From Bradyrhizobiaceae bacterium (GTDB lineage Bacteria > Pseudomonadota > Alphaproteobacteria > Rhizobiales > Xanthobacteraceae): 38,806 bases of DNA. Made by a program: the position numbers and the translations under genes. The notes beneath the pieces are model-generated. The model did not search any database. It had not been told where the DNA came from and saw nothing but the letters and a program-made list of their open reading frames with translations. The DNA lies in assembly GCA_947479905.1 (NCBI GenBank), contig CANKBJ010000013.1, positions 1 to 38,806 on the forward strand, given 5' to 3'. Shown piece after piece: positions 1 through 38,806 of the stretch (the first letter of the stretch is position 1; each line of letters starts with the position of its first letter).

Positions 1-1
1 C

Positions 2-304
2 GGGGCAATTTCAGAGATCAGCCATGTGCCGGTGCTGCATGACGTGCTCAAGCGCGTGCGCGCCACGCCGCAGCAGGTCGGCCTGTCCAAGACCCAGCGG
101 GCCGACAATGTGCAGGGCGCGTTCCGCGTGCCGGACGAGGCCAAGGCGCTGGTGAACGGCCGGCGGATTGTCCTGGTCGACGACGTCCTGACATCGGGCG
201 CGACGGTCGATACCTGCGCGCGGGCGCTGCTGCGGGCCGGCGCCGGCCATGTCGATGTGCTGGTTTTCGCCCGGGTTGTCGCGCCGGTGCGCACTCCCAT
301 ATAA
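2..304 (+). CDS. ComF family phosphoribosyltransferase-like protein (3' part)
   Basis: The reading frame is open to the left edge of the window, so this is the C-terminal part of a longer protein; the GTG at 26 is probably not the real start. The visible part carries the PRPP-binding signature of type I phosphoribosyltransferases (LVDDVLTSGAT, about 60 residues downstream of the left edge). Before it lie a conserved R-x-T-x-x-Q block and GAFRV, both typical of ComF. ComF proteins assist DNA uptake in competent bacteria, but in most alphaproteobacteria their role is unproven. The usual N-terminal zinc-finger part would be outside the window. The gene ends 27 bp before grxC, in the same orientation. 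Family call is firm; function in this organism is unknown. Confidence 0.85.
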   Translation, partial: GAISEISHVPVLHDVLKRVRATPQQVGLSKTQRADNVQGAFRVPDEAKALVNGRRIVLVDDVLTSGATVDTCARALLRAGAGHVDVLVFARVVAPVRTPI

Positions 305-331
305 ACAGGGTTGGAAACCGGAAAGCCGCGT

Positions 332-613
332 ATGCCCCCCGTCGACATCTACACCACCCGATGGTGCCCCTATTGCCATGCGGCCAAGGCGCTGCTGACC
401 CGCAAGGGCGTGGCGTTCAACGAAATCGACGCCTCGTCCAGCTCGGTGCGCCAGGCGATGATCCAGCGCGCCAGCGGCCGCAGCACGGTGCCGCAGATTT
501 TCATCGGCCAGGTGCATGTCGGCGGCTGCGACGATCTGCACGACCTCGAACACGATGGCCGGCTCGATCCCTTGCTCGCCGGAGACGGCAGCAACGCAGG
601 AACATCGCCATGA
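332..613 (+). CDS. grxC: Glutaredoxin 3
   Basis: A 93-residue dithiol glutaredoxin that reduces disulfides and glutathione mixed disulfides in the cytoplasm. The active site CPYC is at residues 12-15, after a first strand (VDIYTT). The cis-proline TVPQIFI and the glutathione-binding GGCDDL motif follow, in the expected order and spacing. I chose ATG 332 because the fold begins immediately; an upstream TTG at 311 would add seven residues that are not part of the domain. The stop overlaps the next start (ATGA, 610-613), so grxC and the nitrilase-like gene are probably translationally coupled. The order comF-grxC-nitrilase-DUF1178 is one I recall as conserved in Rhizobiales. Confidence 0.93.
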   Translation: MPPVDIYTTRWCPYCHAAKALLTRKGVAFNEIDASSSSVRQAMIQRASGRSTVPQIFIGQVHVGGCDDLHDLEHDGRLDPLLAGDGSNAGTSP

Positions 614-1491
614 GCGGCACGCCGGCGACTTTCAAAGCCGCGATGATCCAGATGCGCACCGGGCTCGATCCGGCCGCCAATCTCGACGCGGCGGCGCGCA
701 TGATCCGCGAGGCGAAGGCTAACGGCGCCGCTTACGCGCAGACGCCCGAGATGACCAACATCATGGACGTCAAGCGCGAGCGCTTCTTCGCCACGATTCA
801 GGATGAGGATAGCGATGTTTCGCTCGCCGGATTTCGCGACCTGGCGCGCAAGCTCGGCATCTTCATTCACGTCGGCTCGCTGGCCATCAAGATCGCGCCG
901 GAAAAAGCGGCCAACCGCGCCTTCCTGATCAATCCGAAAGGCGACATCGCCGCCCGCTACGACAAGATCCATATGTTCGACGTCGATCTCGCCGGCGGCG
1001 AGAGCTATCGCGAGTCGCGCAACTATCGTCCGGGCGAAATTGCCATGAATGCCGACCTGCCCTGGGGCCGCCTCGGCGTGACGATCTGCTACGATCTGCG
1101 CTTCCCGGCCTTGTATCGCGCGCTGGCAGAAGCCGGCGCGACCATGCTGGCGATTCCGTCGGCTTTCACCAAACAGACCGGCGAAGCGCACTGGCATGTC
1201 TTGATGCGTGCCCGCGCCATCGAGAACGGCTGCTTCGTTCTCGCCGCCGCGCAAGGCGGCACGCATGAGAACGGCCGCGACACCTTCGGCCATTCGCTAA
1301 TCGTCGATCCGTGGGGTCGCATTCTCGCCGAAGGCGGCACCGAGCCCGGCGTGGTGATGGCGGAGATCGATCCGGCTTTGGTGACGCAAGCGCGTGCGCG
1401 AATGCCGTGCTTGCAGCACGGCCGGCGATTCGAGATGGCGGAGCCGATCGCCGAGCCGACGCATCTGCACTTGGTGCGGGAGCCGGAATGA
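610..1491 (+). CDS. Carbon-nitrogen hydrolase, Nit1-like (probable deaminated-glutathione amidase)
   Basis: A 293-residue nitrilase-superfamily enzyme. The catalytic triad is visible as Glu47 (TPEMTN), Lys119 (YDKIHMFD) and Cys160 (ICYDLRF), with family length and spacing. The YDKIHMFDVD and GESYRES stretches are typical of the Nit1 branch, which hydrolyses deaminated glutathione to alpha-ketoglutarate and Cys-Gly as metabolite repair. Placement directly after a glutaredoxin fits a glutathione-related job, but that is inference. The start overlaps the grxC stop and the stop overlaps the DUF1178 start (ATGA at 1488-1491), which suggests one coupled operon. A general omega-amidase activity is the main alternative. 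Confidence 0.88.
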   Translation: MSGTPATFKAAMIQMRTGLDPAANLDAAARMIREAKANGAAYAQTPEMTNIMDVKRERFFATIQDEDSDVSLAGFRDLARKLGIFIHVGSLAIKIAPEKAANRAFLINPKGDIAARYDKIHMFDVDLAGGESYRESRNYRPGEIAMNADLPWGRLGVTICYDLRFPALYRALAEAGATMLAIPSAFTKQTGEAHWHVLMRARAIENGCFVLAAAQGGTHENGRDTFGHSLIVDPWGRILAEGGTEPGVVMAEIDPALVTQARARMPCLQHGRRFEMAEPIAEPTHLHLVREPE

Positions 1492-1964
1492 TTCACTACG
1501 CGCTTCGCTGCGACAACGGTCACGGCTTTGAAAGCTGGTTCGCCGACTCGGCCGCCTTCGACAAGCAGGCCAGACGCGGGCTTGTGACCTGTCCGCATTG
1601 CGGCTCGGCCAAGGTCGAGAAGGCGATCATGGCGCCGCGGATTGCCGGCGGCCGCAAACGCCGCGCAGTGGACGAAGCGCCGGAGATCGCACCCGCCGCG
1701 CCGCTCGCGGAGAAAGCGCCAGTCGCAATGATCTCGCCGCAGGAGCAGGAATTCCGCGCCAAGCTGAAAGAGCTGCGCGAGCATATCGTCAAGAATGCCG
1801 ACGATGTCGGCCAGAAATTTCCCGAAGAAGCGCGCAAGATGCATTACGGCGAGACCGAGCATCGCTCGATCTATGGCGTCGCCTCACCCGAGGACGCCAG
1901 GGAACTGGCCGAGGAAGGCATCGAATTCTTGCCCGTGCCGATTTTGCCGGACGAGCGCAACTAG
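1488..1964 (+). CDS. DUF1178 family protein
   Basis: A 158-residue protein beginning MIHYALRCDNGHGFESWF, the hallmark opening of DUF1178. It has four cysteines in its first half: one in the RCDNGH segment and a CPHC pair around residue 42, suggesting a small zinc-ribbon-like N-terminus. A low-complexity Ala/Pro linker follows. The C-terminal half contains the conserved EEARKMHYGETEHRSIYG block and an EFLPVP ending. No enzymatic role is established for the family. It is the last gene of the comF-grxC-nitrilase chain, with a 4-bp overlap to the upstream gene, and is followed by a strong bidirectional terminator. Confidence 0.88.
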   Translation: MIHYALRCDNGHGFESWFADSAAFDKQARRGLVTCPHCGSAKVEKAIMAPRIAGGRKRRAVDEAPEIAPAAPLAEKAPVAMISPQEQEFRAKLKELREHIVKNADDVGQKFPEEARKMHYGETEHRSIYGVASPEDARELAEEGIEFLPVPILPDERN

Positions 1965-1985
1965 AGCCTTTCCGCCCGCGAACGT

Positions 1986-2025
1986 AAAAAAACGCCGCCG
2001 CGCATGTCTGCACGGCGGCGTTTTT
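1986..2025. terminator. Bidirectional intrinsic terminator between convergent genes
   Basis: A near-perfect hairpin: AAAAACGCCGCC on the left pairs with GGCGGCGTTTTT on the right around a loop of about 16 nt. The A-run and T-run give a U-tract in both directions. It lies 21 bp after the DUF1178 stop and 14 bp before the stop of the convergent binding-protein gene, so it can serve both. Confidence 0.88.
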
Positions 2026-2039
2026 GTTCGAGCATCCGA

Positions 2040-3257
2040 TCAGGAGCCGCAGCGCCCGATCTTGAGCACCTTGCACTCGTCCTTCACCTGTTTGGTGGTG
2101 GCGAGCACTTTGACGCCGAGTCGGCCGTCCGGTTTGCGGATCACCTCGAAGGCGTTTTCGTCCTGGATGATATCGCGCGTCTCCCGATCGATCGAGACGC
2201 TGCCGCGCGGCCCGCTTATCGACCAGCCTTTCATCGCTTCGACGACTTTAAGGCCGTCCGACAGATCGCCATTCAGCTTTTTGATCGTGTCGAAGATGAT
2301 GTGCATGCTGTCCCATGCCGCCGCCGATTGCGAATCCGGCGGCTCGGCATCTTTGCCATAAGCCTCGAACCAGGCCTTCAGAAACGCGGTATTCTGCGCG
2401 TTGACCAGGTCGGCCGAATAATGGCCCGTGACGATGGTGCCGATGGCGGCGTCGCCCATCTCCTGAAGCTTGTTGTCCGGGATGATATCGGCCGTGCCGA
2501 TCAGCTTGATGCCGGCCTTGCGCATACCGAGTTCGCCGTAGGCCTTCACCATGCCGGCGGCGTGCGCGCCGCCGGGGACAAACACATACAGGCAGTCCGG
2601 CTTCGCATCCTTGATGCGCTGGAAATACGGGGTGAAGTCGGGCACCTGCACCGGGCTGCCGAGCGGCACCGACAACGTCACCTTGCCGCCGGCCTGCTCA
2701 TACCCGGTCTGGAAGGCTTCGGTGGAATCCTTGCCCGGCGGGAAATCGGTATAGGCGACGGCCGCGGTCTTGCAGCCGTTCTTGGCAGCGTAGGCGCCCA
2801 TCGGATGCGCCGCATGCCACATGCTGTGCGAGAGCCGCACGATATAGGGCGACAGGTTGGTGATCCAGGCGGTGCCGGCATTGGCGATCACCATCGGCAC
2901 CTTCGCCTGGGTGACGACCGGCGCCAGCACGATCGCCGAGGGCGAAAACGTGACGCCGGTGAGAATTTTCACCTTATCGTTGACCATCATTTCTGTGCCG
3001 ACGGCCTTGGCGTTCGCGCCGCTCGGCGGTCCCTCGTCACGCTTGATGATTTCGACAGTGTGCGGCGCGATATCCTTCGCGTGCAACTTGACGTAGAGAT
3101 CGAAGGCCTTGTCGGCCTGATGGCCGAGATCGGCGTTGGGGCCGCTGAACGGCAGCATCACGCCGATCCTGATCGTTTCGGCCTGGGCCGGCGCACCCGC
3201 GGCGATGACCAAAGGAAGGGCCAATGCGGCCAGCCCCAGGCAATGGGTTAGTTTCAT
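2040..3257 (-). CDS. ABC transporter substrate-binding protein, branched-chain amino acid (LivK/HAAT) type
   Basis: A 405-residue periplasmic type I binding protein. A Sec signal peptide is clear: MKLTH, a hydrophobic core, and cleavage after APAQA near residue 26. The mature protein starts with TIRIGVMLPFSGPNADLG, the usual first strand of this family. The ligand could be a branched-chain or other amino acid, an amide or an aromatic acid; the sequence does not decide. An AGGGAG ribosome site lies 7 nt before the ATG. No permease or ATPase genes are next to it, so it is an orphan receptor that must share a transporter encoded elsewhere. Orphan receptors of this kind are common in Bradyrhizobium-like genomes. 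Confidence 0.9.
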   Translation of the reverse strand: MKLTHCLGLAALALPLVIAAGAPAQAETIRIGVMLPFSGPNADLGHQADKAFDLYVKLHAKDIAPHTVEIIKRDEGPPSGANAKAVGTEMMVNDKVKILTGVTFSPSAIVLAPVVTQAKVPMVIANAGTAWITNLSPYIVRLSHSMWHAAHPMGAYAAKNGCKTAAVAYTDFPPGKDSTEAFQTGYEQAGGKVTLSVPLGSPVQVPDFTPYFQRIKDAKPDCLYVFVPGGAHAAGMVKAYGELGMRKAGIKLIGTADIIPDNKLQEMGDAAIGTIVTGHYSADLVNAQNTAFLKAWFEAYGKDAEPPDSQSAAAWDSMHIIFDTIKKLNGDLSDGLKVVEAMKGWSISGPRGSVSIDRETRDIIQDENAFEVIRKPDGRLGVKVLATTKQVKDECKVLKIGRCGS

Positions 3258-3412
3258 CGATTTCTCCCTGCGGCTTTTTATTTTGGCTTTATATCGTGCG
3301 AAGCCGTTCGCGCGGCGAGGCTACACCATTGGTGGCGACGCAGCCAGTCGTGGTGCGTGAGCGTGCGGAAAACGCGCAGCACCTATTCACGCATCGGTCT
3401 GTGAAAAGCGGA

Positions 3413-4300
3413 CTAGTGCGCCCACACGAGCAGCGCGACGCCGAGTACGACCAGCACGATGCCCAATCCTTCGCGCGAGGTCGTCGGCTGCTTGAAGATG
3501 AATTTCGATATGCCTTGCGCGAACAAGACCTCGACCAGCGCCAGCGTTCGCACGCTCGCCGCCGTGGTCAGGGCGAAAGCGAGAAACCAGAACTGCGAGG
3601 CGAATGCGCCCATGAAGCCGGCCATGACCGACGGCTTCCACGCGCGGAAGATGGCCTTCAATACCGCCATGTCGCGCCAGGCCAGCCAGGCCGACAGCAG
3701 CGCCGCCTGCAGCACCAACCCGACGGCCAGCGTAAAGGTCGCCGCCAGCACATAATTGCCGCCGAGATCGAGGCTGAGAATCGCGCCGCGATAGCCGATC
3801 GCCGACAGACCGAACATGCCGCCGGCGACAATGCCCATCACAGTCGGCCGGTAGCCGCCTTCCTGCGCGACGCCGGGCTTGAACGACATCATCACGACGC
3901 CCGAGGTCGCCACCATAATCGCGATCGCCAGCATCGGCGTCACCCGGTCGCCGAGCAGGATCAATCCGAACAAAGCGGTCTGCACCGGCTCGGTCTTGAT
4001 ATAGGCGGTGGTGACGACGAAGGAGCGGCTGCTCATCGCCGACAGCATCATCGCCGTCGCGGCGATTTGCGCGACAAAGCCCAAGGTGATCCACGGCCAG
4101 TAGATCAGCGACGGCCTGGGCAGGTCTGAGCCGGTGACCATCAGCACGCCAATCAGGAACAGCACCGCGAACGGAAAGCCGAACAGGAATCGGACATGCG
4201 TCGCCCCGACCGTGCCGAGCGTGGCGGTCAGTTCGCGCTGCATGGCGTTGCGCGCGGTCTGCGCCGCGGCGGCGATAAGGGTGAAGGCGGCCCAGAGCAT
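3413..4300 (-). CDS. EamA/DMT superfamily transporter
   Basis: A 295-residue inner-membrane protein with about ten hydrophobic segments arranged as two EamA repeats. It begins MLWAAFTLIAAAAQTARNAM and ends in a hydrophobic helix (IVLVVLGVALLVWAH). Drug/metabolite transporters of this class usually export small metabolites, but the substrate cannot be read from the sequence. The gene stands alone, 155 bp from the binding-protein gene upstream of which it points, and is preceded by the palindrome cluster at 4319-4442. It is one of three unrelated-looking EamA genes in the window. Confidence 0.88.
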   Translation of the reverse strand: MLWAAFTLIAAAAQTARNAMQRELTATLGTVGATHVRFLFGFPFAVLFLIGVLMVTGSDLPRPSLIYWPWITLGFVAQIAATAMMLSAMSSRSFVVTTAYIKTEPVQTALFGLILLGDRVTPMLAIAIMVATSGVVMMSFKPGVAQEGGYRPTVMGIVAGGMFGLSAIGYRGAILSLDLGGNYVLAATFTLAVGLVLQAALLSAWLAWRDMAVLKAIFRAWKPSVMAGFMGAFASQFWFLAFALTTAASVRTLALVEVLFAQGISKFIFKQPTTSREGLGIVLVVLGVALLVWAH

Positions 4301-4318
4301 TGTTTCCTCGACAACGTC

Positions 4319-4341
4319 ATGCCCGGCTTTATGCCGGGCAT
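4319..4341. repeat. Palindromic intergenic element, REP-like hairpin
   Basis: Perfect 9-bp arms ATGCCCGGC / GCCGGGCAT around TTTAT. The adjacent CATCTACGCC...GACGTGGATG pair (4340-4369) can form a second, imperfect stem. The sequence resembles the GTCATGCCCGG...CCGGGCATCC repeats I recall as dispersed in Bradyrhizobium and Rhodopseudomonas genomes. It lies just upstream of the EamA start. Confidence 0.65.
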
Positions 4342-4376
4342 CTACGCCTTGCTTCTAAAGACGTGGATGGCACGCG

Positions 4377-4398
4377 CAACTCAGGCCTGCCTGAGTTG
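4377..4398. repeat. Inverted repeat with 10-bp perfect arms
   Basis: CAACTCAGGC and GCCTGAGTTG flank a 2-nt centre. It is the second of three palindromes packed into 124 bp between the YdhR-like gene and the EamA gene, both on the minus strand. Confidence 0.8.
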
Positions 4399-4414
4399 AG
4401 CATATTTCTGAATG

Positions 4415-4442
4415 CTGCATGTCGGGTATACCCGACATGCAG
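4415..4442. repeat. 28-bp perfect palindrome without a spacer
   Basis: The sequence from 4415 (CTGCATGTCGGGTA) is followed immediately by its exact reverse complement (TACCCGACATGCAG). It lies 27 bp past the stop of the YdhR-like gene. It could be a dispersed element, a terminator core (no T-run follows) or a protein-binding site. Confidence 0.85.
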
Positions 4443-4468
4443 GCACAAGTCCGACCATGACGGAGCTG

Positions 4469-4813
4469 CTATGCCGCGCTCGGCTTGATCTCGGCGGCGT
4501 CCGGGAATTCGCTGACCGTGCCGTTCTCGTTGTCGATCAACAGGAACAGATCGAAATAACGGATGGTCGGCGCGGCGCCGGTGCGCTTGATGACCGCCTG
4601 TTTCCAGTCCTCGTTATGCGCGCGTCGCGCGGCGTCGAGCGACGGCCAGATATAGACGCCGGCGCCGGTTTTGCCGTTCAGCTCGAGCAGGAAATGTTTG
4701 CGCAGCAATTCCTTGTTGCCTTGCCATTTACCGATGACGTGGCGCGCGTCCTCGACCACCTGCTGGCGCGTCCAGCCCTTCGGCGAATTGAATTCGACCA
4801 GTTCGAGGATCAT
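4469..4813 (-). CDS. YdhR-like putative monooxygenase (dimeric alpha-beta barrel)
   Basis: A 114-residue protein. Segments such as [15 protein letters not shown] and [16 protein letters not shown] match what I recall of YdhR-type small proteins with a ferredoxin-like dimeric alpha-beta barrel. A catalytic role is not proven for that family. The start codon overlaps the ubiG stop by 4 bp (TCAT at 4810-4813 on the plus strand), so it is probably translated with ubiG. The pairing hints at quinone or redox metabolism, but this is inference. No signal peptide or membrane segment is visible. Confidence 0.72.
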
Positions 4814-5580
4814 GCCTGTCTTCCTTTGGAAGCCGACCGCGACGCGACCACCATATAATTCACATCCATGTCGGACGAGAGCTGCCAGCGGTCGGCGATC
4901 AGATTATAGATCACGCCGCGCTCGCCGATGACGTCGAGGCCTGAATCCTCCAGCGCCAGTTCGAGCTCCTCCGGCTTGACGAATTTGTCCCATTGATGCG
5001 TGCCGCGCGGCACCCAGCGCAACACGTATTCGGCGCCGACGATGGCGAGCGCGAAGCTCTTCAGCGTGCGGTTGATCGTCGCCGCGAACATCAGCCCGCC
5101 CGGCTTGACCATCGCGGCGCAGCTTTCGACGAAGGCCGGCACGTCGACGACATGCTCGACCACTTCCATCGCCAGCACGATGTCGAATTGCTCGCCGGCC
5201 TCGGCCAAGGCCTCGGCCGTGGTGGCGCGGTAATCGACGCTGACGCCGGTCGCCGCGGCATGGGCCTTGGCGGCTTCGATATTCTCCTCGGCTGGATCGG
5301 CGCCGACGACACGGGCGCCAAGGCGAGCAAGCGGCTCCGACAGGATGCCGGCGCCGCAGCCGATATCGAGCATGCGCAAGCCCTTGAGGCAGTCGAGCTT
5401 CTTCGGGTCGAGATCGAAATGCGCCGCCGCCTGGGCGCGGATATAGGACAGCCGCAGCGGGTTGAACTTGTGCAGCGCCGCCATTGGCCCCTTCGGGTCC
5501 CACCAGGTGGCGGCCATGCGCGAAAACCGGCCGATTTCGGCGTCATCGACACTGGAGGCGCGGCTTCTGGCATTGGCCAT
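4810..5580 (-). CDS. ubiG: Ubiquinone biosynthesis O-methyltransferase UbiG
   Basis: A 256-residue class I SAM-dependent methyltransferase. UbiG carries out both O-methylations of the ubiquinone ring. The N-terminal block with [18 protein letters not shown] is diagnostic for UbiG. The SAM-binding [19 protein letters not shown] motif is near residue 90, and the VEHVVD and MVKPGGLMF motifs follow. Length agrees with the family. The neighbour lysC is divergent, separated by only 93 bp that hold a strong hairpin. The downstream YdhR-like gene overlaps it by 4 bp. Confidence 0.94.
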
Positions 5581-5596
5581 CAGGTATTTCCCTTAT

Positions 5597-5657
5597 GGGG
5601 ACGGAAGTTGCAGGGGGCCCACCCCGTGGGTATGTATAGCCCCCTTTTGCCGTCTCC
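5597..5657 (+). promoter_or_regulatory. Structured leader upstream of lysC
   Basis: Three nested stems can form. The outer stem GGGGACGG (5597-5604) pairs with CCGTCTCC (5650-5657) with one G-U. The middle stem AGGGGGC (5612-5618) pairs with GCCCCCT (5639-5645). The apical stem CCAC (5619-5622) pairs with GTGG (5626-5629). A TTTT run follows the middle stem. The structure ends 16 nt before the lysC ATG, and no clear Shine-Dalgarno lies in between. It could be an attenuator or a ribosome-access element; function is inferred only. Confidence 0.45.
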
Positions 5658-5673
5658 GGGAACGTCCAATCTT

Positions 5674-6927
5674 ATGCCTCGCCTTGTCATGAAATTCGGC
5701 GGTACGTCGGTCGCCGATCTCGACCGCATCCGCAATGTCGCCCGCCACGTCAAGCGCGAGGTCGATGCCGGCTATGACGTCGCCGTCGTCGTCTCCGCCA
5801 TGTCCGGCGTCACCAACCAGCTCGTCGCCTGGTGCAAGGACGCCTCGGCGCTCTACAACGCGCGCGAATACGACGCCGTGGTGGCAACCGGCGAGCAGGT
5901 CACCTCCGGCCTTCTGGCCATCGTGCTGGAAGGCATGGGCATCAATGCGCGCTCCTGGCAGGGCTGGCAATTGCCGATCCTGACCGACGGCGCCCATGCC
6001 TCGGCCCGCATCCAGGACGTCAATGGCGACGAACTGATCCGGCGTTTCACCGAGCACAAGCAGGTCGCCGTGATCGCCGGCTTTCAGGGCCTGCACAAGG
6101 AGACAGGCCGCATCACCACACTCGGCCGCGGCGGCTCGGACACGTCGGCGGTGGCGATGGCCGCCGCGATCGGCGCCGAACGCTGTGACATCTATACCGA
6201 CGTCGACGGCGTCTACACCACCGACCCGCGCGTGGTGCCGAATGCCCGAAGACTCGACAAGATCGCCTACGAGGAAATGCTGGAGCTGGCCTCCCTCGGC
6301 GCCAAGGTCATGCAGGTGCGCTCGGTCGAACTCGGCATGCTGCGCAATGTGCGCATCTTCGTGCGCTCGAGTTTCGTCAAGCCGGAAGACATCGATCCGA
6401 AGGCCAATTTCATCGGCACCCTTATCTGCGACGAGAGTGAGATCATGGAACAGCAAACCGTCACCGGCATCGCCTTCTCCAAAGACGAGGCGCAGATTTC
6501 CGTTCGGCGCGTGCAGGACAAGCCCGGCGTCGCCGCCGCGATCTTCGGCCCGCTCGCCGACGCCAGCATCAATGTCGACATGATCGTGCAGAATATCTCG
6601 CCGGATGGCGCGACCACCGATCTGACATTCACGGTACCCTCGGCCGACTACGAGCGCGCCCGCGTCGTGCTCGAGAAAGCCAAGGACGCCATCGGCTACG
6701 AGCGGATGGATGGGGCGACCGGCGTCGCCAAGGTTTCGGTGATCGGCATCGGCATGCGCAGCCATGCCGGCGTCGCGGCGCAAGCGTTCAAGGCTCTGTC
6801 CGAGCAGAAGATCAATATTCTGGCGATCACCACCTCCGAGATTAAATTCTCGGTGCTGATCAACGCAGCGCAGTCGGATATGGCGGTGCGCACGCTGCAT
6901 TCGCTGTATGGGTTGGATAAGGCTTAA
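5674..6927 (+). CDS. lysC: Aspartate kinase
   Basis: A 417-residue monofunctional aspartokinase, the first step from aspartate to lysine, threonine and methionine. The nucleotide-binding KFGGTSV motif is at residues 6-12. The kinase domain runs to about residue 250 and includes TTLGRGGSDTSAVA. Two ACT regulatory domains follow (about 265-340 and 345-415), the basis of feedback inhibition by lysine and/or threonine. ATG 5674 is chosen because the fold starts within five residues; the frame stays open upstream only because it runs antisense through ubiG. Met258 (ATG 6445) aligns with the start of the separate regulatory subunit in two-subunit aspartokinases. A 131-bp inverted repeat begins 7 bp after the stop. 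Confidence 0.95.
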   Translation: MPRLVMKFGGTSVADLDRIRNVARHVKREVDAGYDVAVVVSAMSGVTNQLVAWCKDASALYNAREYDAVVATGEQVTSGLLAIVLEGMGINARSWQGWQLPILTDGAHASARIQDVNGDELIRRFTEHKQVAVIAGFQGLHKETGRITTLGRGGSDTSAVAMAAAIGAERCDIYTDVDGVYTTDPRVVPNARRLDKIAYEEMLELASLGAKVMQVRSVELGMLRNVRIFVRSSFVKPEDIDPKANFIGTLICDESEIMEQQTVTGIAFSKDEAQISVRRVQDKPGVAAAIFGPLADASINVDMIVQNISPDGATTDLTFTVPSADYERARVVLEKAKDAIGYERMDGATGVAKVSVIGIGMRSHAGVAAQAFKALSEQKINILAITTSEIKFSVLINAAQSDMAVRTLHSLYGLDKA

Positions 6928-6934
6928 CGCGGCT

Positions 6935-7065
6935 GTCGTCCCCGCGAAGGCGGGGACCCATAACCCCGGTCGCTCGATAGAAGCCAAGCAGAAATAGGCG
7001 GGGACTTGGGCTTTCGCCCCAAACCAGCGCTGCGGCGTATGGGTCCCCGCCTTCGCGGGGACGAC
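6935..7065. repeat. 131-bp inverted-repeat element, copy 1
   Basis: Perfect 28-bp terminal arms at 6935-6962 and 7038-7065. Each arm is itself a hairpin (GTCCCCGC-CTTC-GCGGGGAC on the right). It fills the gap between the convergent ends of lysC and a Bug-type pseudogene, leaving 7-8 bp on each side. A related element of the same length is at 34980-35110. It may act as a bidirectional terminator. Confidence 0.88.
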
Positions 7066-7073
7066 AACTGTGC

Positions 7074-7744
7074 TCAATCCAGCTGCGGAATATCCAGCTC
7101 TCGGAACATGTCGCCGGCTTCCTTGGCGGTCGCCGCGATCAGCGCGGTGAATTCATCGACCGAAGACGAGGTCGGGATGGTGCCGGCCTTTTCCATGATG
7201 GTCTTGAATTCCGGCGAGGCGACCGCGTCGCGCACATGCTTGTTCAGCGTCTCGAGCACCGGCTTGGGCACGCCCGACGCGGCGCAGACGCCCCACCAGC
7301 CGTAATTGACGATTCCCAAGCCCTGCTCGGCCAAAGTCGGCACGTTCGGCGCAACCGCGAGACGCTCCGGACTGGTGAAGCCGATCACCTTGATCTTCTT
7401 TTCCTCGTAAAAAGGAATCGTGATCGAGATCGGCTGACCGCGAAGTCGAGCCGGTTGCCGACGATTTCCTGCATCGCAGGGCCGGTGCCACGGAAGGCGA
7501 CGCCGGTCATCTTGGCGCCAGTGATCTTCTCGACCTGCTTCGGCAGCAGTTCGGTGACGGAGCCAGTGCCGACCTTGCCGTAGTTCAGCCCGCCCTCTTT
7601 CGCTTTCGCATGGGCGACGAATTCCTTGGCGTTGCTGGCCGGCGACTCGGCCGGCACGACGAAGGCGTAATAGGCCTTGGTCACCAACGACACCGCCGCC
7701 ATGTCTTCGACCTTGTACGTCACCTTCTTGTACAAAAGCGTATT
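7074..7744 (-). pseudogene. Truncated, frameshifted Bug-type tricarboxylate receptor
   Basis: Two reading frames together give the C-terminal two-thirds of a tripartite tricarboxylate transporter (Bug/TctC) receptor. The upstream part runs from LLYKKVTYKVEDM to GNRLDFAV, and the downstream part from PISITIPFYEEKK through PNVPTLAEQGLG to the stop at 7074. The join is near 7428-7440, where 1 or 4 bases appear lost; restoring GATC after GCGGTC would mend the frame. The N-terminal third, including any signal peptide, is missing: homology stops near 7744. The intact paralogue at 27513-28493 shows what is lost. It is a decayed gene unlikely to make a working receptor. Confidence 0.8.
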
Positions 7745-7759
7745 GCCGGATCGATGTAA

Positions 7760-7898
7760 GAGCACAGCAGCAGCGTATGACATCTATGCGGGCATCGCGC
7801 GGCTCTATGAGCGAATCGCCCAGGATACGAACGCCTCGAAAGACGAGATCGCGACGCTGGCCGCCTTCTATCGGAAGGCGGCGGACCGGCCGAAATAG
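7760..7898 (+). pseudogene. 3' fragment of an unrecognised gene
   Basis: This stretch encodes YDIYAGIARLYERIAQD and a matching helical C-terminus ending AAFYRKAADRPK before a stop at 7896-7898. Its composition looks like real protein, but the frame upstream reads through the antisense of the Bug pseudogene. I read it as the tail of a small alpha-helical protein whose 5' part was removed by the same rearrangement that cut the Bug gene. I do not recognise the family. Confidence 0.4.
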
Positions 7899-7933
7899 CG
7901 CCTAAAGGTCAGCTGGTCCGAGGCGCGACACGT

Positions 7934-8707
7934 CTAAGGCGCCAGCCAGACCGCGCCGCCGAAATCCGGAGATTGCCGATAACCGCAGCTTTTCAGAAAA
8001 GCATGAATCGCGTCCGGCGACCTGCCGCGCGCGGCCAGTTGGAGCGGGTGCAGTTCGAGCGCCAGCGCCCGCACTTTGCCTTGTTCGAAAATCCGCGGCG
8101 AGCCGAGAACGGCTTCGTATTCGTAGCCTTCGATGTCGATCTTCGTGAGGTCGGCCGACTCTATGCCGAAGCGCGCGAATATGTCCGCCAAAGTGACCGT
8201 CGGCACGGTCTCGGTCGGAACACGGTACCGGGTGGTCCGCGCCAGTCCGCTGCCGCCGCTGTTCACGTCCGGGCAAAGGTGAAGCGCGGCGCGGCCGATG
8301 CGGTCGGAGACCGCCTCCGGCACGACGGTCACGCCGGTACAGCCGTTCAGCCGCAGGTTCTCGGCGATGATCGGCAGTAGGCGGGTTTGCGGTTCGACGG
8401 CGAACACCCGCCCGGCCGGACCGGCGAGCGCGGCCGCCTGCACGGTGAAATAGCCCTCATTGGCGCCGAGATCGACGAAGACGCCGCCAGGCTTGAGATA
8501 GACGCGCAGCGCCGCCCGCATCTTCGGCTCGTAATCGCCGTTGGCGAGCAGCGCATAGCCGAGGTTCGACGCCGGATCGATCCAGTAGCGGCCATGGCCG
8601 GTGTCGATCGTGGTCCGCCTGATGCCGAGCAGGCGCTTTGCCAGCGCGCCCAGAGACGCCGGACGAACCGCGAGAATAGCGCGCAGCATCCACAACCGCA
8701 GTCGCAT
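7934..8707 (-). CDS. FkbM family methyltransferase
   Basis: A 257-residue SAM-dependent methyltransferase of the FkbM type. The SAM-binding loop VDLGANEGYFTVQAA is near residue 78, followed by RVFAVEPQTRLL and the TKIDIEGYEYEAVLG block typical of FkbM. FkbM-like enzymes O-methylate sugars, lipids or polyketides; in this kind of genome they often sit with polysaccharide genes, but no such neighbours are present here. The first 20 residues are hydrophobic and basic and may only be peripheral. The gene lies in the segment between lysC and ptsP that appears rearranged, so it may be a late arrival. The substrate is unknown. Confidence 0.85.
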   Translation of the reverse strand: MRLRLWMLRAILAVRPASLGALAKRLLGIRRTTIDTGHGRYWIDPASNLGYALLANGDYEPKMRAALRVYLKPGGVFVDLGANEGYFTVQAAALAGPAGRVFAVEPQTRLLPIIAENLRLNGCTGVTVVPEAVSDRIGRAALHLCPDVNSGGSGLARTTRYRVPTETVPTVTLADIFARFGIESADLTKIDIEGYEYEAVLGSPRIFEQGKVRALALELHPLQLAARGRSPDAIHAFLKSCGYRQSPDFGGAVWLAP

Positions 8708-8810
8708 GGTGACGCTCCCTCGACCGCGCCTGTCGCCACACCGGGAAAAAAAGCCGCCAACGGCGGGCGCACGGCGGTATCCCGCGTTATTGGGCCGAAA
8801 TTGCTTGCCT

Positions 8811-8846
8811 CAAAACATGTCGCAAAACTTGCCCCAAAACTTGCCC
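8811..8846. repeat. 12-bp tandem repeat, three units
   Basis: Units are CAAAACATGTCG (8811-8822), CAAAACTTGCCC (8823-8834) and CAAAACTTGCCC (8835-8846). The last two are identical and the first is degenerate. The array sits in the 323-bp gap between the divergent FkbM and ptsP genes. It may hold spaced binding sites for one of the two promoters. Confidence 0.75.
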
Positions 8847-8962
8847 GTTGCCACCCCCATTCGCTATAGGCTGCGGCAGGGCTGCGGGCGCCGGATTCGC
8901 AGCCGCCTTTCGTGCATAATCGGGCCATAAACGAGGCTTTCGGCCCCCGATTCCGGTATTTA

Positions 8963-9011
8963 GCGCGTGATCCCGAAAAGTGGATACCGGTTTTCGGGCA
9001 AGATCACGCGC
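8963..9011. repeat. Dispersed-type palindrome just upstream of ptsP
   Basis: The outer arms are GCGCGTGAT / ATCACGCGC (8963-8971, 9003-9011). The inner arms are CCCGAAAA / TTTTCGGG (8972-8979, 8991-8998). It resembles a palindromic element I recall in many Rhizobiales intergenic regions (GTGATCCCGAAAAGTGG...). It ends 19 bp before the ptsP ATG, so it is probably within the ptsP leader or promoter. Confidence 0.75.
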
Positions 9012-9030
9012 CGATAAAAAGGACCTCACA

Positions 9031-11298
9031 ATGCGTGGCGCGCTGGGCGGTCCGCGCGTGCTGTTGCGCCGTCTTCGCGAAGTCATGGCGGAGCCGGTCA
9101 GCGCGCAGGATCGTCTCGACAAGGTGGTCGTCCTGATCGCCGCCAACATGGTGGCGGAGGTTTGCTCTGTCTACGTGTTGCGCGTGGACGGAACCCTGGA
9201 ACTATACGCCACCGAAGGTCTCAAGCGCGAAGCCGTCCACGCCACCGTCATGAAGGCCGACGAAGGCCTGGTCGGTTTGGTGGCGAGCGAAGCCACCAAG
9301 ATCAATTTATCGGACGCGCAGAACCACCCGGCCTTCTCGTTCCGCCCGGAGACCGGCGAAGAAATCTACCACTCCTTCCTCGGCGTGCCGATCCTGCGCG
9401 CCGGCAATACGCTCGGCGTGCTGGTGGTGCAGAACCGCGCGCGGCGGACCTACACCGAGGAAGAAGAAGAAGCGTTGCAGACGACGGCGATGGTGCTCGC
9501 CGAAATGATCGCGTCGGGCGAACTGTCGTCGATCGCCAAGCCCGGCGCCGAGCCGGCCGCGCGCCACGCCATCCATATCGAAGGCATCTCGCTGTCCGAC
9601 GGCATCGCGCTCGGGCACGTTGTTTTGCATGAACCTCGTGTCGTCATCACCAACGTAATCGCCGACGACGTGCCGAAGGAACTCAAGCGGCTGGAAGCGG
9701 CGATCGCCACCTTGCGCGCCGCTCTCGATCGCCTCGTCGAGCACCGCGACGTCGTCGACGGCGGCGAGCATCGCGATGTGCTCGAGGCCTATCGCATGTT
9801 CTCCTACGATCAGGGCTGGGCGCACAAAATCAGGGAGGCGGTGACGACGGGCCTGACCGCCGAAGCCGGCGTCGAGCGTGTGCAATCCGACACCCGCGCG
9901 CGCATGCTGCGCGCCTCCGACCCGTATCTGCGCGACCGCCTGCACGATCTCGACGATCTCGCCAACCGGCTGATGCGCGTGCTGCTCGGTCAGGACCACG
10001 CGCCGCGCAAGGATCAATTGCCGGACAACGCCATCGTCGTCGCCCGCTCGATGGGTCCGGCGGCGCTGCTCGATTACGACCGCAAGAAATTGCGTGGCCT
10101 CGTGCTCGAAGAAGGCGGCATGACCTCGCACGTCTCGATCGTGGCGCGCGCGCTCGGCATTCCGACCGTCGGCGACATCGCCAACGCCACCGGCCTGGTC
10201 GAACAGGGCGATGCCATCATCGTCGATGGCTCGACCGGCCATGTCCACATGCGGCCGCCGCAGGACATCGAGGCCGCTTTCGGCGAGCGCGTCAAATTGC
10301 GCGCCCGGCGCATGGCGCAGTATCGCGCCGCGCGCGACAAGCCCTGCGTCACCAAGGACGGCTGCGCCATTTCGTTGATGATGAATGCCGGCCTCACCAT
10401 CGACCTGCCGCATATGGCCGAGACCGGCGCCTCCGGTATCGGCCTGTTCCGCACCGAACTGCAGTTCATGGTGGCGCCGACCTTGCCGCGCACCGGCGAG
10501 CAGATGCAGCTTTACCGCACCGTGCTGGATGCCGCCGGCAAGAAGCCGGTGACCTTCCGCACGCTCGATATCGGCGGCGACAAGGTGTTGCCCTATTTGC
10601 GCAACTTCGAGGAAGAGAACCCGGCGCTCGGCTGGCGCGCGATCCGCCTCGGACTGGATCGGCCCGGCCTGTTGCGCAGCCAGGTACGCGCATTATTGCG
10701 TGCCGGCGGCGGCCGCGAAATTCGCGTGATGTTTCCGATGATCGCCACGGTCGAGGAATTTGACCTGGCCAAGGCGCTGGTCGAGGTCGAACTGACGCAT
10801 CTGCGCAAGCACGGCCATTCGCTGCCCGAGCGGGTGCATATCGGCACCATGCTGGAAGTGCCGTCGCTGCTGTTTCAGCTCGACGAGCTGCTTGAGCGCG
10901 TCGACTTTCTCTCGGTCGGCTCCAACGATCTGATGCAATTCCTCTACGCCGCCGACCGCGGCAATACGCGGGTGTCGCAACGCTTCGATCCGCTGTCGGC
11001 GCCGGTGCTTCGCGCGCTGAAGGAAATCGCCGACAAGGCCGCCAAGCACGGCAAGCCGGTGGCGTTGTGCGGCGAACTGGCCTCGCAGCCGATCGGCGCA
11101 TTGGCGCTGGCGATCATCGGCTATCGCGCCATGTCGCTGACGCCGTCCTCGGTCGGCCCGGTCAAGGCGATGCTGCTGGAGCTGGACTGCAAGAAGGGCG
11201 CCGACGCCTTGCTTCCGGCTTTGGCGCGGCCGGTCGGCAGCGTGTCCATCCGTCAAACGCTTGAAGATTTTGCGACCGCCGAGGGACTTTCCCTTTGA
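9031..11298 (+). CDS. ptsP: Phosphoenolpyruvate-protein phosphotransferase, nitrogen PTS enzyme I
   Basis: A 755-residue enzyme I of the nitrogen-related phosphotransferase system. An N-terminal GAF domain covers about residues 20-165. Next come the enzyme I N-domain (about 190-310), the phosphohistidine domain with the active His367 ([18 protein letters not shown]) and the PEP-binding TIM barrel (about 420-740) with Cys680 in LCGELAS. It autophosphorylates from PEP and passes phosphate to NPr and EIIA-Ntr to tune carbon/nitrogen and potassium responses. The GAF domain is the proposed glutamine sensor in this family. ATG 9031 is chosen: AAAAGGA precedes it at good spacing and the family length fits. 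prfA follows after 13 bp, so the two may be co-transcribed. Confidence 0.95.
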
Positions 11299-11311
11299 AG
11301 GAATTTGCACT

Positions 11312-12394
11312 TTGATTTCGCTTCCACAACACCGTCTCGATGCGCTGCTTTCCCGCCACGCCATGATCGAACAGGAACTCGGCAGCGGGCTGGGTACCGA
11401 GGCCTACGTTAAATTGTCGCGCGAATTTTCCGAACTTGGGCCGGTGATCGCGGCGATCAAATCCTATCGTGCCACGGGCGCCGAGATCGCCGAACTGGAC
11501 GACATGATCGGCGACGCCTCGACCGATCCTGAAATGCGCAAGATGGCCGAGGCCGAAAAGCCCGCGCTGCTGGCGCGCCAGGACGCGCTGGAGCGCGAGC
11601 TGCGGCTGGCGCTCATCCCGAAAGACGCGATGGACGATCACGACGCCATCCTCGAAATCCGCGCCGGCACCGGCGGCGACGAGGCGGCGTTGTTCGCCGG
11701 CGATCTGTTCCGCATGTACGAGCGCTATGCCGCGCAGCAAGGCTGGAAGACCGAGGTGCTGTCGCTGAGCGAAGGCTCGAAAGGCGGCTTGAAGGAAGTC
11801 ATCGCCGAGGTGCATGGCCGCGGCGTCTTCGCCAAATTAAAATTCGAATCCGGCGTGCATCGCGTGCAGCGAGTGCCGGACACCGAAACGCAAGGGCGCA
11901 TTCATACCTCGGCGGCGACCGTCGCGGTGCTGCCGGAAGTCGAGGACGTCGACATCCAGATCAAGGACGACGATCTCAAGATCGACACCATGCGCGCGCA
12001 AGGAGCGGGCGGCCAGCACGTCAACAAGACCGAGTCGGCGATCCGCATCACGCATATCCCGACAAACACGATCGTGTTCGTGCAGGAAGACCGTTCGCAG
12101 CACAAGAACAAGGCCAAGGCATTGAAGATGCTGCGCGCGAAATTGTACGACGCGCAGCGCTCCAAGCTCGACGCCGAGCGCGCCGCCGAGCGGCGCGGCC
12201 AGATCGGCTCCGGCGACCGCTCCGAACGCATCCGCACCTACAATTATCCGCAAGGCCGCGTCACCGACCACCGCATCAACCTGACGCTCTACAAGCTGCC
12301 GGCGGTGATGGAAGGCGTCGCGCTGCACGAACTGATCGACGCGCTGATCACCGAGCATCAGGCCGAGCTGCTCGCGGCCGAAGGCGCGACGTGA
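11312..12394 (+). CDS. prfA: Peptide chain release factor 1
   Basis: A 360-residue class I release factor that recognises UAA and UAG and triggers peptide release. The catalytic GGQ is at residues 233-235 inside [16 protein letters not shown], and its glutamine is the methylation target of the next gene's product. No ATG lies near the family's normal N-terminus. TTG 11312 gives the right length and is preceded by AAGGAA at 8-nt spacing, so it is the best start. An upstream ATG at 11261 would overlap ptsP and add foreign residues. The stop overlaps the prmC GTG (GTGA at 12391-12394), which couples translation of factor and modifying enzyme. Confidence 0.95.
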
Positions 12395-13269
12395 GAATGG
12401 CTGCCGCCGGCCTGAGCGTCGCGGCGAAACGGCACGCTTTGACCGACACGCTGCGGCAGGCGGGTATCGAGTCCCCGGACACCGACGCCCGATTACTCAT
12501 CGGCCATGCGCTTGGCCTCGACCGCACCGCGTTGATGACAAATGGCGATCGGCTCCTCGGCGCGGACGAAATCGCGGCCATCGACGCCCTCACCGCGCGC
12601 AGGCTCAAACACGAGCCGGTGTCGCGCATTCTCGGCCGCAAGGAATTCTGGAGTCTGCCCCTCGATATCAGCGACGCCGTGCTGGTGCCGCGGCCGGATA
12701 CCGAAACGGTCGTCGAATCCGCGCTTGATTTCGTCGAGCGCGACAAACTGCGCCTTTCGCCTTTACGCATTCTCGACATCGGCACCGGCTCCGGTGCGCT
12801 GCTGCTGGCGCTGCTGATCGAACTGAAGAATGCCGAAGGCTTTGCGACCGATATCAGTCCGGCGGCCATCGATATTGCGCGCGGCAATGCCGAACGGCTT
12901 GGTCTTGCGGCTCGTTGCCGTTTCGTCGTCTGCGACATCGCCAGCGGCGTGACCGGGCTATTCGATCTGATCGTGTCCAATCCGCCATATATCGCGCATG
13001 GCGACATCGCCGCGCTGGAAACGGAAGTCCGCGATTACGATCCGGCGCTGGCGCTGGATGGCGGTATAGACGGGCTCGATGCCTATCGCGCCATCGCGTC
13101 GCAGGCGATCCATCTGCTGGCGCCGGGCGGCCGCCTCATCGTCGAACTGGGCGCCGGGCAGGAACCCGCCGTTCGCGACCTGTTTAGCAAGGCAGGTTTG
13201 ACCGTTAGCGGCGTTCGTGCCGATTTGGCCGGTATTCCACGCGCGTTAACCGCTTGTTTGATGCCATGA
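12391..13269 (+). CDS. prmC: Release factor glutamine N5-methyltransferase
   Basis: A 292-residue SAM-dependent methyltransferase that methylates the GGQ glutamine of RF1 and RF2. The SAM motif [15 protein letters not shown] is near residue 128. The catalytic NPPY is at residues 197-200. The N-terminal helical domain carries [12 protein letters not shown] and the VLVPRPDTE motif, both typical. Translation can start at GTG 12391 (overlapping the prfA stop) or ATG 12397; they differ by two residues and I cannot decide. The pairing with prfA is widespread in bacteria. Confidence 0.94.
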
Positions 13270-13750
13270 GCCCCACGCATTGCCGCTCAACAGAAATGGG
13301 GGGCTGGCAAAAGAGCAAAAAACAGCTTGGAATATGGCCCGGAACGGACTAGCTTCCATTAACGGAATCGACCCGTGACGGTTGCACTGCCGCGAACCCC
13401 GGAGCAATGGCTCTGCGAGGCAGCACCGCGAAGTCGATTGCAGTGGCAGATAACGACGAGCCGATGACCAAGAACCGGTTGAACGCTCAGGAACCGGTCG
13501 AACGACAGCGGCTCGCGAAATCGCCAGAAGCGGCATTGGGGTTGCATTAGCCATCGCGATAACAGGCGAACAAATTCGGGGCATTGGCGTCGGCAATCTG
13601 GACAGGTTCGCCACGCAACAACATCCGTTTGGATGAACCTCTTGAGACCGTCACGGGACGTATCTTCCCGGTCGAGTATAGCGAACAGCGGCAGGTCTTA
13701 AGGGGCTTGGCCGCGGAATAGCGAAGCAATAGTTGGCGAACAGGGAAATC
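13270..13750. other. 481-bp region without a convincing gene, upstream of the DUF4167 gene
   Basis: No reading frame here looks like protein. It holds an imperfect direct repeat, GAACCGGT(T/C)GAACG, at about 13472 and 13491. A small hairpin CGGGA-CGTATCT-TCCCG is near 13655-13671. The 3' end provides an AGGGAAATC spacing to ATG 13751. It is long for a Rhizobiales intergenic gap, so a long 5' leader or a small RNA is possible, but I recognise neither. Confidence 0.4.
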
Positions 13751-14581
13751 ATGAGAAACGGTCAGAAGCGTATGCGCGGTCGTAGCGGCGGTGGCAGCGG
13801 CGGCGGTGGCGGCGGCAGCAACAATAACAATCACCGCAAGAGCCAGAACCCGCTGACACGGGTTTACGAGTCGAACGGCCCCGACGTGAAAATTCGCGGC
13901 ACCGCCTCGCATATCGCAGAAAAATATATGCAGCTCGCGCGCGACGCGCAGAGCTCCGGCGATCCGGTCGCGGCCGAGAACTACTTCCAGCACGCCGAAC
14001 ATTATTTCCGCCTGATCGCCACGGCGCAGGAACAGTTCCGGCAGCAGAACCCCTACTACAACAATCCGGCGCCGACGCCGGGCGCGCCGACCGGCGCCGC
14101 CGACGACAATTACGACGATGGCGAGGACGACGCGCAGCCCTTCGCCGGTCAAAGCGAGCAGCCGCCGTTCGCACCGCCGCAACCGCAGGCGCAGCCTTAT
14201 CTGCCGCGCGACGCGCAGCCGTTCCCGCCGCGCGATCAGCCGCAACACCGCAATCCGCAGCATCAGCCGCAGCACCAGCCGCGCCAACCGCAAAATCAAA
14301 ATAATGTCGCGCCGGAAGTGACCGGCCTGCCGGCTTTCATCACCGGCGGCGGTCAACCGCAACCGGTCGTCGCCGGCGATCAGGGCGATGCGAACGGCCA
14401 CGAGCAGGGCGACCGCCCGGATCGTTTCGGCCGGCGCCGGCGGCGTCACCGCGGCGGCTTCCGTCCGGATTTCAACGGCAATGCGGGCAGCGATGCCAAC
14501 GGCAACGTCGGTGGCAATGTCGATGCCGCGTCCTCCGCGCCGGCTTCGGGCGGCGACGACCCGCCGCGCCAGCCGGAATAA
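13751..14581 (+). CDS. DUF4167 domain-containing protein
   Basis: A 276-residue protein with the DUF4167 signature at its N-terminus: MRNGQKRMRGR, then NPLTRVYESNGPDVKIRGTA, then KYMQLARDAQSSGDPVAAENYFQHAEHY-type helices (written here as segments, about residues 38-90). A Gly/Ser/Asn-rich stretch at 12-27 precedes it. The C-terminal two-thirds are low complexity, rich in Gln, Pro and acidic residues, and end in an Arg-rich block (FGRRRRRHRGGFRPDF) plus an Asn/Gly tail. The basic, disordered ends suggest nucleic-acid binding, but no function is established. I recall this gene following prmC in Rhizobiales. It ends 13 bp from a convergent methyltransferase gene. Confidence 0.9.
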   Translation: MRNGQKRMRGRSGGGSGGGGGGSNNNNHRKSQNPLTRVYESNGPDVKIRGTASHIAEKYMQLARDAQSSGDPVAAENYFQHAEHYFRLIATAQEQFRQQNPYYNNPAPTPGAPTGAADDNYDDGEDDAQPFAGQSEQPPFAPPQPQAQPYLPRDAQPFPPRDQPQHRNPQHQPQHQPRQPQNQNNVAPEVTGLPAFITGGGQPQPVVAGDQGDANGHEQGDRPDRFGRRRRRHRGGFRPDFNGNAGSDANGNVGGNVDAASSAPASGGDDPPRQPE

Positions 14582-14594
14582 TCCGCACGCGGCA

Positions 14595-15329
14595 TTACGT
14601 CCCCGGCGACGGCGCCAGCACCGGTTCGAGCGCGGGCATAAGCCGCCGCTTCATGCGGCGTTGCGCCGGCACCGCGCGATAGACCTGCTTGGTCGCTTCC
14701 ACCAGATGCACGCCGGCGAACGGCGCTGACAGAGTCGCGCCGGTGCGTTCCCATGCCGCCGCCGAGCGCAGGAACCAGCCGCGCGGCACCGGCGGCACAT
14801 ACAAGGCTTCGCTCCAGCCTGACGGCGTGAACCAGGTCTCGCGCAAGAGCTGATTGATCTGCGAGCGCGAATAGGGCCGGCCGTGACCGAACGGCGTCGT
14901 GTCCATGCGCGCCCAGACGCCGCGCCGGTTCGGCACCACCGCCAGCAACCTGCCGCCCGCGGCCAGCACCCGCCATACTTCGCGCAGCAGCGCCGCCGGG
15001 TCGTTGGTCATTTCCAGCGCATGCACCAGCAGCACGCGGTCGACCGCGCCGTCGGTCAGCGGCAGTTCGTTCTCATCGACCAGCGCCGACAGCGCGGGGC
15101 GCGCCGTCGGCCATTTCAACACGCCCTGCCCGGCCGGCATGAAGGCCAGACAGCGTTCGGCGTCCTCGCGGAACAGGCCGAGATAGGGCGTCGTATAGCC
15201 GATGCCGAGGACACGCTGGCCGGCGGTGTCGCGCCATAGCGAACGCACGGCGCGGCCGACGAAGCGGCGCGCCACCACGCCCAGGCGCTGGCCGTAAAAA
15301 TTGCGCAGATCAACGACATCGATCGACAT
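14595..15329 (-). CDS. Class I SAM-dependent methyltransferase of unknown substrate
   Basis: A 244-residue protein with a degenerate SAM-binding start (RVLGIGYTTPYLG near residue 40). Canonical later motifs are LPLTDGAVDRVLLVHALE and a Methyltransf_11-type LREVWRVLAAGGRLLAVVPNR. The C-terminus is basic (RRMKRRLMP). It is divergent from gloB with a 110-bp gap, an arrangement I recall from other alphaproteobacteria. That makes a link to methylglyoxal detoxification conceivable but unproven. Confidence 0.82.
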   Translation of the reverse strand: MSIDVVDLRNFYGQRLGVVARRFVGRAVRSLWRDTAGQRVLGIGYTTPYLGLFREDAERCLAFMPAGQGVLKWPTARPALSALVDENELPLTDGAVDRVLLVHALEMTNDPAALLREVWRVLAAGGRLLAVVPNRRGVWARMDTTPFGHGRPYSRSQINQLLRETWFTPSGWSEALYVPPVPRGWFLRSAAAWERTGATLSAPFAGVHLVEATKQVYRAVPAQRRMKRRLMPALEPVLAPSPGT

Positions 15330-15439
15330 GAGATGAGGCTAACACGAATCGCCGGGCAATAAACGGCTGGCCTTGCGGGCCGCCAATATGCGACACATTT
15401 CCGAAGTTAGGTTAACGCTCGTCGTCGAGGAGGAAGACC

Positions 15440-16207
15440 ATGCCCGCGCAAACCCGCCTGTTTATGTGCCGCTCCGACAATTACGGCGTGCTGCTGCACG
15501 ATTCCGCGACCGGCGCGACCGCGTCGATCGACGCGCCGGAGGCGGCGCCGATCGAAGCCGCGCTCAAGGCGACGGGCTGGAAGCTGACCGACATTCTGGT
15601 GACGCACCACCACGCCGACCACACCGACGGCATCATGGCGCTCAAGGGCAAATACAAATGTCGCGTCGTCGCCCCGGCCGGCGAGGCCGCCAAAATTCCC
15701 GGCGTCGATGAGACCGTGCGCGAGGGCGACAAGGTCAAGGTCGGCAATCTCACCGGCAACGTCATCGAGACGCCCGGCCACACGCTCGGCCACATCGTCT
15801 ACTGGTTTCACGCCGACAATCTGCTCTTCGCCGCCGACACGTTATTCTCGGTCGGCTGCGGCCGCGTCATCGAAGGCACCATGGACCAGATGTGGGGCTC
15901 GATGTTGAAGATGCGCGACCTGCCGGACGAGACCAAGATTTTCTGCGGTCACGAATACACCGCCGCCAACATCAAATTCGCGCTCTCGGCCGACAAGGGC
16001 AACAAGGACCTGTTGGCGCGCGCGCAACAGGCGGCCAAGCAACTCGCCGCCGGCGAGCCGACTATTCCGACCACCATCGGTGAGGAAAAGAAGACCAATC
16101 CGTTCCTGCGCGCAAGTGAGCCGTCGCTCGCAGCGAATATCGGCATGGCCGGCAAACCGGCCAATGAGGTGTTCGCGGAAATTCGTGAGAGGAAGAACAG
16201 GTTTTAG
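15440..16207 (+). CDS. gloB: Hydroxyacylglutathione hydrolase (glyoxalase II)
   Basis: A 255-residue metallo-beta-lactamase-fold enzyme that hydrolyses S-lactoylglutathione to lactate and glutathione, the second step of methylglyoxal detoxification. The metal-binding THHHADH is at residues 55-61. GHTLGHIVYW, the DTLFSVGCGR loop and the CGHEYTAANIKFA block are all diagnostic for glyoxalase II. The C-terminal helical domain for glutathione binding (KKTNPFLRA) is present. A GGAGGA site lies about 6 nt upstream of ATG 15440. The cupin gene follows after 28 bp in the same orientation and may be co-transcribed. Confidence 0.95.
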   Translation: MPAQTRLFMCRSDNYGVLLHDSATGATASIDAPEAAPIEAALKATGWKLTDILVTHHHADHTDGIMALKGKYKCRVVAPAGEAAKIPGVDETVREGDKVKVGNLTGNVIETPGHTLGHIVYWFHADNLLFAADTLFSVGCGRVIEGTMDQMWGSMLKMRDLPDETKIFCGHEYTAANIKFALSADKGNKDLLARAQQAAKQLAAGEPTIPTTIGEEKKTNPFLRASEPSLAANIGMAGKPANEVFAEIRERKNRF

Positions 16208-16235
16208 TTTCTTGTCGTCACCGAGCTTGACATAA

Positions 16236-16652
16236 ATGAAAACTGCACAAGACATCATCGCCAGGCTCGACCTCAAGCCGCATCCGGAAGGCGGGCATTA
16301 TCGCGAGACGTTTCGCGACGCGCATAAGGTCAATGGCCGCGCCGCCTCGACCGCGATTCTATTTCTGCTGGCACGCGGCGAGCGCTCGCACTGGCATCGC
16401 GTCGACGCAGTCGAAATCTGGCACTGGCATGCCGGCGCGCCACTGAAGCTGTCGATTGTTGACGGCAGCAAGGAAGAAATCATCCGGCTCGGCGGCGACA
16501 TTCGTGCCGGCGAAATCCCGCAGGTGATCGTGCCGGCGCGCGCCTGGCAGGCCGCGGAATCGACGGGCGACTGGACTTTGGTCGGCTGCACCGTCGCGCC
16601 GGGATTTTCTTTCGAAGGCTTCGAACTGGCGCCGGCAGGGTGGAAGCCGTGA
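16236..16652 (+). CDS. DUF985 family cupin
   Basis: A 138-residue single-domain cupin. PHPEGGHYRETFRD at residues 15-28 and HWHRVDAVEIWHWHAGAPL around residues 50-68 are DUF985 hallmarks; several histidines could hold a metal. Family members are small beta-barrel proteins of unknown biological role. It follows gloB closely. A 109-bp inverted repeat begins 8 bp beyond the stop. Confidence 0.87.
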   Translation: MKTAQDIIARLDLKPHPEGGHYRETFRDAHKVNGRAASTAILFLLARGERSHWHRVDAVEIWHWHAGAPLKLSIVDGSKEEIIRLGGDIRAGEIPQVIVPARAWQAAESTGDWTLVGCTVAPGFSFEGFELAPAGWKP

Positions 16653-16659
16653 CTTTTTT

Positions 16660-16768
16660 GTCATTCCGGGGCGCGTGCCCAGCACGCGAACCCGGAATCC
16701 AGAAACAAGAATGAATTCAATTTCTCTGGATTCCGGGTTCGCTCACTTCGTTCGCGCCCCGGAATGAC
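16660..16768. repeat. 109-bp inverted-repeat element between convergent genes
   Basis: The outer arms are GTCATTCCGGGGCGCG (16660-16675) and its exact complement (16753-16768). A second, nested 18-bp pair, GCGAACCCGGAATCCAGA and its complement, lies inside around an AT-rich centre containing GAATTC. It fills the cupin/exporter convergent gap, leaving 7 and 3 bp. It is a different sequence family from the 131-bp elements. Confidence 0.87.
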
Positions 16769-16771
16769 GGC

Positions 16772-17644
16772 TCACGGCGGGTTCTGCCTACCCAGCATAT
16801 CCTTGGCGGCAAGCAGGCCGCCGCCGGCGATGAGCAGCGCCGCGAACCACAACGTCAGGCTCGCTTCGGCATAACCGGCCAGCACCAGAAAAAGCGTCGA
16901 CAGTAACGGCGCGGCGTAGGACGCCACACCGAGCAGCCTGATATCGCCGCGCTTGACGCCGATGTCCCAGGCATAAAACGCGATGCCGACCGGACCGATG
17001 CCCAGCCCTGCGATCGCGAGCCATTGCCCGGCATTCGCCGGCCAGACCGTCGTCTCGAAGGCGAAATGGCACAATGCCGCAAGCAAAGCGGTGGCCAGAC
17101 AAAAGCCGGCGACCGCCGCGGTCGGCACGCCATTAAGGCGGCGCGACAGCACCGAATAGCCGGCCCAGACAAACGCGGCGCAAAACGCCGCGCTGTAACC
17201 GGCGACATAATCCAAAGCCGGCGCGAGGCCTTTGCCGAGAAACAGGATCACCGTGCCGGCAAGGCCGAGCAGCGCGCCGCAGATCGAATACCAGCGCAGG
17301 TGCTCGCCCGGCAGCAGGCCGGAGAACAGCACGATCAGGAGCGGCCAGAAATAATTCAACAGGCCCGCTTCGGCCGGCGGGGCGAGGCGCAGCGCGATGA
17401 AATACAAAGCGTGATAGCCGAACAGCCCGCCGACACCGAGCAGCCAGACTTGCGGCGGCTGACGCATCGCGCGCCAATTGCCGGTGCGTGTTACCCAGAC
17501 CGCGCCGATCGCGCCACCAATGGCGAAGGTCAGCGCGGCGAGTTGAAACGGCGGCACCGTGCCGGACGCAACAATCATGACGGCCAGCAGCGACCACATC
17601 AGGATCGCGGCAAAGCCGAACAATGTGGCGCGGGGCGCGGTCAT
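16772..17644 (-). CDS. EamA/DMT transporter, YddG-like
   Basis: A 290-residue inner-membrane protein with about ten hydrophobic helices in two EamA repeats. The LLNYFWPLLIVLFSGLL segment (about residues 93-110) matches the NYLWPL motif I recall for the YddG branch, whose characterised members export aromatic amino acids. That substrate is only a suggestion here. It is divergent from the class II aldolase gene with a 128-bp shared promoter region, and its stop lies 3 bp from the inverted repeat. Confidence 0.86.
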   Translation of the reverse strand: MTAPRATLFGFAAILMWSLLAVMIVASGTVPPFQLAALTFAIGGAIGAVWVTRTGNWRAMRQPPQVWLLGVGGLFGYHALYFIALRLAPPAEAGLLNYFWPLLIVLFSGLLPGEHLRWYSICGALLGLAGTVILFLGKGLAPALDYVAGYSAAFCAAFVWAGYSVLSRRLNGVPTAAVAGFCLATALLAALCHFAFETTVWPANAGQWLAIAGLGIGPVGIAFYAWDIGVKRGDIRLLGVASYAAPLLSTLFLVLAGYAEASLTLWFAALLIAGGGLLAAKDMLGRQNPP

Positions 17645-17772
17645 GCCGCGGCCATAGCCGATCCGCTAACCGGGTACAATGCCGGAAAAATTTGGCGGCG
17701 CGGTGCACTGTCCTGGGCGTGGTGAGGCGCTATAAGACATTTTGGGGCGGAAATTTTACCGGGAGACGTACA

Positions 17773-18573
17773 GTGCCGATGACTCTTGCCGAAGCGCGCA
17801 ACAGGCTGGCGCGCGCCAATCGCATGATTGCCAATGAGGGCGTGCTCGACGCCTTCGGCCATGTCACCATGCGCCATCCCACCGACCCGACGCGCTATTT
17901 GATGTCCGTTTCGCGCGCGCCCGAACTGGTGATGCCGGACGACATTCACGAATTCACCCTCGATTCGCAGATCGTCAAACCGATCGAGGAACGGCTGTAC
18001 GGCGAGCGCGTCATCCACGGCGAAATCTACAGAGCGCGGCCGGAGGTCAACGCGGTCTGCCACCATCACGCGGCGTCGATCCTGCCGTTCTGCATTTCCG
18101 GCATGGAGCTCAAGCCGGTCTATCACCTCGGCGCCACCATGGGCGGCAAGGTGCCGTTCTGGGACAGCCGCGACGACTTCGGCGACACCACTTTGATCGT
18201 GGCCAAGCCGGAGGAAGGCGCCTCGCTGGCGCGCGCGCTCGGCGCGAACTGGATGGTGCTGATGCGCCGGCATGGCGCGACCGTCGCCGGCCTGACGCTG
18301 GAAGAACTCACCTTCCGCACCATCTACACCGCGCGAAATGCGGCGATGCAGATCCAGGCGCATTCGCTCGGCAACGTCTCGCCGCTCACCGCCACCGAGA
18401 CCGAACTGGCCGGCGAATATAATCTGCGGCCGAGCCCGGTGTCGCGCGCCTTCGAATACTGGTCGGCACGGCTCGACAAGGCGGAAGGCAACTGGAAGCC
18501 GGCGAAGGCGGCCAAGAAACCGACCGCGAAGAAGCCCGTCGGCAAGAAGGGCGCCAAAAAGCGCCGCCGCTAG
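17773..18573 (+). CDS. Class II aldolase/adducin family protein with basic C-terminal tail
   Basis: A 266-residue protein with an AraD/FucA-type aldolase fold over residues 1-225. Zinc-ligand candidates are in the CHHHAASILPF block, with RRHGATVAG corresponding to the family's third histidine. Such enzymes cleave or decarboxylate small hydroxy acids or sugar phosphates; the substrate is not evident. GTG 17773 is preferred: GGGAG lies 7 nt upstream, whereas ATG 17779 is 13 nt away. The last ~30 residues are a Lys/Ala/Pro/Arg tail (KKPTAKKPVGKKGAKKRRR) resembling histone H1-like tails, unusual for an aldolase. The stop lies 4 bp from that of the convergent dehydrogenase. Confidence 0.88.
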   Translation: MPMTLAEARNRLARANRMIANEGVLDAFGHVTMRHPTDPTRYLMSVSRAPELVMPDDIHEFTLDSQIVKPIEERLYGERVIHGEIYRARPEVNAVCHHHAASILPFCISGMELKPVYHLGATMGGKVPFWDSRDDFGDTTLIVAKPEEGASLARALGANWMVLMRRHGATVAGLTLEELTFRTIYTARNAAMQIQAHSLGNVSPLTATETELAGEYNLRPSPVSRAFEYWSARLDKAEGNWKPAKAAKKPTAKKPVGKKGAKKRRR

Positions 18574-18577
18574 CGGA

Positions 18578-19654
18578 CTATGCCAGCGCGTCGGCAACCG
18601 CCTTGCCGCAGGTGACCGTATTGGCCGGGCCTTTAAGATCGCGCGTGCGCAATTTGTCCTGCGACAAAACTTTCTCGATGGCCGCGACAATGGCTTGCGC
18701 CGCGTCCGGCTCGCCGAGATGCTCCAGCATCATCGCGCCCGACCAGATTTGCCCGATCGGATTGGCGATGCCCTGCCCGTAGATGTCCGGCGCCGAGCCA
18801 TGCACCGGCTCGAACACCGACGGAAAATTGCGTTCGGGATTGATGTTGCCGGACGGCGCGATGCCGATGGTGCCGGTGCAGGCGGGACCGAGGTCAGAGA
18901 GAATATCGCCGAACAGATTGGAAGCGACGACGACGTTGAACTTGTCCGGGTTCATGACGAAATGCGCGGTGAGAATGTCGATGTGAAACTGATTCCATTT
19001 CACATCCGGATAGGCTTTCGCCATTTCCTTCACGCGCTCGTCCCAGTACGGCATGGTGATGGCGATGCCGTTCGACTTGGTCGCCGAGGTCAAATGCTTC
19101 TTCGGCGTCGTGCGCGCCAGTTCAAAGGCGAATTTCAGCACACGATCGACGCCGATGCGGCTCATCACCGTTTCCTGCACCACGACTTCGCGCTCGGTGC
19201 CTGGGAACATCTTGCCGCCGATCGAAGAATATTCGCCTTCGGTATTTTCGCGCACCACCCAGAAGTCGATGTCGCCAGGCTTGCGGCCAACCAGCGGGCA
19301 CGGCACACCGGGCATCAAACGGACGGGACGCAAATTCACATACTGATCGAACTCGCGGCGGAACAGGATCAGCGAGCCCCACAGCGAGATATGGTCAGGC
19401 ACGCGGTCGGGCATGCCGACAGCGCCGAAATAGATGGCGTCGTGCTTGCCGATTTTCTCCTTCCAGTCCTCCGGCATCATGCGGCCGTGCTTGTCGTAAT
19501 AGTCGCAGGAGGCGAAGTCGAAATCGTCGAACTGGAGTTTAAAGCCGAATTTCTTCGCCGCCGCCTCCAGCACACGCACGCCCTCAGGCATGACTTCCTG
19601 GCCGATGCCATCGCCGGGAATGACGGCGATGCGGTGAATGCGGTTGGTGGACAT
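18578..19654 (-). CDS. Tartrate dehydrogenase/D-malate dehydrogenase-like decarboxylating enzyme
   Basis: A 358-residue member of the isocitrate/isopropylmalate dehydrogenase family. It starts with IAVIPGDGIGQEVMPEG. The substrate loop (SLWGSLILFRREFDQYVNLRPVRLMPG) and RENTEGEYSSIGG follow the tartrate dehydrogenase (TtuC/DmlA) pattern rather than LeuB. The metal-binding ASNLFGDILSDLG and the HGSAPDIYG motif are present. Likely reaction: NAD- and divalent-metal-dependent oxidation of D-malate or tartrate. I start at the ATG of MSTNRIHR, with GAGG 8 nt upstream, instead of 14 codons further up. The convergent aldolase may act in the same hydroxy-acid pathway, but they are not co-transcribed. 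Confidence 0.9.
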   Translation of the reverse strand: MSTNRIHRIAVIPGDGIGQEVMPEGVRVLEAAAKKFGFKLQFDDFDFASCDYYDKHGRMMPEDWKEKIGKHDAIYFGAVGMPDRVPDHISLWGSLILFRREFDQYVNLRPVRLMPGVPCPLVGRKPGDIDFWVVRENTEGEYSSIGGKMFPGTEREVVVQETVMSRIGVDRVLKFAFELARTTPKKHLTSATKSNGIAITMPYWDERVKEMAKAYPDVKWNQFHIDILTAHFVMNPDKFNVVVASNLFGDILSDLGPACTGTIGIAPSGNINPERNFPSVFEPVHGSAPDIYGQGIANPIGQIWSGAMMLEHLGEPDAAQAIVAAIEKVLSQDKLRTRDLKGPANTVTCGKAVADALA

Positions 19655-19768
19655 GGGGAGGGCCTCGGGAATTCGACTGCGGCTGTTTCGGCGCACACTA
19701 GGCCGAATGCCCGATCGATCGCAACCGGCAAGCCCGTGACGTCCTGGAAGGACGGCTGCGGGCCGCGA

Positions 19769-21451
19769 TCATGCCGCGATGACACGCTCCAGGAATTCCT
19801 CAACCAGAACGTCGAACTTGTCCGCAGCCGCCGCGGAAGCGCCGGAAGCCGCCTGCACATTCTCCGCCGCCCTTTGCGTGCGCGCGACCGCAACGGCGAG
19901 CTCCTCGACGACGCGCGACAGGTCCGCGGTCCAGCCGGCGGCATCCTGAAGATTCCGGTTTATCTGCACCGCCGCCATGTTCTGGGATTCCACGGCGGCG
20001 GAAATCACCGAGGCGTGCGTGGTGGCTTCGCCGCTGTTGCTGACGATCGCCCGGATGTCATTGACCGCGGCCGCAGTGCGGCTGCGCATGTCGTTGATGC
20101 GCGTCGTTATCTTCTCGGTCGCCGACGCGGTCTGCGTGGCCAGCGATTTGACTTCGGACGCCACGACCGCGAAACCGCGGCCCGCGGCTCCGGCGCGCGC
20201 GGCCTCGATGGTCGCGTTCAATGCCAGAAGATTGGTCTGGCCCGCGACGGAATCGATAAAAGACACGACGTCGCCGATCGTCTGGGCGGCCTCGGCAAGA
20301 CCGTCGATCGATGTCGAGGTCATGCGGGCGCGCTGCGCGGCCTGACCGATCGCCGTTTCGGCCTGCTTGACCGAGCGGCTGATGCTATCGACCGATCCGG
20401 ACAGTTGCTGGGTTGCCGCCGCGACGCCCGCGACATTGGTCGACACTTTTTGCGAAGCACCGGTCGCGCTGCCTGCGGCGATTTGCGTGTCGGCGGCGGC
20501 GGCGATCAGTTCCTTCGCCGCAATACCCATCGCCTCCATGGATTTCTCGCTGTCAGCGAGGGCCTCGATGACCGCCGCGCGGAACTCCGTTATGGTCACT
20601 TCCAGCTTCTCGCGGCGATTGTCGCGCTCGAGCATGTCGCGGGCGCGATCCGCCGACAGCCGGCGGCGCGCTTGCGCATTGTCGCGGAAGACCTGCAAAG
20701 CCGACAGGATCGCGCCGATTTCGTCCGACGTCGTCACGGCGGGAACCGGACTGGTGATGTCGCCATTCGCGATCCGGGAGACGGCGGCGATTGCCTCGCC
20801 GAGCGGCCGTTTGACGCCGTAATGCAGCAGCATCCAGCCCGCCACCAGCGTCACGGCCATGCCGGCGATCAGGGCCGTGAGGACGGTCTGCTTGGCCTCA
20901 ACCGCGCGGCGGTCGAAAGCCCTGGCGGCGGCTTTGGCGCTGCGGTGGACAATGTCCTCGGCCTTAACGACGACCGCGCGCACGCGGCCTGCATGAATGA
21001 CGGCCGCGGCCAGATGGAAAATCTGCTCGTCGTGGGAACGCCGGCCGAAGTCTTCCTTGGTTTCCTGCCAGGCGTGCCGCATTTCCTTGATCGACGTGGC
21101 GAAGGTCTCCCACTCCTCCGCGCTCACCACATCCTGCAGGATGGGGGCGACCGGCGTTCGCAGCGTCTCAAGTCGCCGCAATAGCGCGTCGCTTTCGTCG
21201 ATCGCCGACTTTTGCTCGGCCGGGGTCAGATCGAGACCGATCGACGAGAAGGCTGTCGCCGCCCCCAATGCAACGATCACCACTTCGTTGATCGTTTCGC
21301 GGCGCTGCTCCTCGGCCCGCTCAACCTCGCTAAGCGCCTGCAAGGTTGTCAGTTCGTGGAGGCTCAGGCCGACAATCAACGCGGTGACGACCGCGCCAGC
21401 AGCGAGGATAGCGGTGATCCGCTGACGGAGGCCTAATCGTTGCAGCATCAT
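19769..21451 (-). CDS. Methyl-accepting chemotaxis protein
   Basis: A 560-residue transmembrane chemoreceptor. Membrane segments are at about 11-32 and 188-210, enclosing a helical periplasmic domain of about 155 residues. A HAMP domain (about 212-265, starting [11 protein letters not shown]) and the signalling domain follow. The receptor tip reads [21 protein letters not shown] and [15 protein letters not shown], as expected. No C-terminal CheR/CheB-tethering pentapeptide is visible. The ligand is unknown. No che genes are nearby, so it is an orphan receptor. It lies 49 bp downstream of the PepSY gene on the same strand and may be transcribed from the same promoter. Confidence 0.93.
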
Positions 21452-21500
21452 TGTCCTTCCGCGTCGGGAGAACCCCCGCGTTGCGGAAATCCCTACACCG

Positions 21501-21767
21501 TCAGCTCTTGTGCTCTTGGACGACGGCGCCCGTCACCGGATGGAAGTAGATCTCGACGCGTTGGCCTTTCTCGTCCTGGCCGTAGATCTCGTAACAGTTG
21601 CCGGTGGTCACTTTAAAGACCTTGTATTTGTAGCCTTGCGTTGCAAGCTTCGCCTTCATGTCGCTCTCGCTCAGCCAATTTGTCTTCGGTTCGCTGGTGC
21701 AGGATGGGCCAGCGAGTGCGGAACCCGCCATCATCGAAATCACCAATCCGAGCATCACCGATCGCAT
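21501..21767 (-). CDS. Small secreted PepSY-domain protein
   Basis: An 88-residue protein with a signal peptide ([19 protein letters not shown], cleavage near residue 19). The mature part has two cysteines, [21 protein letters not shown] and a [16 protein letters not shown] ending, the PepSY pattern seen in small periplasmic proteins. Some PepSY proteins modulate proteases or sensor kinases. The ribosome site GAGGAG (21774-21779) lies 6 nt from the ATG and partly inside a 13-bp hairpin (21776-21805). The MCP gene follows on the same strand. Confidence 0.85.
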
Positions 21768-21775
21768 GCGAATCT

Positions 21776-21805
21776 CCTCATGTTGGAAGGTATTCCAACA
21801 TGAGG
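21776..21805 (-). promoter_or_regulatory. Hairpin or operator overlapping the PepSY ribosome-binding site
   Basis: Perfect 13-bp arms CCTCATGTTGGAA and TTCCAACATGAGG, separated by 4 nt. On the transcript, GAGG of the ribosome site is paired and only AG plus the spacer stays free. It could control translation (temperature or ligand-dependent opening) or be a DNA operator. Confidence 0.6.
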
Positions 21806-21819
21806 ATGCATGCCGACGA

Positions 21820-21834
21820 TTAATCGACGATTAA
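21820..21834. promoter_or_regulatory. Candidate CtrA-type box
   Basis: TTAATCGACGATTAA is a perfect 15-bp palindrome and fits TTAA-N7-TTAA, the CtrA pattern of alphaproteobacteria. It is 53 bp upstream of the PepSY start and could drive the PepSY-MCP pair. The assignment is by pattern only. Confidence 0.4.
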
Positions 21835-21907
21835 GCATTGGCACGCGCGACGGGGCGATTTAATGCCAATTCAGCCATCAATCTCGGACTACAAAATAGA
21901 TTGCGGT

Positions 21908-21927
21908 CCCCGGCCAATATGCCGGGG
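21908..21927. terminator. Short hairpin just after phaB
   Basis: CCCCGGC and GCCGGGG pair around a 6-nt loop. It lies 4 bp beyond the phaB stop on the minus strand, so it is a plausible phaB terminator, though a clean T-run is absent (a weaker ATCTATTTT follows further on). Confidence 0.4.
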
Positions 21928-21930
21928 TCG

Positions 21931-22656
21931 TCAGGCGAAATACTGCCCGCCGTTAGCCGACAAGGTCGCGCCGGTGATCAGGCCGGCCTCGTCGGCGGCA
22001 AGGAAGACGACGCAGCGGGCGATTTCTTCCGGCTCGCCGAGACGGCCGATCGGGATCAGCGGCAGGATCGACTTCTCCAGCACGTCCTTCGGCACCGCCT
22101 GCACCATTTCGGTGTTGATGTAGCCCGGGCAAATGGCGTTGACGGTGATGCCGGCCTTGGCGCCTTCCTGCGCCAAAGCCTTGGTGAAGCCGAGTTCGCC
22201 GGCCTTGGCGGCGGAATAGTTGACCTGGCCCATCTGACCCTTCTGGCCGTTGATCGACGAGATGTTGACGACGCGGCCGAACTTGCGCGCGCGCATGCCT
22301 TCCCAGACCTGGCGCGTCATGTTGAACAGCGAGCCGAGATTGGTGCCGATCACCGCATTCCATTGCTCCGGCGTCATGCGGTGGAACATGCCGTCCTTGG
22401 TGATGCCGGCATTGTTGACCAGGACTTCGATCGGCCCGACTTCCGCCTCGACCTGCTTGATGCCGGCGCCGCAGGCTTCAAAGGACGACACATCCCACTT
22501 GAACACCGGAATGCCGGTCTCGGCCTTGAATTTTTGCGCGGCCTCGTCGTTGCCGGCGTAGCTGGCCGCGACCTTGTAGCCCTTGTCCTTCAATGCCTTC
22601 GATATCGCCGCGCCGATACCGCGGGTTCCGCCGGTCACCAATGCTACGCGAGACAT
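21931..22656 (-). CDS. phaB: Acetoacetyl-CoA reductase (NADPH)
   Basis: A 241-residue short-chain dehydrogenase that reduces acetoacetyl-CoA to (R)-3-hydroxybutyryl-CoA for PHB synthesis. It has TGGTRGIG at residues 8-15, NNAG near 81, and Ser134, Tyr147 and Lys151 as catalytic residues. The NISSINGQKGQMGQVNYSAA context is highly specific for PhaB. It lies 147 bp downstream of phaA on the same strand, with a hairpin between them. The PHA synthase gene is not in this window. Confidence 0.95.
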   Translation of the reverse strand: MSRVALVTGGTRGIGAAISKALKDKGYKVAASYAGNDEAAQKFKAETGIPVFKWDVSSFEACGAGIKQVEAEVGPIEVLVNNAGITKDGMFHRMTPEQWNAVIGTNLGSLFNMTRQVWEGMRARKFGRVVNISSINGQKGQMGQVNYSAAKAGELGFTKALAQEGAKAGITVNAICPGYINTEMVQAVPKDVLEKSILPLIPIGRLGEPEEIARCVVFLAADEAGLITGATLSANGGQYFA

Positions 22657-22685
22657 GCCCCATTCCTCCCAGAATGCTTTTAAAA

Positions 22686-22713
22686 GTCATGGCCGGGTCG
22701 AGCCGGCCATGAC
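22686..22713. repeat. Hairpin between phaA and phaB
   Basis: Perfect 11-bp arms GTCATGGCCGG / CCGGCCATGAC around GTCGAG. It lies in the phaA-phaB gap, 30 bp before the phaB start. It belongs in style to the dispersed CCGG-rich palindromes and may limit read-through or protect the phaA message. Confidence 0.7.
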
Positions 22714-22803
22714 AAAGATCAAATCACGCGAACGCCGGGCAATCCACGTTTTTCTCGTGCATTGATACTAACGTTTAACGCACAGGTCCCCGCTGCGTCT
22801 TCG

Positions 22804-23997
<1,194 letters not shown>

Positions 23998-24240
23998 TCA
24001 ACTCAGGGGCAAGGTTACGTTTCTTGGCTGCCATTATGGCACTGCCGCATCCTCGGCAGGCCAAGGCGGCCTGTCAACAATGGGGACCTCGCGGTTATGG
24101 CTGAGAATTGGCCCTTTTTTTCAGTTTCCGCAAGGGATGCCGCAGCGCAGGCCAAGTTTACCGCGCCGCCACAAAACGGTGGCCCGGCGGGTCATAAACC
24201 GGTTATGCTTATTGGACAGGCAGAGGAAGCGAGTGATCCC

Positions 24241-24825
24241 ATGGCAGACGAAAAAGCGCCGGTCACCATCAAGAAATACGCCAACCGGCGGCTCTACAAT
24301 ACCGGCACCAGCACCTACGTAACGCTCGAAGACCTCGCTGTCATGGTCAAGAATGGCGAGGATTTTGTCGTCTATGACGCCAAGACCAGCGAGGACATCA
24401 CCCGCTCGGTGCTGGCGCAGATCATCTTCGAGCAGGAGAACAAGGAAGGCCAAAGCCTTCTGCCGATCGCTTTCCTGCGGCAGTTGATCCGCTTCTACGG
24501 CGACAGCATGCAGATGATGGTGCCGCGTTTCCTCGAACAGTCGATGTCATCGCTGACTAGCCAGCAGGGCAAATTCCGCGAACAGATGGCGCAGGCTTTC
24601 GGCGGCGTCGGCGGCTTCGGCCCGATGGAAGAGCATGTCCGCCGCAACATGGAAATGTTCGAAAAGACCTTCGCCATGTTCGCCCCGCCCTTCGCGCGCG
24701 GCGGCAAGCCGGCCGAAGGTCCGGCCGGCTCGGACAAGCCGCAAGCGAGCGGCGAGATGGACGAGCTGAAGCGCCAGCTCGACGAAATGCAGAAGCGGCT
24801 GGATAAGCTCGGCGGCAAGGAATAG
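24241..24825 (+). CDS. phaR: Polyhydroxyalkanoate synthesis repressor PhaR
   Basis: A 194-residue DNA- and PHB-binding regulator. The N-terminal DNA-binding domain contains IKKYANRRLYNTGTSTYVTL (from about residue 10), and the PHB-accumulation domain follows with ILRQ-like helices (FLRQLIRFYGDSMQMM). The C-terminus is Met/Phe-rich and ends in a coiled coil (ELKRQLDEMQKRLDKLG). In relatives PhaR represses phasin and PHB genes until nascent polymer titrates it away. ATG 24241 is chosen because the conserved domain starts just after it; GAGGAAG lies about 10 nt upstream. The frame stays open to 24097, but that extension has no family match. Confidence 0.95.
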   Translation: MADEKAPVTIKKYANRRLYNTGTSTYVTLEDLAVMVKNGEDFVVYDAKTSEDITRSVLAQIIFEQENKEGQSLLPIAFLRQLIRFYGDSMQMMVPRFLEQSMSSLTSQQGKFREQMAQAFGGVGGFGPMEEHVRRNMEMFEKTFAMFAPPFARGGKPAEGPAGSDKPQASGEMDELKRQLDEMQKRLDKLGGKE

Positions 24826-24855
24826 CCGCTAACTTGTCATCTTAAGCTGCGCTTT

Positions 24856-24995
24856 CTTATCCCTCCCCGGTTACGGGGAGGGTCGACCGCGAAGCGGTCG
24901 GGGTGGGGCCATCGCTTCACGGTAACAGAACCCCACCCGACCCGCCTTCGCTATTCGCTTCTGCGGCCACCCTCCCCTTTCAGGGGCGGGATAAG
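24856..24995. repeat. 140-bp inverted-repeat element between convergent genes
   Basis: The ends are CTTATCCC (24856-24863) and GGGATAAG (24988-24995), each followed inward by C- or G-rich hairpins (CCTCCCCGGTTACGGGGAGG on the left). A GGGTGGGG/CCCCACCC pair is inside. It sits between phaR and the EAL-protein gene, with 30 and 4 bp to the stops. It resembles CTCCCC-type dispersed repeats I recall from alphaproteobacteria. Confidence 0.75.
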
Positions 24996-24999
24996 AAAA

Positions 25000-26703
25000 C
25001 TACACAGCCACCGCTTTGCCGTTGCCGTCCACCCAAGGCCGGTCCGTACTGGCTAATCCGGTCAGCGCGCCTTGCAGATAATCGCAGCCCCAACCCTTCA
25101 GCACCTCGGCGGCGGCTTCGTCCTGTACCCATTCGGCGACCGTCTTCAGACCGAGCCGCCGCGACAGATCTATCAACGTCTGCACGAAAGCGCGGTCGTC
25201 GTCCGACTTCATCAGATTCTGCACGAAGGCGCCGTCGATCTTGATGATGTCGACGCCGAGCTTACGCAGATTGCGGAACGAGGTGTGACCGGCGCCGAAA
25301 TCGTCGATGGCGATGCGGCAGCCGAGATCCTTGACGCGCGAGACAAAGCCGCGCGCGTCGTCGAGATCCTGGATCGCCGCGGTTTCTGTGATCTCGATGA
25401 TAAGACGCTCGGCAGCGCCCGAATGCGCGCGCAACATCGCGTCGAGACCCGCCCACCAGTCCGGATCGACGGCGGAGGACGGCGATACGTTGACGCTAAG
25501 CTGGAGCGACGGCGCCGCCGCCAGTTCGCCGACCACCAGCTCAAGCACGCGGTAATCGAGCATACGCATCAGCCCGACGCGCTCGGCGATCGGGATGATC
25601 TCGCTCGCATGGGCGATGCCGCCGTCTTCGCGATAAACCCGCATCAGACATTCATAGAATGACACCTGCCGGCTGCCGGCATCGACCACCGGTTCGAAGG
25701 CCAGCGCGATGCGGCGTTCGTTGAGCGCGGCGACGATCTCGTCGCTGGCGCGCAGCGCTTCTTTGCGCATCGCATCGCGCTCGATATTCGGCTGATAGGC
25801 GGCGAACGAACCGTAACGTTTGGCGCGGGCCGATGTCAGCGCGTCCTGGGCGCGGCTGAGGACTTCCGACACGGTGCGCGCATGCCGCGGCGCGGTGACA
25901 CCGCCGATGGTCACGGTGACGGCGGCGGGGCCGGACGTGGTCACGATCGGCTCATCGCGCACGCCGGTCAGCAGCCGCTCGGCGGCGACCGCCAGTTCGT
26001 CGGGCGTGCAACTGGTCAGCACGACGCCGAATTTGTTGCCGGAAAAGCGGCCGAGATGATCCTTGCCGCGCAGCCGCGCGCGCAGGCGCTTGGTTACCTG
26101 GGCGATGACATTCTCGGTGACGTCGAATCCATAGGCTTCGTTGAGCCGGCCGAGATGATCGATGGTGACCAGCAGAAAGCCGCAGGAGCCACGAAAGCGG
26201 ATGGTCTCGTCCAATGTCGCCGATAATATCTCCATCAGCGAGGCGCGGTTAAGTTCGCCGGTCAGCGCGTCGTATTTGGCCAACTGGATCAGATCGCACT
26301 CGCGCGCATGTCGCGCGTCGATGACGCGAAGCGTTCCATGCGCACGCAACGGCTTGCCGTCGGGACCGGCGAACCAGCGGCCGGTGTCTTCGACCCAGAT
26401 TCGCTCTTCAATGCCGCGCTTGAAAGCGTATTGCACCTGATAAGCCACACCAGCGCCGGTGTCGCGCTGGGCGGAATGCTCAATCGCGTCAACCCGGCTT
26501 TGGCCCCCGGTGGCGTCCGTGCGCCGCGCGAAGTTCGCGCCATTGGCGATATCGTGAATATCGGCGACGCCGAGCACCGAAGCGGCGTTGCCGCTCCAGA
26601 CCAATGCGTCGCTGTCCAGCCGCCATTCATAGGCGGCGTCGCCAATCGACTGCAAAATTTCCGCTGCGTCCGGGACACCTGCGGCTTGCTCGAAATGGGT
26701 CAC
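25000..26703 (-). CDS. PAS-GGDEF-EAL protein with a degenerate cyclase site
   Basis: About 567 residues. A PAS-like sensor domain (10-135) is followed by a GGDEF domain (about 140-300) and an EAL domain (about 315-560). The cyclase signature is SGNKF instead of GGDEF, so diguanylate cyclase activity is unlikely; such domains often bind GTP and regulate. The EAL domain reads YECLMR, with IIEITETA, DDFGAGHTSFRNLR and IIKIDGAF, plus AEWVQDE instead of AEGVET, so phosphodiesterase activity is possible but not certain. No membrane segment is seen. GTG 26703 has a strong AAAAAGGGG site 5 nt upstream; a TTG at 26781 would add 26 residues. Confidence 0.88.
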   Translation of the reverse strand: MTHFEQAAGVPDAAEILQSIGDAAYEWRLDSDALVWSGNAASVLGVADIHDIANGANFARRTDATGGQSRVDAIEHSAQRDTGAGVAYQVQYAFKRGIEERIWVEDTGRWFAGPDGKPLRAHGTLRVIDARHARECDLIQLAKYDALTGELNRASLMEILSATLDETIRFRGSCGFLLVTIDHLGRLNEAYGFDVTENVIAQVTKRLRARLRGKDHLGRFSGNKFGVVLTSCTPDELAVAAERLLTGVRDEPIVTTSGPAAVTVTIGGVTAPRHARTVSEVLSRAQDALTSARAKRYGSFAAYQPNIERDAMRKEALRASDEIVAALNERRIALAFEPVVDAGSRQVSFYECLMRVYREDGGIAHASEIIPIAERVGLMRMLDYRVLELVVGELAAAPSLQLSVNVSPSSAVDPDWWAGLDAMLRAHSGAAERLIIEITETAAIQDLDDARGFVSRVKDLGCRIAIDDFGAGHTSFRNLRKLGVDIIKIDGAFVQNLMKSDDDRAFVQTLIDLSRRLGLKTVAEWVQDEAAAEVLKGWGCDYLQGALTGLASTDRPWVDGNGKAVAV

Positions 26704-26907
26704 GCTCGCCCCTTTTTGGGAACGCCACGCCGCGGCGGGCGTTGCCTGCTTGATGAATGCCGTGCCGGAAACTAGCGGCAATCCCTAAACAATTAGAAAA
26801 AAGGCGATTTCCGCGACTTTAACCACGTTCAGCCGCCACCGGCACGGCGCTTGCCAATCTGAGTGCGGACAATGGTTCCTTGTCCCGAACTGAGACAGGT
26901 CGTGCCT

Positions 26908-27189
26908 ATGCGAGTCGAAGCCAGCAAACAAGCAGCCGGAAAAGCCAGCGACTTTGGCCGCGATTTCGGCGGCGACCATCACGAGCCGCCGGCGCCGGAA
27001 AGCCGTGCGCTGGTCGTGACCTCGCCCACGGCGGTTACGCAGACGTCGCCGGTCTATCGCCAGGCGGCTTTCCTCGCCCACCTGATAGCCACCAAAGACC
27101 AGGCGCCGCAAACGCGCGAGCGCCGCCGCGCCGAGCCGAACGAAGCGATCGCCGCGTATCGGAACGCTGGCGCGCTGACTCCGCTTTAA
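26908..27189 (+). CDS. Small conserved-looking protein of unknown function
   Basis: A 93-residue soluble protein starting MRVEASKQAAGK. Its C-terminal half, with YRQAAFLAHLIATKDQAPQTRERRRAEPNEAI, resembles small Rhizobiales proteins I recall but cannot name. The N-terminal half is polar and likely disordered. ATG 26908 is tentative: GTG 26902 and GTG 26863 lie in the same frame and no start has a strong ribosome site. It is divergent from the EAL gene, 204 bp away. Function is unknown; flagellar or cell-surface roles would be guesses. Confidence 0.55.
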   Translation: MRVEASKQAAGKASDFGRDFGGDHHEPPAPESRALVVTSPTAVTQTSPVYRQAAFLAHLIATKDQAPQTRERRRAEPNEAIAAYRNAGALTPL

Positions 27190-27249
27190 TACACCGCCGA
27201 ATTTAGTATGATGGCTCCTCGGTCCGATTTACCGATTTCGGAGGGGCGC

Positions 27250-27486
27250 ATGGCCCAGGCGAGCGAAGCCACCATCATCGAGCCGCTGGTTCGCTATCTG
27301 GTCGAATGGATCACGAAAGAGCCGCGGCAATACCGCGACGTGATCGACACATGGCGCACGTCATGTCCGAGGCTCATGGTTTGGGAAGCGGCGTCCGACC
27401 GCGGCTTCGTCGAACGCAAGCAAATCGACGGCCGCGGTTCTTATATATTCGCCACCGAAGCCGGCCGGAAATTCGTCCAGTCTTGA
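27250..27486 (+). CDS. Small winged-helix-like hypothetical protein
   Basis: A 78-residue protein preceded by a strong ribosome site (GGAGGGG, 3-10 nt before ATG 27250). The sequence runs from two helices (IIEPLVRYLVEWIT) through DVIDTWRTSCPRLMVWEAA to a hairpin-like GFVERKQIDGRGSYIFATEAGRKFV. This layout resembles a winged-helix fold, so DNA binding is conceivable. I recall similar small proteins in other Rhizobiales but no function. It ends 26 bp from the convergent Bug receptor gene. Confidence 0.68.
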   Translation: MAQASEATIIEPLVRYLVEWITKEPRQYRDVIDTWRTSCPRLMVWEAASDRGFVERKQIDGRGSYIFATEAGRKFVQS

Positions 27487-27512
27487 CCCTCGGCCGCGAT
27501 GCGCGGGACTGG

Positions 27513-28493
27513 CTACTGCGAGCCTTCAAGCCCGAGCTTGCGCACCAGCGATCCCCACTTTTCCCGCTCCGACGCCAGGTATTTGACGGTGTCCGGGATC
27601 GACGGCGGATCGATCGGCAACAGACCAATCGTCGAAGCCTTCGCCTTCATCTCCGGGTCGGCCATGATCTTGGTCATTTCCGCATGCAGCCGATCGACGA
27701 TTGGCTTGGGCGTCGCCGCCGGCGCGTACAGCATGTGCCACGACACCGCTTCGAAATCGGGCGCGCTCGCCGCTTCGGCGAAGGTCGGCACGTCGGGCAG
27801 CGTCGGGATGCGGGTCGAAGACGACACCGCCAGCGCGCGCAGCTTGCCTTCGCGGATCAACGGCAGCGAGGCGCCGGCTTCGGCAAAGCCAAGCTGGACG
27901 TGACCGGCGACGATGTCGGTGATCGATTGCGGCGTGTTGCGATACGGCACATGCGCCATGTTCAGCCCGAAGCGCTGCTTCATGTATTCCATCGACAGAT
28001 GCTGGGCGACGCCGGCGCCCGGCGAGGAATAGTTCAGCGGCGTCGCGCTTTCCTTGGCGAGCTTGATCAACTCGGGAACGGTCTGCGCTTTCAATTCGGG
28101 ATTGATCACCAGAATGAACGGCGACTTCACATAAAATGAAACCGGCACGAAATCCTTCACCACGTCGTAATTGACCTTCTTGTACAGCACCAGATTGATC
28201 GCCATCGCCGAACTGGTCGAAACCAGCAGCGTGTAACCATCGGCCGGCGCGGTGGCGACCGCTTGGGCGGCCAGCATCAAAGCGGCGCCGGGCTTGTTCT
28301 CGACGACGACCGGCTTGCCGAGCGACTGCTGCAATTTATCGGCGTAGAGACGCACCAGCGAATCCATGCCGGAGCCGGGCGCCAAAGGCACGACGATGGT
28401 GATCGGTCGCGAGGGATAATCCTGCGCCTGCGCCGAGCCCAAAACCAGCGAACCGGCAAACAGCGCGGCGAGCGCGCTCAATGTGCGTTTCAA
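27513..28493 (-). CDS. Bug-type tripartite tricarboxylate transporter receptor
   Basis: A 326-residue periplasmic binding protein. The signal peptide is MKRTLSALAALFAGSLVLGSAQA. The mature start DYPSRPITIVVPLAPGSGMDSLVR and the PDVPTFAEA segment are hallmarks of the Bug/TctC family, whose members bind carboxylates and other anions. No TctA/TctB membrane genes are near, as is usual for Bug expansions. It is the last gene of a minus-strand run after ggt (111 bp gap), so its ligand may relate to gamma-glutamyl or amino-acid-derived acids. That link is inference from position. Confidence 0.92.
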   Translation of the reverse strand: MKRTLSALAALFAGSLVLGSAQAQDYPSRPITIVVPLAPGSGMDSLVRLYADKLQQSLGKPVVVENKPGAALMLAAQAVATAPADGYTLLVSTSSAMAINLVLYKKVNYDVVKDFVPVSFYVKSPFILVINPELKAQTVPELIKLAKESATPLNYSSPGAGVAQHLSMEYMKQRFGLNMAHVPYRNTPQSITDIVAGHVQLGFAEAGASLPLIREGKLRALAVSSSTRIPTLPDVPTFAEAASAPDFEAVSWHMLYAPAATPKPIVDRLHAEMTKIMADPEMKAKASTIGLLPIDPPSIPDTVKYLASEREKWGSLVRKLGLEGSQ

Positions 28494-28604
28494 AGTAAAC
28501 TCCCCAATTTATCGATTTTTGTTGGCCGCCATTGCCGCCGATTATGGAGCAATCGGTGCGATAGACAAGTGAACCGATTTCACAGTGTGAATATCGGCTG
28601 CGGC

Positions 28605-30185
28605 TTAATAGCCGAGCGCCAGACCGTCCTTGCGCGCATCCGAACCGCCTATCAGTACACCGCGGTCCCAGTCGATCCTGACCGCCTGCGCGCCACCCCA
28701 GGGCGCATCCGCCTTGGCTATCGTATGGCCGCGCGCGATCAGCCCGTCGATCGCGGCTTGCGGCGTGCCGCTCTCGACGACCGTCGTCTCGCCCTCGAAG
28801 AAGAAGCGCGGAAAGTCGATCGCCTGCTGCACGTCCATGCCGTAATCGAGCATGTTGTTGACGATCTGCACATGACCCATCGGCTGATAGGCACCGCCCA
28901 TGACACCAAAACTCATATCGCAACGGCCGCCACGCATGGTCATGCCGGGAATGATCGTGTGCAGCGGCCTTTTATCCGGGCCGAACGTATTGGGGTGATC
29001 GGCTTCAAGCGTGAAGCAGGCGCCGCGATTGGTCAGCATGATGCCGCTCTGTTCGGTGCAGACGCCGAGGCCGAAGCCGGAATAGAGCGAATTGATGAAC
29101 GACACCGCGGTGCGGTCGCGATCGACGACGGAAAGATAGACCGTATCGCTCCGCGGCGCAGGCGCCTTCGGCAACTGGACCCGCTTGTTCATGTCGATAA
29201 GGCCAGCCAGTTTCTTGGCAAAGCTTTTGTCGAGAAGATCGACGATCGGCGTGCGCATATGCGCCTCGTCGGCGATGTGCGTGTCGCGCACGGCATAGGC
29301 CAGACGCGCGGTTTCCAGCAGGAGGTGGAAGCGTGGCGCGCCGAACGGATCGAGCGCGGCAACGTCGAAGTTCTCCAGGATGTTGAGCATCACCAGCGCG
29401 ACGAGGCCCTGCCCGTTCGGCGGAATTTCGACCAGATCGAGACCTTTGTAGTTCGTCGAAATCGGCGTGACGATGTCGCCGCGGTGATTGGCAAAATCCT
29501 GGGCGTCGATGAACGAGCCCTTGGCGGCAAGCGTCCGCGCCATGTCGTCGGCCAGTTCACCTTCGTAGAAAGCGCGCGCGCCCCTCGCGGCCAACGTCTT
29601 CAGCGTCCGCGCCAGAGCCGGAAAGCGGACGACGTCGCCTTCCTTCGGCGCCTGGCCGTTGAACAGATAATGTTTCGAGGCGCCGGCATCGTTCTTGAGC
29701 TTCGCCTCATTGCGCTTCCAGTCCCAGGCCACGCGCGCTGCGACCGGAAAGCCGTTCTCGGCATGTTTGATCGCGCTTTGCAGCGCACGATCGAGACCTA
29801 AACGGCCATGATCTTTCAGCACGGCTTCCCAGGCATCGAGCGCGCCGGGCACGGTGACGGCGTGGATCGATGCGCCGATCTCGCTCATGCCCTGCGCGCG
29901 CAAGGTTTCAAACGAGGCCTTGCGGCCGGCGCGGCCGGAGCCGTTATAGCCCCACACCGGCTTGCCGGGCTTCGACACCAGCGAATAGCAGTCGCCGCCA
30001 ACTCCGGTCATCGCCGGCTCGACAACGCACAAGGTTGCGACGGCAGCTATCGCTGCGTCGGCCGCCGTGCCGCCAGCGCGCAGCATGTCGACGGCGGCCA
30101 GCGTTGCCAGCGGATGCGACGTCGCCGCCATGCCTTCGCAGGCGATGACCGGCGAACGGCCGGGCAGCTGAAAGTCGCGGCTCAT
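28605..30185 (-). CDS. Gamma-glutamyltransferase family protein
   Basis: A 526-residue Ntn-hydrolase of the gamma-glutamyltranspeptidase family. The protein self-cleaves before Thr348, in RSDTVYLSVVDRDRTAVSF, which becomes the nucleophile. VEPAMTGVGGDCYSLV near residue 55 and the VMGGAYQPMGH loop are also typical. Unlike the classical enzyme, no signal peptide is visible and the N-terminus starts directly with the fold, so it is probably cytoplasmic. Substrates could be glutathione or other gamma-glutamyl or acyl-amide compounds (some relatives are acylases). It follows the 142-residue membrane protein gene after 15 bp. Confidence 0.9.
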   Translation of the reverse strand: MSRDFQLPGRSPVIACEGMAATSHPLATLAAVDMLRAGGTAADAAIAAVATLCVVEPAMTGVGGDCYSLVSKPGKPVWGYNGSGRAGRKASFETLRAQGMSEIGASIHAVTVPGALDAWEAVLKDHGRLGLDRALQSAIKHAENGFPVAARVAWDWKRNEAKLKNDAGASKHYLFNGQAPKEGDVVRFPALARTLKTLAARGARAFYEGELADDMARTLAAKGSFIDAQDFANHRGDIVTPISTNYKGLDLVEIPPNGQGLVALVMLNILENFDVAALDPFGAPRFHLLLETARLAYAVRDTHIADEAHMRTPIVDLLDKSFAKKLAGLIDMNKRVQLPKAPAPRSDTVYLSVVDRDRTAVSFINSLYSGFGLGVCTEQSGIMLTNRGACFTLEADHPNTFGPDKRPLHTIIPGMTMRGGRCDMSFGVMGGAYQPMGHVQIVNNMLDYGMDVQQAIDFPRFFFEGETTVVESGTPQAAIDGLIARGHTIAKADAPWGGAQAVRIDWDRGVLIGGSDARKDGLALGY

Positions 30186-30200
30186 TTAATTTTTCTCGGG

Positions 30201-30629
30201 TTACTGCGAGGTGGTGATGTGCGGCACGCTGGTGCCTTCGACCGTGAGGTCGCGCTGCGACGTGCGCAAGGTCACGGCGAAGCCGCCGAGTACGTCGACG
30301 AGGCCGATGACCAGCAGCAGGAAATAGGTCGAGCTCGCCGCCTGCGCCACCAGCAGAAATTCAACGATCATGACCAGGAACAACAGCAGCGACAGGCCGT
30401 GATCGACGACGCTGCGCACGCCGATGCGGGTCGACTTCATCATCTCGGCAAATAGAAGAACGATCGCCAAAACGATCAGCATGTCGCCAAGCGACATGGT
30501 CCAGGTGCCACCGGACATCAAGTGGACGCTGGTCAGCGTTCCGGTCCAGCCGACGCCGGGCATCAGGAACGCGACGATGTTGTAGATCGCGAAAGGAACC
30601 AGCAGCAGGGGAAAGCCAAGAATGAACAT
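30201..30629 (-). CDS. Small integral membrane protein of unknown function
   Basis: A 142-residue protein with four predicted membrane helices: MFILGFPLLLVPFAIYNIVAF, LGDMLIVLAIVLLFAEMM, GLSLLLFLVMIVEFLLVAQ and YFLLLVIGLVDVLGGFAV. The C-terminus is polar. I recall similar uncharacterised proteins in Rhizobiales. It lies 29 bp from rpmF on one side and 15 bp from the gamma-glutamyltransferase gene on the other, all on the minus strand. Co-transcription with the transferase is likely; the meaning is unknown. Confidence 0.75.
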   Translation of the reverse strand: MFILGFPLLLVPFAIYNIVAFLMPGVGWTGTLTSVHLMSGGTWTMSLGDMLIVLAIVLLFAEMMKSTRIGVRSVVDHGLSLLLFLVMIVEFLLVAQAASSTYFLLLVIGLVDVLGGFAVTLRTSQRDLTVEGTSVPHITTSQ

Positions 30630-30658
30630 CAGTTCCCGCCTGCTCGCTGATTTAGAAC

Positions 30659-30844
30659 TTACGCTTCGGTCTTTACCTTGAGAACCTGGCGGCCTTTGTA
30701 CATGCCGGTCTTCAGGTCGATATGGTGTGGACGGCGCAATTCGCCGGAATCCTTGTCCTCGACATAGGTCGGCCGCTTGAGCGCGTCGGCCGAGCGGCGC
30801 ATGCCGCGGCGCGACGGCGAGGTTTTTCTTTTCGGCACAGCCAT
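30659..30844 (-). CDS. rpmF: 50S ribosomal protein L32
   Basis: A 61-residue basic protein that opens [18 protein letters not shown], the universal start of bacterial L32. The rest ([21 protein letters not shown]) fits the alphaproteobacterial form, which lacks the zinc cysteines. AGGAG lies 8 nt before the ATG. The frame could begin 23 codons earlier, but that is not part of L32. Its neighbours are mtgA upstream and the membrane protein downstream, as in related Bradyrhizobium-like genomes. Confidence 0.96.
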
Positions 30845-30934
30845 TGGAAGGAACTCCTGGAAAGGCGCAGATATCGGTTTGAATGCGGGCTTATAGAGGA
30901 AGGCCATGGCCAAGGCTAGGGCTGAATCCGGCCT

Positions 30935-31684
30935 TTATCGGCCCAATTTGACGCAATTCGCCGTCTCCGGCGAACGGGCGGCGCGGCCCTCGTAAAGTCC
31001 GGCCAGACGCCGCAGCCCCGGCCCCGGCTTTTTGGCGTTACGGGTCAGCGGATTGGGCAGCATCGCGGCCAGAAGCGCCGCCTGGTAGCGGCTAAGGCCC
31101 TCGGCCGGCCGGCCAAAGGCCCGCCGCGCGCCCGCTTCGGCGCCGAATTCACCGTCCGGCCCCCATTCGGCGATATTGAGGTAAAGCTCGAGAACCCGTC
31201 GTTTCGACAAGACCAGATCGATCCACAGCGCCAACGGGAACTCCAGCCCCTTGCGGACGAAGCTGCGGCCCGGCCACAAAAACAGGTTCTTGGCCAGCTG
31301 CTGCGTAACGGTCGAGCCGCCGCGCAGGTCATCGAGGCCCTCGGCGTCCTCGATAGCGTTGTTGATTTCCGTGAAATCGACGCCGTGATGGCTACAAAAG
31401 CGGGCATCCTCGGCGACCAGCACCGCCAGCGGCAAGGCCGGCGATATCCGCGCCAGCGGCACGAATTGATGCTCGACCCGCTGGCCGGTCAGGCTGCGCC
31501 ACAGCATGAGCGTCGAGACCGGATTAACCACGCTGTAAAGCAGGGTCAGCGCATAGGGCAGCAGGAGCAATCCTGCCACGAGGAGAAGCGCCAGCCGCAG
31601 CGGCCGCGCCACCTTCAGCAGTCGCAGAATGTCGTAGGCTACGCTGAGCCGCCGGGGCGGCTGTGGTTCGGGTGGATAAATCAC
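30935..31684 (-). CDS. mtgA: Monofunctional biosynthetic peptidoglycan transglycosylase
   Basis: A 249-residue family 51 glycosyltransferase that polymerises lipid II glycan strands. One membrane anchor is at about residues 30-52. The catalytic Glu is in [17 protein letters not shown], and the family [20 protein letters not shown] follows, with a conserved [17 protein letters not shown] block. The start is GTG 31684, since no ATG gives a complete N-terminus. It is divergent from the prenyl synthase gene with only 63 bp between starts. Its lipid carrier substrate depends on prenyl diphosphate synthesis, a loose functional tie. Confidence 0.94.
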
Positions 31685-31747
31685 GGCCAGAGCTTAGCCC
31701 ATGCTCCGGCATTTGCGGCAACCGCATGGCTCGGGCAAATATGTCGC

Positions 31748-32671
31748 ATGAACGCCAATGACTTTGCCGACCGCCTGACCGCGACCGCCACCGGGACCGA
31801 AGCGCTGCTTGAGCGCCTGCTCGACGGCGCGGCGTTGCCCGGCGAGACGGCGCGGCCCGGCCGATTGCTGGACGCCATGCGGCATGGCGCGCTCGGCGGC
31901 GGCAAAAGGCTGCGGCCGTTCCTCGTGGTCGAAAGCGCGGCTTTATTCGGTGTCGCTCGCGCGGGCGCGCTGCTCGCCGGCTGCGGGTTGGAACTGCTGC
32001 ATTGCTATTCGCTGGTGCATGACGACCTGCCGGCGATGGACAATGACGATTTGCGGCGCGGCCACCCGACCGTGCACAAGAAGTTCGACGACGCCACCGC
32101 GATCCTCGCCGGCGACGCATTGTTGACCTTGGCCTTCGAGGTGATGGCGCGCGAAGAGGTTCACGCCGATGCCAATGTGCGCATCGCCTTGGTGCGCGAA
32201 CTGGCGCGCGCCTCGGGCATTGGTGGCATGGCCGGCGGGCAGATGCTCGATCTCGCCGCCGAAGGCCGCTTCGACCAAAAGCGCACGCTTGCCGAAAACG
32301 AAATCGTCACTTTGCAGGCGATGAAGACCGGCGCGCTCATTCGCTTCGCCTGCGACGCCGGCGCCATTCTCGGGAAAGCTGACGCACCGGCACGCCAATC
32401 GATCGCACGCTACGGCGCGGCGATCGGCCAGGCGTTCCAGATCGCCGACGACCTGCTCGATGTCGAGGGCGACAGCGCTACACTCGGCAAGGCTACGGCC
32501 AAGGACGCCGCCGCCGGCAAGGCGACTCTTGTTTCAATCCACGGCGCGGCCGGTGCGCGCGCGATGCTCGCGCAATTGATCGCGGAGGCTGACACGGCGC
32601 TGGCGCCGTTCGGAGACAGGGCCGACATCTTACGCGCCACCGCGCGCTTCACCGCCGACCGGCGGAGTTAG
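31748..32671 (+). CDS. Short-chain polyprenyl (farnesyl/geranyl) diphosphate synthase
   Basis: A 307-residue all-helical prenyl transferase of the IspA type. The first Asp-rich motif is DDLPAMD at residues 92-98, with the two-residue insertion typical of bacterial farnesyl diphosphate synthases. The second is ADDLLDVEGD at about 234. GGGKRLRPFL near residue 50 binds isopentenyl diphosphate. Product length (geranyl or farnesyl) cannot be fixed from sequence alone. ATG 31748 gives the standard length. The DUF1345 gene begins 2 bp after its stop, so they form an operon with the antiporter. Confidence 0.92.
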   Translation: MNANDFADRLTATATGTEALLERLLDGAALPGETARPGRLLDAMRHGALGGGKRLRPFLVVESAALFGVARAGALLAGCGLELLHCYSLVHDDLPAMDNDDLRRGHPTVHKKFDDATAILAGDALLTLAFEVMAREEVHADANVRIALVRELARASGIGGMAGGQMLDLAAEGRFDQKRTLAENEIVTLQAMKTGALIRFACDAGAILGKADAPARQSIARYGAAIGQAFQIADDLLDVEGDSATLGKATAKDAAAGKATLVSIHGAAGARAMLAQLIAEADTALAPFGDRADILRATARFTADRRS

Positions 32672-32673
32672 TC

Positions 32674-33366
32674 ATGGCCAGCAGGAAAACAAAAATCCGC
32701 CATCCCCTGCCGATCCGTTTCGTGCAACTGCACAACAAACTGTTGCTCGCCGCCGCCATCGGCGTCGCCGTCAGTCTGCTGCTGCCGCGGGATTTCAAGG
32801 CGCCGGCCTGCATACTCATCGGCTGGGGCGCCGCGCTCGTCATCTATCTGGTCTGGACCTATACGATGATGGCGCGCGCCAAAGTGGCGCATATCCGCCA
32901 GCGCGCCGCCGAGGACGACGAAGGCGCCCGATTCATTTTGCTGTTGTCGATCGCCTCGACCGCCGCCAGTTTCGTCGCCATCGCCTTTGCGCTCGGCGGC
33001 ATCAAGTCGGGACAGGACGCGGTGATGCCGGGCGGCATTGCCGCGCATGTGATGCTGGCGATCACGACCATTCTGCTGTCCTGGGCCTTCGTGCATACGA
33101 TCTTCACGTTTCACTACGCGCACGAATTCTACAGCGACCGCCGCGACGGCAAAATCGGTGGCCTGGAATTCCCGCACGATGCCGAGCCGGACTACCGCGA
33201 CTTCCTGTATTTCTCGCTGGTCATCGGCATGACGTCGCAAACCTCCGACGTCGATATTTGCAGCAAGGTGATCCGCCGTATGGCGGCGATCCACGGCGTG
33301 CTGTCGTTCTTTTTCAATCTGACCGTATTGGCGCTGACCGTGAACATGGTGTCGAGCCTGATATGA
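32674..33366 (+). CDS. DUF1345 family membrane protein
   Basis: A 230-residue integral membrane protein with five or six helices. The N-terminus is basic (MASRKTKIRH). The C-terminal FLYFSLVIGMTSQTSDVDI block (about residues 175-195) is the DUF1345 hallmark, and HYAHEFYSD precedes it. No function is known for the family. It overlaps the antiporter start by 4 bp (ATGA at 33363-33366) and follows the prenyl synthase by 2 bp, so all three are probably one transcript. Confidence 0.88.
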   Translation: MASRKTKIRHPLPIRFVQLHNKLLLAAAIGVAVSLLLPRDFKAPACILIGWGAALVIYLVWTYTMMARAKVAHIRQRAAEDDEGARFILLLSIASTAASFVAIAFALGGIKSGQDAVMPGGIAAHVMLAITTILLSWAFVHTIFTFHYAHEFYSDRRDGKIGGLEFPHDAEPDYRDFLYFSLVIGMTSQTSDVDICSKVIRRMAAIHGVLSFFFNLTVLALTVNMVSSLI

Positions 33367-34970
33367 CTGCGATCTTTCAAACCATCCTGCTGATGGCCGC
33401 CGTACTGGCGGCCGTAGCCGTCGCGGCCAAGCGGCTGCATGTCGCGCCGTCGATCCTTTTGGTCGTCGCCGGCATCGGCATGGCGCTGATCCCCGGCCTG
33501 CCGAGCATTCGCCTCGCGCCCGAACTTGTGCTGCTGGTGATCCTGCCGCCGTTGATCTATTCGGCCGGCGTGGCCATGAGCTGGCGCGAATTCAAATTCA
33601 ATTTGCAGCCGATCGCACTGCTCGCCTTCGGCTGCGTCGTGTTCACCACCTGCGCCGTGGCGGCGGCGGCGCATTACCTGCTGGGTTTCGACTGGGCGGT
33701 CGGCTTCGTGCTTGGCGCGATCGTCGCGCCGCCCGATGTCGTGGCGCCGCTCGCCATTGCGCGGCGGCTCGGCCTGCCACGACAGGTGACGGTCATTCTG
33801 GAAGGCGAGGGCCTCGCCAACGATGCCACCGCGCTGATCCTCTATCGCTTCGCCGTCATCGCGGTGTCGACGGGCGCATTCTCCCTCGGCGAGGCCGCCG
33901 GCACATTCAGCCTTATCGTCATCGGCGAAATCATCTACGGCATCGGCGTCGGCTGGCTGTCCTTGCGCCTGCGCAGATGGGCGCGCGAGCCGCGCGTTGA
34001 AATCACGCTGTCGCTGATGACGCCTTATCTTGCCTATTGGGTGCCCGAGCATCTGCATGGCTCGGGCGTGCTCGCCACCGTCGCCTGCGGCCTGTTTGTC
34101 AGTTGGAACGGACCGCGGCTGATCGCACCCGCGACGCGGCTACAAGGCATCTTCTTCTGGGACCTGATCGTTTATCTGATCGAAGGCTTCGTGTTCCTGC
34201 TGACCGGATTGCAGGCGCGCACCTTGATCGAACAAACGCAAGCCTTCTCGTTGCGCGAACTTCTGATTGCCACTGCGTGGACGACGCTGATCGTCATCGT
34301 CGCGCGCTTTGTCTGGGTGTTTCCGGGCGCTTATTTGCCGCGCTGGCTCATCCCGACGGCGCGCAGGCACGATGCAGCGCCGCCCTGGCAAGGGCCATTT
34401 TTCGTGGCGTTCACCGGCATTCGCGGCGTCGTTTCGCTCGCCGCCGCTTTAGCCATTCCTTACGTGATGGCGAACGGCCAACCGTTTCCGCACCGCGACA
34501 TGATCCTGTTCATCGTGTTCGGTGTCATCGTCATTACATTGGTCGGACAGGGCCTGCTGCTGCCGGCAGTGGTGCGCTTGCTCGGCCTGTCGGCGATCGG
34601 CAAGAAAGAACATGCCGAGGAGATCAAGCGCGAACTGCATGCGCGGCAGGCCGCCTTGGAGGAAGTAACGAGGCGGCTGGAGAAGGCGATTGCTGAGCAT
34701 GAATTGCCGGACATCGTCGCCGCGCATCTGCGCACGCGCAACATGATCCGCTTGCAAGTGCTACCGCGCAATCTGACCGAGGACATCGAGCTGTTGCGCC
34801 GTACCGCGGCGCTGAAGAAGGAGTTGATCGACGCCGAGCGCGACTTCATCCATCAGCTCTTGCGCGACGGCAAGATTACCGACGAAGCGCGCCGCCGTAT
34901 CGAGTATGAGTTGGATTTAGAGGAAGCCGGCGTCGCCAATCGCGGCAGCGATGGCGGCGGGTGGATGTAA
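33363..34970 (+). CDS. CPA1-type Na+/H+ antiporter
   Basis: A 535-residue cation/proton antiporter with about 12 membrane helices (residues 1-410) and a cytoplasmic helical tail of about 120 residues. The ion-binding Asn-Asp is in GEGLANDATALILYR near residue 155, and the helix before it reads GAIVAPPDVVAPLA. The tail (EEIKRELHARQAALEEVTRRLE) looks coiled and may be regulatory. It exchanges protons for sodium or potassium and supports pH and salt tolerance. The start overlaps the DUF1345 stop. A 131-bp inverted repeat begins 9 bp after the stop. Confidence 0.92.
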   Translation: MTAIFQTILLMAAVLAAVAVAAKRLHVAPSILLVVAGIGMALIPGLPSIRLAPELVLLVILPPLIYSAGVAMSWREFKFNLQPIALLAFGCVVFTTCAVAAAAHYLLGFDWAVGFVLGAIVAPPDVVAPLAIARRLGLPRQVTVILEGEGLANDATALILYRFAVIAVSTGAFSLGEAAGTFSLIVIGEIIYGIGVGWLSLRLRRWAREPRVEITLSLMTPYLAYWVPEHLHGSGVLATVACGLFVSWNGPRLIAPATRLQGIFFWDLIVYLIEGFVFLLTGLQARTLIEQTQAFSLRELLIATAWTTLIVIVARFVWVFPGAYLPRWLIPTARRHDAAPPWQGPFFVAFTGIRGVVSLAAALAIPYVMANGQPFPHRDMILFIVFGVIVITLVGQGLLLPAVVRLLGLSAIGKKEHAEEIKRELHARQAALEEVTRRLEKAIAEHELPDIVAAHLRTRNMIRLQVLPRNLTEDIELLRRTAALKKELIDAERDFIHQLLRDGKITDEARRRIEYELDLEEAGVANRGSDGGGWM

Positions 34971-34979
34971 ATGGTTTCT

Positions 34980-35110
34980 GTCGTCCCCGCGAAGGCGGGG
35001 ACCTATAATCGCAAACGGTCAACATAAACAAGACAGGAACGGCCTGGCAGCCAAAGACTTGCCCCAAACGCAAGCCACGGCGTATGGGTCCCCGCCTTCG
35101 CGGGGACGAC
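34980..35110. repeat. 131-bp inverted-repeat element, copy 2
   Basis: Arms at 34980-35007 and 35083-35110 match copy 1 (6935-7065) almost exactly, with one mismatch within this copy. Its interior differs from that of copy 1 except for the shared GCCCCAAAC and GGCGTATGGG blocks near the right arm. Again it fills a convergent gap, leaving 9 and 8 bp to the stops. Confidence 0.88.
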
Positions 35111-35118
35111 AAAGCAGC

Positions 35119-35550
35119 CTACTCCACCTTCACATACGCAATATCGACGAACAGCGACATGTCGCGTTCTTTCAGGCGCGGCGGCTTTCCGGCGCCAGGC
35201 TCGGGCGCGTAGGTGATCCGCACCTTGTTGTTGGCCAGCCATTCGATTTTCGGAAAGGCATTGCGTCTGGCCGGCGTCGCGCAAGGGCCGGTATAGACCT
35301 GATAGGCGCTGTCGCTGGACACGAAACTGTCCGGATAGACGCTGAGAAAAATCGCAATCGTGTCGACGCAAAAATTGACCGGCGTATCGTTCGACACGGT
35401 CAGCCGCACCGCCTTGTATTTGCCGTCCGGCGAGGCGACCGCGACAAGCGCCTTGTCGGCGCGGTCGGTGGTGGCGGCGAGATAGATCGAGCCGGCGACC
35501 AGCGCCAGCACGACGCAGAAAAATCCGACAATGAACGGTTTGGCTTTCAA
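35119..35550 (-). CDS. Membrane-anchored hypothetical protein
   Basis: A 143-residue protein with one N-terminal hydrophobic segment (FIVGFFCVVLALVAGSIYLAA, about residues 6-26) and an extracytoplasmic domain of about 115 residues. The domain has two cysteines (VNFCVD and GPCATP) that could form a disulfide. The pattern SPDGKYKAVRLTVS resembles beta-sheet folds, but I recognise no family. It is 22 bp downstream of ispG and may share its transcript. Function unknown. Confidence 0.68.
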   Translation of the reverse strand: MKAKPFIVGFFCVVLALVAGSIYLAATTDRADKALVAVASPDGKYKAVRLTVSNDTPVNFCVDTIAIFLSVYPDSFVSSDSAYQVYTGPCATPARRNAFPKIEWLANNKVRITYAPEPGAGKPPRLKERDMSLFVDIAYVKVE

Positions 35551-35572
35551 GATCTGGCCTTCACGATAAAGT

Positions 35573-36811
35573 TCACTCGGCGGCCGTGCGCGAGCCGGTG
35601 CCGAAGCGGCGCTCGATGTAGTCGACCACCATCTGCTTGAAGTCGGCGGCGACGGTGGCGCCGCGCAAGGTGGCGACCTTCTTGCCGTCGACGAAGACCG
35701 GCGCGGTCGGCGTCTCGCCGGTGCCGGGCAGCGAGATGCCGATGTCGGCGTGCTTGCTCTCGCCCGGGCCGTTGACGATGCAGCCCATCACCGCGACGTT
35801 CAGCGTCTCGACGCCGGGATAGCGCGTCTTCCATTCCGGCATCGAGGTGCGGATGAAGCCCTGAATGTCGGAAGCGAGTTCCTGAAAAGTCGTCGATGTG
35901 GTGCGGCCGCAGCCGGGGCACGCCGCGACCAGCGGCACGAAGGTGCGCAGGCCCATGGTCTGCAACAATTCCTGCGCGACCTGGACTTCCAAGGTGCGGT
36001 CGCCATTCGGCTCCGGTGTCAAGGAGACGCGCACGGTGTCGCCGATGCCCTGTTGCAGCAGCACGCCCATCGCGGCGCTCGAGGCAACGATGCCCTTCGA
36101 GCCCATGCCGGCCTCGGTGAGGCCGAGATGCAGCGCGTAATCGGAACGGCGCGCCAGTTCAGTATAGACCGCGATCAGATCCTGCACGGCGGAAACCTTG
36201 GCCGACAGGATGATGCGGTTCTTCGCCAGGCCGATCTCCTCGGCGCGCGCCGCCGACAAGAGCGCCGACTGCACCATGGCTTCGTGCATCACCGCGCGCG
36301 CGTCGAGCGGCTCGGGCTGTTTAGAATTTTCGTCCATCAATTTGGTCAGCAGTTCCTGGTCGAGCGAGCCCCAGTTGACGCCGATGCGAACGGGCTTGCT
36401 GTGCTTGATCGCCATCTCGACGATCTGGGTGAACTGCGGATCGCGCTTGTTTTTGAAGCCGACATTGCCGGGATTGATGCGGTATTTGTCGAGCGCCTCG
36501 GCGCAGCCGGGAAAATCGGTCAGCAGCGTGTGGCCGTTGTAATGAAAGTCGCCGACGATCGGCACTTTCACGTTCATCTGCGCCAGCCGATCCATGATGC
36601 GCGGCACGGCATCGGCGGCCTCGGGGCGGTCGACCGTGATGCGTACCAGTTCGGAACCGGCGCGCGCCAGCGCAGCGACTTGCCGCGCGGTGCCCTCGGC
36701 TTCCGCCGTGTCGGTATTGGTCATCGACTGCACGACAATCGGCGCACCGCCGCCAACGGCAACGCCGCCGACATCGACCGCGACAGTTTTATGACGTGTT
36801 TGCGTACTCAT
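35573..36811 (-). CDS. ispG: 4-hydroxy-3-methylbut-2-enyl diphosphate synthase (flavodoxin/ferredoxin)
   Basis: A 412-residue iron-sulfur enzyme of the MEP isoprenoid pathway, converting MEcPP to HMBPP. The N-terminal barrel starts with [20 protein letters not shown]. Iron-sulfur ligands lie in [12 protein letters not shown] and in [23 protein letters not shown] is also conserved. It provides the precursors used by the prenyl synthase at 31748. The gene is followed by the small hypothetical and preceded by the EamA and zur genes, all on the minus strand. Confidence 0.96.
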
Positions 36812-36856
36812 ATTGCGATCCTGACCGCACCGGAGTGCCAGACAAATATAGCACGG

Positions 36857-37762
36857 TCAACGCGGCCTGTTCACCAGGACCAGCCCGCCGGCGACCAGGG
36901 CCACGGCAGCGGCAAAGGCAAAAGTCAAAGGGTCGCCCAGCACCAGATGGCCGGCCGCGACGCCGAACAAAGGTGTCAGAAATGAAAAGGCCGACAGCCG
37001 GTTGGCCGAATAATTCTTGATCAGCCAGAACCAGATGACGAAGGTGACGCTGACCACCCAGATCGTCTGATAGGCGAGCGCGGCGAGCGCCAGTGCGTCC
37101 GGCACATATGTCATGGTTTCGCCGGCGGCAAAGGCGCCCACACCGAGCATCGGGGCCGAGACGACCAGTTGATACAACATCACCTTCTCGGCCGAAGTGG
37201 TGTTCAGCCGGCTGGCCTTGATGATCAAGGTGGTGATCGCCCAGGTCAGCGCGCCGCCGACCATCAGAATGTCGCCGAGCGTCTGGCGCGGATCGAGTGC
37301 CGGGGTCGGCAGGCCGAACGCCACCAGCATGCCGGCGAAGGACAGGCACAGGCCGACCCATTGCCAGAGCCTGAATCGATCCGCCGGCAGGAATATGCGC
37401 GCGCCCAAGACGACGAAGAACGGCGCGAGATAGATGAACAGCACTGCACGCGTTGCCGTGGTGTAGGCGAGCCCTTGATAGATGCAGAGAAATTCGAGGC
37501 CGAAGGTGAAGCCAATGGCCAAGCCGGGCCACAACGTATCGTCGCGCGTGAATAACGGAATGCCGCGCAGACGGCACCACAGGCCGACGATCAAGGCCGC
37601 GCCGACCGAGCGGATCGCGCCTTGCATCAAGGGCGGAATGTCGTGGATCGCCAGCTTCACCGCGACCTGGTTGAAACCCCAGGACAGGCACAGCAGCACG
37701 GTGAGTGCGATGGCGACGCCATCAAGCGGGCGCGTAGTGTGGTGGTCGTCGGGGGAGGACAT
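36857..37762 (-). CDS. EamA/DMT superfamily transporter
   Basis: A 301-residue inner-membrane protein with ten hydrophobic helices in two EamA repeats. It begins after a short polar tail with ALTVLLCLSWGFNQVAVKLA and ends GLVLVNRPR. Substrate unknown; such proteins export amino acids, nucleosides or other metabolites. It lies between zur and ispG, separated from each by 45-105 bp. The zur-side gap contains a hairpin. No Zur-type operator is obvious upstream. Confidence 0.9.
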   Translation of the reverse strand: MSSPDDHHTTRPLDGVAIALTVLLCLSWGFNQVAVKLAIHDIPPLMQGAIRSVGAALIVGLWCRLRGIPLFTRDDTLWPGLAIGFTFGLEFLCIYQGLAYTTATRAVLFIYLAPFFVVLGARIFLPADRFRLWQWVGLCLSFAGMLVAFGLPTPALDPRQTLGDILMVGGALTWAITTLIIKASRLNTTSAEKVMLYQLVVSAPMLGVGAFAAGETMTYVPDALALAALAYQTIWVVSVTFVIWFWLIKNYSANRLSAFSFLTPLFGVAAGHLVLGDPLTFAFAAAVALVAGGLVLVNRPR

Positions 37763-37791
37763 GGAGAATTATTCCAATCGCTTGCTCGTCA

Positions 37792-37814
37792 CCCTCTCCC
37801 ACGAGGGGAGAGGG
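37792..37814. repeat. CCCTCTCCC-type hairpin between zur and EamA
   Basis: CCCTCTCCC (37792-37800) pairs with GGGAGAGGG (37806-37814) around ACGAG. It is probably a partial copy of a common alphaproteobacterial intergenic repeat. A second small stem, GCATCA/TGATGC, lies at 37843-37861, just after the zur stop. Confidence 0.6.
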
Positions 37815-37867
37815 AAACACAAGCGCGAGCATGTCATGAAACGCATCAACAAAAATGATGCGAAAAT

Positions 37868-38434
37868 CTAGGCCGCCTTGCAGTTCACGCAAATGCCGGA
37901 GATTTCGATCACCGGCGTCTTCGGCGTAAAGCCTGCGGCGCGCGAGGCGCTCTTGATCGTCTCGGCGACCGCGGCGGAGGCGGCCTCGCCGACCGCGCCG
38001 CAATTCTCGCAGATCAGGAACACCACCGGATCGCCGCTCTCATGATTGTGCGCGCAGGCGATGAAGGCGTTACGGCTCTCGATACGATGGACCAGACCCT
38101 GCTCGCGCAGGAAATCGATCGCGCGATAGATGGTGATCGGCGCCGGACGTATGCCGGCTTTGTCGCCGCTTTGGGCCAGCCGGTCGATCAGCTCATAGGC
38201 GCCGAGCGGCGCATGGCTGGCCAGCAACGCTTCCAGCACCCGGCGGCGGATCGGCGTCAGCTTTTCCTTGTGCGCGGCGCAGGTCGCTTCGGCGTGCGCA
38301 ATGGCGTCGCTGGCGCAGCGGTCATGGTCGTGGCCCGGCGTCGGAAACACCGCGCGGCTGTGAGATTTCTTCGATGTCGCTTTGGCCAAGGCCCGCTCCG
38401 GCGTCATACTCAAGTCTAACCCCGACGTTTCCAT
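37868..38434 (-). CDS. zur: Zinc uptake regulator, Fur family
   Basis: A 188-residue Fur-family repressor that shuts off zinc import when zinc is plentiful. A winged helix (about residues 60-120) has KLTPIRRRVLEALLASHAPLGAYEL and PITIYRAIDFLREQGLVHRIES. The C-terminal domain has the structural zinc cysteines as CENCGAV and CVNCKAA. The FIACAHNH block and an N-terminal HDHDRC are typical of the Zur branch. Start: ATG 38434, or ATG 38407 nine codons later; the latter lies closer to the conserved part. It is divergent from the dehydrogenase gene. Confidence 0.9.
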   Translation of the reverse strand: METSGLDLSMTPERALAKATSKKSHSRAVFPTPGHDHDRCASDAIAHAEATCAAHKEKLTPIRRRVLEALLASHAPLGAYELIDRLAQSGDKAGIRPAPITIYRAIDFLREQGLVHRIESRNAFIACAHNHESGDPVVFLICENCGAVGEAASAAVAETIKSASRAAGFTPKTPVIEISGICVNCKAA

Positions 38435-38458
38435 ATTCGCTCAATTCAGTACATATAT

Positions 38459-38471
38459 ATTGCACTGCAAT
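38459..38471. promoter_or_regulatory. Palindrome ATTGCA-C-TGCAAT, candidate PhaR operator
   Basis: Perfect 6-bp arms around one base, in the 133-bp divergent region between zur and the 3-hydroxybutyrate dehydrogenase gene, 97 bp before the latter's ATG. Alphaproteobacterial PhaR is known to bind TGC/GCA-type palindromes. A Zur autoregulatory site is the alternative, but Zur sites are normally AT-rich TGTTATA-type. Confidence 0.4.
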
Positions 38472-38567
38472 AAGAATAGGGGCAGGTTTCAGCGCGCCTC
38501 CCGAGGGGTAATCTGCCCCGACATCCCGCCCTTTGGCCGACACGGCCGCACGGACAAGAGGACTTTC

Positions 38568-38806
38568 ATGCTCAAAGGCAAAACCGCCCTGGTCACCGGT
38601 TCCACCTCCGGCATCGGCCTCGCCACCGCGCGCGCGCTGGCCGCCGATGGCGCCAATATCATGCTCAACGGCTTCGGCGACAAGGACGCGATCGAAAAGG
38701 AACGCGCGGGCCTCGAAAAGGACTTCGGCATCAAGGCGCTTTATTCGCCGGCCGATATGTCGAAGCCTTCCGAGATCGCGGCGATGATCGCGACGACGGA
38801 AAAGGA
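38568..38806 (+). CDS. 3-hydroxybutyrate dehydrogenase (5' part)
   Basis: The first 79 residues of a short-chain dehydrogenase; the rest is beyond the right edge. It opens MLKGKTALVTGSTSGIGLA, the NAD-binding glycine motif, and continues with ANIMLNGFGD and YSPADMSKPSEI, which match 3-hydroxybutyrate dehydrogenase (BdhA/PhbD-like). That enzyme oxidises (R)-3-hydroxybutyrate to acetoacetate during PHB use. An AAGAGG ribosome site is 7 nt upstream. The catalytic Tyr and Lys cannot be seen because of the truncation. It is divergent from zur. Confidence 0.85.
   Translation, partial: MLKGKTALVTGSTSGIGLATARALAADGANIMLNGFGDKDAIEKERAGLEKDFGIKALYSPADMSKPSEIAAMIATTEK

Follow-up and report, generated by a model that had tools for sequence, protein, structure and literature searches.

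Read-through transcription between neighbouring genes is common in bacteria, and it is seldom asked how a tightly controlled gene escapes translation from the RNA of its neighbour. The question is raised by a perfect hairpin that covers the ribosome-binding site of a small gene in a Bradyrhizobiaceae bacterium, within a stretch of 38,806 nucleotides (contig CANKBJ010000013.1, hereafter the window). Which RNA would carry this hairpin, and what may it do there?

The hairpin and its occurrence in relatives

The gene (21501-21767, minus strand, start codon 21765-21767) encodes 88 amino acids. Its product belongs to the Pfam family PepSY_2 (PF13670; 96.1 bits against a gathering cut-off of 24.3, residues 5-85) and, judged by its N-terminal sequence, is probably secreted. 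The gene sits between a phaB-like gene and a chemoreceptor gene, with neither a kinase nor a regulator gene directly adjoining. The phaB-like gene (21931-22656, minus strand), a short-chain dehydrogenase by its open reading frame and Pfam match, lies directly upstream across a gap of 163 nt and was named from the adjoining thiolase-like open reading frame and from the PHB_acc regulator. A GC-rich hairpin after phaB (21908-21927, minus strand) is without an adjacent T run and is at best a weak terminator; a terminator scan of positions 21400-22000 found none. The phaA- and phaB-like genes are presumed to be the obvious source of read-through RNA carrying the whole hairpin. An inverted repeat, 93% complementary, is also present between these two genes (22686-22713).

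The hairpin at 21775-21806 (minus strand) consists of two fully complementary arms of 14 bp (21775-21788 and 21793-21806) and a 4-nt loop, and lies 8-39 nt from the ATG. The first-pass annotation had described it as a perfect hairpin of 13-bp arms at 21776-21805; the loop was right, and one pair had been missed on each side. The ribosome-binding site GAGGAG (21774-21779, minus strand) is 7-12 nt 5' of the ATG, and five of its six bases, all except the last, fall within the 3' arm, so that the overlap proposed earlier was confirmed. In 30 windows resampled with a first-order model, perfect hairpins with arms of at least 14 bp and loops of 3-12 nt occurred at a mean of 0.03 (one in 30). The earlier statement that the symmetry is beyond chance holds against this expectation, with the reservation that long hairpins are commoner in real than in resampled DNA, because the window has two further ones (arms of 12 and 13 bp) where 0.07 with arms of at least 12 bp are expected per resampled window. 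Elsewhere in the window, a perfect palindrome with 12-bp arms, CTGCATGTCGGGTATACCCGACATGCAG (4415-4442), lies between an EamA-like and a small open reading frame, both on the minus strand, and could be an operator; a hairpin with 13-bp arms and A and T runs at its ends (1988-2025) resembles a bidirectional terminator. Folded as RNA, the 101-nt hairpin region yielded -42.3 kcal/mol versus -28.9 ± 3.3 kcal/mol for 200 shuffles (z -4.1), and in the predicted fold the two arms pair with each other, which encloses GAGGA of the ribosome site.

Searches at E≤1e-20 found the PepSY_2 gene in four of 43 genus genomes, several of which are incomplete: the window's own genome, G011 (locus L027, also L004), G013 (L028, also L005) and G022 (L030, also L006). 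L027 keeps 12-bp arms, TCCTCATGTTGA/TCAACATGAGGA, around a 7-nt loop. L028 keeps the 3' arm and has a changed 5' arm, which weakens the predicted stem to eight outer pairs, including a G-U pair that results from a C-to-T change, and three inner pairs. At the ribosome-binding site, CAACATGAGGAGA is invariant across the window, L027 and L028. No hairpin of at least 7 bp was found over the ribosome site in L029, L030, L031 or L032. L029, L031 and L032 are also downstream of a phaB-like gene, in L031 with one extra gene between (neighbouring genes of relatives were named from plasmid annotations or by reading the sequence). Compensatory changes, as the annotation had suggested looking for, amount to one inner pair: inside TTG/CAA, a G-C pair in the window corresponds to A-T in L027, a matched double change by hand alignment, where MAFFT places the gap elsewhere. 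Among the three close sequences found, the window's included, this matched change is suggestive of selection on pairing, short of proof.

A response-regulator-type box places the predicted start inside the hairpin

Upstream of the hairpin, at 21819-21835 (minus strand), lies the direct repeat CTTAAT-N5-ATTAAT, in full CTTAATCGTCG ATTAAT. Its two half-sites with an 11-bp period constitute a repeat of the type expected of OmpR/PhoB-family boxes, and eight other loci have a box in like placement. A search for TTWA-N7-TTAA in 56 PepSY_2 leaders gave 11 matches, nine of them at -64 to -75 from the ATG; L024 (box at -34) and L060 (box at -123) did not enter the offset count. The nine loci are the window, L027 to L032, L033 (Marinomonas) and L038 (Motiliproteus), and thus range from Hyphomicrobiales to gammaproteobacteria. 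A hexamer xAxxxT is present exactly 10 nt past the box in all nine, and at the other 31 offsets in 0 to 2 of nine; the probability of such agreement by chance is about 1.5e-7 (background 0.065, seven lineages taken as independent, 32 offsets allowed for). A predicted OmpR/PhoB-family box is expected to stand in fixed placement to the -10 element, and the single shared offset is of this kind. An alternative -10 placed by eye at 15-17 nt past the box was unsupported by the offset count in the nine loci.

The -10 element was located from orthologues instead of from the sigma-70 consensus, for which a scan of positions 21400-22000 found no site. A paper on transcription starts in S. meliloti describes poor conservation of the sigma-70 -10 in that species (PMC3616915), and the loose hexamers fit this description. 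In the window the predicted -10 is CATCCT (21803-21808, minus strand), which overlaps the 5' arm of the hairpin at its outer end. The box and the conserved offset therefore place the predicted transcription start inside the hairpin: the +1 is 21796 (minus strand, about 2 nt either way), the seventh base past the hexamer. Transcription from here would leave 10 of the 14 bases of the 5' arm (21793-21806) untranscribed, so that the gene's own mRNA would retain just the 4-bp remnant GGAA-UACC-UUCC.

The predicted cost of opening the ribosome site differs accordingly between RNAs: 4.3 kcal/mol from the predicted start versus 15.0 kcal/mol when the RNA extends 40 nt further upstream; shuffling of the added sequence gave 6.2 ± 2.0 kcal/mol. 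The mean unpaired probability of the site changes less, from 0.24-0.27 with the hairpin to 0.29-0.37 when the 5' end lies between -30 and -15, since coding sequence partly takes over the pairing in the short RNAs. For the window, L027 and L028, RNAs that start at least 40 nt before the ATG are predicted to fold with the ribosome site covered. Masking of the ribosome site, as first proposed, is thus predicted for RNA bearing both arms, and the gene's own transcript is predicted to begin inside the hairpin. The first-pass annotation had said that a start inside or downstream of the hairpin, with relatives lacking the symmetry, would tell against its proposal. Half of this is now indicated: the -10 position in 9/9 loci points to a start near 21796, and the relatives are divided, L027 keeping the symmetry, L028 having a weaker stem and L029-L032 having no hairpin.

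A second class of box, with GACAG- or GTCAG-type half-sites of the same period, is present in 19 of the 56 leaders; here xAxxxT occurs at the 10-nt offset in 10/19 and at other offsets in at most 3/19. These boxes (GACAG-N6-GACAG or GTCAG-N6-GTCAG) mostly lie 67-95 nt upstream of the PepSY_2 genes (19 loci, e.g. L034, L046, L054 and L056) and are likewise found in the plasmid stretches L134, L135, L137 and L138. In several loci a response regulator gene adjoins, and the boxes are a candidate binding motif of its product. In L034, L036, L046, L048, L049, L054 and L056 a short GC-rich hairpin of unrelated sequence was often seen by eye near the predicted +1, 5' of the ribosome site.

Possible insulation from read-through and competing explanations

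We hypothesize that the hairpin insulates the PepSY_2 gene from phaA-phaB read-through, the gene's own mRNA starting inside the palindrome. Of the explanations weighed, we consider this the likeliest, quite possible if short of probable. Each end of the palindrome would have a function of its own, the 5' arm overlapping the -10 and start region and the 3' arm being the ribosome site. With a response regulator on the TTAA-N7-TTAA box, transcription would begin inside the palindrome, and the resulting mRNA, keeping only the small remnant, would leave the ribosome site more open. Both arms would be present in read-through RNA from phaA-phaB, which would fold and be poorly translated. If the hairpin blocks translation of read-through RNA in this way, then mainly the gene's own regulated promoter would yield PepSY_2 protein. 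Among the matches listed in a literature search on read-through insulation, seen as titles and openings of abstracts, were phage and transposon papers and no PepSY_2 leader of such a kind, which is not proof of absence.

The same symmetry could have arisen without a function of its own, a possibility that we regard as real and yet doubtful. Separate constraints on the -10 and on the ribosome site, two elements prone to be complementary, would hold the arms, and drift or template-switch repair of a quasi-palindrome would have made the rest symmetric. The -10 hexamers CATCCT and TACCCT are indeed complementary to the ribosome-site-like AGGATG and AGGGTA, arms of 12-14 bp are confined to the window and L027 among the loci described above, with the 5' arm changed in L028 and the hairpin absent from L029-L032, and the window has other long hairpins. 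Against this, 14 perfect pairs are more than a -10 and a ribosome site account for, the window and L027 differ by a matched G-C/A-T change in the hand alignment (the MAFFT gap differs), and occlusion by native upstream segments beats that by swapped segments in 14 of 25 loci (see below). An on/off switch within the gene's own mRNA, as the annotation had it, is disfavoured. Here the normal mRNA would come from an upstream promoter, with the hairpin gating translation until temperature, a protein, a small RNA or RNase III opens it. The predicted cover over the ribosome site in the longer RNAs of the window, L027 and L028 agrees with such a switch, which we nevertheless hold to be very unlikely: the conserved box and -10 place the predicted +1 inside the hairpin, L029-L032 are without this hairpin, and Rfam covariance models gave no match up to E 1 in positions 21400-22100. 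A thermosensor in particular is unlikely because a stem of 14 perfect pairs should be too stable, and the computed 15.0 kcal/mol for opening the ribosome site, obtained at the single temperature of 37 °C, argues against an RNA thermometer.

Least probable, in our judgement, is a DNA operator in which a repressor dimer would occupy the palindrome of about 30 bp across the -10 and start. In its favour, the palindrome is perfect and coincides with the predicted core promoter. Against it, when 13 nt of the arm were searched for in the 3.79-Mb assembly (87% complete), allowing up to one mismatch, the two arms were the only places found, while the reversed-sequence control gave one match. The looser pattern CATGTTG-N(4-16)-CAACATG recurs once in the genome, within an open reading frame, and is present in 24 of the 43 genus genomes; its reversed control gave no match in the window's own or any genus genome. 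When 24 pattern loci were read (L062 and L082-L104), 16 were one orthologous coding-region site, seven lay elsewhere and one, the G011 copy, preceded the PepSY_2 gene, the sole further copy in that place among the genus genomes. In addition, no transcription-factor gene directly adjoins among the listed open reading frames and the symmetry is broken in L028. The suggestion of a 30-bp operator thus found little support; an operator or dispersed repeat was rejected as the main reading on these counts.

Occlusion in other loci, candidate regulators and known systems

A general test of occlusion was made because L032, L033 and L038 looked alike by eye, without evident sequence similarity in the segment; the idea was thus formed after these three loci had been seen. 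The set tested comprised 23 loci, the nine TTAA-box loci and 14 of the 19 GACAG-box loci (L012, L022, L047, L059 and L105 were left out). In 11 of these 23 the native 40 nt upstream of the predicted start occluded the Shine-Dalgarno sequence and start codon more than 60 shuffles did (p≤0.05). The 12 loci that failed were L028 (9.0 vs. 6.7 kcal/mol for the Shine-Dalgarno sequence, p 0.08), L029-L032, L009, L046, L052, L053, L055, L058 and L060; L032, one of the three that had prompted the idea, is among them. When native segments were compared with the upstream segments of other clades, rank p≤0.1 was reached in 14 of 25 loci; L047 and L059 were added for this swap test, and partners of the same clade were excluded. 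L035 and L041, being near-copies, were dropped. With a fixed 33-nt leader, 15/60 PepSY_2 loci reached p≤0.05 vs. 11/130 ordinary genes (Fisher 0.003), the latter from six annotated stretches in which true starts are not known and plasmid gene tables are incomplete. By clade medians the same geometry gave 10/43 vs. 11/130 at p≤0.05 (Fisher 0.014) and 13/43 vs. 22/130 at p≤0.1 (Fisher 0.051). Control rates at p≤0.1 ranged from 2/22 to 6/23 (E. coli) per stretch, and one of five further plasmid PepSY_2 loci reached p≤0.05. The result leans on the inferred starts, because L027, L033 and L038 lose significance under fixed geometry. Read-through occlusion as a general property of PepSY_2 loci thus has moderate support from these predictions, with an excess that is modest and sensitive to the chosen start. 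The wider claim would be that in regulator-controlled PepSY_2 genes generally the promoter DNA encodes a complement to the gene's own ribosome site or start codon, each time in unrelated sequence, and that read-through RNA is thereby silenced. A device like that of phage T4 gene e would then have evolved on chromosomes repeatedly and independently; this wider claim we regard as unlikely. Should it prove frequent for promoter DNA to carry sequence complementary to the gene's own ribosome site, a hairpin over such a site ought not to be called a switch until the start site has been taken into account. A cheap test is illustrated here: locate the -10 from orthologues first, and then ask which arm is transcribed.

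Which regulator would bind the box? CtrA-type TTAA-N7-TTAA is present in the window, L027, L028, L030 and the gammaproteobacterial L033 and L038, and L029, L031 and L032 have TTTA in the first half. The window's CTTAAT-N5-ATTAAT conforms to the PmrA-box pattern (CTTAAG or CTTAAT and xTTAAT or CCTAAG, 5 bp apart), by which the identity of the regulator is not indicated. The box appears compatible with a PmrA/QseB-type regulator and with CtrA alike; to our knowledge, the groups of the gammaproteobacterial relatives lack CtrA. The partial Motiliproteus regulator encoded beside its PepSY_2 gene has 14 matches in the window's own genome, none of them on this contig. The best are on contigs C53 (49%) and C8 (45%), and PepSY-like genes, as read, adjoin each; no TTAA box was found in the C53 stretch and one was found in the C8 stretch (L140). 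On C53 (L139, about 7700-10076), a PepSY-like gene, a response regulator and a kinase lie beside an ApbE-like gene and a flavoreductase-like membrane protein of PepSY type, as read from the sequence. The strict box occurs at five places in the window genome, two of them before similar response regulator genes. In L064 and L066 (on C32 and C60), two response regulator genes, one read as sigma-54-type, resemble each other and share the TTAA-type box upstream, an apparent duplication. In five annotated plasmid stretches (L134-L138) a cytochrome b-type gene follows the PepSY_2 gene in all five; regulator and kinase genes come next in L135, L137 and L138, a gap and then an ATP-binding protein in L134, and in L136 a sigma/anti-sigma factor pair precedes.

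Three kinds of known system may be compared, each as described in excerpts of the cited papers. Small periplasmic PepSY proteins, DbfQ among them, regulate two-component systems (PMC12714742); the window protein is probably of the same small, periplasmic kind, and in several relatives of its gene a cytochrome b gene comes next, with regulator and kinase genes after it. In contrast, the window gene has no kinase or regulator directly adjoining, and DbfQ belongs to Pfam PepSY (PMC12714742), whereas the window protein belongs to PepSY_2. PmrA boxes consist in Salmonella of CTTAAG and xTTAAT, 5 bp apart, and in Klebsiella pbgP of CTTAAT and CCTAAG (PMC3973317). The window box shares with PmrA-type and CtrA boxes two TTAA-type half-sites, the 11-bp period and the placement at the -35 region (PMC3973317, PMC4660055, PMC11264516); the boxes of L029, L031 and L032 differ in having TTTA as the first half. 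In the PmrA-pbgP complex the -35 element is at half-site 1 (PMC4660055), and the spacing from the window box to the -10 fits such a placement. The leaders of phage T4 gene e (lysozyme) and I-TevI come closest to the insulation proposed here: in long read-through transcripts, early ones for gene e, a helix hides the ribosome site, and RNA from promoters just upstream, late ones for gene e, lacks the 5' strand of this helix and is well translated (PMC3014915). For T4, the inhibitory structure and a 100-fold effect have been reported (PMC3014915), whereas the window case is predicted throughout and concerns a chromosomal gene that is apparently under a response regulator. The likeness is that here, too, the long RNA pairs the ribosome site with an upstream arm, by predicted fold and opening energies; the start predicted from the conserved -10 would exclude 10 of the 14 bases of the 5' arm.
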